Part shown: positions 1 through 47,031 of the stretch, one piece after another
How the letters are laid out: every line of letters begins with the position of its first letter
How positions within the stretch are numbered: the stretch's first letter is position 1
NCBI GenBank assembly: GCA_031263155.1
Contig: JAISGK010000015.1
Coordinates: 1-47,031 of the forward strand
Length of the DNA: 47,031 bases
Reading direction: 5' to 3'
DNA from: Clostridiales bacterium
GTDB lineage: Bacteria; Bacillota; Clostridia; Lachnospirales; WQUN01
The notes under the pieces: generated by a model
The model's input: the letters and a program-made list of their open reading frames with translations, nothing else
Database searches by the model: none
What the model was told of the DNA's origin: nothing
Position numbers and translations under genes: made by a program

Positions 1-169
1 GATCTTAGGATGCGGCGCTACAAGCGCGCAATAAAAAACCAGCGCCATAAGGCGCACATTCAAAACCGTGCCTTATATCCCCAGCGCTAAAGCGCGGGGC
101 TTTACGGCACATTTGGTAAAAATATATTAATGTTGGGCGTCCGTCTTTTAATTATAGGCGAACGCTCAA

Positions 170-197
170 TTGTTTTTTTTATGTAATCTGGTATAAT
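170..197 (+). promoter_or_regulatory. Sigma-A type promoter of DUF3990 cassette 1
   Basis: A TTGTTT box at 170-175 and a perfect TATAAT at 192-197 are separated by 16 bases. The distance to the TTG start at 290 implies a leader of about 85 bases. This is a pattern match only. Confidence 0.5.
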
Positions 198-282
198 AAC
201 AGGCAAAACGTTATTAGCGAAGCAAAGATAGCTGCCTGTTGTTTGTGATTCCTATGCCCAAATAGCGGCATAGGCAAGGGGG
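198..282 (+). promoter_or_regulatory. Structured 5' leader before the DUF3990 gene
   Basis: AACAGGCA at 198-205 is the exact complement of TGCCTGTT at 233-240, and CCTATGCC at 251-258 of GGCATAGG at 267-274. The second hairpin ends just before the ribosome-binding site AAGGGGG (276-282), so it could influence translation. The first arm overlaps the predicted transcription start, so it may act at the DNA level instead. Confidence 0.35.
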
Positions 283-289
283 TTTTCAT

Positions 290-832
290 TTGAACATAAG
301 TACACTTTATCACGGTTCTGTGTACGATTTCGATGCCATTGATTTGAATCAAGGCCGACCGTACAAAGACTTCGGGCAGGGTTTCTATTGTTCGGAGGCT
401 CGTAGCCAAGCGGTTGGGATAGCGGTGCGCAACTATCATATTGAGCTTGCTAAAATACAAGAGCAAGATGGTTCGGCCAAGACACTTTACAAGTGGTTAT
501 ACACATACGAATTCCCTCGCTCAGCAATGGATAAACTATCTGTAAAAATATTTGAGGCCGCCGATAAGGAATGGTTGCAATTCGTTTCAGAAAATCGCAG
601 GAGTGCCGTGCCGATTCACGATTACGACATCGTTATCGGTCCCACGGCAAATGACCGCACTAACGCATCCATACAGTTGTACTTTTCAGGGGCCTACGGG
701 CAAGTCGGGACTGACAGAGCAATGGAGATTCTTTTAGAAGTTCTGATGCCGCATAATTTGCCGCCACAAACATTTTTTGCAACCAACCGGGCTGTACAAT
801 TTCTAAAGCGAATCAAAAAGGAGCGCATATGA
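290..832 (+). CDS. DUF3990-family protein, cassette 1 (ADP-ribosyltransferase-like)
   Basis: A 180-residue protein that I recognise as DUF3990. An N-terminal LYHGS motif (about residues 6-10) is followed by KDFGQGFY (about 27-34) and a later DYDIVIGPTANDRTN stretch. The spaced His (YHG) and Tyr (GFY) resemble the His-Tyr pair of ADP-ribosyltransferase folds, so an NAD-dependent or toxin-like activity is plausible but inferred. The start is TTG at 290, chosen because AAGGGGG lies 7 bases upstream. Its stop overlaps the next gene by 4 bases. A diverged homologue with the same two partners lies at 45667-46200. No signal peptide or membrane segment is visible. Confidence 0.75.
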   Translation: MNISTLYHGSVYDFDAIDLNQGRPYKDFGQGFYCSEARSQAVGIAVRNYHIELAKIQEQDGSAKTLYKWLYTYEFPRSAMDKLSVKIFEAADKEWLQFVSENRRSAVPIHDYDIVIGPTANDRTNASIQLYFSGAYGQVGTDRAMEILLEVLMPHNLPPQTFFATNRAVQFLKRIKKERI

Positions 833-1074
833 TTACAATAACCGAAAACACCCCGCATCTCTGCGCGGACTTGGTTTTAACTCGCATAGCCGAGCGTTAC
901 GCAACCGAGCATGGGTTGACCAATACAGAGGCTCTGCGCCAGATAATGGCAACAAAGACTTACGAACTGTTACAAAACCCTGCATCACTGCTATGCTATG
1001 AATCGGCGGAGTCGATATACGCTCTGCTTCAAGATGAAGAGCGTGGCGACTGGGACGAGTGGCTGAAAATTTAG
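829..1074 (+). CDS. Small cassette protein A, copy 1 (unknown function)
   Basis: An 81-residue soluble protein, translationally coupled to the DUF3990 gene through an ATGA overlap. I do not recognise a named domain with certainty. It aligns by eye with the 80-residue protein at 45420-45662. The shared features are T-E/D-ALR, M-x-TKTY, a P-x-SLL-x-x-ES segment and a C-terminal GDWxxWL. Its position between the DUF3990 gene and a DUF3791-like gene in both copies suggests it is an obligatory partner, for instance an antitoxin or accessory subunit; that role is inference. Confidence 0.65.
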   Translation: MITITENTPHLCADLVLTRIAERYATEHGLTNTEALRQIMATKTYELLQNPASLLCYESAESIYALLQDEERGDWDEWLKI

Positions 1075-1085
1075 GAGGCGAGGAA

Positions 1086-1313
1086 ATGCCATTCAAAGAA
1101 ATCGACCCTGTGTTGCTTATGCAAGCGCAAATCTCGCGGCTCTATCGCCAACGGCACAACATCGGCATCCGCGAGTTTAACGACCTTGACCGCAAAATAA
1201 ACCTGCTCGGCTTTATCGAGATTGGCTATGAATTGTTTCATCTTACGGGCGAGGAAGGCATACTTGACGAAGTGGACGATTACTGCCGCAAGCGCTTGGC
1301 ACAAAACGCTTGA
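1086..1313 (+). CDS. DUF3791-like small protein, copy 1
   Basis: A 75-residue protein resembling DUF3791, a family commonly seen next to DUF3990. The diagnostic part is the stretch EIGYELFHLTGEEG followed by an acidic helix. I place the start at ATG 1086 because TAGGAGGCGAGG lies just upstream; an in-frame start at 1059 would overlap the preceding gene and swallow that site. It closes the cassette. A homologue at 45193-45417 keeps EF-x-x-LD, EIGYE-x-FHLTG and EV-x-DY-x-R. Its function is unknown; a regulatory or neutralising role is inferred from context only. Confidence 0.65.
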   Translation: MPFKEIDPVLLMQAQISRLYRQRHNIGIREFNDLDRKINLLGFIEIGYELFHLTGEEGILDEVDDYCRKRLAQNA

Positions 1314-1407
1314 AGCGTGTTAGGCTTATTTTTTTATCATTCTACTTGTTTCTATTTTATAAAACAAGCGGTAAGCGATAAAATTTTTAATAAAGGGAGG
1401 GCGCGAA
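1314..1407. other. Spacer with a weak terminator-like hairpin
   Basis: ACGCT/AGCGT around the stop codon is followed by a run of seven T at about 1329-1335. A second hairpin, CTTGTTT (1345-1351) with AAACAAG (1362-1368), follows. Together they may end the cassette transcript or shape the leader of the next gene. Confidence 0.3.
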
Positions 1408-3927
1408 ATGTCCGCAATTAGTTTGAATGGAAGCTGGAAAATGCGAAGCGCAACCAATGGCGATTGGCTGGACGCGAGTGTACCCGGCACCGTCTTTGCC
1501 GATTTGCTAAACGCCGGTTTGGTTGACGAACCGTTCTACAGAGACAACGAAGACAAGATTCAAGACGTGTTTGAAAAGGATTACGAGTACATCAGGGAGT
1601 TCGAGGTTTTGGACGAACAGCTCGCCAGTGACGCGATAACGCTTTGCTGCGAGGGTATAGATACAATAAGCGAAATTTACATAAACGGGCGGCTAATCGT
1701 CAAAACCGACAATATGCACCGTACATATAGACTTGACGTGAAAGGCGGCCTTATTGCGGGGACGAACTCAATCCGTGTTGTGTTGCGTTCTCCAGTGGCT
1801 TTTGTCCGCGAGCGCGCACAATATAGCAAGCTGCCGAACATATTGGGCAATGCGGGTGTGGAGCAAATTAGAAAGGCCCAGTGCGCTTTCGGTTGGGATT
1901 GGGGCATGAAACTGCCTGACATGGGTATCTGGCGTGACATCTATATAGAATGTACCCATGTTGCGGCCCTGGCTGATTTTTATATAACGCAAAGGCACGA
2001 AAACGGCAAGGTCATATTACGCGCCGAGGCGGACTATAGGGTATGGACAGACAAGGCGCTTGCCGTCGAATTCGCCATCACATCGCCTGAAAAAAAAGTG
2101 ATAACCGCGAAAGGCATAATTGACTCGCTTAACCACAAATGCGCCGCAGAGATTGTAATTGACGAGCCGCAATTGTGGTGGCCGAATGGTTGCGGGGCAC
2201 ATCCGCTGTACACGGCGCAAGCTCTCTTGAAAGACGACGAAACCGTTATTTGCGCAAAAAAAATAAATATTGGCCTGCGGACGATTGTACTCAGGCGTAA
2301 GAACGACGAGTGGGGCGAGTCATATGAGTTTGTAATTAACGGCAAAGCTCTTTTTATGATGGGTTCTAACCTTGTCATACAGGACAGTGTGCTTACGGGT
2401 TATTCAAAAGAGCGCACAGAAAAAATGCTTAACAGTTGCGTGGAGGCAAACTTTAACTGTGTTAGGGTTTGGGGCGGCGCTCTCTATCCCGACGACTATT
2501 TTTATGATTTATGTGACCGCTTGGGGCTGGTAGTTTACCAGGACTTTATGTTTGCCTGCAACATCTACCCTGTCAATGAGGCGTTTTTGGAGAATGTTAA
2601 AGGCGAGGTATTGGATAACGCGCGCAGGATAAGGCATCACGCCTGCCTGGGGCTTTGGAGCGGTAATAACGAAATAGAAATGATTCTGCGCCTCTTTACA
2701 GGCGATGACCCGATGTTTAAAGACATACAGCAGCAGATACGGCAGGCCTTTGATTTTTCCGGTCTTGAGGACGCTATAGAGCAAATTATAAAGGAGTATC
2801 TAAAACTCTTTGATGAGACGATACCCGATTTACTGAAAGAGATTGACCCGCAAACCTCCTATGTACGCTCGTCGCCATCGGGCGTCAAGCTCTTTGGGAA
2901 CGACTTTGACAGGGGCGATTGCCACTACTACATTAATTATGTGGGTATGCTGCCTTATAGAACGCAGCGCGATCATACCTTTAGGTTTGTGTCAGAAATG
3001 GGTTTTCAAAGTTACCCAAGCATGAAGACAATTGAGACGTTCACTCTGCCCGAAGATCGCCGCCCCGATTCTCCCATCATGTATAAGCATCAAAAGAGCA
3101 ACAATGGCAATCAAACCATTGAGGCCTATATGAGGCAAGATTTTAGCATACCGGATGATTTTGGGTTGTATGTATACGCGTCACAGATTTTGGCGGGAGA
3201 GGTGCAGAAGTACGCCATAGAGCATATGCGCAGAAACCGGGGGCGCAGTATGGGCGTTATCACCTGGCAATTGAACGACTGTTGGCCCGTGGTTTCGTGG
3301 GCGGGCCTGGACTACTTTGGCAGATGGAAGGCGCAGCAGTATTATTCCAAACGTTTTTTCGCGCCCGTTTTGGTTTCGGCGGCCGAATCGGGTTCACAGG
3401 CCGATATCTACGTAACAAATGATACCTTCGCCCAAATAAGCGGCGTCTTGAAATGGTCGCTGAAAGATAACGATTCCACCACCATAGCCTGTGGAGAGGA
3501 AAGCGTAGTAATAGAAGCCCTTTGTGCGCAAAATTGCGCGCAGCTTAATTTTTCCACTATTGTAAAGGAATTTAAACCCGCGAGCAATTATTTGGAATTT
3601 ACTCTAACGGCACATGGCGCGGTGTTGGGCGGCGGCACGGTGATATTTGTGCCGGCAAAAGAGTTTACCTTCTTAAACCCTCGCGTAAGCGTTTCAGTGG
3701 AAGAGAGCGAAAAATCTTTTATGTTAAATGTGAGCTCGAAAGCATATGCCAAATCTGTAGGCTTAGACCTTGAGCAAGTGGACTGTATTTTTAGTGACAA
3801 CTATTTCGATTTGTCAGCGGACGCGGTTAAGGTCGTAGAGGTTACGAAAACAAGCCTTTCCCGAAAGCTCACAGCCGAACAGTTGAAAGATCAGCTAAAA
3901 ATAGTAAGCGTTTATGACATTGTGTGA
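1408..3927 (+). CDS. Beta-mannosidase, glycoside hydrolase family 2
   Basis: An 839-residue cytoplasmic enzyme of the GH2 beta-mannosidase type, which removes terminal beta-mannose from manno-oligosaccharides or glycans. Domain order is the usual one: N-terminal jelly roll (about 1-190), Ig-like domain, TIM barrel (about 290-620) and C-terminal beta domains. The acid/base Glu is E422 in WSGNNE and the nucleophile is E530 in RFVSEMGFQSYPS. The family motif VRVWGGALYPDDYFYDLCD is intact. There is no signal peptide, so substrate must enter through a transporter. AAAGGGAGGG precedes the ATG. It is a single-gene unit ending at a strong shared terminator. Confidence 0.93.
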   Translation: MSAISLNGSWKMRSATNGDWLDASVPGTVFADLLNAGLVDEPFYRDNEDKIQDVFEKDYEYIREFEVLDEQLASDAITLCCEGIDTISEIYINGRLIVKTDNMHRTYRLDVKGGLIAGTNSIRVVLRSPVAFVRERAQYSKLPNILGNAGVEQIRKAQCAFGWDWGMKLPDMGIWRDIYIECTHVAALADFYITQRHENGKVILRAEADYRVWTDKALAVEFAITSPEKKVITAKGIIDSLNHKCAAEIVIDEPQLWWPNGCGAHPLYTAQALLKDDETVICAKKINIGLRTIVLRRKNDEWGESYEFVINGKALFMMGSNLVIQDSVLTGYSKERTEKMLNSCVEANFNCVRVWGGALYPDDYFYDLCDRLGLVVYQDFMFACNIYPVNEAFLENVKGEVLDNARRIRHHACLGLWSGNNEIEMILRLFTGDDPMFKDIQQQIRQAFDFSGLEDAIEQIIKEYLKLFDETIPDLLKEIDPQTSYVRSSPSGVKLFGNDFDRGDCHYYINYVGMLPYRTQRDHTFRFVSEMGFQSYPSMKTIETFTLPEDRRPDSPIMYKHQKSNNGNQTIEAYMRQDFSIPDDFGLYVYASQILAGEVQKYAIEHMRRNRGRSMGVITWQLNDCWPVVSWAGLDYFGRWKAQQYYSKRFFAPVLVSAAESGSQADIYVTNDTFAQISGVLKWSLKDNDSTTIACGEESVVIEALCAQNCAQLNFSTIVKEFKPASNYLEFTLTAHGAVLGGGTVIFVPAKEFTFLNPRVSVSVEESEKSFMLNVSSKAYAKSVGLDLEQVDCIFSDNYFDLSADAVKVVEVTKTSLSRKLTAEQLKDQLKIVSVYDIV

Positions 3928-3940
3928 TTTTTGACAGATC

Positions 3941-3974
3941 AGCAAAAGCGAGCCTTTACAGACTCGCTTTTGCT
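3941..3974. terminator. Bidirectional terminator between convergent genes
   Basis: AGCAAAAGCGAG at 3941-3952 pairs perfectly with CTCGCTTTTGCT at 3963-3974 (12 base pairs, 10-base loop). It sits between the beta-mannosidase stop and the stop of the secreted protein on the other strand. Confidence 0.8.
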
Positions 3975-3992
3975 TTAGATACAACTTCTTTA

Positions 3993-5804
3993 TTAATTAA
4001 AATCCGCGTTCGTTTCCCAGAACAGTTTATTACCAAAGCCGGTCATCAACAGTTCTTTATAGCGCTTTTGAATGGGAAGTTCTGAGCCGCCTTCATTGCT
4101 TTTTTCATAGTATATATCATACTCGCCGTTGTGCCGCCTCATGGCTATGCCATTTCTTATATCGCCATTGTTGTTTTTAAATTCCACTTCGTAGAAATAG
4201 ACGTTTGTGCCAGACTTGCGCGGGAAGAAGGCAGTCGCCTGTACATCGTAGATCTCGAAATCTTTCGTATTTGTATCCGCCGCCACCGCCGTTTCCAATT
4301 TGGCTTCTATTTCGTATTCATCAAGCCTGTCGTCGTCCAGCGCGTCGTCCAAAATATACTCTTCGTCGTTTATATAGTCATACACCCAACTGCGCACCTT
4401 TGTGTAGCGCGTGGTGTCATAGGTGTCGCTCTCATGTCGGGTAATCACAAATGTTATATATTGATCCGTCTTAAGCACGTATGACTTTATTTGTACATAA
4501 CTGCTTGAGCCGTTATAACTGCTGTCATCATAGTCTTCGGCAAATTTGCGCACCTCGTTGTTAATGCGTGTAGCGGTAGCGGAATTGTTCACATCAGTGT
4601 CGAAGCGTGGAATTTCATAGATATAATTATTCTGGTGCTTCCAGTACCCAATGTTTACCGGGGGCACATAGGGTGATGGCTTGGCGCTGTCACTTCCAAT
4701 ATAGGTAAACTCTATATACTCACCCTGTTTTATAACCGCGCCGCTGTCAAAGTAAGCTAACGGGTTGCCGCTGCGCCCTACCCAAATGGCGTCGTCATAG
4801 GTAAATGAAGTGCTATTCTTCGTGTTGCCATAGATAACCGTTTTACCGGTGGAGTCGCTTTTTGTGCGTACAGTGCTTATATAATCCGTTATCTCTGTGG
4901 CGACCTTGGCCGCGTTTTTGTCGCTCAAGTCATATCTTACGCTATTGGGCGTAGGCGTCGCCGATGTCCCAATGTAACTAAACTCAACCAAGTGCCCTAC
5001 GGGTATGACAGAGTTGGTCGCAAACGTTTGCTGCTTGCCGCCTACTTCAGAGGCTTTGCCCAACCAGGTAAGCCTGTCATAGCGGAACGTGGTTTCGTAC
5101 TTGGTTTTGCCGTAAATAATTAGCTTACCATCGCTGCCGATAGCAGAGTAAACGTCGCTGAGGTAGTCGTCAATCTCGCTCATTACCTTATCGGCATTTT
5201 TGGACGAGAGATCGTACAAGCCCGAAGTCGGCGTCACAGTTGGAGTAACCGTTCCCGTTGCCCCAGCCGTTTTCGACGCTATTTGAACGACTGTCGTTCC
5301 GGCGGCGGGGTTATCATCCACTTTCACAAGTTCTAACTCAAGCGCGTTAAGAATGTCACGCAGGTTAGCGAGATTGTAATTGTTATAGCTTGAATTGTAG
5401 CTGTTGCCTACCAGCAGTACCCAGCCATAGGTGGGCTGCGATACCTGACCTGAGTTGTCGCGAATGGTAGTGACATTGTACTGCACTTCTACCGTAGTGC
5501 GTGAGGGGAACTCAATCGTTTGGTAACTGGCGGGATTTGTAGACGTAGATGAAACTACCTGATAGTCACCGTTAGACAAACTGATAACATCACCGCCGCA
5601 AGCCTCAACCATTTGTCGAAGCTGCGCGTAATTAACATCATCCAACCGAAATGATGTGATGGTACGATCGGCCACGCGTTTGTCAGCCCATTGAATGGTC
5701 AAACGGTTGGGTGTAACAGTTTTCGTGTAAGTTACAGCCGCCTGCACCCGAATGGCTGGCAGTATTAACAAAAGAGCCAATAACAAGGCAAATTTTTTGC
5801 GCAT
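3993..5804 (-). CDS. Secreted protein with tandem repeats and RsiV-like tail
   Basis: A 603-residue exported protein. It has a clear signal peptide (hydrophobic residues 5-22, likely cleavage after VQA). Residues about 45-85 resemble the stalk domain also called the copper amine oxidase N-terminal-like domain. Two tandem copies of a 94-residue module start at YDLSSKNADK (197) and YDLSDKNAAK (291); each runs through an IYG-K/N-TK segment to F-S/T-YIG. The C-terminal third (about 390-590) looks like the DUF4163/DUF3298 fold of RsiV and PdaC, but this match is weak. TAGGAGG precedes the ATG. A cell-surface binding or sensing role is inferred; no catalytic residues are evident. Confidence 0.7.
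   Translation of the reverse strand: MRKKFALLLALLLILPAIRVQAAVTYTKTVTPNRLTIQWADKRVADRTITSFRLDDVNYAQLRQMVEACGGDVISLSNGDYQVVSSTSTNPASYQTIEFPSRTTVEVQYNVTTIRDNSGQVSQPTYGWVLLVGNSYNSSYNNYNLANLRDILNALELELVKVDDNPAAGTTVVQIASKTAGATGTVTPTVTPTSGLYDLSSKNADKVMSEIDDYLSDVYSAIGSDGKLIIYGKTKYETTFRYDRLTWLGKASEVGGKQQTFATNSVIPVGHLVEFSYIGTSATPTPNSVRYDLSDKNAAKVATEITDYISTVRTKSDSTGKTVIYGNTKNSTSFTYDDAIWVGRSGNPLAYFDSGAVIKQGEYIEFTYIGSDSAKPSPYVPPVNIGYWKHQNNYIYEIPRFDTDVNNSATATRINNEVRKFAEDYDDSSYNGSSSYVQIKSYVLKTDQYITFVITRHESDTYDTTRYTKVRSWVYDYINDEEYILDDALDDDRLDEYEIEAKLETAVAADTNTKDFEIYDVQATAFFPRKSGTNVYFYEVEFKNNNGDIRNGIAMRRHNGEYDIYYEKSNEGGSELPIQKRYKELLMTGFGNKLFWETNADFN
4923..5216 (-). repeat. Tandem 94-codon module inside the secreted protein
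   Basis: The first module begins at residue 197 (near 5216) and the second at residue 291 (near 4934), so the period is 94 codons. Shared positions include YDLS-x-KNA-x-KV, E-I-x-DY, K-x-x-IYG and the closing F-x-YIG. The two copies have diverged clearly at the sequence level. Confidence 0.7.
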
Positions 5805-5845
5805 GTATGTAGCCTCCTATTTGTGATTTTTGGTTAGCGTATTCA

Positions 5846-5868
5846 GGGGCGCGCTTTCCGCGCGCACC
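5846..5868. repeat. GC-rich hairpin in the 5' leader of the secreted protein
   Basis: GCGCGC at 5849-5854 and GCGCGC at 5860-5865 flank TTTCC within a GGGGCGCGC context. The same GGGGCGCGC core appears in the palindromic elements near 6098 and 13503. Confidence 0.4.
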
Positions 5869-6036
5869 AGCCTCAATACATCAACCGACAGAATTATTAT
5901 GCCTCGTGATGCCGCAAAATATTAATATAAAAAAGTGACATTGATTCAGCGGCCTTAACGCGGGTCTTATATATCAACTATTTGCGCGCTAAAGCCTTAT
6001 CAATGTGTAAGTGATTGCCAGTTATTCCATTTTTAC

Positions 6037-6162
6037 CTAAACGCGCGTTTTTCAAATTTGGTATGGATGCGCAGCGGTCAGTGGATATGATTTCGTAGGG
6101 GCGCGCAGTCTGAGTGCGCGCCCCTGCGAAATCAAAATCCTTTTGTGAAAACGCACGTTTAG
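6037..6162. repeat. Palindromic MITE-like element, copy 1
   Basis: The element is about 126 bases long with terminal inverted repeats: CTAAACGCGCGTTTTTCA at the left and CTAAACGTGCGTTTTCACA read inward from the right. A central GGGGCGCGCAGTCTGAGTGCGCGCCCC hairpin core lies at about 6098-6124. It holds no gene. A shorter copy in the opposite orientation lies at 13465-13526. The size, the terminal repeats and the dispersal fit a non-autonomous mobile palindrome. The rest of the gap (5869-6036 and 6163-6182) shows nothing clear. Confidence 0.6.
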
Positions 6163-6182
6163 AGTTAGTGCAATGAAAAATA

Positions 6183-8132
6183 TCACTCGTATGGGAGCAG
6201 GAACCGCTTCTCTTCCAAATCGTTGCAAAAGACGTAGTGCTTGGCTTCAATCTCGCGCCACGATGGCAATTGTTCGCTATAGTCATGCATATCGGGGTTG
6301 TATTCTATTATGCGCTTTTCTTTCTCCGCGTTAGGGTCGGGCAGCGGTACCGCCGACAACAGTGAGCGTGTGTAAGGGTGCATAGGTCGGGCAAACAGCG
6401 TCTCCGTGTCCGCCAGCTCTACCATGACACCGCGATACAACGCGGCTATGCGATCACATATGTAGCGCATGACCGATAGATCATGACTTATGAACAGATA
6501 CGACAACCCTTTTTCGCGTTGCAGCCCGCTCATAAGGTTAAGCACTTGCGCGCGTATGGATACGTCCAACGCGCTTATCGGCTCGTCGGCGACAATGAAT
6601 TCGGGCGACATGATCATGGCGCGGGCTATACCGATGCGCTGCCTTTGCCCTCCGCTAAATTCGTGCGGGAAACGATCGGCAAACTCTGGGCGCAAGCCCA
6701 CCTCATTAAGGGATCGATTGACGCTCTCGTTCTTTGTCTTTTTATCTATCCTGCCAAGGTTCAACAGCCCTTCGGCTACAATGCCCTCAACCTTGGCGCG
6801 CTCGTTAAGGCTGCTCATGGGATCCTGAAATATCATCTGTATCTGTTTCGTAAGCCGCGTATCCTCTTCTTTGGAGATCCTTCCGCTTATGCGCTTGCCT
6901 TTGTAGATAATCTCACCGGCTGAGGGTTCGTATATGCGCAGTATGGCCCGACCAAGCGTTGTTTTTCCACTTCCGCTTTCGCCAACTACCCCAAATGTTT
7001 CCCCCTTGTATACGTCAAAACTGACATTCTTTACCGCGTCAAGCCTCTTTTTCCCTTTGCCGAAAGAGACGGTTAAATCACGCACCTGTAAGAGTGGGGT
7101 GGTGGCAAATGATTTTGCTGGGGTGGCCTGGTTGGCATGAACCAGTGTGGGAGGGTCGATTTTTGGGGCGCGCGGATCCAACAGCCATGTGCGCGCTTTG
7201 TGCGTTTCGCTCACGCTAATCATTGGCGGGCGCTCTACGAAATCTATTTTAAGGGCGTGTGAATTGCGCGGCGCAAACGCGTCGCCGCTTATATGCATGG
7301 CCAAGCTGGGAGGCGATCCCTCGATAGAGTAGAGGTCTTCACCTTTTTTTGCCCACTGGGGCATAGACAGCAGCAAGGCCCATGTATAGGGATGGCGCGC
7401 GTTGTAAAAGATATCGTTTGCCTCGCCAATCTCGACAAACTCACCCGCGTACATAACGGCCACGCGATCAGCCACATTCGCCACGACGCCAAGGTCGTGC
7501 GTTACATATACAGTGGTTAGATCGTACTTCTTTTGCAAATTTTTGATAAGTTCCAATATCTGGGCCTGAATGGTGACGTCTATCGCCGTGGTAGGCTCGT
7601 CGCAAATGAGTATCTTCGGCCTGCACGCGATGGCTATAGCGATGACCACGCGCTGGCGCATACCGCCGCTAAATTCATGCGGGTATTGCTTAAAACGTTT
7701 ATCTGGTTGGGGTATGCCCACATCGGCTAGGCAATCTATTGCCGCGTCTCGCGCGGCGGGTCCGCGCAAGCCCTGGTGCAGCTCAATGGCCTCTAACAGT
7801 TGTTTACCTATGGTCAAGAGGGGGTTAAGGCTGGTCATTGGGTCTTGCATAACCATGGCGATCTCACGCCCGCGTATCTTGCGCCAATCGCGCTCGGTAT
7901 TGAAGGCGGCCAGGTTGTCGTTATTATAAATGATCTCGCCGCTGTCGATTATGCCGTTAAGATCCAACAATCCCATAAGACATTTGCAAAAGACACTCTT
8001 GCCCGAGCCGCTTTCGCCAACGATAGCCAGCGTTTCGCCGCGCCGCACGTCTATATCAACATCGCGCAGTACACGTATGTTTTCGCCGCGCAGGTTAAAG
8101 CTGACGTTTAAACCTTTTACGCTAAGTACCAT
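6183..8132 (-). CDS. Peptide ABC transporter, fused DppD-DppF ATPase
   Basis: A 649-residue protein carrying two complete ABC ATPase domains that are usually separate DppD and DppF subunits. Domain 1 has the Walker A GESGSGKS, the signature FSGGMRQR and the Walker B LICDEPTTAID. Domain 2 has GESGSGKT, FSGGQRQR and FIVADEPISALD. Each domain ends in the oligopeptide-transporter C-terminal region, including HPYTWALL and HPYTRSLL. It would power import through the two permeases encoded just upstream. The start at 8132 follows TAGGAGG. It is the last gene of the peptide operon. Confidence 0.93.
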   Translation of the reverse strand: MVLSVKGLNVSFNLRGENIRVLRDVDIDVRRGETLAIVGESGSGKSVFCKCLMGLLDLNGIIDSGEIIYNNDNLAAFNTERDWRKIRGREIAMVMQDPMTSLNPLLTIGKQLLEAIELHQGLRGPAARDAAIDCLADVGIPQPDKRFKQYPHEFSGGMRQRVVIAIAIACRPKILICDEPTTAIDVTIQAQILELIKNLQKKYDLTTVYVTHDLGVVANVADRVAVMYAGEFVEIGEANDIFYNARHPYTWALLLSMPQWAKKGEDLYSIEGSPPSLAMHISGDAFAPRNSHALKIDFVERPPMISVSETHKARTWLLDPRAPKIDPPTLVHANQATPAKSFATTPLLQVRDLTVSFGKGKKRLDAVKNVSFDVYKGETFGVVGESGSGKTTLGRAILRIYEPSAGEIIYKGKRISGRISKEEDTRLTKQIQMIFQDPMSSLNERAKVEGIVAEGLLNLGRIDKKTKNESVNRSLNEVGLRPEFADRFPHEFSGGQRQRIGIARAMIMSPEFIVADEPISALDVSIRAQVLNLMSGLQREKGLSYLFISHDLSVMRYICDRIAALYRGVMVELADTETLFARPMHPYTRSLLSAVPLPDPNAEKEKRIIEYNPDMHDYSEQLPSWREIEAKHYVFCNDLEEKRFLLPYE

Positions 8133-8141
8133 GGCAGCCTC

Positions 8142-9215
8142 CTACGCAGCGTGATTTTTTGGGTCAGACGCGTCCGCAAACGCGTTGCCTGTTATATAAA
8201 ATGAGATGGTAACAATGCATAGTACAACAGTAGGAAAGATCAACTGATAGCGTAACGTCGGCTCCATCATTTTGTCTATGCCGCTCACGATAAGATTGCC
8301 CAACGAGGGTATCGCCAACGGCAGACCCAGCCCAATGTATGTTACAAACACCTCGCTAGAAATCGCGCTGGGTATGGCCATGGCCATGCGCATGGTGATA
8401 ATGGACACGAGGTAGGGAAGCAGGTTGCGCGCAATGATTAAGTAGGCGGGCGTGCCCAGACAGCGTGAGGCGAGGTTATAGTCTCTGTCGCGAATGATGA
8501 TAACCTGGTTGCGTATATAACGCGCCGTTGTAAGCCAGCCTGTAAGGCACAGCGCAAAGATTATGGTTTGTAGGCTCGGGTGCATGACATATGATATAAG
8601 AATCAAGATCAAGGTAGATGGGATGTTATCAAACACATTGTACAATTCTGTAAAAATAAAATCCAACCTGCGCAGATACCCCCATAGCACGCCCATGACT
8701 ACCCCTACAGCCGCTTCTACAAACGCCACCACAAAGCCGATAAACAAACTCGTTCTTGTGCCGCTCCATGTACGAGACCATAGGTCTTGGCCGATGGCGT
8801 TTGTTCCAAAAATGAATTCGTCGTTTGGCACTTGATTGCGTATCTGTATCCCATTTGCGTCATTGTGAATGAGCGTGGGGTTTTTCTGATTAGGCAGATA
8901 GGGTTGAATAAAGGTGAACAGCAAAGTAAGCGTTATTAAGGCCAAAAAAAACATGCCAGTTTTGTTTTTGGAAAAAATGCGCAGCGAACTGCGCCAGTAA
9001 GAGTAGCTGACAAACGAAAGCGGCTCGGTAAGTTCGGGGCGGTACTCCGCCTGCTCAAATTGTTCGCTTTCGCTCAGCGTCTCATAGCCGCGCGTGGATG
9101 TCTTTTGCTGTGCGGGATCGCCGCCGGATGCTCTTTTGTTAAATGCTTTATTGTTAAATGCTTTTTCGCGTTCGTTCAAACGTTCAGAAACCTGTTTTAT
9201 TTTGTCCTTACCCAT
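8142..9215 (-). CDS. dppC: Peptide ABC transporter permease, DppC/OppC type
   Basis: About 357 residues. A hydrophilic N-terminal tail of roughly 85 residues is followed by the OppC N-terminal helix and about five more membrane helices. The coupling loop includes ASRCLGTPAYLIIARNLLP. I prefer ATG 9215 because it is one base after the stop of the upstream permease, with AAAGGGGGGA further upstream; an ATG at 9260 would make a longer, overlapping protein. The tail is longer and more charged than in typical DppC. It works with the neighbouring permease and the fused ATPase. Confidence 0.9.
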   Translation of the reverse strand: MGKDKIKQVSERLNEREKAFNNKAFNKRASGGDPAQQKTSTRGYETLSESEQFEQAEYRPELTEPLSFVSYSYWRSSLRIFSKNKTGMFFLALITLTLLFTFIQPYLPNQKNPTLIHNDANGIQIRNQVPNDEFIFGTNAIGQDLWSRTWSGTRTSLFIGFVVAFVEAAVGVVMGVLWGYLRRLDFIFTELYNVFDNIPSTLILILISYVMHPSLQTIIFALCLTGWLTTARYIRNQVIIIRDRDYNLASRCLGTPAYLIIARNLLPYLVSIITMRMAMAIPSAISSEVFVTYIGLGLPLAIPSLGNLIVSGIDKMMEPTLRYQLIFPTVVLCIVTISFYITGNAFADASDPKNHAA

Positions 9216-9216
9216 G

Positions 9217-10185
9217 TCAGCGTGTTTCCCCCCTTTGTTCCAGACGTATGCGCGGGTCAAGCAGCGCCATGGCTATATCGCCCAGCAACAGGCCAACTAT
9301 ACTTATGGCCGAAAAGATCAATACGAGCGCTTGCACGACGGTGTTATCCTGTCGCTTAATAACGTCTACCAAAAGGCCGCCCATGCCGGGTATGCTGTAT
9401 CTGCTTTCCACATATAGGGAACCGACAAGCGTTAAGAGTAACATGGACGGCAAACCCTGTACGAGGGGGACGAACGCGTTGCGGAAGATATGGCGGTTGG
9501 ATATGACAGACTCATGCACGCCCTTTGCGCGCGCAAGCGTGACGTAATCCTTTGTGCTCTCGTCTACCATGTATCTGCGTATCCACATTGCCGCCCACGC
9601 CATCGTGTCCAGTGACAGGGAGAATACAGGCAGCACCCACGTTAACGGCTCTTCTTTTTTAAACAGGGTTGGCAATGGTATAATGGAGTTTATAAACGCC
9701 GTGCCGTATATCTGTATAAACAGATAATAGACGGAGGATGGTATGCCCTGAACTATAACAACCATAACCGTGCCTATCTTGTCCCATATTTTAAAGCGAG
9801 ACCGGCTGCGCGCGCTTTTTGCCATGATTATGCCCAGCGGCACTCCGACTATAAGCGCGAGGGCAAGCGCCATAAGCCCTATTTGAATGGACAGCGGCAT
9901 TTTGTCTTTCAGCAGACGCACTATGGGATATTTTTGGCGATAGCGATTGGAAACGCCCAAATTGCCTTGAATCACCTTGCTCAAAAATTGCGTAAGCTGG
10001 GTAACGACAGGTTTGTCCAGGCCAAGATTTATTATCCCGGCGCGTATCTGCGAGGGGGTCATTTTCTCATATTCGTTAAAATAACCCTCTATGGGCATTT
10101 GCCTTAACAGAATAAATACCGCGCTTATGATAATCGCCAGTGTGACGATTGATCGTAACAGGCGCTTAATTATGTATTTTAGAAT
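9217..10185 (-). CDS. dppB: Peptide ABC transporter permease, DppB/OppB type
   Basis: An integral membrane permease of six helices, with the coupling-loop motif RAKGVHESVISNRHIFRNA. The first ATG (10098) would begin at MPIEGY, in the middle of the normal family N-terminus. Reading further upstream in frame gives LKYIIKRLLRSIVTL and then LLRQMPIEGY, which is the usual DppB first helix. The only codon well placed behind GGAGGG is ATT at 10185, so translation probably begins at this rare start codon (322 residues). The alternative is a sequence error or a mutated start. It lies downstream of the binding-protein gene, past a hairpin. Confidence 0.88.
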   Translation of the reverse strand: MLKYIIKRLLRSIVTLAIIISAVFILLRQMPIEGYFNEYEKMTPSQIRAGIINLGLDKPVVTQLTQFLSKVIQGNLGVSNRYRQKYPIVRLLKDKMPLSIQIGLMALALALIVGVPLGIIMAKSARSRSRFKIWDKIGTVMVVIVQGIPSSVYYLFIQIYGTAFINSIIPLPTLFKKEEPLTWVLPVFSLSLDTMAWAAMWIRRYMVDESTKDYVTLARAKGVHESVISNRHIFRNAFVPLVQGLPSMLLLTLVGSLYVESRYSIPGMGGLLVDVIKRQDNTVVQALVLIFSAISIVGLLLGDIAMALLDPRIRLEQRGETR

Positions 10186-10218
10186 ACTACTCCCTCCTTA
10201 TCGGCAAATGAACGCGGC

Positions 10219-10254
10219 AAAAAAGAATAAGGGCGCGTCAACCAAGACGCGCCC
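10219..10254 (-). terminator. Intercistronic terminator after the binding-protein gene
   Basis: Read on the minus strand, GGGCGCGTC pairs with GACGCGCCC (9 base pairs, 6-base loop; 10231-10254), followed by a T-rich tail ending in TTTTTT. Placed between the binding protein and the permeases, it probably gives partial read-through and a higher dose of binding protein. Confidence 0.8.
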
Positions 10255-10262
10255 AGCGGGAT

Positions 10263-12314
10263 CTATTGACTGACTGCTGCCTGCGCGGCCGCCCAACTGA
10301 TTTTCCATGCATCATACGCTGCATTGTATTCGTCTATACTCATGCTCTTATCCAACAGTTTGACGCCTTTGTATTTATAGGGCGGCAAACCGTAGGGGGC
10401 GTATTGACTGCTGAACGGATCAAGCCGGCTTGCTCGGTAGCCGTCCGTATCGACGGAGAAGGGTATAACGATTGCGTGATCTATGAGATATGTTTCCGCT
10501 GTCGCGAACGCCTCAAACCGTTTGGCGTTGTCCTCTATTTCTCCTTTGGCCAGGTCAACCAAGCGATAATATTCGGTTACGATATCTTGGGTTTCTTGTG
10601 TTTTATTGGTGGCGGGCATCTCGTCCATCACTTTGGTCTCGCTGGTGTACATAAAGTTGTAGCTATTGCCGTCCGCAAATGGGTCTGTATATGTTTGCGG
10701 GTCGGCGTAGTCCGCGCCCCAGTTACACTTCATAAAGGCGTACGCGCCCGTGCGGCGTACCGCACCAAGGAAACCGCTTGAAGGGCCGGCTTCGGGTATA
10801 ATGTCTATAAAGTCGCTGCCCAAAAGGGCTTCGATTTGCTGTTCTACAATCTGGCACTCCTTATCCCAGCTTGACGTAACGGGGTTATAGGGCATAAGGG
10901 CCTTTATGGGGAACGTAGCGCCAGCGGCTGTCAATTCTTCTTTTGCCTTGTCGCGGAATTCAATAGCCTTTGCTTCATCAAAGCTGTCGCCGTCAGATAT
11001 CTCTTTAAGCGGCTCGTATTGAGTGAAATCCAGTCCCGCACCCACCGCGAATGTTGCTGGGGTTATGGTGTTGTTTATAAATTGCTCGGCATTGTATGGG
11101 TCTTGCACAGCGAAAGCCTTAACCCTGTCCAAAGAGCTCCGCAGCGCCTGGCGGAAGTTCTCGTTGTTTACAGCCTTTATCCAGTTGTCAGGCTCGTACT
11201 GCGCGTCAAAGCGCGGCTCGAAATTAAATGCGTAGAAATAGCTGTAGGAGATAACCGGCATACTGCCGTGTACGATATCCTTCGTCGCGTCGTCGGCAAG
11301 CCAGGTGTCCAAAATGTCGGGGCCGATGGTAGCGAAATCCACCTCACCGCGCTGGAACATAGACGGCGAAAGCGTCACCTCGTCGGCGTTATAGATATGG
11401 GTATACGCTGTGATAAATATATTTTCCTTATCCCAATATTCGGGGTTGGCGATAAATTCATGGGTGACGTTCGGCTCGTAGTGTGAGAAGATGTACGCGC
11501 CGCAATACAACAACGTCTCGTTGTCTATGCCAAAAAACTCACCCTGCTCTTCCATGAAAGGCCCATAAACAGGAAGGTATGAGGCATAGCTAAGCAACGA
11601 CAGAAAAAACGGTACGCTCGACTCCATGGTATACTCAAGGGTATAATCGTCAAGCGCCTTTACGCCCACTTCGTCAAAGCTGATGAAGGCGGAGGAGTCT
11701 ATCTCATTAGCCGCGTAATACGCCTCAACAGACTCGACCGTTCCATCAATGACCGCCGTTTCGGCCTCAAGAATCTGCGCGGTTTGGTTGTAATACGCGC
11801 CAGCGTTTTTGACAAAACCGTCGTACATATATTGCGTAGTGCTTTCGTTTTTGGCCTCGTTGACATATTGCGCCGCGCTGACCCAGTCATTGGCGGTTAC
11901 ATCGGCAACAGGCGCTCCTGTGTAATCTACCCATTTAACGCCCTCGCGAATCTTGAAGGTCCAAACGGTATTGTCGGCGTTGGATGTCCAGCTTTCAGCC
12001 AGGCAGGGGGTCACCACGCCGTAGGTGTCGTACTCGATAAGGCCGTCGACGGTGTTGGCGGCGACCCTATTTTCATAGGTGTTGCCCGTGACCAGGTAGT
12101 TAAGGGTTGTGTACTCTGACGCGTAAAGGATTGTGTAAATATCGTCGCTTGCGTCTGAGGTTTCTGGAGTCGTTTCATCATTGGCTGGTGTGGAAGCGTT
12201 TTCCGACGCAGAGGCGACCGGCTCGCTCGTAGCTGCGTCTGTAGGAGCGCCGGAGCCAGTGCCGCAACCTGCCAGCATACAAACGGCAAGTATCAAGCAA
12301 AGTACCTTTTTCAA
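10263..12314 (-). CDS. Peptide-binding lipoprotein, solute-binding family 5
   Basis: A DppA/OppA-type substrate-binding lipoprotein of about 683 residues. It has a signal peptide with the lipobox LAGC and a low-complexity Ala/Ser/Thr/Glu linker (about residues 20-60) tethering it to the membrane. The mature domain shows the family 5 pattern, including NTVDGLIEYD and LAESWTSNADNTVWTFKIREGVKW split by short spacers. The ATG at 12320 is only one base after GGAGG, whereas TTG at 12314 has 7 bases of spacing and gives a typical MKKVLCL lipoprotein start, so I prefer the TTG. It is longer than most family members (about 540). Confidence 0.92.
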   Translation of the reverse strand: MKKVLCLILAVCMLAGCGTGSGAPTDAATSEPVASASENASTPANDETTPETSDASDDIYTILYASEYTTLNYLVTGNTYENRVAANTVDGLIEYDTYGVVTPCLAESWTSNADNTVWTFKIREGVKWVDYTGAPVADVTANDWVSAAQYVNEAKNESTTQYMYDGFVKNAGAYYNQTAQILEAETAVIDGTVESVEAYYAANEIDSSAFISFDEVGVKALDDYTLEYTMESSVPFFLSLLSYASYLPVYGPFMEEQGEFFGIDNETLLYCGAYIFSHYEPNVTHEFIANPEYWDKENIFITAYTHIYNADEVTLSPSMFQRGEVDFATIGPDILDTWLADDATKDIVHGSMPVISYSYFYAFNFEPRFDAQYEPDNWIKAVNNENFRQALRSSLDRVKAFAVQDPYNAEQFINNTITPATFAVGAGLDFTQYEPLKEISDGDSFDEAKAIEFRDKAKEELTAAGATFPIKALMPYNPVTSSWDKECQIVEQQIEALLGSDFIDIIPEAGPSSGFLGAVRRTGAYAFMKCNWGADYADPQTYTDPFADGNSYNFMYTSETKVMDEMPATNKTQETQDIVTEYYRLVDLAKGEIEDNAKRFEAFATAETYLIDHAIVIPFSVDTDGYRASRLDPFSSQYAPYGLPPYKYKGVKLLDKSMSIDEYNAAYDAWKISWAAAQAAVSQ

Positions 12315-12337
12315 TTTCATTCCTCCAAATAAGTATT

Positions 12338-13411
12338 TTACCGCGCGTGTTGAAATATAGTGCCAATGCCATTACTTTTTGTCATCGAGATCAGCTGCCC
12401 GCCAAACGATGGCCCGCCCGTGTAGGGGTCGTTCGCGTATAGGCTGGGGCCGTCAAGATCTGCCATGGTAATGACATTTTTGGCGCAGGCCAAGTGGGCC
12501 GCCGCCGCCACAGATATTTTGCCCTCCATCATACAGCCCATCATGCACTGCACGCCATAGGCTTCGGCGACAGAGATGATTCGCAGGGCTTCACTTATGC
12601 CGCCGGTTTTCATTAACTTGATGTTTAACATATCGGCCGCGCCGGTGGTGATAACCTTTATGGCGTCGGCTGTAGAAAAGACTGCTTCGTCGGCCAAAAT
12701 GGGCACGACGACATTTTGAGTGACAAAGCGCAACCCATCCAGATCGCGGGCATTTACCGGTTGTTCCACAAGCGTGACGCCTTCACTCTCCATTTGCCTA
12801 ATTGCTCTGACTGCGTCTTTGGGTGTATAACCTTGATTGGCGTCGACAAGAAGTTTCACGTCGTCGCCGACAGCCGCGCGTATTTTTTTTATCGCGCTTA
12901 CATCCTGCCGCCAGTCTTTCCCCGTTTTTATTTTGAGAATGGAAAAACCGGCCTGTACGGCGGCGATACTGTCCGTGACCATTTGCTCCAAGCTGTTGAG
13001 ACTGATTGTTATGTCAGTATATATGTATTGTTTTGCTCCGCCAAGGAGTTTATACATGGGCATGCGGGCGCTTTGCGCGCGAAGGTCGTACAATGCGATA
13101 TCCACGGCGGCGATGGCGGATGTGTTGTGAACAAGGCAGGTGTGCAATTTTTGCAGCGCGTTGTCAAATTCGTCCAGGTCAAGGCCTAGCAGAGTAGGCT
13201 TTATGACCTCGTTTACAGCCCCGATTATCGACGGCGCGGTATCACCCGTGATAACCGCTGTAGGGGCGGTTTCTCCCCAACCCACCAACCCATCGCTCGT
13301 TTCTACCTTAACGATAATGGACATGACCTCCGTAACCCTTCGCAAAGCGGTAACGAACGGCAGCTTAAGCGGGATGGATATGGTTTGCGTGGTAATATTT
13401 CGGATTATCAT
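12338..13411 (-). CDS. Dipeptide epimerase (enolase superfamily, Ala-Glu type)
   Basis: A 357-residue member of the mandelate racemase/muconate-lactonizing branch of the enolase superfamily. Visible catalytic elements are KIKTGKDW (the K-x-K base), LLVDANQGY (metal Asp), EQPV (metal Glu), ILADEAVF (metal Asp) and NIKLMKTGG (the second Lys base). This pattern and the neighbouring peptide transporter fit L-Ala-D/L-Glu epimerase, as in B. subtilis ykfB, which converts murein-derived dipeptides for degradation. It lies 17 bases upstream of the binding-protein gene and so is co-transcribed. Specificity for Ala-Glu is inferred. Confidence 0.88.
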   Translation of the reverse strand: MIIRNITTQTISIPLKLPFVTALRRVTEVMSIIVKVETSDGLVGWGETAPTAVITGDTAPSIIGAVNEVIKPTLLGLDLDEFDNALQKLHTCLVHNTSAIAAVDIALYDLRAQSARMPMYKLLGGAKQYIYTDITISLNSLEQMVTDSIAAVQAGFSILKIKTGKDWRQDVSAIKKIRAAVGDDVKLLVDANQGYTPKDAVRAIRQMESEGVTLVEQPVNARDLDGLRFVTQNVVVPILADEAVFSTADAIKVITTGAADMLNIKLMKTGGISEALRIISVAEAYGVQCMMGCMMEGKISVAAAAHLACAKNVITMADLDGPSLYANDPYTGGPSFGGQLISMTKSNGIGTIFQHAR

Positions 13412-13464
13412 AATAGTATAACACCCAATACAGACAGAAGTTTAACATAAGCGGGCATGCAAAC

Positions 13465-13526
13465 TCTAAACGCGCGTCTCCACAAAAGAATTTTGCTTTC
13501 GTAGGGGCGCGCAGTGCGCGCCCGCG
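13465..13526. repeat. Palindromic element, copy 2 (shorter, inverted)
   Basis: From AACTCTAAACGCGCGT through CACAAAAGAATTTTG to TTCGTAGGGGCGCGCAG, this stretch matches the reverse complement of the right half of the element at 6037-6162 with few differences. It then diverges after a short GCGCGCCC arm. It sits in the 252-base gap between the M55 peptidase and epimerase genes; I see no gene in that gap. Confidence 0.6.
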
Positions 13527-13663
13527 TGTCTCCTCGACAAGTGCCCGTTCTCGGCATCGGCATAAACAAAAAAGCAGTCCTGTTACGGGCCGCCGCACCT
13601 ATGCGCTCAACCTTTTGGTTTATACATATAACATATTTAAAATAGCATAAATATACAAAATTA

Positions 13664-14467
13664 TCAAGTGGTGAAGTGGAAAAATCTTAAAATTTCCATA
13701 TAATCGTTTGAAGCGTAAGCGACGGTTTTGTCGCCGATTAGGCTGGCGCCGGGGTAAAATGAATTTTTATACGCCCTGTGATGAACTGTGTACTTAATGG
13801 ACACATCGAAAGAGGAGGGGAGTTTAACGAAACAGTTATCGCCGCCCTTTAGCACGGCGGATTTCATGCCGTCATACAACATTTCCTGTGTAACGGTGGG
13901 ATGCGGAGAGGTAACGCCCGCGCCGATTCCTATATTTGTAGCTACGGTGACGATACCGGGTGAAAGCTCTCTGGCGGTTTCACACAAACCCTTGTCGCCA
14001 GCGAGGAATATGACGGGTATGCCCAGCATGGCCGCGATGTAGCTATGAATCATATATTCACTAGCGCGTTTGCCGTTAATGGTTATCTCTTCCAAATGGG
14101 TGTTAAGTGTGTGCGCAAGGGGATTGCTTGTGCTGTGCGCGGGGGAATGATAACCCGTGTATGCCAGCGCGTCGAAGCCCTCGTCCAGCCCCGCCACCAT
14201 GCAAAACGGATGGCCGCTCCAATTGCGGTTAATACTCACGTAGTTGGGCAAGGCGGTGGGGATAATGTTACGCGCCAAGTCATGCGCGTCCTTTACATGT
14301 ATGTACTCCGCTCCAGCGTCGTGCGCTCCCTTGCAAGCCTCGCTAACCTCTGCGGTCATGAGTTCGCGAAAATAGTCGTACCATCGCCCGCCGCGATCGT
14401 AGTCCGTTTCGTCCCAATGGGATATGCCGGTGGTGCCTTCTATGTCAGCCGATATGAATAATCTCAA
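13664..14467 (-). CDS. dppA: D-aminopeptidase, M55 family (DppA-like)
   Basis: A 267-residue zinc peptidase of the DppA type, which removes N-terminal D-amino acids from short peptides such as D-Ala-D-Ala. The N-terminus SADIEGTTGI supplies Asp8 and Glu10 at the same positions as the B. subtilis zinc ligands. VKDAHDLARN, GYHSPA and HTLN contain the further expected His residues. The start is TTG at 14467 with GGGAG upstream. As the first gene of the minus-strand operon with a dipeptide epimerase and a peptide importer, it points to recycling of D-amino-acid peptides from peptidoglycan. Confidence 0.92.
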   Translation of the reverse strand: MRLFISADIEGTTGISHWDETDYDRGGRWYDYFRELMTAEVSEACKGAHDAGAEYIHVKDAHDLARNIIPTALPNYVSINRNWSGHPFCMVAGLDEGFDALAYTGYHSPAHSTSNPLAHTLNTHLEEITINGKRASEYMIHSYIAAMLGIPVIFLAGDKGLCETARELSPGIVTVATNIGIGAGVTSPHPTVTQEMLYDGMKSAVLKGGDNCFVKLPSSFDVSIKYTVHHRAYKNSFYPGASLIGDKTVAYASNDYMEILRFFHFTT

Positions 14468-14497
14468 ACGCGATCACTCCCAAGTTTGTCTACCTGA

Positions 14498-14526
14498 ATT
14501 TTAGCAGAAAGCGCGGTATTGCGCAA
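14498..14526 (-). promoter_or_regulatory. Promoter of the peptide-recycling operon
   Basis: On the minus strand, TTGCGC (14526-14521) and TAAAAT (14503-14498) are separated by 17 bases, and TGC immediately precedes the -10 box (extended -10). The TTG start of the M55 gene follows about 30 bases downstream. Confidence 0.5.
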
Positions 14527-14563
14527 GGCAAATATCTTCCAAGGGGGACTGAGGTGACAGGGG

Positions 14564-15130
14564 CTATTTTATAAAACGCCTGCCGCACTCAAACGCCGCC
14601 GCCGCGACATTGCCGGGCACGCGGTATTGGCGGGAGGATGAGTCAAAGGTTAAAATCCCCAGATCGCTGATGAAATTTCCAGACGAGTCAATAGACTCAT
14701 CAACAATCACGTTCTTGACTTCGCCTATAAACAGGATGTGAACGCCCAGATCTATTGTGTGGGTCACGGCACATTCCAGCGCGTAGGGGAACTCCTCAAT
14801 GTATGGGGCGTCTACAAATTCACTTTTCACAGGTGTTAGACCGGTGGCGGCAAACTTGTCAGCATTGCGCCCCGATACCATGCCAAAATAGTCCGCCTCA
14901 TCTACATGCTTATAAGTGGGCAGATTAACCGTAAAGGATTTGCGCTCCAATAAAGCCTCGTATGTATATCTGCTGGGGCGAACAGCGACAGATACGCTGG
15001 CGGGTTTAGAGCTTGCTATGCCGCCCCAGGCAAATGTTGCCGCGTTGGGCTTGCCACCTTTATCATAAGTGCCCAATACAAACACCGGGGTGGGGAAGAT
15101 CAATGCCTGCGCCATAATAGATTTTTTCAT
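14564..15130 (-). CDS. Flavin reductase-like FMN-binding split-barrel protein
   Basis: A 188-residue member of the flavin reductase/flavoredoxin family. The pattern FVLGTYDKGGKPNAATFAW near the N-terminus is typical, followed by RPSRYTYE and FTVNLPT. These proteins bind FMN and transfer electrons from reduced pyridine nucleotides or ferredoxin to flavin or other acceptors. The natural partner is not shown by the sequence. AGGAGG precedes the ATG. It is 44 bases downstream of the Fic gene and may share its transcript. Confidence 0.88.
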   Translation of the reverse strand: MKKSIMAQALIFPTPVFVLGTYDKGGKPNAATFAWGGIASSKPASVSVAVRPSRYTYEALLERKSFTVNLPTYKHVDEADYFGMVSGRNADKFAATGLTPVKSEFVDAPYIEEFPYALECAVTHTIDLGVHILFIGEVKNVIVDESIDSSGNFISDLGILTFDSSSRQYRVPGNVAAAAFECGRRFIK

Positions 15131-15174
15131 AACGGCCTCCTAAATTTGGTTTTGTATAACTCTCTTGGCGATGC

Positions 15175-16218
15175 CTATCGCCTGACGTATTTCGTATTAC
15201 GCGCCGAGCCTACTTTCTCAATCGCGCCGGACTTCAACATTGACGAGATAACGGTTTCTATAGTAGTCGGGCTAACGTCGGGTAGTATATAGCAAACCTC
15301 ACGTGTGCTTATCGGCAGCAAACTGTTTAGCACGGTTGCCTTGATGCGCTCACGCTTGCTCACTTTTCCGCTGTTTACAACAGCAAACCGTTTGTCAAGC
15401 TCCTTGTAACACATCAGCAGCGTAGTCACGAAGTTCTCAATGAACGGAAAATAGCTGTTCCCGCCCGTGTGCCATCCGTCCGAGCTGTCTTTCAGCGCCG
15501 TGTAGTATCCAGCTCTGTTGCGATTGATTTGCTCTTCAAACGAGATGTAGCGCCCCGCGTCGAAGCCGTTTTTATACAAGAGCAGGAGCGACAGCAGGCG
15601 CGAAATTCTGCCGTTGCCATCCGAAAATGGATGTACGCAGAGAAAGTCGAGTATAAAGCATGGAATCAGCAGCAGCCTATTGACGGCGGAGCTGTCGCGG
15701 GCGTCCATATACGCGAGAATTAGCTGCTCCATCGTTCCCTCTGTTTCATCTGCGGGAGTGGGTGCGAAACGGACACGACGCGCTCCGTTCGCGTCAACCT
15801 CCATAATTACGTTGTCGCTGTCCTTGTAGTGTCCGCCGCCGTTCGGCGAGTATGACAGCATTAGCTCGTGCAGCCGCAAAATGTCACGTTCACGCGCGTC
15901 AAGCGCGGCGTAATTGGAATGAACGAGAGCGAGCGCGTCACGGTATCCTGCGATTTCCGCCTCGTTGTGGTTCAGCGGCGCTGAGTTCTGGTTAACGATT
16001 TCGTTTATGCGTTGTTCGCTCGTGACGATGCCCTCAATTTCGTTGGAGCCTTTAACGCTTTGCACTTTCGCGATACTCTCCAAGCGCGTGAAAATGTCGG
16101 AGTGGCTGGATTTGAGAACGTTCTCACGCTCGCGAAGTTCGCTGATTGCGCCGACCACGCTCACAAGCCCTGCGGGCAGCAGCCCGTATTCAAGGAATGA
16201 ATAGTCGAAATACCTCAT
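15175..16218 (-). CDS. fic: Fic-domain AMPylator-type protein with inhibitory helix
   Basis: A 347-residue Fic protein that would transfer AMP (or a related group) from a nucleotide to a target hydroxyl. The catalytic motif HPFSDGNGRISR is intact, with its His at about residue 196. An N-terminal SNEIEG fits the S/T-xxx-E-G inhibitory motif of self-inhibited (class II) Fic proteins. The C-terminus has a winged-helix-like segment. Of three in-frame ATGs (16245, 16224, 16218), the last is best spaced behind TAGGAG. An operator-like inverted repeat lies just upstream, and the C-terminal winged helix makes autoregulation plausible (inference). Confidence 0.92.
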   Translation of the reverse strand: MRYFDYSFLEYGLLPAGLVSVVGAISELRERENVLKSSHSDIFTRLESIAKVQSVKGSNEIEGIVTSEQRINEIVNQNSAPLNHNEAEIAGYRDALALVHSNYAALDARERDILRLHELMLSYSPNGGGHYKDSDNVIMEVDANGARRVRFAPTPADETEGTMEQLILAYMDARDSSAVNRLLLIPCFILDFLCVHPFSDGNGRISRLLSLLLLYKNGFDAGRYISFEEQINRNRAGYYTALKDSSDGWHTGGNSYFPFIENFVTTLLMCYKELDKRFAVVNSGKVSKRERIKATVLNSLLPISTREVCYILPDVSPTTIETVISSMLKSGAIEKVGSARNTKYVRR

Positions 16219-16270
16219 CTGCATATCTCCTATTGATATCTGCATATATCTTAACCAATTATATGCAGAT
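16217..16270 (-). promoter_or_regulatory. Operator-like repeats at the fic start
   Basis: ATCTGCATATA at 16238-16248 and TATATGCAGAT at 16260-16270 form a perfect 11-base inverted repeat with an 11-base spacer. A third copy, ATCTGCATAT at 16217-16226, overlaps the preferred start codon and ribosome-binding region of fic. Confidence 0.55.
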
Positions 16271-16308
16271 AGTCAAACGCCTCTACCATCTGCGTTTTAT
16301 TTTATGCT

Positions 16309-18267
16309 TCAACGCAACCGCGTAAGGCACTCTCCGGGAATCTCTCGTATAAATCTGCTGGGCAAGTTGGCGACAATCTGTCCGTGCTGCATCCGCTGAC
16401 TGGCGGCAGAGATAAATAGCTCGCGCTTGGCGCGGGTGATGCCTACATAGCACAAGCGCCGCTCCTCTTCAAGCGGTTCTTTGCTGGGAGCGGTGACGCT
16501 CCTGTAGCTGGGGAAAATGCCTTCTTCCAACCCCACTAAAAACACAACGGGGAATTCCAGCCCCTTCGCGCTGTGCAGGGTCATAAGCACACAGGCGTCT
16601 TCGCCTTCCTCATAGTTGTCAATGTCGGCTACAAGCGCGACGTCTTCCAAAAAAGAACCCAGCGGGTTGTCGCCAAGCGCGTTATCGTTAAGCGAGCTAT
16701 CGCTTTGGGCGGAAGGGCCGTTCTCAAACTCTTTCATCTTCACATACAATTCTTCTATATTGTCCAGGCGCGTACCGGTTATCACATCACTGTCGGCCTC
16801 AAGCTCTTTCCTGTAGCCCGTGTCGTCCATCACTTTGTTTAATAGTTGGGTTACGGCGTGGGTTTTGGAGTATTCGCGCAAGCTGTCCATTAACGTCACA
16901 AACTCATTTATTTTTGCCACTCTCGCGCGGCTTAGGCCCAAGTGTTCCGCTTCGTACAGCGCCATATAAAACGGTATTTCATTCTCAACGGCGCATCGAT
17001 GCACGGCCTCTACCGTAGACGCGCCAATGCCGCGCTTGGGTACGTTGATTATTCGCATGTACGACACAGAGTCTAACGGATTGTGAATAGCTTTAAGATA
17101 CGCCAAAATGTCTTTTATCTCCATACGTTGATAAAAGCGTACGCCGCCAAATAAACGATACGGAATGCTAAAGCGCACCATTTCGTCTTCTATAGCGCGT
17201 GATTGCGCGTTCGTGCGATATAAAACGGCGAAGTCGCTGAATTTTGATTTCTTGCGCTGTCTGTGCGCTATGAGCGAGGCGACAAACTTACCCTCGTCTC
17301 GATCGTCGAAAGCGTGGTAGTATGAAACTTTTAGCCCGCCCTCTTGCCGTGTCCAAAGATTTTTGCCCATGCGGTAGTTGTTTTGCTTTATCACCGCGTT
17401 TGCCGCGTCCAAAATGGTTTGGGTGCTGCGATAGTTCTGCTCCAGCCGTATAATTTTCGCGCCGGGGAAGTCTTTTTCAAACTGCAAAATATTGCGTATA
17501 TTGGCTCCGCGCCAACTGTATATGCTCTGGTCGTCGTCGCCAACCACGCAGATGTTTTTGTATTTGTCGGCCAGCAAGCGAATCAATCGATATTGCAAGG
17601 TGTTGGTGTCTTGAAATTCATCTACCAGAATGTAATGAAAACGTGATTGATACTGTTCAAGCACCTCGGGGCACGAGGTAAACATGCGCACGGCGTTATA
17701 TATCAAATCGTCAAAATCCATGGAGTTGGATTCTTTAAGGCGGCGCTGATACAGCCCATAGATTTTGGCCAGGATTTTTTCGCGATAATCCACAGCGTTT
17801 TGCGACGATTGCTCGCTGCTGATAAATTTGTCCTTTTGCTTGCTGATATAAGACAGGCAACTGGAGGGGGTATATTGTTTTTCGTTTACGTTGGTTTCGC
17901 GGATGCAAGAGCGGCAGAGTTTTTCGGAGTCGTCAGCGTCAATAATAGAGAATGAGCGATCGTAGCCTATGTTGTTTGCCTCGCGGCGCAAAATACGAGC
18001 GCATGACGAATGGAACGTGCTTACCCACACGCTTTCGCCCCTTTCGTTAAGGTCGTTGACGCGTCGGCGCATCTCTTTCGCGGCTTTGTTGGTAAACGTT
18101 ATGGCGATGATATGGTAGGGGTTAACGCCGTTTTCCAGAAGCCACGCCACGCGATATGTAAGCGCGTGGGTTTTGCCTGAACCCGCGCCAGCGAGAATCA
18201 ATATGGCTCCGTCAACCTGGCGAACGGCTTCCAATTGCATCTCATTAAGTCTAGACAGGTCTATCAT
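16309..18267 (-). CDS. pcrA: UvrD/PcrA-type superfamily 1 DNA helicase
   Basis: A 652-residue 3'-5' ATP-dependent helicase. It carries motif I GAGSGKT, motif Ia TFTNKAAKEM, motif II LVDEFQDTN, motif III GDDDQSIYSWRGA, motif IV QNYRST, motif V TLHSAKGLEF and motif VI YVGITRAKRELF. It unwinds DNA in repair and in clearing the replication fork. It ends shortly after motif VI, so it lacks most of the C-terminal extension of canonical PcrA (about 720-740 residues). It overlaps the stop of the upstream YesL-like gene by 4 bases. Confidence 0.93.
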   Translation of the reverse strand: MIDLSRLNEMQLEAVRQVDGAILILAGAGSGKTHALTYRVAWLLENGVNPYHIIAITFTNKAAKEMRRRVNDLNERGESVWVSTFHSSCARILRREANNIGYDRSFSIIDADDSEKLCRSCIRETNVNEKQYTPSSCLSYISKQKDKFISSEQSSQNAVDYREKILAKIYGLYQRRLKESNSMDFDDLIYNAVRMFTSCPEVLEQYQSRFHYILVDEFQDTNTLQYRLIRLLADKYKNICVVGDDDQSIYSWRGANIRNILQFEKDFPGAKIIRLEQNYRSTQTILDAANAVIKQNNYRMGKNLWTRQEGGLKVSYYHAFDDRDEGKFVASLIAHRQRKKSKFSDFAVLYRTNAQSRAIEDEMVRFSIPYRLFGGVRFYQRMEIKDILAYLKAIHNPLDSVSYMRIINVPKRGIGASTVEAVHRCAVENEIPFYMALYEAEHLGLSRARVAKINEFVTLMDSLREYSKTHAVTQLLNKVMDDTGYRKELEADSDVITGTRLDNIEELYVKMKEFENGPSAQSDSSLNDNALGDNPLGSFLEDVALVADIDNYEEGEDACVLMTLHSAKGLEFPVVFLVGLEEGIFPSYRSVTAPSKEPLEEERRLCYVGITRAKRELFISAASQRMQHGQIVANLPSRFIREIPGECLTRLR

Positions 18268-19013
18268 TTGGTTTCTCCATTGTCTGGCGCTGGATAATCG
18301 CTTGCCAAATTAGACGCGTTTTGCTGCGCCGCTTTTTCGATGGTTTCAGCCTCGATGCTTTCAGCTTCGGCCTTTTCAGCGTTAAACTGCTCCAGAGCGG
18401 CATAATCCATATCTATTTCCGGTCTATATTTCTTGAACACCCGCAGGAACAGAAATGAGGTGAGGTAACAATACAGCCCGGCGGCGAACAAGAACAAAAT
18501 GATCGTGGTATAGCATACTACAAATATGCCCAGCGCAACGATCAGGCACAGTATGGATGTGAGCAGGTGACGATTCGCCATGAAAAACGCTGTCTTAAAG
18601 CTGTCCTTAAGGCCTATTTCAAAACGGGCGTTGAGGGGGATGATGTACATAAACACGATAGTCAATTCGACAGAAAACAAAACCTGAACGGGCAGTATTA
18701 CCGCTTTCATATCACCCACAAGATCTACATTGGCTATATTTACATACAGGATATAGGCAAGCGCAAGAAAGATAAGCCAGATGATAGTGGTTTGTTTAAA
18801 ATTTGATTTAAAACTGGTCCAGAAGTCGCGCCACAAGTAGCCTTCTCGATTGGATATACGCCGTGTCATAACATAGTACAGCGCCGTGGACGAAGCGCCA
18901 ATGGTAAAAATCGGCAGAGAAAATAATATCCAGATAAAGCTAACGATCATAATATCAGCGATAATAGAGCCGATTTTATAAAACGGACCGTCCATGCTAA
19001 AAAAAGCGTTCAT
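18264..19013 (-). CDS. DUF624 (YesL-like) membrane protein
   Basis: A 249-residue protein with about five hydrophobic helices. The family-typical N-terminus reads SLPIFTIGASSTALYYV, followed by the WRDFW segment. YesL-like proteins usually accompany YesMN/LplABC sugar-uptake genes, and such a locus starts on the other strand 280 bases away. The charged C-terminal tail (about residues 205-249) is Glu- and Ala-rich. Its molecular function is unknown. It precedes pcrA with a 4-base overlap, so the two are translationally coupled. Confidence 0.88.
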   Translation of the reverse strand: MNAFFSMDGPFYKIGSIIADIMIVSFIWILFSLPIFTIGASSTALYYVMTRRISNREGYLWRDFWTSFKSNFKQTTIIWLIFLALAYILYVNIANVDLVGDMKAVILPVQVLFSVELTIVFMYIIPLNARFEIGLKDSFKTAFFMANRHLLTSILCLIVALGIFVVCYTTIILFLFAAGLYCYLTSFLFLRVFKKYRPEIDMDYAALEQFNAEKAEAESIEAETIEKAAQQNASNLASDYPAPDNGETK

Positions 19014-19146
19014 GAAGTGCCCCCTCAGTAATGGTTGTACACATTATAACATCGGCGGCTCGCAAAAACAACAGGCGATGTTATGGTTGTTATTATTTAG
19101 GCATAAAAGTATGTCTAGATGATCTGTGTTTCCGCACCCGCCACAT

Positions 19147-19180
19147 CCGACAACTTTAATGAAAAAGCTGTCGGTTTTTT
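19147..19180 (+). terminator. Terminator or attenuator in the divergent intergenic region
   Basis: CCGACA at 19147-19152 pairs with TGTCGG at 19169-19174, with an added CTTT/AAAG inner pairing, and is followed by six T (19175-19180). No plus-strand gene precedes it nearby, so it may attenuate an upstream-initiated transcript of the sugar operon or be a relic. Confidence 0.5.
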
Positions 19181-19226
19181 ATAGGTTTTCGTCGATTTTC
19201 TTTATATTCTAAACTTTTATTTTAGT

Positions 19227-19247
19227 TATACTGTACATAGGTGTACA
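19227..19247 (+). promoter_or_regulatory. Probable promoter element and operator of the sugar operon
   Basis: A TATACT -10-like box at 19227-19232 is followed at once by TGTACATAGGTGTACA (19232-19247), a TGTACA pair separated by four bases at the expected transcription start. No good -35 box is seen, which would fit an activator-dependent promoter. Confidence 0.35.
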
Positions 19248-19295
19248 ATGCGGCTGTTGGCCGCGACACCAACTTATCTGATTGGGAGGGAAACC

Positions 19296-21062
19296 ATGAA
19301 AGCAAAAAGAATGCTGGCTTTATTATTGGTATTGGTTTTGACTGTTTCCGCCATGGCCGCCTGCGGCAGTTCAGGCGCGAATGACAGCGGGAGCGCAGAA
19401 GCTTCTGCCCCTGCGTCCGAAACAACGACAGCATCCGCTGAAGCATCCGCTTCGACAGACGCCGGCGAGCGCGAGACACTCGTCATCAACGTTTTGAGTG
19501 AAGGCGCCAATTACCAAGGTTTGCAAGGCGGCTGGTACGGAAAAATCCTAAAGGATAAATTTAACATTGAGCTGAATATCACGGCCTTGTCTCTTTCAGG
19601 GGAAAGCGCATATCAGACGCGCCTTTCCACGGGGGATTTGGGGGATATCGTGCAACTGGGAAAGGACAAGATGACCTATGTGGTGAACAACGGCTTGGTT
19701 AGGGATATCCGCAGTGGGTTTGCGCAAACTTCTTTTTTAAAGGAGTTCTTGGATCCGGTTCAGACGGTCAATAACTCAATGTTCCCGGATAAAGGAGAGG
19801 GGATTTATGTCATACCCTGCAACATGACGGGAACATCCCCTACCGAATTTACGGACACCGACCTTCTAATCAGCACAAAATTGCGCTGGGATTTATATAA
19901 AGAACTGGGAGAGCCGGATATTGCGGATCTTAACGGGCTATTGGACGTTTTGGAGCAGATGCAGAAAAACCATCCGGTCAACGAAGTGGGAGATTCCGCC
20001 TATGCGCTGTCGCTTTGGAAAGATTGGGACGGATTTGGCATGGCTAATGTCACAGAGCCCATGCGCTGGTATGATCAACTCATGCGGGGCTCTTTGATAT
20101 TTGACTCTAAGACCCAAGAATTGCTGCCGGTGACGGAAAAGAATACGGCTTACTATAAGGTATTGAAATTCTTAAACGATGCATATCTGCGGGGTTTGGT
20201 GGATCCGGACAGTGGCACGCAGGATTGGAGTACGGTTTCTACAAAGATTGGCAACGGACAAGTCTATCTCCTGTGGTATATTTTTACAAAATATGCCTGG
20301 AATACAGAAGAACGCAAGGCGGACGGAAGCCATTTCCTGTATATTCCGGTTCAAGACCAGAAACTGTACATGGAGGCGGACATCTATTACGGCGCCGAGT
20401 CATACATGGGCATAGGGGCAAATGTGGAGGGCGAAAAATACGAGAGGATCATGGAGTTTTTAGACTGGTATGACGGGCCTGAAAACTGGCGTTATTCCTT
20501 TGGCGGCATTGAGGGCTTCAACTATGAAAAAAACGCCGACGGCAAGAACATGATTATCAACCCGAACGCGCAGGCCGACAATTTGGCAGTGCCGGAAGAG
20601 TATGGCGGAGGCGGTTATGCGGATGGCATGAACCAAATCAACTTCTACTTTGGCCATCAAAATTATATCATAGACCCCGATACCAAAGAGCAATACAACT
20701 ATCAGTTCTGGTCGTCCGTGTTGGGGGAACCTTCTGAAATGGACAGGGAGTGGCAGGTGCGCTTTGGCGCCGACAACCTTGTTGACTATCTGAAAAAGAA
20801 CGATATGTTGGATATCGGCCCCAATGTAGTATTCGCCCTGGAACCGGACACGAATGATATCTCTGTACTTCGGGGGCAGTGCCAGGAATCTTTCAGGGAT
20901 TATTCGTGGAAAATGGTCTTTGCCGAGGATCAAGCCGGATTTGACGCGCTATGGGAAGAAATGGCTGAAACATTGAACGGATTGGGTTATGAACAATTGG
21001 CCGCGTTTGACGCCGCAAACTACGCAAGCTTTGTGGAAGCCACGAAAGAAGCTTTGCGGTGA
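19296..21062 (+). CDS. Extracellular solute-binding lipoprotein (LplA/YtcQ-like)
   Basis: A 588-residue family 1-type substrate-binding lipoprotein. The signal peptide ends with MAAC at residues 20-23, then an Ala/Ser/Thr linker leads into the mature domain. The length and the pattern of large-family features (such as the WYDQLMRGSLIFDSKTQEL region) match LplA/YtcQ proteins that capture oligosaccharides for CUT1 importers. I start at ATG 19296 because GGGAGGG is 5 bases upstream; an in-frame start at 19248 has no site. It heads an operon with two permeases, an oxidoreductase and a two-component system. The substrate is unknown. Confidence 0.9.
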   Translation: MKAKRMLALLLVLVLTVSAMAACGSSGANDSGSAEASAPASETTTASAEASASTDAGERETLVINVLSEGANYQGLQGGWYGKILKDKFNIELNITALSLSGESAYQTRLSTGDLGDIVQLGKDKMTYVVNNGLVRDIRSGFAQTSFLKEFLDPVQTVNNSMFPDKGEGIYVIPCNMTGTSPTEFTDTDLLISTKLRWDLYKELGEPDIADLNGLLDVLEQMQKNHPVNEVGDSAYALSLWKDWDGFGMANVTEPMRWYDQLMRGSLIFDSKTQELLPVTEKNTAYYKVLKFLNDAYLRGLVDPDSGTQDWSTVSTKIGNGQVYLLWYIFTKYAWNTEERKADGSHFLYIPVQDQKLYMEADIYYGAESYMGIGANVEGEKYERIMEFLDWYDGPENWRYSFGGIEGFNYEKNADGKNMIINPNAQADNLAVPEEYGGGGYADGMNQINFYFGHQNYIIDPDTKEQYNYQFWSSVLGEPSEMDREWQVRFGADNLVDYLKKNDMLDIGPNVVFALEPDTNDISVLRGQCQESFRDYSWKMVFAEDQAGFDALWEEMAETLNGLGYEQLAAFDAANYASFVEATKEALR

Positions 21063-21100
21063 TAGAAGAAACAATCGGTCTCGGGAAAGGGGCAATTCGG

Positions 21101-22003
21101 GTGAAAAAGACAAAAATAGTGTCGGAAGACGATGTTGTGACCATTGCGGCATACATCTTTTATACGATATTCGCCTTGATCTGCCTCTATCCTTTTTATT
21201 ATATTTTGATTAATTCCATCAGCGCCAACGATATCAGTGAGAGAGGGAAAGTTATTTTCTATCCGGTCGGGGTGCATTTCTCGAATTTCATCCGTGTTTT
21301 CAAAATTCCGGATTTGGTAAACGCGGCGAAAATTTCCGTGCTTCGAACTGCCATCGGCTCCTTTGCGACGGTATTCGCCTCCGGATTTTTGGGATATATG
21401 TTTACCAAGCCCAGTGTGTGGATGCGCAAATTGTGGTACCGGATGGTTGTCGGTACGATGTATTTTAACGCGGGAATCATCCCCTGGTATCTAACCATGC
21501 ACAATCTCCGATTGACGAACAATTTCCTGGCATACATTCTGCCCACGATTATCAGCCCATTCTTCGTGGTTCTTTGTAAAACATTCGTTGAATCAACGCC
21601 AAAAGAGCTTCAGGAGGCTGCGGTGATAGACGGCGCGGGAACACTGGGAATTTTCTTTCGCGTTTTGCTGCCCGTAATCAAGCCGATACTGGCGACAGTG
21701 GCGATTTTTACGGCTGTAGGCCAGTGGAATTCATTCCAAGACACCTTGCTGCTGATGACAGATCCCAAGCTCAACACCCTTCAATTCACATTATATCGCT
21801 ATTTAAACCAGGCGAATTCGTTGAAAAATTTGATCAACACCGGCGGGACTGCCGTCATGGCGCAAAATCTAAGCAACGCGCAGACGGCCACTTCTATTCG
21901 AATGACCGTTACGGTGGTGGTTGTGACTCCGGTCATACTGATATATCCCATATTTCAGAGGTTTTTTGTGAAGGGCATAATGATTGGCTCCGTGAAAGGA
22001 TAA
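21101..22003 (+). CDS. Sugar ABC transporter permease, LplC/YtcP type
   Basis: About 300 residues with six membrane helices and the CUT1 coupling motif EAAVIDGAGTLGIFFRVLLP (residues about 190-210). It ends in the LplC-typical YPIFQRFFVKGIMIGSVKG. The GTG at 21101 has GGGAAAGGGG upstream; a GTG at 21059 overlapping the previous stop is possible but lacks a site. It pairs with the LplB-type permease at 23929-24843, from which it is separated by the oxidoreductase gene. A dedicated ATPase is absent, so a shared MsmX-like ATPase elsewhere is likely (known for this family). Confidence 0.9.
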   Translation: MKKTKIVSEDDVVTIAAYIFYTIFALICLYPFYYILINSISANDISERGKVIFYPVGVHFSNFIRVFKIPDLVNAAKISVLRTAIGSFATVFASGFLGYMFTKPSVWMRKLWYRMVVGTMYFNAGIIPWYLTMHNLRLTNNFLAYILPTIISPFFVVLCKTFVESTPKELQEAAVIDGAGTLGIFFRVLLPVIKPILATVAIFTAVGQWNSFQDTLLLMTDPKLNTLQFTLYRYLNQANSLKNLINTGGTAVMAQNLSNAQTATSIRMTVTVVVVTPVILIYPIFQRFFVKGIMIGSVKG

Positions 22004-22009
22004 ATGACA

Positions 22010-23890
22010 ATGAAATTCAAAAACCTGTTTTCCCCTATGAAAATAAACAGTGTCATCGCGCAAAACCGGACAGTACTCGCTCCAGGTCATTGCGGGTCGC
22101 AAGTCGCGAAAGGCGCCGGCGCCGGGATTGTCTTGGTGAGAGGGAATCTGGGGGTTTCCGAAAGCGGCAATAATTTCTATGAGCAAAGTCATCATTTGAT
22201 TAGAGAGTATGTGGAAGCCTGCCACGCAGCGGGTTCTCTTGCCTCTTTGCACATTCACCAGTTTGGGCATCACTCCGCCAACCGCAAAGGCCCGTCGGAT
22301 GGGGTGAGCGAATGGGACGGGGCGCCATATTTTTCTATGACGACGGAGGACATGGACGAGTGCGTGGAGGAATATGCGCAATTCGTAAAGGGCGCGAAGG
22401 ACTTTGACTTTGACATGATCGACATGCACAATGGCCACGGATGGTTGGTCGGTCAATTCCTTTCCCCTTATTTCAATAAACGGGAGGACGAATTTGGCGG
22501 AAGCTTGGAGAACCGGATGCGTTTTCCTTTGCGGTTGGTGAAGGCCGTGAGGGAGGCGGTCGGGAAGGATTTTCCGGTTGGGATGCGTTTTAGTGCGACG
22601 GATTTTCTGCCGGGCGGATTGAACTTTGATGATGCGCTTGCTTTCTTGGCGGCGGTGGAGCCTTATATTGATATGGTAGAAATCTCAGCCGGAACCGATC
22701 TTGAAAAGAGGGGGCATGTGCATAGCCAGACGATTTTCTTGAAGGAACGTATGCCTAACGCGCCTTTTGCCGGAAAGGTAAAAGCAGCCTGCCCGGGCCT
22801 TGTGGTCGCGGTGGTTGGCGCCGTTTTGTACCCGGATGAAGCGGAACGGATCATCACGAGCGGTTTGGTTGATATGGTTTCAATGTCCCGCGCCTTTATG
22901 GCGGATCCGGACTGGGTAAACAAGGCAAGGGAAGGGCGAGATGAGGATATCATCCCCTGCCTGCGCTGCAAACTGTGTTATTCAAAGACAAACTTTGGAT
23001 GTTCGGTGAATCCGCGTTATGATTTCAAAGAGATGAAAATGCCGATGGTCTACCCCAAATACCTTGGAAGCGATGATGGAACGGCTGCGAACAAAAAAAG
23101 GGTGGTCGTCGTCGGCGCGGGCCCCGGAGGAATGCAGGCGGCCATCACGGCGGCGTGCCGTGGGCACGAAGTCACTCTATTGGAAAAGAATGCCTATACC
23201 GGGGGCGCGCTGTATGATGCCAGAAAAAGTGATTATAAATACGAAGTTGGCAAATACTTGGACTATTTGAACACGCAGCTCGAAAAATCGAATGTGGCGA
23301 TTATGCTGTTAACGGAGGCTACCCCAGCGCTCGTTAAATCCTTGAACCCGGATGCGCTTTTGCTGGCCATGGGAGCAAACGTGGTAAAGCCGCCGATTCC
23401 AGGGATTGATCTGCCTCATGTGATGAACGTTTATGAGGCGTTAAGGAACAAAGAAAATTGGGGCGAGAAGCTCCTCGTCGTAGGCGGGGGCGCCAATGGG
23501 GTGGAGATTGCGCTGGAACAAGCCCTGAAGAGAGGGAAACAGGCCATCATGGTGGAAGCCACCGCACGCTTGGCCGCAAACGCCATAGAAGACTTTATGA
23601 ATTATGCCAACCAGCTTATGGAAACGACCACCTCAATTGAGATTCACATGGAGTCTTTGGTGAAAGAAATCACGGCTAAAGGCGCTTTTATTGTCGCCAA
23701 AGATGAAACCACGCGTTTTGTGGGCGCGGACGCCGTCGTCTACTGTGTGGGTCTAAAGGCCCCGGATGCCGCTTCCTTGTTTGCGTGGTACAATATTGCG
23801 CCGCAGACATTTGTTATCGGCGACTGCCGCAAAAGCCGGTTTATCAAGGATGCGGCGACCGATGGCTGGAATGTGGCCATGAATCTATAG
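22010..23890 (+). CDS. Fe-S old-yellow-enzyme oxidoreductase (enoate reductase type)
   Basis: About 626 residues. The N-terminal FMN barrel (about 1-340) shows KFKNLFSPMKIN, HQFGHHS and NKREDEFGGSLENRMRFPL. An Fe-S segment has Cys317, Cys320, Cys323 and Cys331. The C-terminal half carries GAGPGGMQAA (FAD) and GGGANGVEIALE (NAD(P)H). The architecture is that of 2,4-dienoyl-CoA reductase, 2-enoate reductase and BaiCD, which reduce activated C=C bonds. The Cys spacing (C-x2-C-x2-C-x7-C) is tighter than the usual C-x2-C-x3-C-x11-C. I take ATG 22010 (AAAGGA nine bases upstream) over ATG 22004. Its place between two permease genes suggests it acts on the imported compound. Confidence 0.9.
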   Translation: MKFKNLFSPMKINSVIAQNRTVLAPGHCGSQVAKGAGAGIVLVRGNLGVSESGNNFYEQSHHLIREYVEACHAAGSLASLHIHQFGHHSANRKGPSDGVSEWDGAPYFSMTTEDMDECVEEYAQFVKGAKDFDFDMIDMHNGHGWLVGQFLSPYFNKREDEFGGSLENRMRFPLRLVKAVREAVGKDFPVGMRFSATDFLPGGLNFDDALAFLAAVEPYIDMVEISAGTDLEKRGHVHSQTIFLKERMPNAPFAGKVKAACPGLVVAVVGAVLYPDEAERIITSGLVDMVSMSRAFMADPDWVNKAREGRDEDIIPCLRCKLCYSKTNFGCSVNPRYDFKEMKMPMVYPKYLGSDDGTAANKKRVVVVGAGPGGMQAAITAACRGHEVTLLEKNAYTGGALYDARKSDYKYEVGKYLDYLNTQLEKSNVAIMLLTEATPALVKSLNPDALLLAMGANVVKPPIPGIDLPHVMNVYEALRNKENWGEKLLVVGGGANGVEIALEQALKRGKQAIMVEATARLAANAIEDFMNYANQLMETTTSIEIHMESLVKEITAKGAFIVAKDETTRFVGADAVVYCVGLKAPDAASLFAWYNIAPQTFVIGDCRKSRFIKDAATDGWNVAMNL

Positions 23891-23928
23891 GTGGGCGTGA
23901 AAATGTGTATTGTGCAGGAGGCTAAGAG

Positions 23929-24843
23929 TTGATCGCTAAATCACTCAAGAGAACGTCATTGAATGATACATTATATATCATGCCGTTTATCATCCTTCTC
24001 TTGATTTTTTCTTATTACCCTTTGTTTGGCTGGGTTTACGCCTTTTTTGACTACCGCCCGCCAAAACCTCTCACGCTTGACGCGTGGGTGGGCTTCAAAT
24101 GGTTCAAAAGCATGGCGGATACTGCGGTCAAGCGCAGACAACTCATGCAGGTAATGGCAAACACCTTTGGAATCAGCGGCTTAAACCTGCTTTTTTCTTG
24201 GTTTCCAATGATATTCGCGGTATTCTTCAATGAAATGCGAAGCCCGCGCTATAGGAAATTCATTCAAACCATTACGACCCTGCCGAATTTCGTGAGTTGG
24301 GTTCTGGTTTATTCCATCGCCTATGCTCTGCTGAACAGCAACGGCGCTGTAAACGCGGTTCTGTTAAAAATCGGCCTGATTGACATGCCAATTACATTTT
24401 TGCAATCATCCAAACACATCTGGTTATCCATGTTCTTTTGGATGACATGGAAAAACGCTGGTTGGAGCGCAGTGATGTATCTGGCCGCAATCAGTGGGAT
24501 AGACGAACAGATGATCGAGGCGGCCCGGGTGGATGGCGCTTCAAAACTGCAAATCATCATGCGCATAACCATTCCTTCCCTGCTTCCGACGTATTTTGTG
24601 CTGGTAATGTTAAGCCTGGCCAACTTCCTTTCCAATGGGATGGAACAATTTTTCGTTTTCCAAAACGCGTTTAATAAAGATTCCATCCAGGTGCTTGACT
24701 TGTATGTATACAACATCGCAATGGGTAGCGGCGGCTATTCGCTTTCCACTGCCGTAAGCGTATTGAAAAGTGTCGTAAGCGTCGGTTTGCTGGCGCTCGT
24801 CAATACCGCTTCAAAGAAGGTTCGGGGGGAAGGTTTTATTTAG
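23929..24843 (+). CDS. Sugar ABC transporter permease, LplB type
   Basis: A 304-residue permease with about six helices and the coupling motif EAARVDGASKLQIIMRITIP. It also shows the LplB-like WVYAFFDYRPPKPL periplasmic start and LYVYNIAMGSGGYSLSTA near the end. The start is TTG at 23929, with CAGGAGG about 7 bases upstream; no ATG fits. It follows the oxidoreductase and precedes the sensor kinase, and it forms the import channel with the LplC-type protein. Confidence 0.9.
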   Translation: MIAKSLKRTSLNDTLYIMPFIILLLIFSYYPLFGWVYAFFDYRPPKPLTLDAWVGFKWFKSMADTAVKRRQLMQVMANTFGISGLNLLFSWFPMIFAVFFNEMRSPRYRKFIQTITTLPNFVSWVLVYSIAYALLNSNGAVNAVLLKIGLIDMPITFLQSSKHIWLSMFFWMTWKNAGWSAVMYLAAISGIDEQMIEAARVDGASKLQIIMRITIPSLLPTYFVLVMLSLANFLSNGMEQFFVFQNAFNKDSIQVLDLYVYNIAMGSGGYSLSTAVSVLKSVVSVGLLALVNTASKKVRGEGFI

Positions 24844-24866
24844 CGGAGTGCGAAAACTCGCCTTGT

Positions 24867-24895
24867 TTTACAAGAAAGGGGAAATGTGTTATAAT
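24867..24895 (+). promoter_or_regulatory. Internal promoter for the two-component genes
   Basis: TTTACA at 24867-24872 and TATAAT at 24890-24895 are 17 bases apart, with TGT directly before the -10 box (extended -10). The predicted start of transcription, about 24902, coincides with the ATG preferred for the kinase. Confidence 0.5.
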
Positions 24896-24901
24896 CCGGA
24901 A

Positions 24902-26608
24902 ATGAATAGGACATGGAGTTTTTTCAAAAAGGATATCTGCAAATTTTTCAATTCCGTCCGCACGCGGGTGATTATCGGGATTCTTGCCTTTGTGGTTCCG
25001 GTAAACGCCGTGATGCTTGTCTTTTACCAAAATGACAGGCAAAGTATCAGGCAAAACGCATACCTGACGCTGGAAAGCATTTGCGCCCTATATGCAAGCG
25101 ATTTTTTAAATGAGACCCTGCGGGCGGACAATTACTGTAAAGATTTAATCACAGATAAGGATTTCAACACGCTTACAAACAGCAATACCAAGTCCGCATA
25201 CGAATACAATAAATATGTTTTTGTGAAGAATTTCCAGGGCAGCATCTACAACCACAGCATTCCTACGGGGTACTTCTTCGCATTGGACGCAGCGGACGAC
25301 TGTTTCGTAATTTGCAGGGATCAAAGCGGTCTTGGGCAGAATGTCGAAAAATACGTTCAGCTTTTAGGCAATGAGATCCTCTCCGCCGCCTGGCGCCTGA
25401 TTCGCCTGGGGGATATGCCCCTGCTTTTTCGCGCGTATCGTATTCAGAATACCACCTACGGGAGTTTTATAGAAATCGAAGGCCATCTGGAAGCCCTTCG
25501 TAGAGACATCCCTTATCAAGAATCCTATGTGTTGCTTGCCGCTGGGGATGAATCCCCCATCGACGCGCAGAGGGCGAACCAAACAGAGGCCTCAAAGCCA
25601 GGTGCCGATCTTCTCAAGGTCATGGCGGGAGAATTCTTTAATACCAAAACAATTATCTCCATTCCCGTCGCCGCGACGGGATTCATGCTGTATGCAGGGG
25701 TTCTGGAAACAGAAATCTTCCAGAATCTTCCATTTTTCAGAAAGGCAATGCTATTTATCGCGATTGCTTGCCTGATAATCATCCCTTTCTTGTACCTATG
25801 GCTCTCAGGGATTTTGATTAAGCCTTTGAAAAGAATTTCAGACGCTCTAAACCAGGTGGAGTCAGGAGATGAGAGCTGCCGGATCGGGACGTATCGCTGC
25901 GCTTCGGAGTTTCTCTTCATCAATCGGTCGTTTAACCGTATGCTGGATCAAATTGAGCATCTGCGGATCGAAAAGCTGCGGCAGGAAGTCGAGTACAACA
26001 AGATGCAACTGGTCAATATCAAATTGCAAATCAGGCCGCATTTCATGTTGAATTTTTTTAGCACGATTTATTCGCTGGCAGAAGTGAAAAATTTCGATGC
26101 CGTTCAAAAAATGGCTCTGTATCTTTCAAAGTATTATCGATATTTGTTTAGTTGCACCGATAACCTCATGCCTCTTTCTTCGGAGGTGGAGCTGATAAAA
26201 GCTTACCTGGAAATTAGCGCAATGCGGTATCCCCATTGTTTTGAAACCGTATTTGATTTGGCGGATGGCGTAGGGAAGGTTTTGCTTCCCGGCTTGGTGG
26301 TTCATAATTTTGTTGAAAACATATTTAAGTACGCTATTGATCTAGACCGTTTTACGCACATACGAATAAATGCCTACGTGGAAGAACACTTGGCATATGT
26401 TCTTATCGAAGACGACGGACCTGGGATGGATGCGGAAACCCTGGCGGCGATTAGGGATGCTCGGCCGGTGGTGCATCCCGACGGTAAGCACATAGGGATA
26501 TGGAACAGCATATACCGCGTTAAGAATTTGGGGGAGGGCGCGGATGTTTGGATTGAATCAAAAAAAGGCATGGGGACGACCGTGACGATAAAGGCGCCAA
26601 TACAATGA
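24902..26608 (+). CDS. YesM-like sensor histidine kinase
   Basis: About 568 residues. A first membrane helix (about 20-40), an extracellular sensor domain, a second helix (about 280-305) and a HAMP region precede the His_kinase domain. The phospho-acceptor H380 lies in LQIRPHFMLNF, the N box is VHNFVENIFKY and the G box is EDDGPGMDAE. It would autophosphorylate in response to an extracellular sugar or binding protein and pass the phosphate to the next gene. The start is uncertain: ATG 24902 gives a clean start but no ribosome-binding site, and GTG 24848 or ATG 24884 are also open. It overlaps the regulator gene by 4 bases. Confidence 0.9.
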   Translation: MNRTWSFFKKDICKFFNSVRTRVIIGILAFVVPVNAVMLVFYQNDRQSIRQNAYLTLESICALYASDFLNETLRADNYCKDLITDKDFNTLTNSNTKSAYEYNKYVFVKNFQGSIYNHSIPTGYFFALDAADDCFVICRDQSGLGQNVEKYVQLLGNEILSAAWRLIRLGDMPLLFRAYRIQNTTYGSFIEIEGHLEALRRDIPYQESYVLLAAGDESPIDAQRANQTEASKPGADLLKVMAGEFFNTKTIISIPVAATGFMLYAGVLETEIFQNLPFFRKAMLFIAIACLIIIPFLYLWLSGILIKPLKRISDALNQVESGDESCRIGTYRCASEFLFINRSFNRMLDQIEHLRIEKLRQEVEYNKMQLVNIKLQIRPHFMLNFFSTIYSLAEVKNFDAVQKMALYLSKYYRYLFSCTDNLMPLSSEVELIKAYLEISAMRYPHCFETVFDLADGVGKVLLPGLVVHNFVENIFKYAIDLDRFTHIRINAYVEEHLAYVLIEDDGPGMDAETLAAIRDARPVVHPDGKHIGIWNSIYRVKNLGEGADVWIESKKGMGTTVTIKAPIQ

Positions 26609-27420
26609 ACTTACTCATAGTGGACGACGAACAGATTGTGATCAATGGTATCCTTTCCGGCGTGGATTTTGCGATCTGCGGGATTAAACAGGTATTTACC
26701 GTAAATAGCGTTTCACAAGCAAAGGCGATACTGGAAAGGGAAGAGGTTTCTTTGGTTTTAAGTGATATCGAAATGCCGAGAGCCAGCGGTTTGGACTTGC
26801 TGCGTTTTGTCAGAAACGCCTACCCGAAAGTGGCTTGCGCCCTGTTGACTTGCCATGCGGAGTTCGCGTATGCCAAGGAAGCCATACACTTGGGGTGCGT
26901 GGAATATTTGCTAAAACCCGTCGTGAACAGTGAAATCGCCGATCTATTGACCAAAATGGTCGAGGAGTTCACAAAGAACTCGGATATCGTGGAGAAAGCG
27001 GAGATTGGAAAGGTTTGGCTGGGCGGCAAAAAGCAGGAAGAGAGCCAGGCGCATGGCGAAAAGCTGAACAAAGAAGACTTGGTGAAAGAAGTCCAAAAAT
27101 ACCTGCTAGACCATATCAGCGACGAGTCTTTGTCTTTAACAAGCATTGCCGATGCATTTCATCGGAACCAAGACCATTTGAATCGGATATTCAAATCGGT
27201 TACCGGAGAGACCATCATACATCAGATTATTGCGTGCCGGATGAAAATGGCGGCGGGGCTGCTTGCGGAGGGGCGGTTTTCAAGCGCCGCCATCGCCCGG
27301 ATGTGCGGTTACGAAAACTACGGTCATTTTGTGGCAAGCTTCAAAAAAGCCTATGGCAAGAGCCCAACGGCATACGCCAAGGCTAAAGGGTTCATGGGCG
27401 GCGCGACCGGGCGCGGTTAG
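26605..27420 (+). CDS. YesN-like response regulator with AraC DNA-binding domain
   Basis: A 271-residue regulator. The receiver domain (about 1-120) has DDE near residues 7-9, the phospho-acceptor D54 in LVLSDIEMP, and the KP motif in LLKPVV. A linker leads to an AraC-type double helix-turn-helix (about 160-262) that ends with MCGYENYGHFVASFKKAYGKSPTAY. It is the output partner of the kinase encoded upstream and most likely activates the solute-binding-protein promoter near 19227. It is the last gene of the plus-strand operon, before a strong terminator. Confidence 0.93.
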   Translation: MNLLIVDDEQIVINGILSGVDFAICGIKQVFTVNSVSQAKAILEREEVSLVLSDIEMPRASGLDLLRFVRNAYPKVACALLTCHAEFAYAKEAIHLGCVEYLLKPVVNSEIADLLTKMVEEFTKNSDIVEKAEIGKVWLGGKKQEESQAHGEKLNKEDLVKEVQKYLLDHISDESLSLTSIADAFHRNQDHLNRIFKSVTGETIIHQIIACRMKMAAGLLAEGRFSSAAIARMCGYENYGHFVASFKKAYGKSPTAYAKAKGFMGGATGRG

Positions 27421-27441
27421 TATGTATAAAGAACAGCGAAT

Positions 27442-27497
27442 CATCCGTAGTCCGCTCTCGTGTTACGAGAGCTTTTTTGTACTCTCGGGCTACGGAT
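27442..27497 (+). terminator. Nested-hairpin terminator of the sugar operon
   Basis: GCTCTCG (27454-27460) pairs with CGAGAGC (27466-27472), followed by six T. An outer pair, ATCCGTAG at 27442-27449 with CTACGGAT at 27490-27497, encloses it, so the site can form two alternative structures and may terminate from both sides. Confidence 0.75.
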
Positions 27498-27517
27498 AAT
27501 TGTTTTTTCGAAGAGAC

Positions 27518-27934
27518 TTACCGTATCCACATAAATTTGATGTTAGGCTCGCTTTGCTCCACCTTGTCCATTTCGTGATGGTCAGCAGTGAGAAATATAC
27601 CGCCAGAAATGGAGGCGGCAGCGAGCGCGAACGTATCGGCAAATGATATTTTGTATAGCGATTTCAAACGCCCGGCTTCCTCAAAAAGAGCGTCGCTGAT
27701 GTCGGGTATAATGGTTATCGGCTGCTTTTTGAACTCCGTCAAGAATAAATCTGCCTTAACCTTGCCAACGACACGGCGGCGCTCGTAGTAGACTTCAAGA
27801 AGATTAGCCTTATGCATTGAAATTGAAGCCTCGCCAACATTTGCGTCATTGATGATGTTTGCGACAACATCAGCCCCGGGTTCATCGCGCAGCAACGCAA
27901 GCAAGGCGCAAGCGTCTAGGATGTATTCGGTCAT
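27518..27934 (-). CDS. PIN-domain RNase toxin (VapC-like)
   Basis: A 138-residue PIN-domain protein. The acidic catalytic residues are visible in YILDACALLALLRDEPGAD, in the SFADTFALAAAS segment and in FLTADHHEMD. Such toxins cleave RNA in a metal-dependent way and are held by the partner antitoxin. It overlaps the antitoxin gene by 4 bases, the normal arrangement of vapBC-like pairs. It is convergent with the sugar operon and separated from it by the nested terminator. Confidence 0.9.
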   Translation of the reverse strand: MTEYILDACALLALLRDEPGADVVANIINDANVGEASISMHKANLLEVYYERRRVVGKVKADLFLTEFKKQPITIIPDISDALFEEAGRLKSLYKISFADTFALAAASISGGIFLTADHHEMDKVEQSEPNIKFMWIR

Positions 27935-28158
27935 AGGTCAAGTTCCTTGTCTGCATGTTTGCGCTCCAAGAATTTGTCAACGGACATTTCAGGGCAATCC
28001 TTGAACATTCCGCGCAGTCCGATTGTGCAGTCCACCTTTTCCTTAAGAGGCTCAATCGTCACCACACTGTTGCTTTCGCGTACCAGCACTTGCTTGGTTT
28101 GGAATGTTGTTACGAAGTACGCTTGTAAAGCGTCTGTATTCATTACTCGTTCGGTCAT
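27931..28158 (-). CDS. Antitoxin of the PIN toxin pair
   Basis: A 75-residue small acidic protein encoded directly upstream of the PIN toxin. I place the start at ATG 28158 because TTGGAGG is 9 bases upstream; an in-frame TTG at 28176 would include that site. Its N-terminal half, with QVLVRESNSVVTIEPL, looks like a small beta-rich DNA-binding domain, and the charged C-terminus would wrap the toxin. The exact antitoxin family is not certain. It probably represses its own promoter with the toxin. Confidence 0.8.
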   Translation of the reverse strand: MTERVMNTDALQAYFVTTFQTKQVLVRESNSVVTIEPLKEKVDCTIGLRGMFKDCPEMSVDKFLERKHADKELDL

Positions 28159-28349
28159 TATATCGAAAACCTCCAATCGTCTGATTCCTTTACGCTCTAT
28201 AATTTACACCTTGCCAACAGGGTATAACAAACCCCAGTGTACCCCATTATAACGCACGCCATGCGAAACTACAAGCTCTTTGTTGAGATGGCAGATTACA
28301 TTTCATCCGGATCATCAAGTGGGGAATTCATTCGGTGCATAGCTATCAA

Positions 28350-29014
28350 TCAAGTCGGGCAAGTTTTTATCCGTGTATTCTCCAATTTTTCACCCTTAGG
28401 AGCAATCCATAACGAAATATCCTGCGTTTGTTTATCAAAATTGTCGTCCACGACGATTCCCACGCTGAAAAATGCTCTGGTGAGCGCCACATAGAGGTGA
28501 GCTTTCGTTTGAAACTTGAGTGTGACCCGGCCACCTTGAAGCCATTTGAGCATCTTCTCGGTTGGGTATATTATAATGTGGTCACGCTCGACACCTTTCG
28601 AGCCTCCGAAAGTCATTACCTCTGTTGACAGGATGGGCATTTTGTCTTTTTCCCGCCTTAACCACAACTGCAACGGCATAATTGTCTTGCTATACTCACA
28701 CACATCTTGTTTACGCACGAAGAACAACCCCATGTGGCCATTCACTTTTGTTAACAGTGATTTGCATTCACTATATTCGGGATAGAGCCGCGATGAGACC
28801 GTGCATATCGCCGCTGAATTCCGAAGTCTGTATGGTAACGTGCTGAGGAACGCAAACCAACCTTCTTGATAAATTTCTCGCGTATAGACTGCTCATTCGC
28901 CAAGGTAAATGTCGTTATTAGCACATTCCCTTGCGTATATTGGGCGGTCTCGTCAACTATTATTGATGTCTTCCCCGATCCGGCGGCAGCCACAATCAGT
29001 CTGTTTGCACACAT
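28350..29014 (-). pseudogene. GajB-like UvrD helicase remnant
   Basis: The N-terminal fragment begins CANRLIVAAAGSGKTS (Walker A) and continues to LITTFTLANEQSIREKF. After about residue 50 the frame shifts: EGWFAFLSTLPYR continues in another frame and then joins a C-terminal fragment with GLFFVRKQDV, TFGGSKGVERDHIIIYP (motif V) and HLYVALTRAFFSVGI (motif VI). The whole middle of the helicase is missing. The pieces and their order match GajB of the Gabija anti-phage system, which follows an OLD-type nuclease. Here it is broken and surely non-functional. Confidence 0.7.
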
Positions 29015-29575
29015 GGGCAATAGCCTCCTTGATATAGCCCGGGTACGCCACTTTTCTGGGCGAATCGAAGATTGCCAGTGCGCACTCTGTTTTGTTATTT
29101 TTCATGTAAATTCGAAGTTCGTCTTCTGATTTGCATTTGCTCTTAAACACAGCATTCAAGCTGGCCAAATCATTGGTCGCTAACATAAGATTCTCAAGGG
29201 TGTTGTAATTATACTTTTCAATTAACCCTGTGCCGGAAGGCGTTCGGTCTTCTTTATCAAAACATATACGGATATTGTCTTGTGAGTTTTTGCCGATGTA
29301 GGCGGCATTGATGTTCCAACGCTAATCACATCAATCTCATTTTCAATCGGCAAAGTATCATTAGCAACAGCGGCATTATTGAACAGGTACTACGTAAGTT
29401 CGGTGTTTAGCGTCTTCCCATTTATTATTCCCGTTAGAGCTAAATGGATGGCCTCAATGACTGTCGATTTGCCGACTTCATTGTCGCCGACAAGAATGTT
29501 GATGCCCGAATCAAATTCGAGTTCGAACTTTTCGAATATTTTGAAGTTCTCAATCTTTACTTTACGAAGTGCCAT
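29015..29575 (-). pseudogene. GajA-like OLD-family nuclease remnant
   Basis: The N-terminus ALRKVKIENFKIFEKFELEF followed by ILVGDNEVGKST is a clear OLD/GajA ATPase start (ATG 29575). After NGKTLNTELT comes an in-frame TAG, then YLFNNAAVANDTLPIENE and IDVISVG continue in the same frame, so one Gln-to-stop change is likely. Most of the ATPase is deleted and the TOPRIM part follows in another frame, with IRICFDKEDRTPSGTGL and later IFDSPRKVAYPGYIKEAI. The gene directly precedes the helicase remnant, the Gabija order. Confidence 0.7.
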
Positions 29576-29615
29576 AAATCCACCTTCTTTTAAATCCATT
29601 ATGAATTTGTCGCGG

Positions 29616-29772
29616 TTAAATTCGTTGTATTATCTCAAACGACAGATCAACTGCGTCGCCCAACATCAATTTCTCTTTTGAACGAACCTTGGCAGGGAGC
29701 GCGATGAAATGCGCCCTGTCGCCCACTGGCAGCAACGACGCAGCGAAAATCCTATTCTCAGATTCTTCATCG
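29616..29772 (-). pseudogene. Short fragment, possibly DUF1905-like
   Basis: The minus-strand frame ending at 29616 encodes GDRAHFIALPAKVRSKEKL followed by MLGDAVDLSFEI. The LP-x-x-VR ... GD-x-V pattern faintly resembles the end of DUF1905 domains. It has no good start of its own and runs into the methyltransferase end, so I regard it as a gene fragment at best. Confidence 0.25.
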
Positions 29773-30378
29773 TCAGCCTCTCCTCCACACAGGCACGGCC
29801 AAAGGCATCCTGCCGTCCGCGATTTTGTATTCATCGGGCGGCAATCCTATATTGGCGAGGAACTGCCGATAACCACCAGCGTCGAACTCCCGCTTGAGCG
29901 CAAAGCCGAAAATTCGCCACACGCCTACAGTTGGCCTGATGAAGAACCCTTTCAGGTCTTTCAGAGGGCAGACAGGGGCGATGACCATGCCGCAAGTTAT
30001 ACGTTTCAACTCGACGGCGGCTTTCTCCGGATCGTCGATGAGGTGGAACACCTGAGCGGCAATGACAACATCGTAAGCGTTGTCCGGCTCGCCGGTATCA
30101 AATAGGCTTCGAGAGGCAAACTTGATATTGTTTACGCCTTGCCGCTCGGCTTTGCGGCGGGCTACTCCCAGCATACGTTCAGACAAATCCGTGCAGAGAA
30201 CGCTTCCCGCTTTGTCGGCGACAGAGAGGCTGATAGCACCCGTCCCTGCTGCGGCTTCAAACACGCTTGCGCCCTGTGGCGTCAAGTCCCGAATCATGCG
30301 GATCATACCGCTGTATGCTGCCTTGTTTGTCTGCTCTGCTCGGTCATAGAACGGGGCGCAGAAATCCCAGAATGTCAT
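29773..30378 (-). CDS. SAM-dependent methyltransferase, class I
   Basis: About 201 residues. Motif I VFEAAAGTGAISLSVA binds S-adenosylmethionine, LCTDLSERMLGVARRKA follows as the acidic-loop region, and YDVVIAAQVFHLID matches the UbiE-like motif. The acceptor molecule cannot be told. ATG 30378 (TFWDFCAPFYDRAEQ) is preferred; an in-frame start at 30390 is possible. It lies downstream of the XRE regulator on the same strand. Confidence 0.85.
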   Translation of the reverse strand: MTFWDFCAPFYDRAEQTNKAAYSGMIRMIRDLTPQGASVFEAAAGTGAISLSVADKAGSVLCTDLSERMLGVARRKAERQGVNNIKFASRSLFDTGEPDNAYDVVIAAQVFHLIDDPEKAAVELKRITCGMVIAPVCPLKDLKGFFIRPTVGVWRIFGFALKREFDAGGYRQFLANIGLPPDEYKIADGRMPLAVPVWRRG

Positions 30379-30455
30379 TTGTCCTCCCAAGCCTTTCCCA
30401 CATATTCAGCGGCATCCCGATATAAGACAGGATTTCTATCATTTGTCCATCCCAC

Positions 30456-30689
30456 TTATCGCCCTTTCCCTGCTTGTTCTTCAATATCGTTGCCGACCAG
30501 CTCCATTATGTCGCCCATCTCGCACTCCAACGCCGAACATATGCGGACGAGTATATCCACATTCACGTTTTCGCACTTGGAGAGTTTTGTCAGAGTTGCG
30601 ACACTGACGTTTGCGAGTTCTGCGAGATCGGTTTTTTTCATATCCCTGTCAATCAGCAGTTTCCATAATTTTTTGTAACTCGCCCTCAT
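30456..30689 (-). CDS. XRE-family small transcriptional regulator
   Basis: A 77-residue protein consisting almost only of a Cro/C1-type helix-turn-helix: KKTDLAELANVSVATLTKLS is the core, followed by VDILVRICSALECEMGDIME. Such small regulators often control neighbouring defence or resistance genes. GTGGAGG precedes the ATG. A good promoter (TTGTAT-17-TATATT) lies at 30737-30765. It is divergent from the ABC-F gene and may be co-transcribed with the methyltransferase. Confidence 0.88.
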   Translation of the reverse strand: MRASYKKLWKLLIDRDMKKTDLAELANVSVATLTKLSKCENVNVDILVRICSALECEMGDIMELVGNDIEEQAGKGR

Positions 30690-30962
30690 TTGGATGCGCC
30701 TCCACTCTCACCGCACAACATAACAATAATGAATATAATATATCACAGAATTTCGCGAGATACAAGTATTGAATCGAGAGTTATAAAATTATTTTCGGAC
30801 ATCAGTACAACAAGAAGAGGCCTGAAAGCTATGATGTCGCTGATTTTTTGAAAACAGATGATTTTAAACAGAGATTTTAAACAGAAACAGATGAAAAACT
30901 TATTGTATTTCGGCCATTTTTCTGCTATACTAATTTTAGTTAGACGAGAGTGGGGTGTACCG
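30690..30962. other. Divergent promoter region
   Basis: The minus-strand promoter for the XRE gene (TTGTAT 30765-30760, 17 bases, TATATT 30742-30737) and the plus-strand promoter for the ABC-F gene (TTGTAT 30903-30908, 17 bases, TATACT 30926-30931 with TGC in front) lie here. Between them is AT-rich sequence with no gene. A tandem stretch, GATTTTAAACAGA repeated once at about 30855-30885, is of unknown meaning. Confidence 0.5.
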
Positions 30963-30974
30963 ATGATTCGCTAA
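30963..30974 (+). CDS. Three-codon leader ORF (Met-Ile-Arg)
   Basis: ATG ATT CGC TAA at 30963-30974 is preceded by GTGGGG at 30950-30955, a good ribosome-binding site. It lies at the head of the ABC-F leader, about 25 bases after the predicted transcription start. Very short upstream ORFs sensing ribosome-targeting antibiotics are known from other ABC-F leaders; that this one does so is inference. Confidence 0.5.
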   Translation: MIR

Positions 30975-31134
30975 TCCAATTCGCAATCAATAGAAACTTA
31001 GAAGTCCGCGACACGCAGGGCTTGGTTTTTGTTGGAATTGGACTGGCGCTATCAAAGGACAATGGGTGTTTTATGCCCATTTTGCCTTAATATGCGTTTT
31101 GGCTCCTTTTCCAGCGCAGAAAAGGAGCTTTTTT
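30975..31134 (+). promoter_or_regulatory. Transcription attenuator of the ABC-F gene
   Basis: A terminator hairpin, GCTCCTTTT (31102-31110) with AAAAGGAGC (31120-31128), is followed by six T that end right at the ABC-F ATG (31135). The Shine-Dalgarno AAAGGAG is inside its 3' arm. Upstream, TCCAATTC (30975-30982) can pair with GAATTGGA (31035-31042). AAAGGA (31054-31059) can pair with TCCTTT (31104-31109) as an antiterminator. ATGGG/CCCAT (31062-31080) forms a small hairpin. A ribosome stalled on the leader ORF could shift these pairings. Confidence 0.7.
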
Positions 31135-32628
31135 ATGTCTTTAATTAGCATTTCTAATCTTACATTTGCCTATGACGGCAGTTATGATAATATTTTTACC
31201 GATGTGTCCTTTCAGATTGACACCGATTGGAAACTGGGTTTTTGTGGGCGTAACGGGCGCGGTAAAACGACATTTCTCAAACTGCTGATGGGCCAATACG
31301 AGTATAGCGGAAAGATTTCCGCAAGCGTGGAGTTTGAGTATTTTCCTTTCGCCGTTGCCAACCCATCGCAAAATACATTGGACATACTAACCGCCATTGC
31401 GCCCGACGCTTTCCATTGGCAAATACAGAAAGAATTGAGTAAGCTGTCTGTCAGCGAGAATGTACTTTACCGCCCATTTTCAACCATGTCCAACGGCGAA
31501 CAGACAAAAACACTGCTGGCAGGTATATTCCTGCGTGAAAATAGTTTTCTGCTCATCGACGAGCCGACAAACCACCTGGATATGGCGGCGCGTGAAATGG
31601 TGGCGCAGTATTTGAACGGCAAAAACGGTTTTATCGTCGTGTCCCATGACCGCACGTTTTTAGACGAGTGTATTGACCATGTGCTGTCTATCAATAAGTC
31701 GAATATCGAAATACAAAGCGGCAACTTTTCGTCTTGGTGGCACAACAAGCAGATGCAAGACGAATATGAAATGGCGCAAAACGAGCGATTGAGAAAGGAA
31801 ATTTCTCATCTGGAAGCCGCCGCCCGACGAACGGCGAAATGGTCAGACAAGGCAGAGCGAAGTAAAATTGGCATTGACCCAAATAAAGTGGACAATAAAA
31901 AGGGGTATGCGCCTAAGCAAGCGGCAAAATCAAAAAAGATGATGGCGCGTTCCAAAGCCATCCAAGACCGCCAACAGAGCAGTATTGAAGAAAAGTCCAA
32001 ACTGCTGAAAAACATTGAGACCTCCGATACACTGAAACTCCGTCCGCTCGCGTACCACACATCGCGTTTACTATTTATTGAAAATCTATCTGTCGCTTAT
32101 GATGGACAGAATGTGTTTCGCGATATGACTTTTTCTATTCATCAAGGTGAACGGGTTGCCCTTGTGGGTGGTAATGGCTGCGGTAAAAGCAGTTTAATCA
32201 GGTTGATTTGCGGTGACGATATTCCCTATAGCGGGACAGCGATGCTTGGCAGCAGGCTTATCATCAGCTATGTGCCGCAGGATGCGTCATTTCTGATGGG
32301 AGATTTGAATGAGTACGCCGTCGAGCAGCAAATTGACGAAACACTTTTCAAGACAATACTGAGCAAGCTGGACTTGTCACAAACGCAATTTGATAAAGAT
32401 ATGCGTGATTACAGCGCCGGACAAAAGAAAAAAGTGTTGATTGCGCGAAGTTTGTGTGAGCAAGCACATCTGTATATCTGGGACGAACCGCTCAATTACA
32501 TTGATGTGTTGAGCCGGATGCAGATTGAGGAACTGATTTTAACATATAAACCGACATTACTCTTTGTAGAGCATGACAGGGCTTTTTGTAGAAATATAGC
32601 TACAACAACAATCGAATATAAGAAATGA
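31135..32628 (+). CDS. ABC-F ribosome-protection ATPase (Lsa/CplR-like)
   Basis: A 497-residue protein with two ABC domains and no membrane segment, hence an ABC-F translation factor that dislodges antibiotics (typically lincosamides, streptogramin A, pleuromutilins) from the ribosome. Domain 1 has CGRNGRGKTT and MSNGEQTKTLLAGIF. A long charged interdomain linker spans about residues 195-310. Domain 2 has VGGNGCGKSS and YSAGQKKKVLIARSL. The Glu after Walker B is present in LLIDEPTNHLD and is kept as DEP in domain 2. The start at ATG 31135 follows AAAGGAG; the frame stays open upstream but would cross the attenuator. The exact drug profile cannot be read. Confidence 0.88.
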   Translation: MSLISISNLTFAYDGSYDNIFTDVSFQIDTDWKLGFCGRNGRGKTTFLKLLMGQYEYSGKISASVEFEYFPFAVANPSQNTLDILTAIAPDAFHWQIQKELSKLSVSENVLYRPFSTMSNGEQTKTLLAGIFLRENSFLLIDEPTNHLDMAAREMVAQYLNGKNGFIVVSHDRTFLDECIDHVLSINKSNIEIQSGNFSSWWHNKQMQDEYEMAQNERLRKEISHLEAAARRTAKWSDKAERSKIGIDPNKVDNKKGYAPKQAAKSKKMMARSKAIQDRQQSSIEEKSKLLKNIETSDTLKLRPLAYHTSRLLFIENLSVAYDGQNVFRDMTFSIHQGERVALVGGNGCGKSSLIRLICGDDIPYSGTAMLGSRLIISYVPQDASFLMGDLNEYAVEQQIDETLFKTILSKLDLSQTQFDKDMRDYSAGQKKKVLIARSLCEQAHLYIWDEPLNYIDVLSRMQIEELILTYKPTLLFVEHDRAFCRNIATTTIEYKK

Positions 32629-32906
32629 GTAATACGAATGTACGGAAAATCGGATTTTGCCGGTCTGCGTCATCCCTTTTGGTTCATGGCCAAAATAAGG
32701 ATACATGAAACATACGTTTGTGTGATTTGATTCTTTTGCTGTAACAAATTATCTTATCAAATTCTAATAATAGTTTAACGTGTTTCTTATTTATTGGCTG
32801 TAGAATAATAGGGGGGTATGAGAAAATGGGCGGAGTGCGCCGCCCGCTGTTGTGGTAAATACCAAACAACAGATGGAGAATCCCTCATGTTGTTTGGTAT
32901 TGTGAG
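32629..32906. other. Intergenic region between convergent genes
   Basis: No gene is visible. GGGCGG/CCGCCC (32828-32845) forms a small hairpin, and a long perfect hairpin follows at 32859-32900 (separate entry). The rest is AT-rich. Confidence 0.5.
32859..32900. terminator. Long hairpin downstream of the radical-SAM operon
   Basis: ATACCAAACAACA at 32859-32871 pairs perfectly with TGTTGTTTGGTAT at 32888-32900 (13 base pairs, 16-base loop), immediately after the stop of the minus-strand operon. It lacks a clear T run, so it may stabilise the 3' end rather than terminate. Confidence 0.5.
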
Positions 32907-35393
32907 TTATTTTACCCCTGTCAACATTGCCCCGCGCTTAAATATGAGTATGTGCATACCCGCTTTTTGCGCGGCGGCTTGAGCATGGTTGAGCCTTGAG
33001 GCGAGCGTGCCTGTCGACAAGGTAGAATCGCCAGTGAGCGTAAAGTTTACGGGCGTAAAGTTTACGCCTATCATATTGGCGCCTACCAACAGACCCGCCG
33101 CCTGCCCGTTTTTGTGCATATGATCGAGCGCGGCGAGGGTGGGGATAAAGGCCCCCGGCAGCGCGAGCCGCAAGATGGATATGGCGTTTAGCAGAGTGTT
33201 AATATTTTCTCGTGTTTGCGGTTGTTCGCCACCCTCAAGTGACATGTGCTCGCTAGCCGTGATCGACTCCAGAAGATCTGGGCTTGTGTCAAATCTTGTC
33301 GAACGGGCTTCAAAAAGATTCACATTTACATATTCCGGCTTTAGCGATATGCAATATTCAATGTCAGCAGCCACATCATAGAGCGTTTGTTTAGGCAGAC
33401 CGATCGCAATGCCCGTGCCAAGGCTTAATCTTGCGTCGCGTATGTACCTGAGACAATCCAGTCTGTGTTGTGATGACGCGTTGAATACGTCTCTGTAAAT
33501 GCCTTCGTTTGAAGTCGAAAAATCTAATATGTAACCTGTGGCTCCCAATTGGGCAAAACGTTTATATGCGTCAAAAGATTTTTCGCCAAGGGCGAGCATT
33601 ATGTTGCCTCTTATCTCGTTGCCGGTAAACATGTCTTTCATGGCAGATATGATATCTTCCAGCATTTTGTCGTCCGCCGATTGATCGCTTTGCAGCACTA
33701 TTGTTCTTATGCCACGATTGATGATCTGCCGCGCGCCGTTTAAAATAGCCTCGCCGTTTGCGGTTTCACCCTCTGGTATGTTAATAACGCCATTAATGTT
33801 CAAAAAACTGCCAAACCTCGCTTGCCGTACCTGTCGCGCGGCAGTGAAGAGGGCTTGCTGCGCGTCACCCGATACGGATAACAGCTCTTGAATGTTATCG
33901 GCGTTAAGCGATACGTCACGTCGAGCGGACAGATCGTCTATCAATTGGTTCACACCGTGTCCATTAATGTTAAAAACGTGGGCCGATGAGCCAAACGCAT
34001 CCTCTTTTGTGTTGCACTTGTATGGATTAAGGACCCCGTCGGTATACGAATCCTGCGGGAAGGGCTTAAAGTCGTTGCTGTTAAACTGTTCCGCTATTTC
34101 ATCAGCTACAAACCCGCCAAGATCCGTGAGTTTCAGGATGCGGTCGTTTTCTTCAACGAGTCCGTATTCTTTTAGCAGACGAAATTTTTCTGTAAACACA
34201 CTATCCAGTGTTACGCCGTTTATGCGCTCAAACTGTTTCTTCTTTACATCCATATTTTTGAGCGGGAGTATGATGCTCCAACGCAGCTGCTGTTCGGGGC
34301 CGCGTATGTAGCCGCGTGTTGTGGGCAAGCGGAGCGAGTCTATCAGGCTATAATATTCTTTAAAATATTGTGTGTTAAGCGCGAATCTGTCGCGGTAGCT
34401 GCTGAACGCGGTTATTCCAAAGCCGACCTGGTCGTACAGGTTGCAGCACTGGTTGTAGGCGTAGTGGGAAATGTTCTTTTTGTCGCGCGTATAGACACGG
34501 CGCATATTTTCATAATATCCCGCGTCGTTCAGAATGTTTATCGCGTGTTGCTTCATGGTCATGGTTTGCTCAAATGTCATGGTTTCTTCACGCCTGTTAA
34601 GGATCTCACCCTGATAATCGCCATAGGCTAACACCTTAAGGCGGTATATCTGAATCTCATCGGTTGGCAGAGTGATCGCCTGGCGTATAGTCTCTTCCCA
34701 ATTTTGCAATGTTTCGCCGGGATGACCGTATATAAATTCTATGTTGACATCAAAGCCAAAACGCTTGCAGTTTTCTACAGATTCGATCGCCAGTGACGCG
34801 TTGTGAGCGCGGTTCATTATCTTCAGCACTTTGTTGTCCAGCGATTGAATACCAATGGTTAGCCTTGTGACGTGTTGTTCTTTCATTATGCGCAGGCGTT
34901 CCAGCCCCTCCGACCCCACCAGGGTGTTGGGATCCACGTCGTAATTAAACTGTTTGCATTTGGCAAGGTCGATATGTTCGTTAAAAAACTTCAAAAAATC
35001 CTCCAGCATTTCTGGAGCCATATATGTGGGTGTGCCGCCGCCGATGAGTATTGAGCGCGCCCTTATTTTATCTATACCGAAGCGTTGTTTGTACAGCAAG
35101 ATCTCGCGTTTAAGATAGCCAAGGTAGCGCGCTTTTTCTTCCACTTGCGGCCCAAGCTTGCCCGGGTAGTGGCAAAAGACGCAATGCTGCGCGCAAAATG
35201 GAAAATGCACATAAATGTCTAAGCAGCCGTCTGACGGTTGTGTATATGTTTCGTACACCGCGTTGTCTGTCATAGGCAGGTATTTTGTGATGGGCGGGTA
35301 GTGCACGCTTGGCACGAAGTCACCGTCCCTGCACACCACCCCCAATTCCTGTAGGTATTTCATCTCTTTTAGGCGCTCGTCAATGCTCTTCAT
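32907..35393 (-). CDS. HemN-like radical SAM protein fused to a HydE/BioB-like domain
   Basis: An 828-residue protein. Residues about 50-450 are HemN-like: FPFCAQHCVFCHYPGK gives Cys67, Cys71 and Cys74 for the Fe-S cluster. GGGTPTYM, TIGIQSLDNKVL and FIYGHPGETLQNWEE follow, then a winged-helix tail. Residues about 480-828 resemble HydE or biotin synthase, with ELLSVSGDAQQALF, a TIVLQSDQS strand, GIAIGLPKQTLYD, AISILRLALPGAFIPT and a GANMIGVNFTP ending. The expected CxxxCxxC loop is missing there: after INGVINIPEGE the chain goes straight to the next helix. The family is usually 380-460 residues per barrel. The role is unknown. It is the last gene of the FHA/kinase unit, 84 bases after the kinase. 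Confidence 0.82.
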   Translation of the reverse strand: MKSIDERLKEMKYLQELGVVCRDGDFVPSVHYPPITKYLPMTDNAVYETYTQPSDGCLDIYVHFPFCAQHCVFCHYPGKLGPQVEEKARYLGYLKREILLYKQRFGIDKIRARSILIGGGTPTYMAPEMLEDFLKFFNEHIDLAKCKQFNYDVDPNTLVGSEGLERLRIMKEQHVTRLTIGIQSLDNKVLKIMNRAHNASLAIESVENCKRFGFDVNIEFIYGHPGETLQNWEETIRQAITLPTDEIQIYRLKVLAYGDYQGEILNRREETMTFEQTMTMKQHAINILNDAGYYENMRRVYTRDKKNISHYAYNQCCNLYDQVGFGITAFSSYRDRFALNTQYFKEYYSLIDSLRLPTTRGYIRGPEQQLRWSIILPLKNMDVKKKQFERINGVTLDSVFTEKFRLLKEYGLVEENDRILKLTDLGGFVADEIAEQFNSNDFKPFPQDSYTDGVLNPYKCNTKEDAFGSSAHVFNINGHGVNQLIDDLSARRDVSLNADNIQELLSVSGDAQQALFTAARQVRQARFGSFLNINGVINIPEGETANGEAILNGARQIINRGIRTIVLQSDQSADDKMLEDIISAMKDMFTGNEIRGNIMLALGEKSFDAYKRFAQLGATGYILDFSTSNEGIYRDVFNASSQHRLDCLRYIRDARLSLGTGIAIGLPKQTLYDVAADIEYCISLKPEYVNVNLFEARSTRFDTSPDLLESITASEHMSLEGGEQPQTRENINTLLNAISILRLALPGAFIPTLAALDHMHKNGQAAGLLVGANMIGVNFTPVNFTLTGDSTLSTGTLASRLNHAQAAAQKAGMHILIFKRGAMLTGVK

Positions 35394-35476
35394 ATACCCT
35401 CCAATATCTATGTCTCATTGTTTAAGAACATCAGTATTGCTGTTGTATCAAGTGGATATCTTACCCGTTTTAATTA

Positions 35477-36922
35477 TTACCCCTGCTCGTTCTCACGCGC
35501 CCGATCCTCTGGCGTGCCTTCATCTTCTTCGGGGATATTTTCGCCAGCGACTGGCGGTTCGTCTCGCGCTGGATTCCCCTGGGCATACGCGTTGGGATCA
35601 TCAGACATCTGCGGCATAATGGTCACAATTATGATCTCCGGTGAAGGGGGTGTTAAAATGTACCGAAAGCCTTCCGGGCGCACGCCAGACTGTGAAGAAG
35701 AGGTGGGGGATTCTAGGGTTACGGGTTCACGATATATAGAGTCGTAGTATTCCACTACAACTTGCGTAAGTCCGATAAAACCCGCGATAGCCAACGCAAT
35801 GGCCACGGTGACAAACCCTTTGCGCATGTGGGCCGGCTTTACGGCGAGGGTATCGGCTGGCTGTGTTCTGTTGGTTATCACAAAAAGATCTTGACGAAGT
35901 TCACTGACAGACTGATAGCGTTCGTGATAATCAATGGCCAGCATTTTTTGCAGGATAAACTCGAAGCTATTGGGTATGCGTACACCCATTTGCGATGGCC
36001 ACTTTATACGCTCACGCATGAGCGTATCTTCGCCTGAACTTTTACTTTCAGACGGGGCGGTATCCGCGCGCAATATGGATTCGACAGGAGCCTTGCCCGT
36101 GAGCAGGCTGTAGAGCGTCGCGCCCAGCGAATATATGTCGCACCATGGGCCGGGTACATGTTTGGCATACAGCTCTTTTGGAGTAAAGCCCTTTTTAATG
36201 TGCAGATCAGTGGCGCCATCTGTTTGATACAGTCTGCGGGACGCGCCGAAATCAAGCAGTTTTATCACGCCCATGCTCACGCCGTCCTGCGAAATGAATA
36301 TATTGTCGGGGCTAATGTCTCCGTGCAGAATATTCTGTGAGTGTATGTCGTGCAACAGATAAACCATTTGAACCAATACGCTGATAGCCCTGTCATAACC
36401 CATTGGCCCGTTGTCCTTAACCCACGTTTTCAAATCAACGCCATCAATGTGCTCCATTACATAATACGCGGTGTTGTTTTCGTAGAAAAAGTCGTACACA
36501 TTAACTATGCCAGGGTTATGCTCAAAGCGGGTAATAATTTTTGCTTCGTCATAAAAAGTCTCTATACCTGCGTCAAATCGTTCCTGAAGGCTGGCGCTTT
36601 GCGCTTGTACCGCGAATCCTCCCGGCACTCTGCGCGCTATAGCAGGAAAATATTCTTTAATCGCTTTTATATCGTCCGTTTCGATATCATACGCTATGTA
36701 GGTGATGCCAAATCCGCCGTGACCCAGGGTTTTACCGATTATATAACGGCTAAGCAACACATTGCCCATCGCCAGAGAGTTGCCCGGCGCCTTTTCGTCG
36801 TTATGCGTCTTGCGTTCGTCATATCCGCAATACGGACACACAAACCTGTCGTTTTTACTACTAAATTCCAACTGTTCTTTAAAGCAGCATGGGCATAACA
36901 AATGTTCGTGGATATCTAACAC
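35477..36922 (-). CDS. Zinc-ribbon Ser/Thr protein kinase, membrane-anchored
   Basis: A 481-residue kinase. An N-terminal zinc ribbon (LLCPCCF and FVCPYCGYDE, about residues 9-40) precedes the kinase domain: GKTLGHGGFGITYIAYD (glycine loop), AIKEYF (Lys), HGDISPDNIF (catalytic loop, with HGD in place of HRD) and LLDFGASR. One membrane helix (about 385-405, VTVAIALAIAGFIGLTQVVV) is followed by a short Pro/Glu-rich extracellular tail. The GTG at 36922 follows AAAGGCGGG and lies one base after the exporter stop; a longer frame would overlap the exporter gene. It probably phosphorylates partners read by the FHA domains (inference). Confidence 0.88.
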   Translation of the reverse strand: MLDIHEHLLCPCCFKEQLEFSSKNDRFVCPYCGYDERKTHNDEKAPGNSLAMGNVLLSRYIIGKTLGHGGFGITYIAYDIETDDIKAIKEYFPAIARRVPGGFAVQAQSASLQERFDAGIETFYDEAKIITRFEHNPGIVNVYDFFYENNTAYYVMEHIDGVDLKTWVKDNGPMGYDRAISVLVQMVYLLHDIHSQNILHGDISPDNIFISQDGVSMGVIKLLDFGASRRLYQTDGATDLHIKKGFTPKELYAKHVPGPWCDIYSLGATLYSLLTGKAPVESILRADTAPSESKSSGEDTLMRERIKWPSQMGVRIPNSFEFILQKMLAIDYHERYQSVSELRQDLFVITNRTQPADTLAVKPAHMRKGFVTVAIALAIAGFIGLTQVVVEYYDSIYREPVTLESPTSSSQSGVRPEGFRYILTPPSPEIIIVTIMPQMSDDPNAYAQGNPARDEPPVAGENIPEEDEGTPEDRARENEQG

Positions 36923-36923
36923 G

Positions 36924-39281
36924 CTATTCCCGCCTTTTTGGATGTGCGATATCATGTGTGCCAAGCAAGCATATGGTGAGACATACGAGTGTGATAATGA
37001 CCATTGCGCCCCATGACCATCCAAGATTGTTCCAAGTGTGGTCGAAAGCTGCGTCAAGGTAGGTTACAGAGGTCGAATCGGCATTGTCGCCATATTCGTT
37101 TAGGTCGCACAGCACGGCGTAACCCTGTATGGCCCATTTGCAGTGTATTAAGTTGGATATGAATGTCGTGACGCCTTCTAACTCAAAAGCGACGCCTGAG
37201 AATAAAATTTGCGGCATAAGTACAACAGGCGCCAATGTCATGGCCCTATCAGCATTGGGCGAGGCGGCGGATATGGCAAGCCCCAACGCCGAGGCGGAAA
37301 AAGCGCATAAGAAAGTAGTAAAGAACATACCGCCAAAGGGATACACGCCCAAGTCGTTGGTTGGGAATTTTCCCAAATACATCATGCAGACCATAACAAG
37401 CATGTACGATTGAAACAGGCAAAACGCTCCCAACACAGCCAGCTTGGACATGAGATAGGGGGCGAGTTTAAGCACCGCCATACGCTCACGACGAAAAATA
37501 TCGCGTTCTTTACAGATCTCCTGTACAGCGTTAAGCATACCCAGCCAAAACGCGGCGCATGCCAGTGAAAACAAAAACGCCTTCGTTTCGCCACTGTAAC
37601 GATATACCTTGTTAAGCCCGTTATCGTCTACGCCGTATGACACCGCAGATAGCAACAGGCCAAGCAATGGCGCTTGTAAAATGAGCATGAGCAATCGTTT
37701 GGGATCCGCCAGAATCAGTGCTAGATATCGGCGGCTCAATACGGAGAACTGCCTTATCGCAGATTTTTTGTTATCTTCCAAAAGGCCATGCCCGGCGTTA
37801 TAAGATGGAACCTCTGGGGAAGAAGCCTCGTCCCGCTTTACATACAAGGGGCTAAGCTCGTAGGTGGTATACCGCAATCGCCAACCATCGGGATTTTGGC
37901 TTACCTTTTCATATATCTCCACAAAATCGTTAACGCCGAAAAATTGCAGCGCCTCGGCCGACGAGCCATAAAAGCACAGCTTGCCCCCTTCGCCAAGCAC
38001 AACCAGCTTGTCGCACAAAGAAATGTTGGCGGTTACATGGGTTATCGCGATGACTGTCTTGTTTTGTAAGGTCATGCCTTTTAGCGTTTGCATAAACTTT
38101 CGCTCTGTTCCGGGGTCCAGTCCTGAAGTCGGTTCGTCAAGAAACAGGATAGCTGGATCCGCAATAAGCTCTACAGCCACAGAGGCGCGTTTGCGTTGTC
38201 CGCCCGAGAGGTTTTTAATCAGCGTTTGGGCTCTGTCGCCAAGCTCCATTGTTTGGAGCACCTGTTCCACCCGTAGAGTACGCTCTTCCGCCGAAGCGTC
38301 GTCCGCCATGCGAAGCTCCGCAGTGTACATAAGCATGTCGCGAAGCGTCAACGTGTCATACACTATATCACGCTGCGGCACGTACCCTATGAGGTCGCGC
38401 AACGATTGATAATGCTCGTATAAAGAGTCGTCGCCATAATAAACATCGCCGTCAGTAAAGAAAGAAAATCCGCACATGCCGTTAAGCAAAGTACTTTTAC
38501 CCGCGCCCGACCCACCTATGATGGCAACAAATTCGCAAGGAAAAACGCTGAAGCTCACATTATCCAATATCTTCTTTTTGTCGCCCTTACCGCCTACGCT
38601 AAAATTAGCCTTGCGAACATGCACAGCAAAGGTGGGGCGTTGCTTGTTGTAGTACAAAGTACCTTTCACATAAACGAGTTTCGCTTCGCCAAGGAATATA
38701 ACGTCTCGTTCACACAATTTGACACGGCCGTCTATTCTTTTCCCGTTTATATATACTTTGCCATGCTTGGGCAATAACCAGCTCGTGTCGTCCGAGGTGT
38801 AAATGGAGGCGTGATGCCGCAAGACCTCGCTGTAGTCAAGGGTTATGTCGCATTTATGGCTGCGCCCTATTGATATCTCTTTTTCGGGCAGCAACATGGA
38901 TGACCATATCGCGCTGGCGTTTTGCGGTCTATAGTTGAGCACCATGACGACCGCGCGCACGTGCTGACTAAGAACTCTTGCCTCGGGCGATTCAAAGGTT
39001 ATGGTGTCGCCATCTTTTAGCATGCGCTTTCCTTCAACTCTAGCGCCATTTACATATATTCCGTTGGTACTGTCGCGATCATTAACAATTACACGCTCGC
39101 CGGATGGCGTACTGGCAAGGCTTAAAAATCCATGAAAAAGGGATGCGATCTCAGAGCGAAGGACGATTGCGTTGGTATCCGCCCTGCCGAAAGATATCGT
39201 TTCGGTTTCGAATTCGGCCAGCTCGACCTCAACCGGCTTAAGGGCGCCGACGACCACAGTGAGCGTTTGATTATCATACAT
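36924..39281 (-). CDS. FHA-FHA-ABC exporter (Rv1747-like)
   Basis: A 785-residue single-chain ABC-2 transporter half. FHA domain 1 (about 20-105) includes ISFGRADTNAIVL and DRDSTNGIYVNG. FHA domain 2 (about 125-205) includes ISIGRSHKCDITLDYSEVL and HHASIY. The ABC domain (about 215-460) has GGSGAGKSTLLNG, LSGGQRKRASVAVELI and LFLDEPTSGLDPG. Six membrane helices follow (about 510-785), as in ABCG proteins. Mycobacterial Rv1747, with two FHA domains and partner kinase PknF, has the same layout (known). Phosphorylation by the adjacent kinase is inferred. The exported substrate is unknown. Confidence 0.9.
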   Translation of the reverse strand: MYDNQTLTVVVGALKPVEVELAEFETETISFGRADTNAIVLRSEIASLFHGFLSLASTPSGERVIVNDRDSTNGIYVNGARVEGKRMLKDGDTITFESPEARVLSQHVRAVVMVLNYRPQNASAIWSSMLLPEKEISIGRSHKCDITLDYSEVLRHHASIYTSDDTSWLLPKHGKVYINGKRIDGRVKLCERDVIFLGEAKLVYVKGTLYYNKQRPTFAVHVRKANFSVGGKGDKKKILDNVSFSVFPCEFVAIIGGSGAGKSTLLNGMCGFSFFTDGDVYYGDDSLYEHYQSLRDLIGYVPQRDIVYDTLTLRDMLMYTAELRMADDASAEERTLRVEQVLQTMELGDRAQTLIKNLSGGQRKRASVAVELIADPAILFLDEPTSGLDPGTERKFMQTLKGMTLQNKTVIAITHVTANISLCDKLVVLGEGGKLCFYGSSAEALQFFGVNDFVEIYEKVSQNPDGWRLRYTTYELSPLYVKRDEASSPEVPSYNAGHGLLEDNKKSAIRQFSVLSRRYLALILADPKRLLMLILQAPLLGLLLSAVSYGVDDNGLNKVYRYSGETKAFLFSLACAAFWLGMLNAVQEICKERDIFRRERMAVLKLAPYLMSKLAVLGAFCLFQSYMLVMVCMMYLGKFPTNDLGVYPFGGMFFTTFLCAFSASALGLAISAASPNADRAMTLAPVVLMPQILFSGVAFELEGVTTFISNLIHCKWAIQGYAVLCDLNEYGDNADSTSVTYLDAAFDHTWNNLGWSWGAMVIITLVCLTICLLGTHDIAHPKRRE

Positions 39282-39352
39282 TCGTCCCTCCTCCCTCTAA
39301 AAATGCGAAAATTTACGCATTAGCGCCATTGCCGCAAGCCGCGAAAACCAGG

Positions 39353-39829
39353 TCACAGGTTGCGGACTATGATAAATTGCCCTCCCACTACGTCTATACG
39401 ATCAAAATCGTTGAGCATTACGCGCCCCGCCACGGGGATGCCATTAAGCAAAGCCGGGTATTGCCCCGCGAGCTGGTAAAGATAGAATTGATTGGCATAA
39501 GAATCGTAGTAGATTACCAGGTGCAATGTCTCATCAGTATTCCCCAAAATGCTTATGTCGATATCCATTTCGCTGCCAATATGTGTTTCCGGTTTCACAA
39601 TAGATATGTCGTGTCCAAAAATCGCGCATTTATTGCATACAAGAAAGCCCAAAACGGTGATGTCAGGCGTGTTCGACACCATGGGGGCGTCACGCTGGGT
39701 AGTCATCGCTGTATGTGGGCTAAGGCGTCGGGATACAGCTCGTTTTTTGGATGGGGAGTGACCTTTTAGATCTCCAGACAGTTTCGCCGTTGGGTTTTGT
39801 TGTACAGCTACTGTAAACCCGTAGTCCAA
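39353..39829 (-). CDS. FHA-like domain protein
   Basis: A 158-residue protein. A basic, flexible N-terminus (about 1-55, rich in Lys, Arg, Ser and Thr, and a possible phosphorylation target) leads to a divergent FHA domain: THIGSEMDIDISILGN, then a YYDSYANQFYLYQL strand and LNGIPVAGRVMLNDFDRIDV. It keeps the IGS turn but lacks a clean Ser-x-x-His. No membrane segment is visible. It is 4 bases after the zinc-ribbon/FHA gene and 71 bases before the exporter. Confidence 0.72.
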   Translation of the reverse strand: MDYGFTVAVQQNPTAKLSGDLKGHSPSKKRAVSRRLSPHTAMTTQRDAPMVSNTPDITVLGFLVCNKCAIFGHDISIVKPETHIGSEMDIDISILGNTDETLHLVIYYDSYANQFYLYQLAGQYPALLNGIPVAGRVMLNDFDRIDVVGGQFIIVRNL

Positions 39830-39833
39830 TTAG

Positions 39834-40322
39834 TCACCCCCCTTTTGAATATTGAGCCCAAGGAAACAATTCGCAACACAAAGGTTTGAAACGCAGCGCG
39901 CGCGAACCAATGGCAAGTATATCCCCAGCGTACAACAAAGTGGGATTAATCAGCAGGTTGCCGTTAACCCGCACTACCCCCTGCCCTAAGCCGTTAAGCA
40001 ACCAAAATTCATTTTGCTTATCGTCGAAAATAATCACGGCGTTTGCCCGGGCAAGGTCACGTCCGGCAGCGGGAGCAATGTCGCGTTCAAATATGTAGTT
40101 TTTGCCGTTGGTAAGCTTTAGCACGCGCTGTGAAGAGTCGAAGTTGATTGCAAGGAGCCATCCGGTAGTGGGTGAATTGATCATGTCGTCAGGAAAAAGC
40201 GGGCGCGCAACCGGCGCCGGAGCTCCTGCGCACTTTGGGCATATCGCTCCTGGAGCGCTAAGGTAACGCGTTCCACAGCGAGGGCAATCGATCAAACGTG
40301 TAACTTTCAAAGGCATCACCAT
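39834..40322 (-). CDS. Zinc-ribbon plus FHA-like domain protein
   Basis: A 162-residue protein. The N-terminus has two Cys pairs (DCPRCGTRY and ICPKCAG, about residues 12-37) forming a zinc ribbon like that of the kinase. After a Pro/Ala linker comes an FHA-type beta domain (about 60-150) with FERDI, NEFWLLNGLGQGVVRVNG and AGDILAIGSRALRF. The usual Gly-Arg and Ser-x-x-His phosphothreonine pocket is not evident, so it may be a structural FHA. It is the first gene of the FHA/kinase unit, behind a consensus promoter. ATG 40322 or ATG 40316 could be the start. Confidence 0.72.
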   Translation of the reverse strand: MVMPLKVTRLIDCPRCGTRYLSAPGAICPKCAGAPAPVARPLFPDDMINSPTTGWLLAINFDSSQRVLKLTNGKNYIFERDIAPAAGRDLARANAVIIFDDKQNEFWLLNGLGQGVVRVNGNLLINPTLLYAGDILAIGSRALRFKPLCCELFPWAQYSKGG

Positions 40323-40374
40323 CGAAATTTATCGTAAAATAAGGCGGGATTGTTACATATCGACGAATAATTCT

Positions 40375-40402
40375 ATTATATTATTAATTACGATAATGTC
40401 AA
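40375..40402 (-). promoter_or_regulatory. Consensus promoter of the FHA/kinase operon
   Basis: On the minus strand, a perfect TTGACA (40402-40397) and a perfect TATAAT (40380-40375) are 16 bases apart. The predicted leader is about 45 bases. Both boxes match the sigma-A consensus exactly, which suggests strong, unregulated transcription. Confidence 0.75.
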
Positions 40403-40502
40403 GGACTATATATTGCATAAATAATTATATGTAAACAAAATACCCAATATCTCGATGGACGATAGGCATAGATAGATCGGCGTTATTTACCAAATTGCGC
40501 GT

Positions 40503-40552
40503 AAAAAAAGAGCCATCGCTCACCCTTTTTTATGGTAGCGCGACAGCTCTTT
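40503..40552 (-). terminator. Terminator of the deacetylase/symporter operon
   Basis: On the minus strand, AAAGAGC pairs with GCTCTTT (40546-40552 with 40507-40513), with an inner TCGC/GCGA pairing, followed by a run of T. It lies downstream of the YdjC-type gene. Confidence 0.65.
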
Positions 40553-40634
40553 GTCAACATTGGCCCTAAAATAATAAAACGTCCTGGTTATTTGGATCTA
40601 ACTTGCCAAAAATACGCGATTACCTTGCAAAGAA

Positions 40635-41483
40635 TTATTCATCTTTAAGCGGTATAGAACGCCACGACGTTAAAATAAAACCCTCGCGGCGCGCAAATTC
40701 TATCAGGTCGCCGCCAAGCAGTAAACGATACTCCCACTCGCGCTTAATCCATTCACCATTCTTCGTTTCATCCTTCATGGACGGATGCAAAAAAACCTCG
40801 GTAACGCCTACCGGGGAGCGCGCAAGCTCTCGCATGTAATAGGATTTGAGGTCGTCATAGCTTTCTATGTCCTTTATCGGGCGCGGGTCAGTCACCATGT
40901 CGTCGGGCAGCGGCACCCCCATTGCGAACGCAAGCGCGACAATTGCCTTATGCATCGCCAGCACGGCAGGGTTTACGCTACCCATCATACGATTGAGAAA
41001 GCCGCGTGTTTTTGCCAAACGAAACGCCAACCCGTTAGCCGCGCACAGTCGAAACGCCGGGATAAAGAAAAAACGCCCGTTAAGCCCGTACAGATCGTTG
41101 CCGTGGCAATCGGCGTGATCGGGTAACAGCCCAGTATCATTAAGCCGGGTTAATTGCGCGGACAATTCATTTGCGACATCCCTCTTATCCGATCGCCTGA
41201 TAACGTCTTTGTCAAATGGAAGCAGGCCGCCGGCACAAAAAGACTTGCCTTTGCTTGCGGCCTCCCACAGGTCGTTTTCGTATTCGCTGCGCAGGGTCCA
41301 ATGCGCGCCCACGCTCATATTTAACAGCAGCGCTATATCGATAGCCTGCCTAGACATAGCGGCGGGTATCAGTATGGACGCGGAATTGATAAGCCCCTGG
41401 CTGTACAGCCGTTCGACGGCGGCGTTAACGTAGTGGCTTATGCCAAAATCATCCGCGTTTATTATGAGATATCTCTTATTCAT
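40635..41483 (-). CDS. YdjC/ChbG-type carbohydrate deacetylase
   Basis: A 282-residue member of the YdjC/ChbG/HpnK family, metal-dependent enzymes that remove acetyl groups from N-acetylglucosamine-containing sugars. The N-terminal metal motif is YLIINADDFGISHYVN (two Asp), followed by VGAHWTLRSE and the later LPDHADCHGND and EVFLHPS. The family norm is VGLHLTL, so the segment is slightly unusual. Its start overlaps the stop of the symporter gene by 4 bases, so the sugar is likely imported by that protein and then deacetylated. Confidence 0.88.
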   Translation of the reverse strand: MNKRYLIINADDFGISHYVNAAVERLYSQGLINSASILIPAAMSRQAIDIALLLNMSVGAHWTLRSEYENDLWEAASKGKSFCAGGLLPFDKDVIRRSDKRDVANELSAQLTRLNDTGLLPDHADCHGNDLYGLNGRFFFIPAFRLCAANGLAFRLAKTRGFLNRMMGSVNPAVLAMHKAIVALAFAMGVPLPDDMVTDPRPIKDIESYDDLKSYYMRELARSPVGVTEVFLHPSMKDETKNGEWIKREWEYRLLLGGDLIEFARREGFILTSWRSIPLKDE

Positions 41484-42769
41484 GAGTGTTCTTGCTCATG
41501 TTCTTGAGTGCTCCCGTCATCGAAATTAAGCAGCATGGCGAACACAGCGCTTAGTATCATGAGAATGAACGGAAACAGCGCAAGCAGAAACCGCGTCGCG
41601 CTTGCGGGGTTGGCACCGGGGTTATCGCCGCTTTCGTATCCAAATATTATAGACACAAGAAAGAACGCAAGGCTGGTGAACAGCCCGTTTAGCCTGTTGA
41701 GAAAACCGCCCACACTGGAGTATATACCCTCGCGCCGCTGGTTGTACTTGCTTGCGTCTTCATCAATAATCCTTGCGCCTATAAGATCGTTGGTCGCCAG
41801 CACCCCGCCATAGCCCACGGCCAATATAGCCCCGGCGGCCACGGCCCACATGAACGAACCGGCAAAGTACAGCGGCAAATATGCCAGTCCCAAAAACATC
41901 AGCGCGAGGCGCCACACTTTTACAACCTCATACTTATTAAGGAATCGTGACCATACCCAAATGAACGCGATGCTCACCACAAGGACAGTAGCAAATAGTA
42001 TGCTCGTTTGGACACTGGAGATATTGAGCGCGTACTTGGCGTAAAACGGCATGGCCGACATCACCAGCGACATGGCCGCGCTATAGAAAGCGGTCGCAAT
42101 CCCCGCTATCCAAAAATGTTTGTTTTTTGCGATGGAGAGGATACTATCCCACATGCGCGGCTTTGCCATTTCGTTATAGTCAGGGTTTTCGTGACAGCCC
42201 AGGGCGGAGAAGATGATCACCGCGCCGCCGAGCAGCCCATATATGATAGCGGTAGTTTGATAACCTATCGCGCCGGTAACGATCGGGGTTAACGCGATGC
42301 TGATTATCATTGCCAGCAATTGGAAAGCCTGGCGCATAGAGTTGGTATGCGAGCGTTCGCGCTGCGTTTTGAACAATTCGGGGAACAAGGGGGCGTAGTT
42401 GGCGTTTATAAGTGAGTCGATTGTCCCCGTAAGTACATACATGGGCAAAAAATACAGTATGATATTGGGGATGTTGGGGGGCGAGAAGAACCCAATTAGC
42501 AGAAGCGCGAGCGCCGGAGCGCCGACGATAAGCCATGGGCGGCGTCTGCCCCATTTAGTGCGCGTGCGGTCGGATAAAAATCCGTACACGGGGTTATCAA
42601 GGGCGTCGATAAATGTGTATATCAGCAGGGTAAGTGAGTAGTGCTTAATGGGCATTCCCATTCTATCCACATAAAAAATGGACGCGTATGTTTTAAAGAT
42701 ATTGATGGGGATGGATGTGCCGAACATCCCCACCGCGTAACGCCAGGCTTTTGTTGGTTTTGCCGCCAT
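41480..42769 (-). CDS. GPH-family sugar:cation symporter (MFS)
   Basis: A 429-residue membrane protein with about 12 helices of the glycoside-pentoside-hexuronide (MelB-like) family. The signature after helix 2 is DALDNPVYGFLSDRTRTKWGRRRPWLIVGAP, given here with its central DNP and RTRTKWGRRRPW. It would import a sugar with Na+ or H+. GAGGAGG precedes the ATG, and an extended -10 box (TGC TAAAAT, near 42798-42803) lies upstream. The coupled deacetylase suggests an acetylated amino sugar or a glycoside, which is inference. Confidence 0.92.
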   Translation of the reverse strand: MAAKPTKAWRYAVGMFGTSIPINIFKTYASIFYVDRMGMPIKHYSLTLLIYTFIDALDNPVYGFLSDRTRTKWGRRRPWLIVGAPALALLLIGFFSPPNIPNIILYFLPMYVLTGTIDSLINANYAPLFPELFKTQRERSHTNSMRQAFQLLAMIISIALTPIVTGAIGYQTTAIIYGLLGGAVIIFSALGCHENPDYNEMAKPRMWDSILSIAKNKHFWIAGIATAFYSAAMSLVMSAMPFYAKYALNISSVQTSILFATVLVVSIAFIWVWSRFLNKYEVVKVWRLALMFLGLAYLPLYFAGSFMWAVAAGAILAVGYGGVLATNDLIGARIIDEDASKYNQRREGIYSSVGGFLNRLNGLFTSLAFFLVSIIFGYESGDNPGANPASATRFLLALFPFILMILSAVFAMLLNFDDGSTQEHEQEHS

Positions 42770-42940
42770 AGAATATCCTCCTCAACTGGATATATGTATT
42801 TTAGCATAATATGAGCGCTGAGAACACTGGCGGCGCAATTAATTTTTTGCGAGGTCTGCAAAACATTGAAATCCCCTAAACAGTGTGAATTCGAACTGAA
42901 AGATACTGCTCAAGTTTGAATTAGCCATTTGCTGACCTCG

Positions 42941-44140
42941 CTATCTGCTCAACCAGTCTATGAGGTTCAATTGGTGTATGCCGTCATGGTCACCCGTGAA
43001 GTCATCCATCGTTATCAGGAACTTCGGATAGTTGTCGCGTATCTGTTTGAGAGGGGTAAGCTCACGCGCTAAGACCGCCTCATCCAAAACGGTCGCCGAG
43101 ACCTGATAGTATTCGGTCTGTTTATCCCGCGCGGCGATAAAATCCACCTCCGTGCCGCGCGCCGCCTTGCCGATATTGACCGTATATCCCCGCCGCAAAA
43201 GCTCCAAATACACGATATTTTCTATCTGGTGTCCGATATCCTTGCCTTGTGTGCCAAGTATCATGTTCTGCAATCCCGTGTCGCAGATATAATACTTGCT
43301 CTCAGATTTTAGATGCGTCCTGCCCTTGATGTCATACCGTTGCACCTTGTAGAACAAGTAGCTGTCGCAGAGGGCTTCAAGATAGGTTTCCACCGTAGCC
43401 ACCCCTGTGGGGCGACCGTTAGAGGTCAGCGTATCAGCTATCTTTTTTGCGGATACGGGACTTCCCACGTTGCTTGCCAAAAAGCTGGTGATGGATTTTA
43501 GCAATGTGATGTCATTGAGTTTCTTGCGGGTCATCACGTCTTTGACGAGGACGGTGTTGTATATCCCCTCCAAATACTGGCTGTGAGCAAGGGAATTGTC
43601 CACAAACCGGGCGGCGTAGGGAAACGCGCCCATGTTCATATACTGACCAAACCGCTCCCGCTTGTCGGACGTAGACACTGCCTCGCCGTACTCCGCAAAA
43701 GAGAGCGGCAGCATATCAATCTTGATATACCGGGCAGTCAGTTTGGTGGCAAGCTCTCCCGACAGCATATAGGCGTTTGAGCCTGTGATGTAGATGTCGA
43801 GCGTTTTTTTGAGGAACAAGCTGGACACCGCTTTTTCGTAGTCCTTGCAGTTTTGGATTTCGTCGATAAATACATACGTACACTTGCCCGCAATAATGCG
43901 GGCTTTCACATACTCATGCAGTTTTTTATAATCCAGCAATTCGGCATAATCCTCATCTTCCAAGTTGATGTATATTATCTGCTCGTTGGTCACGCCCTCC
44001 GCTTTCAGGCGGCCTATATACAGTTCAAACAGGGTGGACTTGCCGCAGCGCCTTACCCCAGTGACAACCTTTATCATCTCTTCTTCGCGCCACATGGCGA
44101 GATGGTCTAAATACGCCTTGCGCTCTATCAGTTTATTCAT
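42941..44140 (-). CDS. AAA ATPase with DUF4143 domain
   Basis: A 399-residue protein of the AAA/DUF4143 family. The P-loop is VVTGVRRCGKSTLFELYI and the Walker B region YVFIDEIQNCKDYEKA. The C-terminal DUF4143 part includes LYFL-like elements such as KYYICDTGLQNM, IENIVYLELLRRGY and GTEVDFIA, the last resembling a nuclease-like fold. These ATPases are common, often horizontally moved, and poorly understood. It stands alone on the minus strand. Confidence 0.9.
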   Translation of the reverse strand: MNKLIERKAYLDHLAMWREEEMIKVVTGVRRCGKSTLFELYIGRLKAEGVTNEQIIYINLEDEDYAELLDYKKLHEYVKARIIAGKCTYVFIDEIQNCKDYEKAVSSLFLKKTLDIYITGSNAYMLSGELATKLTARYIKIDMLPLSFAEYGEAVSTSDKRERFGQYMNMGAFPYAARFVDNSLAHSQYLEGIYNTVLVKDVMTRKKLNDITLLKSITSFLASNVGSPVSAKKIADTLTSNGRPTGVATVETYLEALCDSYLFYKVQRYDIKGRTHLKSESKYYICDTGLQNMILGTQGKDIGHQIENIVYLELLRRGYTVNIGKAARGTEVDFIAARDKQTEYYQVSATVLDEAVLARELTPLKQIRDNYPKFLITMDDFTGDHDGIHQLNLIDWLSR

Positions 44141-44220
44141 GGCAAAAAAACGCCCCTTTCCGAGCCATTCACTGACTCTAGTTTTATTATATCAAACCCA
44201 GGGAGGGGATCACAAGTAAT

Positions 44221-44260
44221 TTTTGAAAAGAAAAATCTCTTGCTATTATATCAAGAGATT
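44221..44260 (-). terminator. Terminator of the SIS isomerase gene
   Basis: On the minus strand, AATCTCTTG (44260-44252) pairs perfectly with CAAGAGATT (44242-44234), with a 9-base loop, followed by TTTTTCTTTTC. It lies about 60 bases after the SIS-domain gene. Confidence 0.8.
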
Positions 44261-44322
44261 ACTAGATACGACTTATAAACAACTAATGTTCAATGAAAGT
44301 ATCCAAAGCCCCCTAGTTGTTA

Positions 44323-45003
44323 TCACAAGGAGTTTTTCATTGTTGGGGCTTCGGATATTTTGCTATTCATAATGAGACCTACAAAATAATTTTCTACGGC
44401 GATGCAGATGGCATGGTAGATCGGCAGGTGCAGCTCTTGAATTTTGTAAGTCTCCGTTTCTGGAACCGTTATTGTTAAATCACAAATATCTTTCATTTTT
44501 CCGCCGCTTTGCCCTGTGAGCCCTATGGTGAACGAGCCGCGAGCTTTTGCCGCTATACAGGCCGCTATAACATTTTTCGAATTGCCAGAGGTGCTTATGC
44601 CAATGAGGGTGGAGTTGGCGTCGGCAAAGGCCAAAGCCTGCTGCGCGAATACAAAATAGGGGTCGGCGTCATTGGCAAACGCTGTAGATAAGGCGGGCAT
44701 ACCCGTTAGAGGCAAGGCGCGTATGGGCGTTTGCAATGTCGCGGCCAGCGCCGCGCCCAGTTCACCACCAATCCTTACAAGGTTTCGCTTTAGATTTTCG
44801 TTTAGCGGGCGAGGTTTTATAAAACTTTTCATTAGCTCTCCCGCTATATGCTCGGCGTCGGCGGCGCTCCCGCCATTGCCGCACAGCAATATTGTGCCGC
44901 CGCTGGCGATCGTGCCGCATAGTTTTGATACGGCCAGCTCGATCGCCGCGCGCGAATCAGCAAGCGTGGGGTATCGCTTGATTAGATCGTCTACCTCAAT
45001 CAT
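44323..45003 (-). CDS. gmhA: SIS-domain phosphosugar isomerase (GmhA/DiaA-like)
   Basis: About 226 residues with the GmhA pattern: LLCGNGGSAADAEHIAGELM (phosphate-binding loop), ALPLTGMPALSTAFANDADP, and GISTSGNSKNVIAACIAAKA. GmhA converts sedoheptulose 7-phosphate to D-glycero-D-manno-heptose 7-phosphate; DiaA-like relatives differ in substrate, so the precise reaction is uncertain. I choose ATG 45003 because ATGAGGA lies 6 bases upstream; an ATG at 45024 has no site. No heptose-pathway partners are nearby. Confidence 0.85.
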   Translation of the reverse strand: MIEVDDLIKRYPTLADSRAAIELAVSKLCGTIASGGTILLCGNGGSAADAEHIAGELMKSFIKPRPLNENLKRNLVRIGGELGAALAATLQTPIRALPLTGMPALSTAFANDADPYFVFAQQALAFADANSTLIGISTSGNSKNVIAACIAAKARGSFTIGLTGQSGGKMKDICDLTITVPETETYKIQELHLPIYHAICIAVENYFVGLIMNSKISEAPTMKNSL

Positions 45004-45192
45004 TGTTATCCTCATTTCTTTCATGTAATAAGCCCCGGGTTTGCAGACACTATTTCGTGGATATCTTTTGCAATATCCTATAAATTAAAATTTTTAACAC
45101 TCTGATCGCCAGATTGTCTTACATCAACTTGATCATCGCCTTTCATTGGAATCCCACAACAGTGTGGATTTAAGTAATATATCACCAAACAG

Positions 45193-45417
45193 TCAGTTTG
45201 CCGCCATTGCCACCTCGCGACGCCGTATATAGTCCTCAACTTCCTCAATCACACCCTGCGTTCCAGTTAGGTGGAACGGCTCATAACCAATTTCAAGGAA
45301 GTGAAGGATGTTGTGCTTTTTATCAAGTGCGACAAACTCCTGCGGCGTTAGGCCGTGCTTACGCATATACTCGCCCGCTACATCAGCTTGCAGGAACAAA
45401 ACGGGATTCACTTTCAT
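45193..45417 (-). CDS. DUF3791-like small protein, copy 2
   Basis: A 74-residue homologue of the protein at 1086-1313, with FLEIGYEPFHLTGTQGV at its core. I start at ATG 45417 (GAGGTGTGAGG upstream) rather than at the in-frame 45435. It overlaps the stop of the preceding small gene by a few bases, while copy 1 has an 11-base gap. It closes the second cassette. Confidence 0.65.
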   Translation of the reverse strand: MKVNPVLFLQADVAGEYMRKHGLTPQEFVALDKKHNILHFLEIGYEPFHLTGTQGVIEEVEDYIRRREVAMAAN

Positions 45418-45419
45418 CC

Positions 45420-45662
45420 TCACACCTCCAGCCATCGCGACCAGTCGCCGGATCGCTCCGCTTTTACCATATCCACCACATACGCAGGGCTTTCGCGGTA
45501 GAGCAGCGAATTAGGCTTCATTAACACATTATACGTCTTAGTGGACATAAACTCGCGGAGCGCGTCCGTCGTGGGCTTGCCCGAAAGCGCCGCGAGTTCC
45601 TCCGCAACATTCGCCGTCAGTACCTTTACTATAAAGGCGATTTGATTCTCGTCAATTTTCAC
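45420..45662 (-). CDS. Small cassette protein A, copy 2
   Basis: An 80-residue protein homologous to the one at 829-1074, sharing T-D/E-ALR, M-x-TKTY, the SLL-x-x-ES segment and GDW-x-x-WL. Its N-terminal half has diverged most. It starts 4 bases after the DUF3990 stop. Its function is unknown; conservation of the triad suggests that it works with the DUF3990 protein. Confidence 0.65.
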   Translation of the reverse strand: MKIDENQIAFIVKVLTANVAEELAALSGKPTTDALREFMSTKTYNVLMKPNSLLYRESPAYVVDMVKAERSGDWSRWLEV

Positions 45663-45666
45663 TTAA

Positions 45667-46200
45667 TTACCTCCTGCCAATGCGCCGCAGTAAGTCAGCC
45701 GCCCGCTTGGTTCCGAAAAACATCTGATACGGCAATCTTTCCGGCAAAATGTTATCCAAGAATGTTTGAATTGCCCTGAAACTGTTTGTGTCACCGTAGA
45801 TACGGTTCATAAACGCCTGCACCACTACGTTAGTATCGTCGTTCGCCGTCGGACCTATGACAATGTCATAGTCGTGCTGATGTTTGCGGTTTGTGCGATT
45901 CTTGACGACAAAGCGCACCCATTCCTCGTTCGGTTCGGTGAACTCTTTCACGCTAAGTTTTGCCAGATTGTCGTCATCAAATTCGTAGGTGTACACCCAC
46001 GCTTGCGCGTTGGGCCTGCCTCCGTTTTCAACGAGCAAATCGTTCTCAAAGTTACGGTTACGGATAGCGAGCCGCTGTGCTTGTGACTCCGTGCGACTGG
46101 CGTAAAACCCTCGCCCGAAGTCTTTCCACGGTTTGCCGCGACTCACATCAATAGCGTCGAAATCGTAAATTGTACCGTGATAAAGTTTGATAATTGCCAT
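45667..46200 (-). CDS. DUF3990-family protein, cassette 2
   Basis: A 177-residue homologue of the protein at 290-832. It keeps LYHGTIYDFDAID, KDFGRGFYAS, an SQA-x-x-x-A-x-RN helix and DYDIVIGPTANDDTN. The central region and the C-terminus are more diverged than the motifs, as expected for paralogues of different age or target. ATG 46200 follows GGAGGG. A frame ending right before it (MNGGALAYRYDANGGQE, then stop) may be the tail of a lost gene. The ADP-ribosyltransferase-like activity is inferred. Confidence 0.75.
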   Translation of the reverse strand: MAIIKLYHGTIYDFDAIDVSRGKPWKDFGRGFYASRTESQAQRLAIRNRNFENDLLVENGGRPNAQAWVYTYEFDDDNLAKLSVKEFTEPNEEWVRFVVKNRTNRKHQHDYDIVIGPTANDDTNVVVQAFMNRIYGDTNSFRAIQTFLDNILPERLPYQMFFGTKRAADLLRRIGRR

Positions 46201-46512
46201 TTATTCTTGCCCTCCGTTGGCATCGTAGCGGTATGCCAGCGCACCGCCGTTCATCTCCTCGTACAAATGAAATTGTTCTATGGATTAATCCCTTGATGCG
46301 CTTCTCTGTTAAAACTGTAATAATCAGCGTCGCGTCTCAAATCTAAATATACTTTTCATTATAATACGATAATTGCGCGGGGAGGGCAATAGCAACGAAG
46401 TTTATCTGCTTGACATAGCAACGAAATTTGTCTGATTGCGCGGTTTAATTCTTTAACCTTCTGGCAACGATCAAGGTGCCCTTGCCATCGACAAGAGGCG
46501 AGGCAATTTTGT
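46201..46512. other. Gene-poor junction with a tandem repeat
   Basis: No complete gene is visible. The region upstream of the second cassette carries the tail peptide described there, an AT-rich stretch and two copies of a 26-base repeat (46389-46440). It appears to join two unrelated pieces of DNA. Confidence 0.5.
46389..46440. repeat. 26-base tandem repeat at a rearrangement junction
   Basis: ATAGCAACGAAGTTTATCTG (46389) and ATAGCAACGAAATTTGTCTG (46415) begin two adjacent copies with a 26-base period and few differences. Multiple short end repeats of this kind occur at termini of some insertion sequences, which would fit a truncated element. Confidence 0.45.
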
Positions 46513-46593
46513 CTGGACACGGCGGAAGATATTGAGCGCCGTATCAAGGCAAAGTACGAAACTGAGCCAAGCGAGGCAAACACCGATGAGTGA
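46513..46593 (+). pseudogene. Possible C-terminal remnant of hsdM
   Basis: The plus-strand frame reads LDTAEDIERRIKAKYETEP and stops at 46591-46593, overlapping the hsdS start by 8 bases, as type I modification and specificity genes often do. The upstream part of the gene is missing. The identity rests on position only. Confidence 0.35.
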
Positions 46594-47031
46594 TACCGCG
46601 AAGCAAGTACCGGAAATCCGTTTCAAGGGCTATACTGACGCTTGGGGGCAGCGTAAGTTGGGAGAGATGGCAGAGTCTCTTGAGTATGGTCTTAATGCGG
46701 CAGCGTGTGAGTACGACGGCGAAAACAAATACCTCCGCATTACGGACATTGACGATGAAACCCACAAATTCAACACAGATGCTTTGACTACGCCTAATGT
46801 AGATTTCTCCAATGCAGAAAACTACAAGTTGAAGGAGGGCGATGTTCTGTTTGCCCGGACAGGCGCGAGCGTCGGGAAGACCTACCGTTACAAGGCATTT
46901 GACGGTCTTGTGTACTTCGCCGGGTTCTTAATCCGTGCTAGAATCAAGCCCGATTATGATACTGAATTTGTCTTTCAGAACACTTTGACAAGCCGATACA
47001 ACCGCTACATTGCGATAATGTCACAGCGTTC
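46586..47031 (+). CDS. hsdS: Type I restriction specificity subunit, partial
   Basis: The first 148 codons of an HsdS protein that runs off the window. Its first target-recognition domain shows the usual start VPEIRFKGYTDAWGQRKLGE, then KYLRITDID, LKEGDVLFARTGASVGKTYR and AGFLIRARI. HsdS reads one half-site of the target DNA through each such domain and docks HsdM and HsdR. ATG 46586 is the start. No complete hsdM is present upstream in the window. Confidence 0.85.
   Translation, partial: MSDTAKQVPEIRFKGYTDAWGQRKLGEMAESLEYGLNAAACEYDGENKYLRITDIDDETHKFNTDALTTPNVDFSNAENYKLKEGDVLFARTGASVGKTYRYKAFDGLVYFAGFLIRARIKPDYDTEFVFQNTLTSRYNRYIAIMSQR

Follow-up and report, generated by a model that had tools for sequence, protein, structure and literature searches.

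Results

A kinase/exporter operon with a radical-SAM gene

The window, as we call the whole 47,031-nucleotide stretch of clostridial DNA analyzed here, carries an operon that we read, with somewhat better than even confidence, as encoding a phosphorylation-gated ABC exporter coupled to a pathway of a HemN-like radical-SAM enzyme and a methyltransferase, with a product that is possibly a lipid. The exporter/kinase core is already known from Rv1747/PknF, and it is the coupling and the biosynthetic cassette that appear undescribed in the open-access literature searched.

Five ORFs fill positions 32907–40322 of the minus strand with intergenic gaps of 4, 71, 1, and 83 bp, and a good ribosome-binding site lies upstream of four of the five, the first gene being the exception. 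From 5′ to 3′, they encode a 162-aa protein with a zinc ribbon (2 x CxxC) and an FHA-like region (39834–40322, ATG start), a 158-aa FHA-like protein (39353–39829, TTG start), a 785-aa FHA-FHA-ABC-ABC2 exporter of Rv1747-like architecture (36924–39281), a 481-aa Ser/Thr kinase with an N-terminal zinc ribbon and a C-terminal membrane segment (35477–36922, GTG start), and an 828-aa radical-SAM fusion (32907–35393) with 57% identity to the fusion in L012, a locus from another clostridial family of the same taxonomic order. On the same strand, a sigma-70-type promoter, TTGACA-N16-TATAAT, matches at 12/12 positions (40375–40402) and stands 52 bp before the first ATG; it is the single perfect −35/−10 match in the window, where 0.02 would be expected by chance. 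A terminator-like hairpin, called by consensus match only, follows the last gene on its 3′ side (32828–32845, minus strand), and a 10/12 promoter-like site is present 235 bp 5′ of the radical-SAM gene. The coordinates, the gaps, and the unique promoter thus agree with the original prediction of five tightly packed genes behind a perfect promoter. Because all five genes recur in identical order in L012, we conclude that the gene set is more than a chance assembly.

Two further genes lie next to the operon. A YdjC-like carbohydrate deacetylase gene is found just upstream on the same strand (40635–41483), and an ABC-F protein is encoded on the plus strand at 31066–32628. The latter scores 473.8 against the ribosomal-protection-like ABC-F family, above the cut-off of 380, and 714.2 against the Lsa family, just below the cut-off of 750, and from these scores it is likely an antibiotic-resistance-type gene.

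The FHA-like proteins, the exporter, and the kinase

The zinc-ribbon cysteines of the first gene product are all kept in its L012 orthologue by alignment. A Pfam search with this 162-aa protein itself gave no FHA match, but FHA domains were identified in its relatives from L079 (5.9e-8) and L082 (7.9e-12). The 158-aa protein matches PF00498 weakly (E = 0.012), and a profile–profile comparison of its family with the zinc-ribbon/FHA family gives a 98% match at 2.2e-13. As judged by eye, both small proteins are without the canonical phosphothreonine-binding residues, e.g., the usual Ser and His. Family membership supports calling the two proteins FHA-like; as phosphothreonine readers they are putative. 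The earlier description of them as FHA-like readers stands as to family, given the FHA-bearing relatives and the profile match, but is weakened as to reading by their own weak or absent hits and the missing phosphothreonine residues.

In the exporter, Pfam identifies two FHA domains (PF00498, 1.8e-23), an ABC ATPase (3.4e-27), and an ABC2 membrane domain (9.5e-21), and the protein is 56% identical to its L012 orthologue. By eye, FHA1 carries the usual set of Gly-Arg, Ser, His, and Asn, and FHA2 retains part of this set. The kinase gene begins 1 bp past the exporter stop, so that the two are predicted to share an operon. Its kinase domain (PF00069, 1e-35) has HGD instead of HRD, with the remaining catalytic residues present in the alignment with L012; its zinc ribbon falls below the Pfam cut-offs, and all four cysteines are kept in the L012 orthologue. 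That orthologue (L012:7802-10351) carries C-terminal MORN repeats, which the window kinase is without. Taken by their Pfam domains, the FHA-FHA-ABC-ABC2 protein and the adjacent Ser/Thr kinase bear out the proposed resemblance to Rv1747/PknF. The zinc-ribbon kinase and the zinc-ribbon/FHA protein had also been proposed as new companions of such a core, and this we reject: in L079 and L082, which are cassette-free loci from Clostridia, similar sets of kinase, PP2C, and zinc-ribbon-FHA genes lie beside FHA-FHA-ABC genes, and these neighborhoods rule out the zinc-ribbon kinase as a novelty.

An intact HemN-like half fused to a HydE-like half without cluster ligands

The N-terminal half of the radical-SAM fusion (residues 1–465; 33999–35393, minus strand) is intact. 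It matches PF04055 at 7.4e-33, keeps 116/117 near-invariant family columns, and has its CxxxCxxC cluster motif at residues 67–74 (35172–35195, minus strand) in the context CAQHCVFCHYP, in agreement with the CxxxCx[FY]CHYP signature that is invariant in this HemN-like family. Its NCBIfam scores are all below the respective cut-offs: 159.8 against 324.95 for HemN, 138.7 against 205.4 for HemW, and 166.1 against 380 for STM4012.

The C-terminal, HydE-like half (32907–33938, minus strand) is different. Alignments with L012 and 17 other relatives place a 19-aa deletion that removes CxxxCxxC at about residues 540–546 (33756–33776, minus strand); opposite this gap, L012 has CVKNCDYC, and the HydE-like halves of the L012 and L014 fusions both have CxxxCxYC. 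The L014 protein (L014:1303-4029) is a second HemN-HydE fusion in which both motifs are intact and a long Gly/Ala-rich linker separates the halves. The window's HydE-like half keeps 26/46 near-invariant positions, as against 46/46 or 46/47 in the five relatives tested, and its tip branch measures 1.87 changes per site versus 0.43 for the HemN half. Without cluster ligands, this half cannot act as a radical-SAM enzyme in the window's genome. Two active radical-SAM domains are therefore ruled out, with CxxxCxxC gone from the second half and 20/46 near-invariant positions changed or lost, and of the "double radical-SAM protein" originally described, only the HemN-like half survives as such.

The reading frame of the HydE-like half is nonetheless open, with 0 stops in 343 codons versus the ~10 expected when neutral drift is simulated from the L012 sequence to the same divergence, or ~5 with milder divergence. 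An AlphaFold2 model from 19 sequences gives a HydE-like barrel (pLDDT 83.9) with HydE 3iiz as its best structural match, although such a model is steered by the relatives and does not by itself prove the fold of the window's own protein. Against TIGR03956, the HydE model with a cut-off of 254.6 bits, the window half scores 110.3 and two intact relatives score 235.9 and 201.2, all of them below the cut-off. We also looked in the rest of this 92%-complete genome for a true HydE that could replace this half, and found no other HydE-like protein. From the alignments, the tree, and the model, we read the HydE-like half as a pseudo radical-SAM domain with a preserved frame, for which a single genome is the witness.

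Distribution of the cassette

Using an alignment of two fusions as the query, we recovered 42 loci from GTDB data with one genome per species; a contig search with the window fusion alone as the query recovered no loci. Neighbor clustering places a HydE-like gene in 33/42, a methyltransferase in 35/42, and an EamA transporter in 30/42 of these loci, counts that describe the company of the HemN-like protein, through which the loci were found, and not that of each partner. The cassette ranges over more than 10 phyla of bacteria and archaea, the hosts including Cyanobacteriota, Bacillota, Bacteroidota, Verrucomicrobiota, Pseudomonadota, Myxococcota, Omnitrophota, and methanogens, and on Bradyrhizobium plasmids the HemN-like and radical-SAM genes adjoin. 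One record with the cassette, L037, is metagenome-assembled and titled Borreliella garinii, a name that is probably a labeling or binning error. The methyltransferase, often in tandem, consists of a class I domain and an extra N-terminal region without a Pfam match. It starts with a signal-peptide-like stretch in a Bacteroides locus (L042:12367-14448) and with a membrane-helix-like stretch in a cyanobacterium (L020:7926-9032); such N-termini, if they are what they resemble, could put a SAM-dependent methyltransferase at the membrane or on its outer side. In L020, L025, L027, L028, L030, and L032–L034, which come from cyanobacteria and one Desulfuromonadales genome, a secreted protein of the LTXXQ family is encoded with the cassette. 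Neighborhood clustering of ORFs of at least 70 aa revealed no conserved small ORF near the cassette. For an anti-phage defense system, PADLOC gave only generic matches: models for a kinase, an ABC protein, or a methyltransferase, drawn from several unrelated systems.

Pairing of the exporter with the cassette

The HemN-like enzyme is encoded near an FHA-FHA-ABC gene in L012, L015, L016, and L019 as well as in three cyanobacteria, and in the four former loci the exporter, lipoprotein, and enzyme genes are interleaved in a single gene run. The three cyanobacterial loci have FHA-FHA-ABC plus EamA. EamA was not found in the seven Bacillota loci, some of which end at contig edges; these have FHA-FHA-ABC in 4/7 and a lipoprotein in 5/7 within the stretch, and where the contig reaches they carry FHA-ABC, kinase, and/or lipoprotein genes. 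In the L014 genome, FHA-FHA-ABC with PP2C and FHA genes is on a separate contig. The radical-SAM gene, which had been proposed to belong with the exporter, is thus present in the neighborhoods of several relatives and is a genuine companion.

The reverse search, through 391 genomes of the class, found FHA-FHA-ABC in 11, and the cassette methyltransferase in 2/11; beside the FHA-FHA-ABC genes of the other nine clostridial genomes there were no cassette genes. Because 9/11 are without the cassette, the FHA-FHA-ABC exporter is the broader system in this class; a kinase, PP2C, and zinc-ribbon-FHA proteins often go with it, and the cassette accompanies a minority. Labeling the exporter tree by presence of the cassette requires three or more gains or losses, and the label is more clustered than in nearly all shuffles, of which 3/500 are as low. 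Three separate origins of the pairing are the simple reading of this tree, which we did not adopt: it is not forced, and the three changes may include losses. The exporter tree agrees with the HemN-half tree in the clade ((W,(L012,L014 genome)),(L015,L016)), where W is the window. This agreement supports the view that, within Clostridia, the exporter and the radical-SAM enzyme have been inherited together. Recurrence on distant branches and such co-inheritance argue for a functional link between exporter and cassette.

A second locus and the lipoprotein

The pathway extends beyond the window, with a tandem methyltransferase and a lipoprotein on contig C8 of the same genome. A 460-aa radical-SAM gene (L060:14779-16161) follows the tandem methyltransferase there by 131 bp; its nearest profiles are ChuW/HutW, below cut-off, and it has no close homologue in 60 relatives. 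Going by its position, we would guess that this ChuW-like enzyme may have taken over the HydE-like step that was lost. An FHA protein on contig C21 was set aside because its neighbors look like pilus assembly genes. The lipoprotein was modeled from the L015 sequence (four sequences, not including the window genome's own copy; pLDDT 70.5, pTM 0.70), and the predicted fold matches LprF best (Z 11.0), followed by PIM-bound LprG and LppX (each Z 10.6), with LolA lower (Z ~8–9). Together with the proposed role of Rv1747 in PIM export, this fold would favor a lipid or an amphiphile, which is possibly the cargo by this analogy.

Discussion

From the gene architecture and linkage we infer a scheme that covers the substrate, the chemistry, whether the product is a lipid, the direction of export, and phospho-control. 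The HemN-like half would use a [4Fe-4S] cluster and SAM and is probably a methylene- or methyl-transferring enzyme, partnered with the cassette methyltransferase and acting on a substrate that is small or resembles a lipid. Export of the product would fall to the FHA-FHA-ABC protein. Biosynthetic enzymes encoded next to an exporter fit the earlier suggestion that the system modifies and exports a molecule. The targets of the kinase would be threonines of the exporter, of the exporter's partners, or of the kinase itself, and FHA domains would read these phosphothreonines, whereby export would be switched. The LprG/LppX-like lipoprotein encoded on contig C8 probably takes the product outside the membrane, and a receiver of this kind suggests that the product is a lipid or amphiphile. 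The HydE-like half, its catalysis lost, may persist as a scaffold, and the HydE-like step would have become unnecessary or be carried out by the ChuW-like enzyme. The product is probably a cell-surface compound, made and secreted, and perhaps fatty.

Several observations count against this scheme. The absence of the cassette methyltransferase from 9/11 exporter genomes means that the exporter alone does not need it, the kinase has HGD, the soluble FHA-like proteins are by eye missing the expected residues, the window genome's methyltransferase is on another contig, and the lipoprotein fold comes from a model of moderate quality. The same 9/11, together with the wide occurrence of the cassette apart from FHA-ABC, with EamA or other transporters, and the promoter-like site ahead of the radical-SAM gene, would suit an operon shared by two separate units, namely an older FHA/kinase/ABC exporter and a horizontally acquired radical-SAM gene whose product acts on something other than the exporter's cargo. 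We think this rather unlikely, since Clostridia and cyanobacteria both show the pairing although their exporters occupy distant parts of the tree, the exporter and the HemN half branch alike within Clostridia, the genes are interleaved in one run in four loci, and in Bacillota loci EamA is missing with FHA-ABC in its place.

That the window copy is a decaying remnant of a pathway no longer running in this organism seems less probable still, and we regard it as distinctly unlikely. The lost Cys loop and near-invariant positions of the HydE-like half, its long tip branch, the lack of any other HydE-like protein in the nearly complete genome, and the splitting of the cassette over two contigs all speak for decay, but the HemN half has retained its near-invariant columns almost entirely, the HydE-like half has fewer stops than either simulation of drift gives, and the frames of the exporter, kinase, tandem methyltransferase, and lipoprotein are all open. 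Radical-SAM enzymes are commonly found with a methyltransferase and an ABC exporter in RiPP clusters, and the product could on that ground be a modified peptide from an unseen precursor instead of a lipid or small molecule. We give this very little credence: the clustering of ORFs of at least 70 aa revealed no conserved small ORF, the families matched by the radical-SAM proteins are of HemN and HydE type and not SPASM peptide maturases, and the modeled lipoprotein fold is of a lipid-binding type. We therefore retain the coupled exporter and pathway as the preferred reading. Its wider form, to which we lend tentative credence short of an even chance, is a conserved, horizontally moving bacterial and archaeal pathway, composed of the CHYP HemN-like enzyme, the HydE paralogue, a methyltransferase of a new type, and an exporter, to a lipid or amphiphile of an as yet unknown class, the export of which Clostridia and cyanobacteria gate by phosphorylation through FHA-FHA-ABC.

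Among FHA-ABC exporters, Rv1747 has a PIM role that is only proposed. An exporter genetically tied to defined biosynthetic enzymes would allow its cargo to be found by deleting an enzyme in a cultured cyanobacterium. Radical-SAM chemistry would be extended if a HydE paralogue does act together with a HemN-like enzyme and a methyltransferase. The window also supplies a natural example of a radical-SAM domain whose cluster ligands are gone and whose frame has been retained. The cassette spans more than 10 phyla, including methanogens, and the open-access literature searched yielded no paper describing it.

Comparison with known systems places each part of the gene set near a familiar one. By profile, the N-terminal half of the fusion is best matched by the HemN, HemW, and STM4012-family radical-SAM proteins, from which it differs in scoring below their curated cut-offs and in the invariant CxxxCx[FY]CHYP of its family. 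HydE, the [FeFe]-hydrogenase maturase, is nearest to the HydE-like proteins by profile and fold, but these belong to another gene cassette and score below the HydE cut-off, and the window copy is without the cluster cysteines. The two-component cyclopropanase C10P/C10Q is a proven pair of a HemN-like radical-SAM enzyme and a methyltransferase in which a methylene is moved from SAM (PMC6050322). The cassette resembles it in that the HemN-like protein is encoded with a methyltransferase in most loci, and in the window's case in the same genome on another contig; it differs in its CHYP signature, its HydE-like partner, its exporters, and the extra N-terminal region of its methyltransferase.

The exporter and kinase are most like Rv1747/PknF of M. 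tuberculosis, where two FHA domains are fused to an ABC-type exporter and a Ser/Thr kinase is encoded in the operon (PMC3908365; PMC5549992). A role in exporting PIM glycolipids has been proposed for Rv1747, with control via an FHA domain, through which a phosphothreonine of Rv2623 binds it (PMC5549992). To this arrangement the present system adds the zinc-ribbon/FHA-like proteins, the zinc ribbon of the kinase, and the radical-SAM/methyltransferase cassette, and the literature searched describes no such cassette for Rv1747. The cassette lipoprotein has only 7–12% identity to mycobacterial LprG, LprF, and LppX and no Pfam LppX match, but shares their predicted fold. The parallel with the Rv1747 system therefore extends to the lipoprotein: LprG has a structure with PIM, and the present system has an LprG/LppX-like lipoprotein in its gene set.
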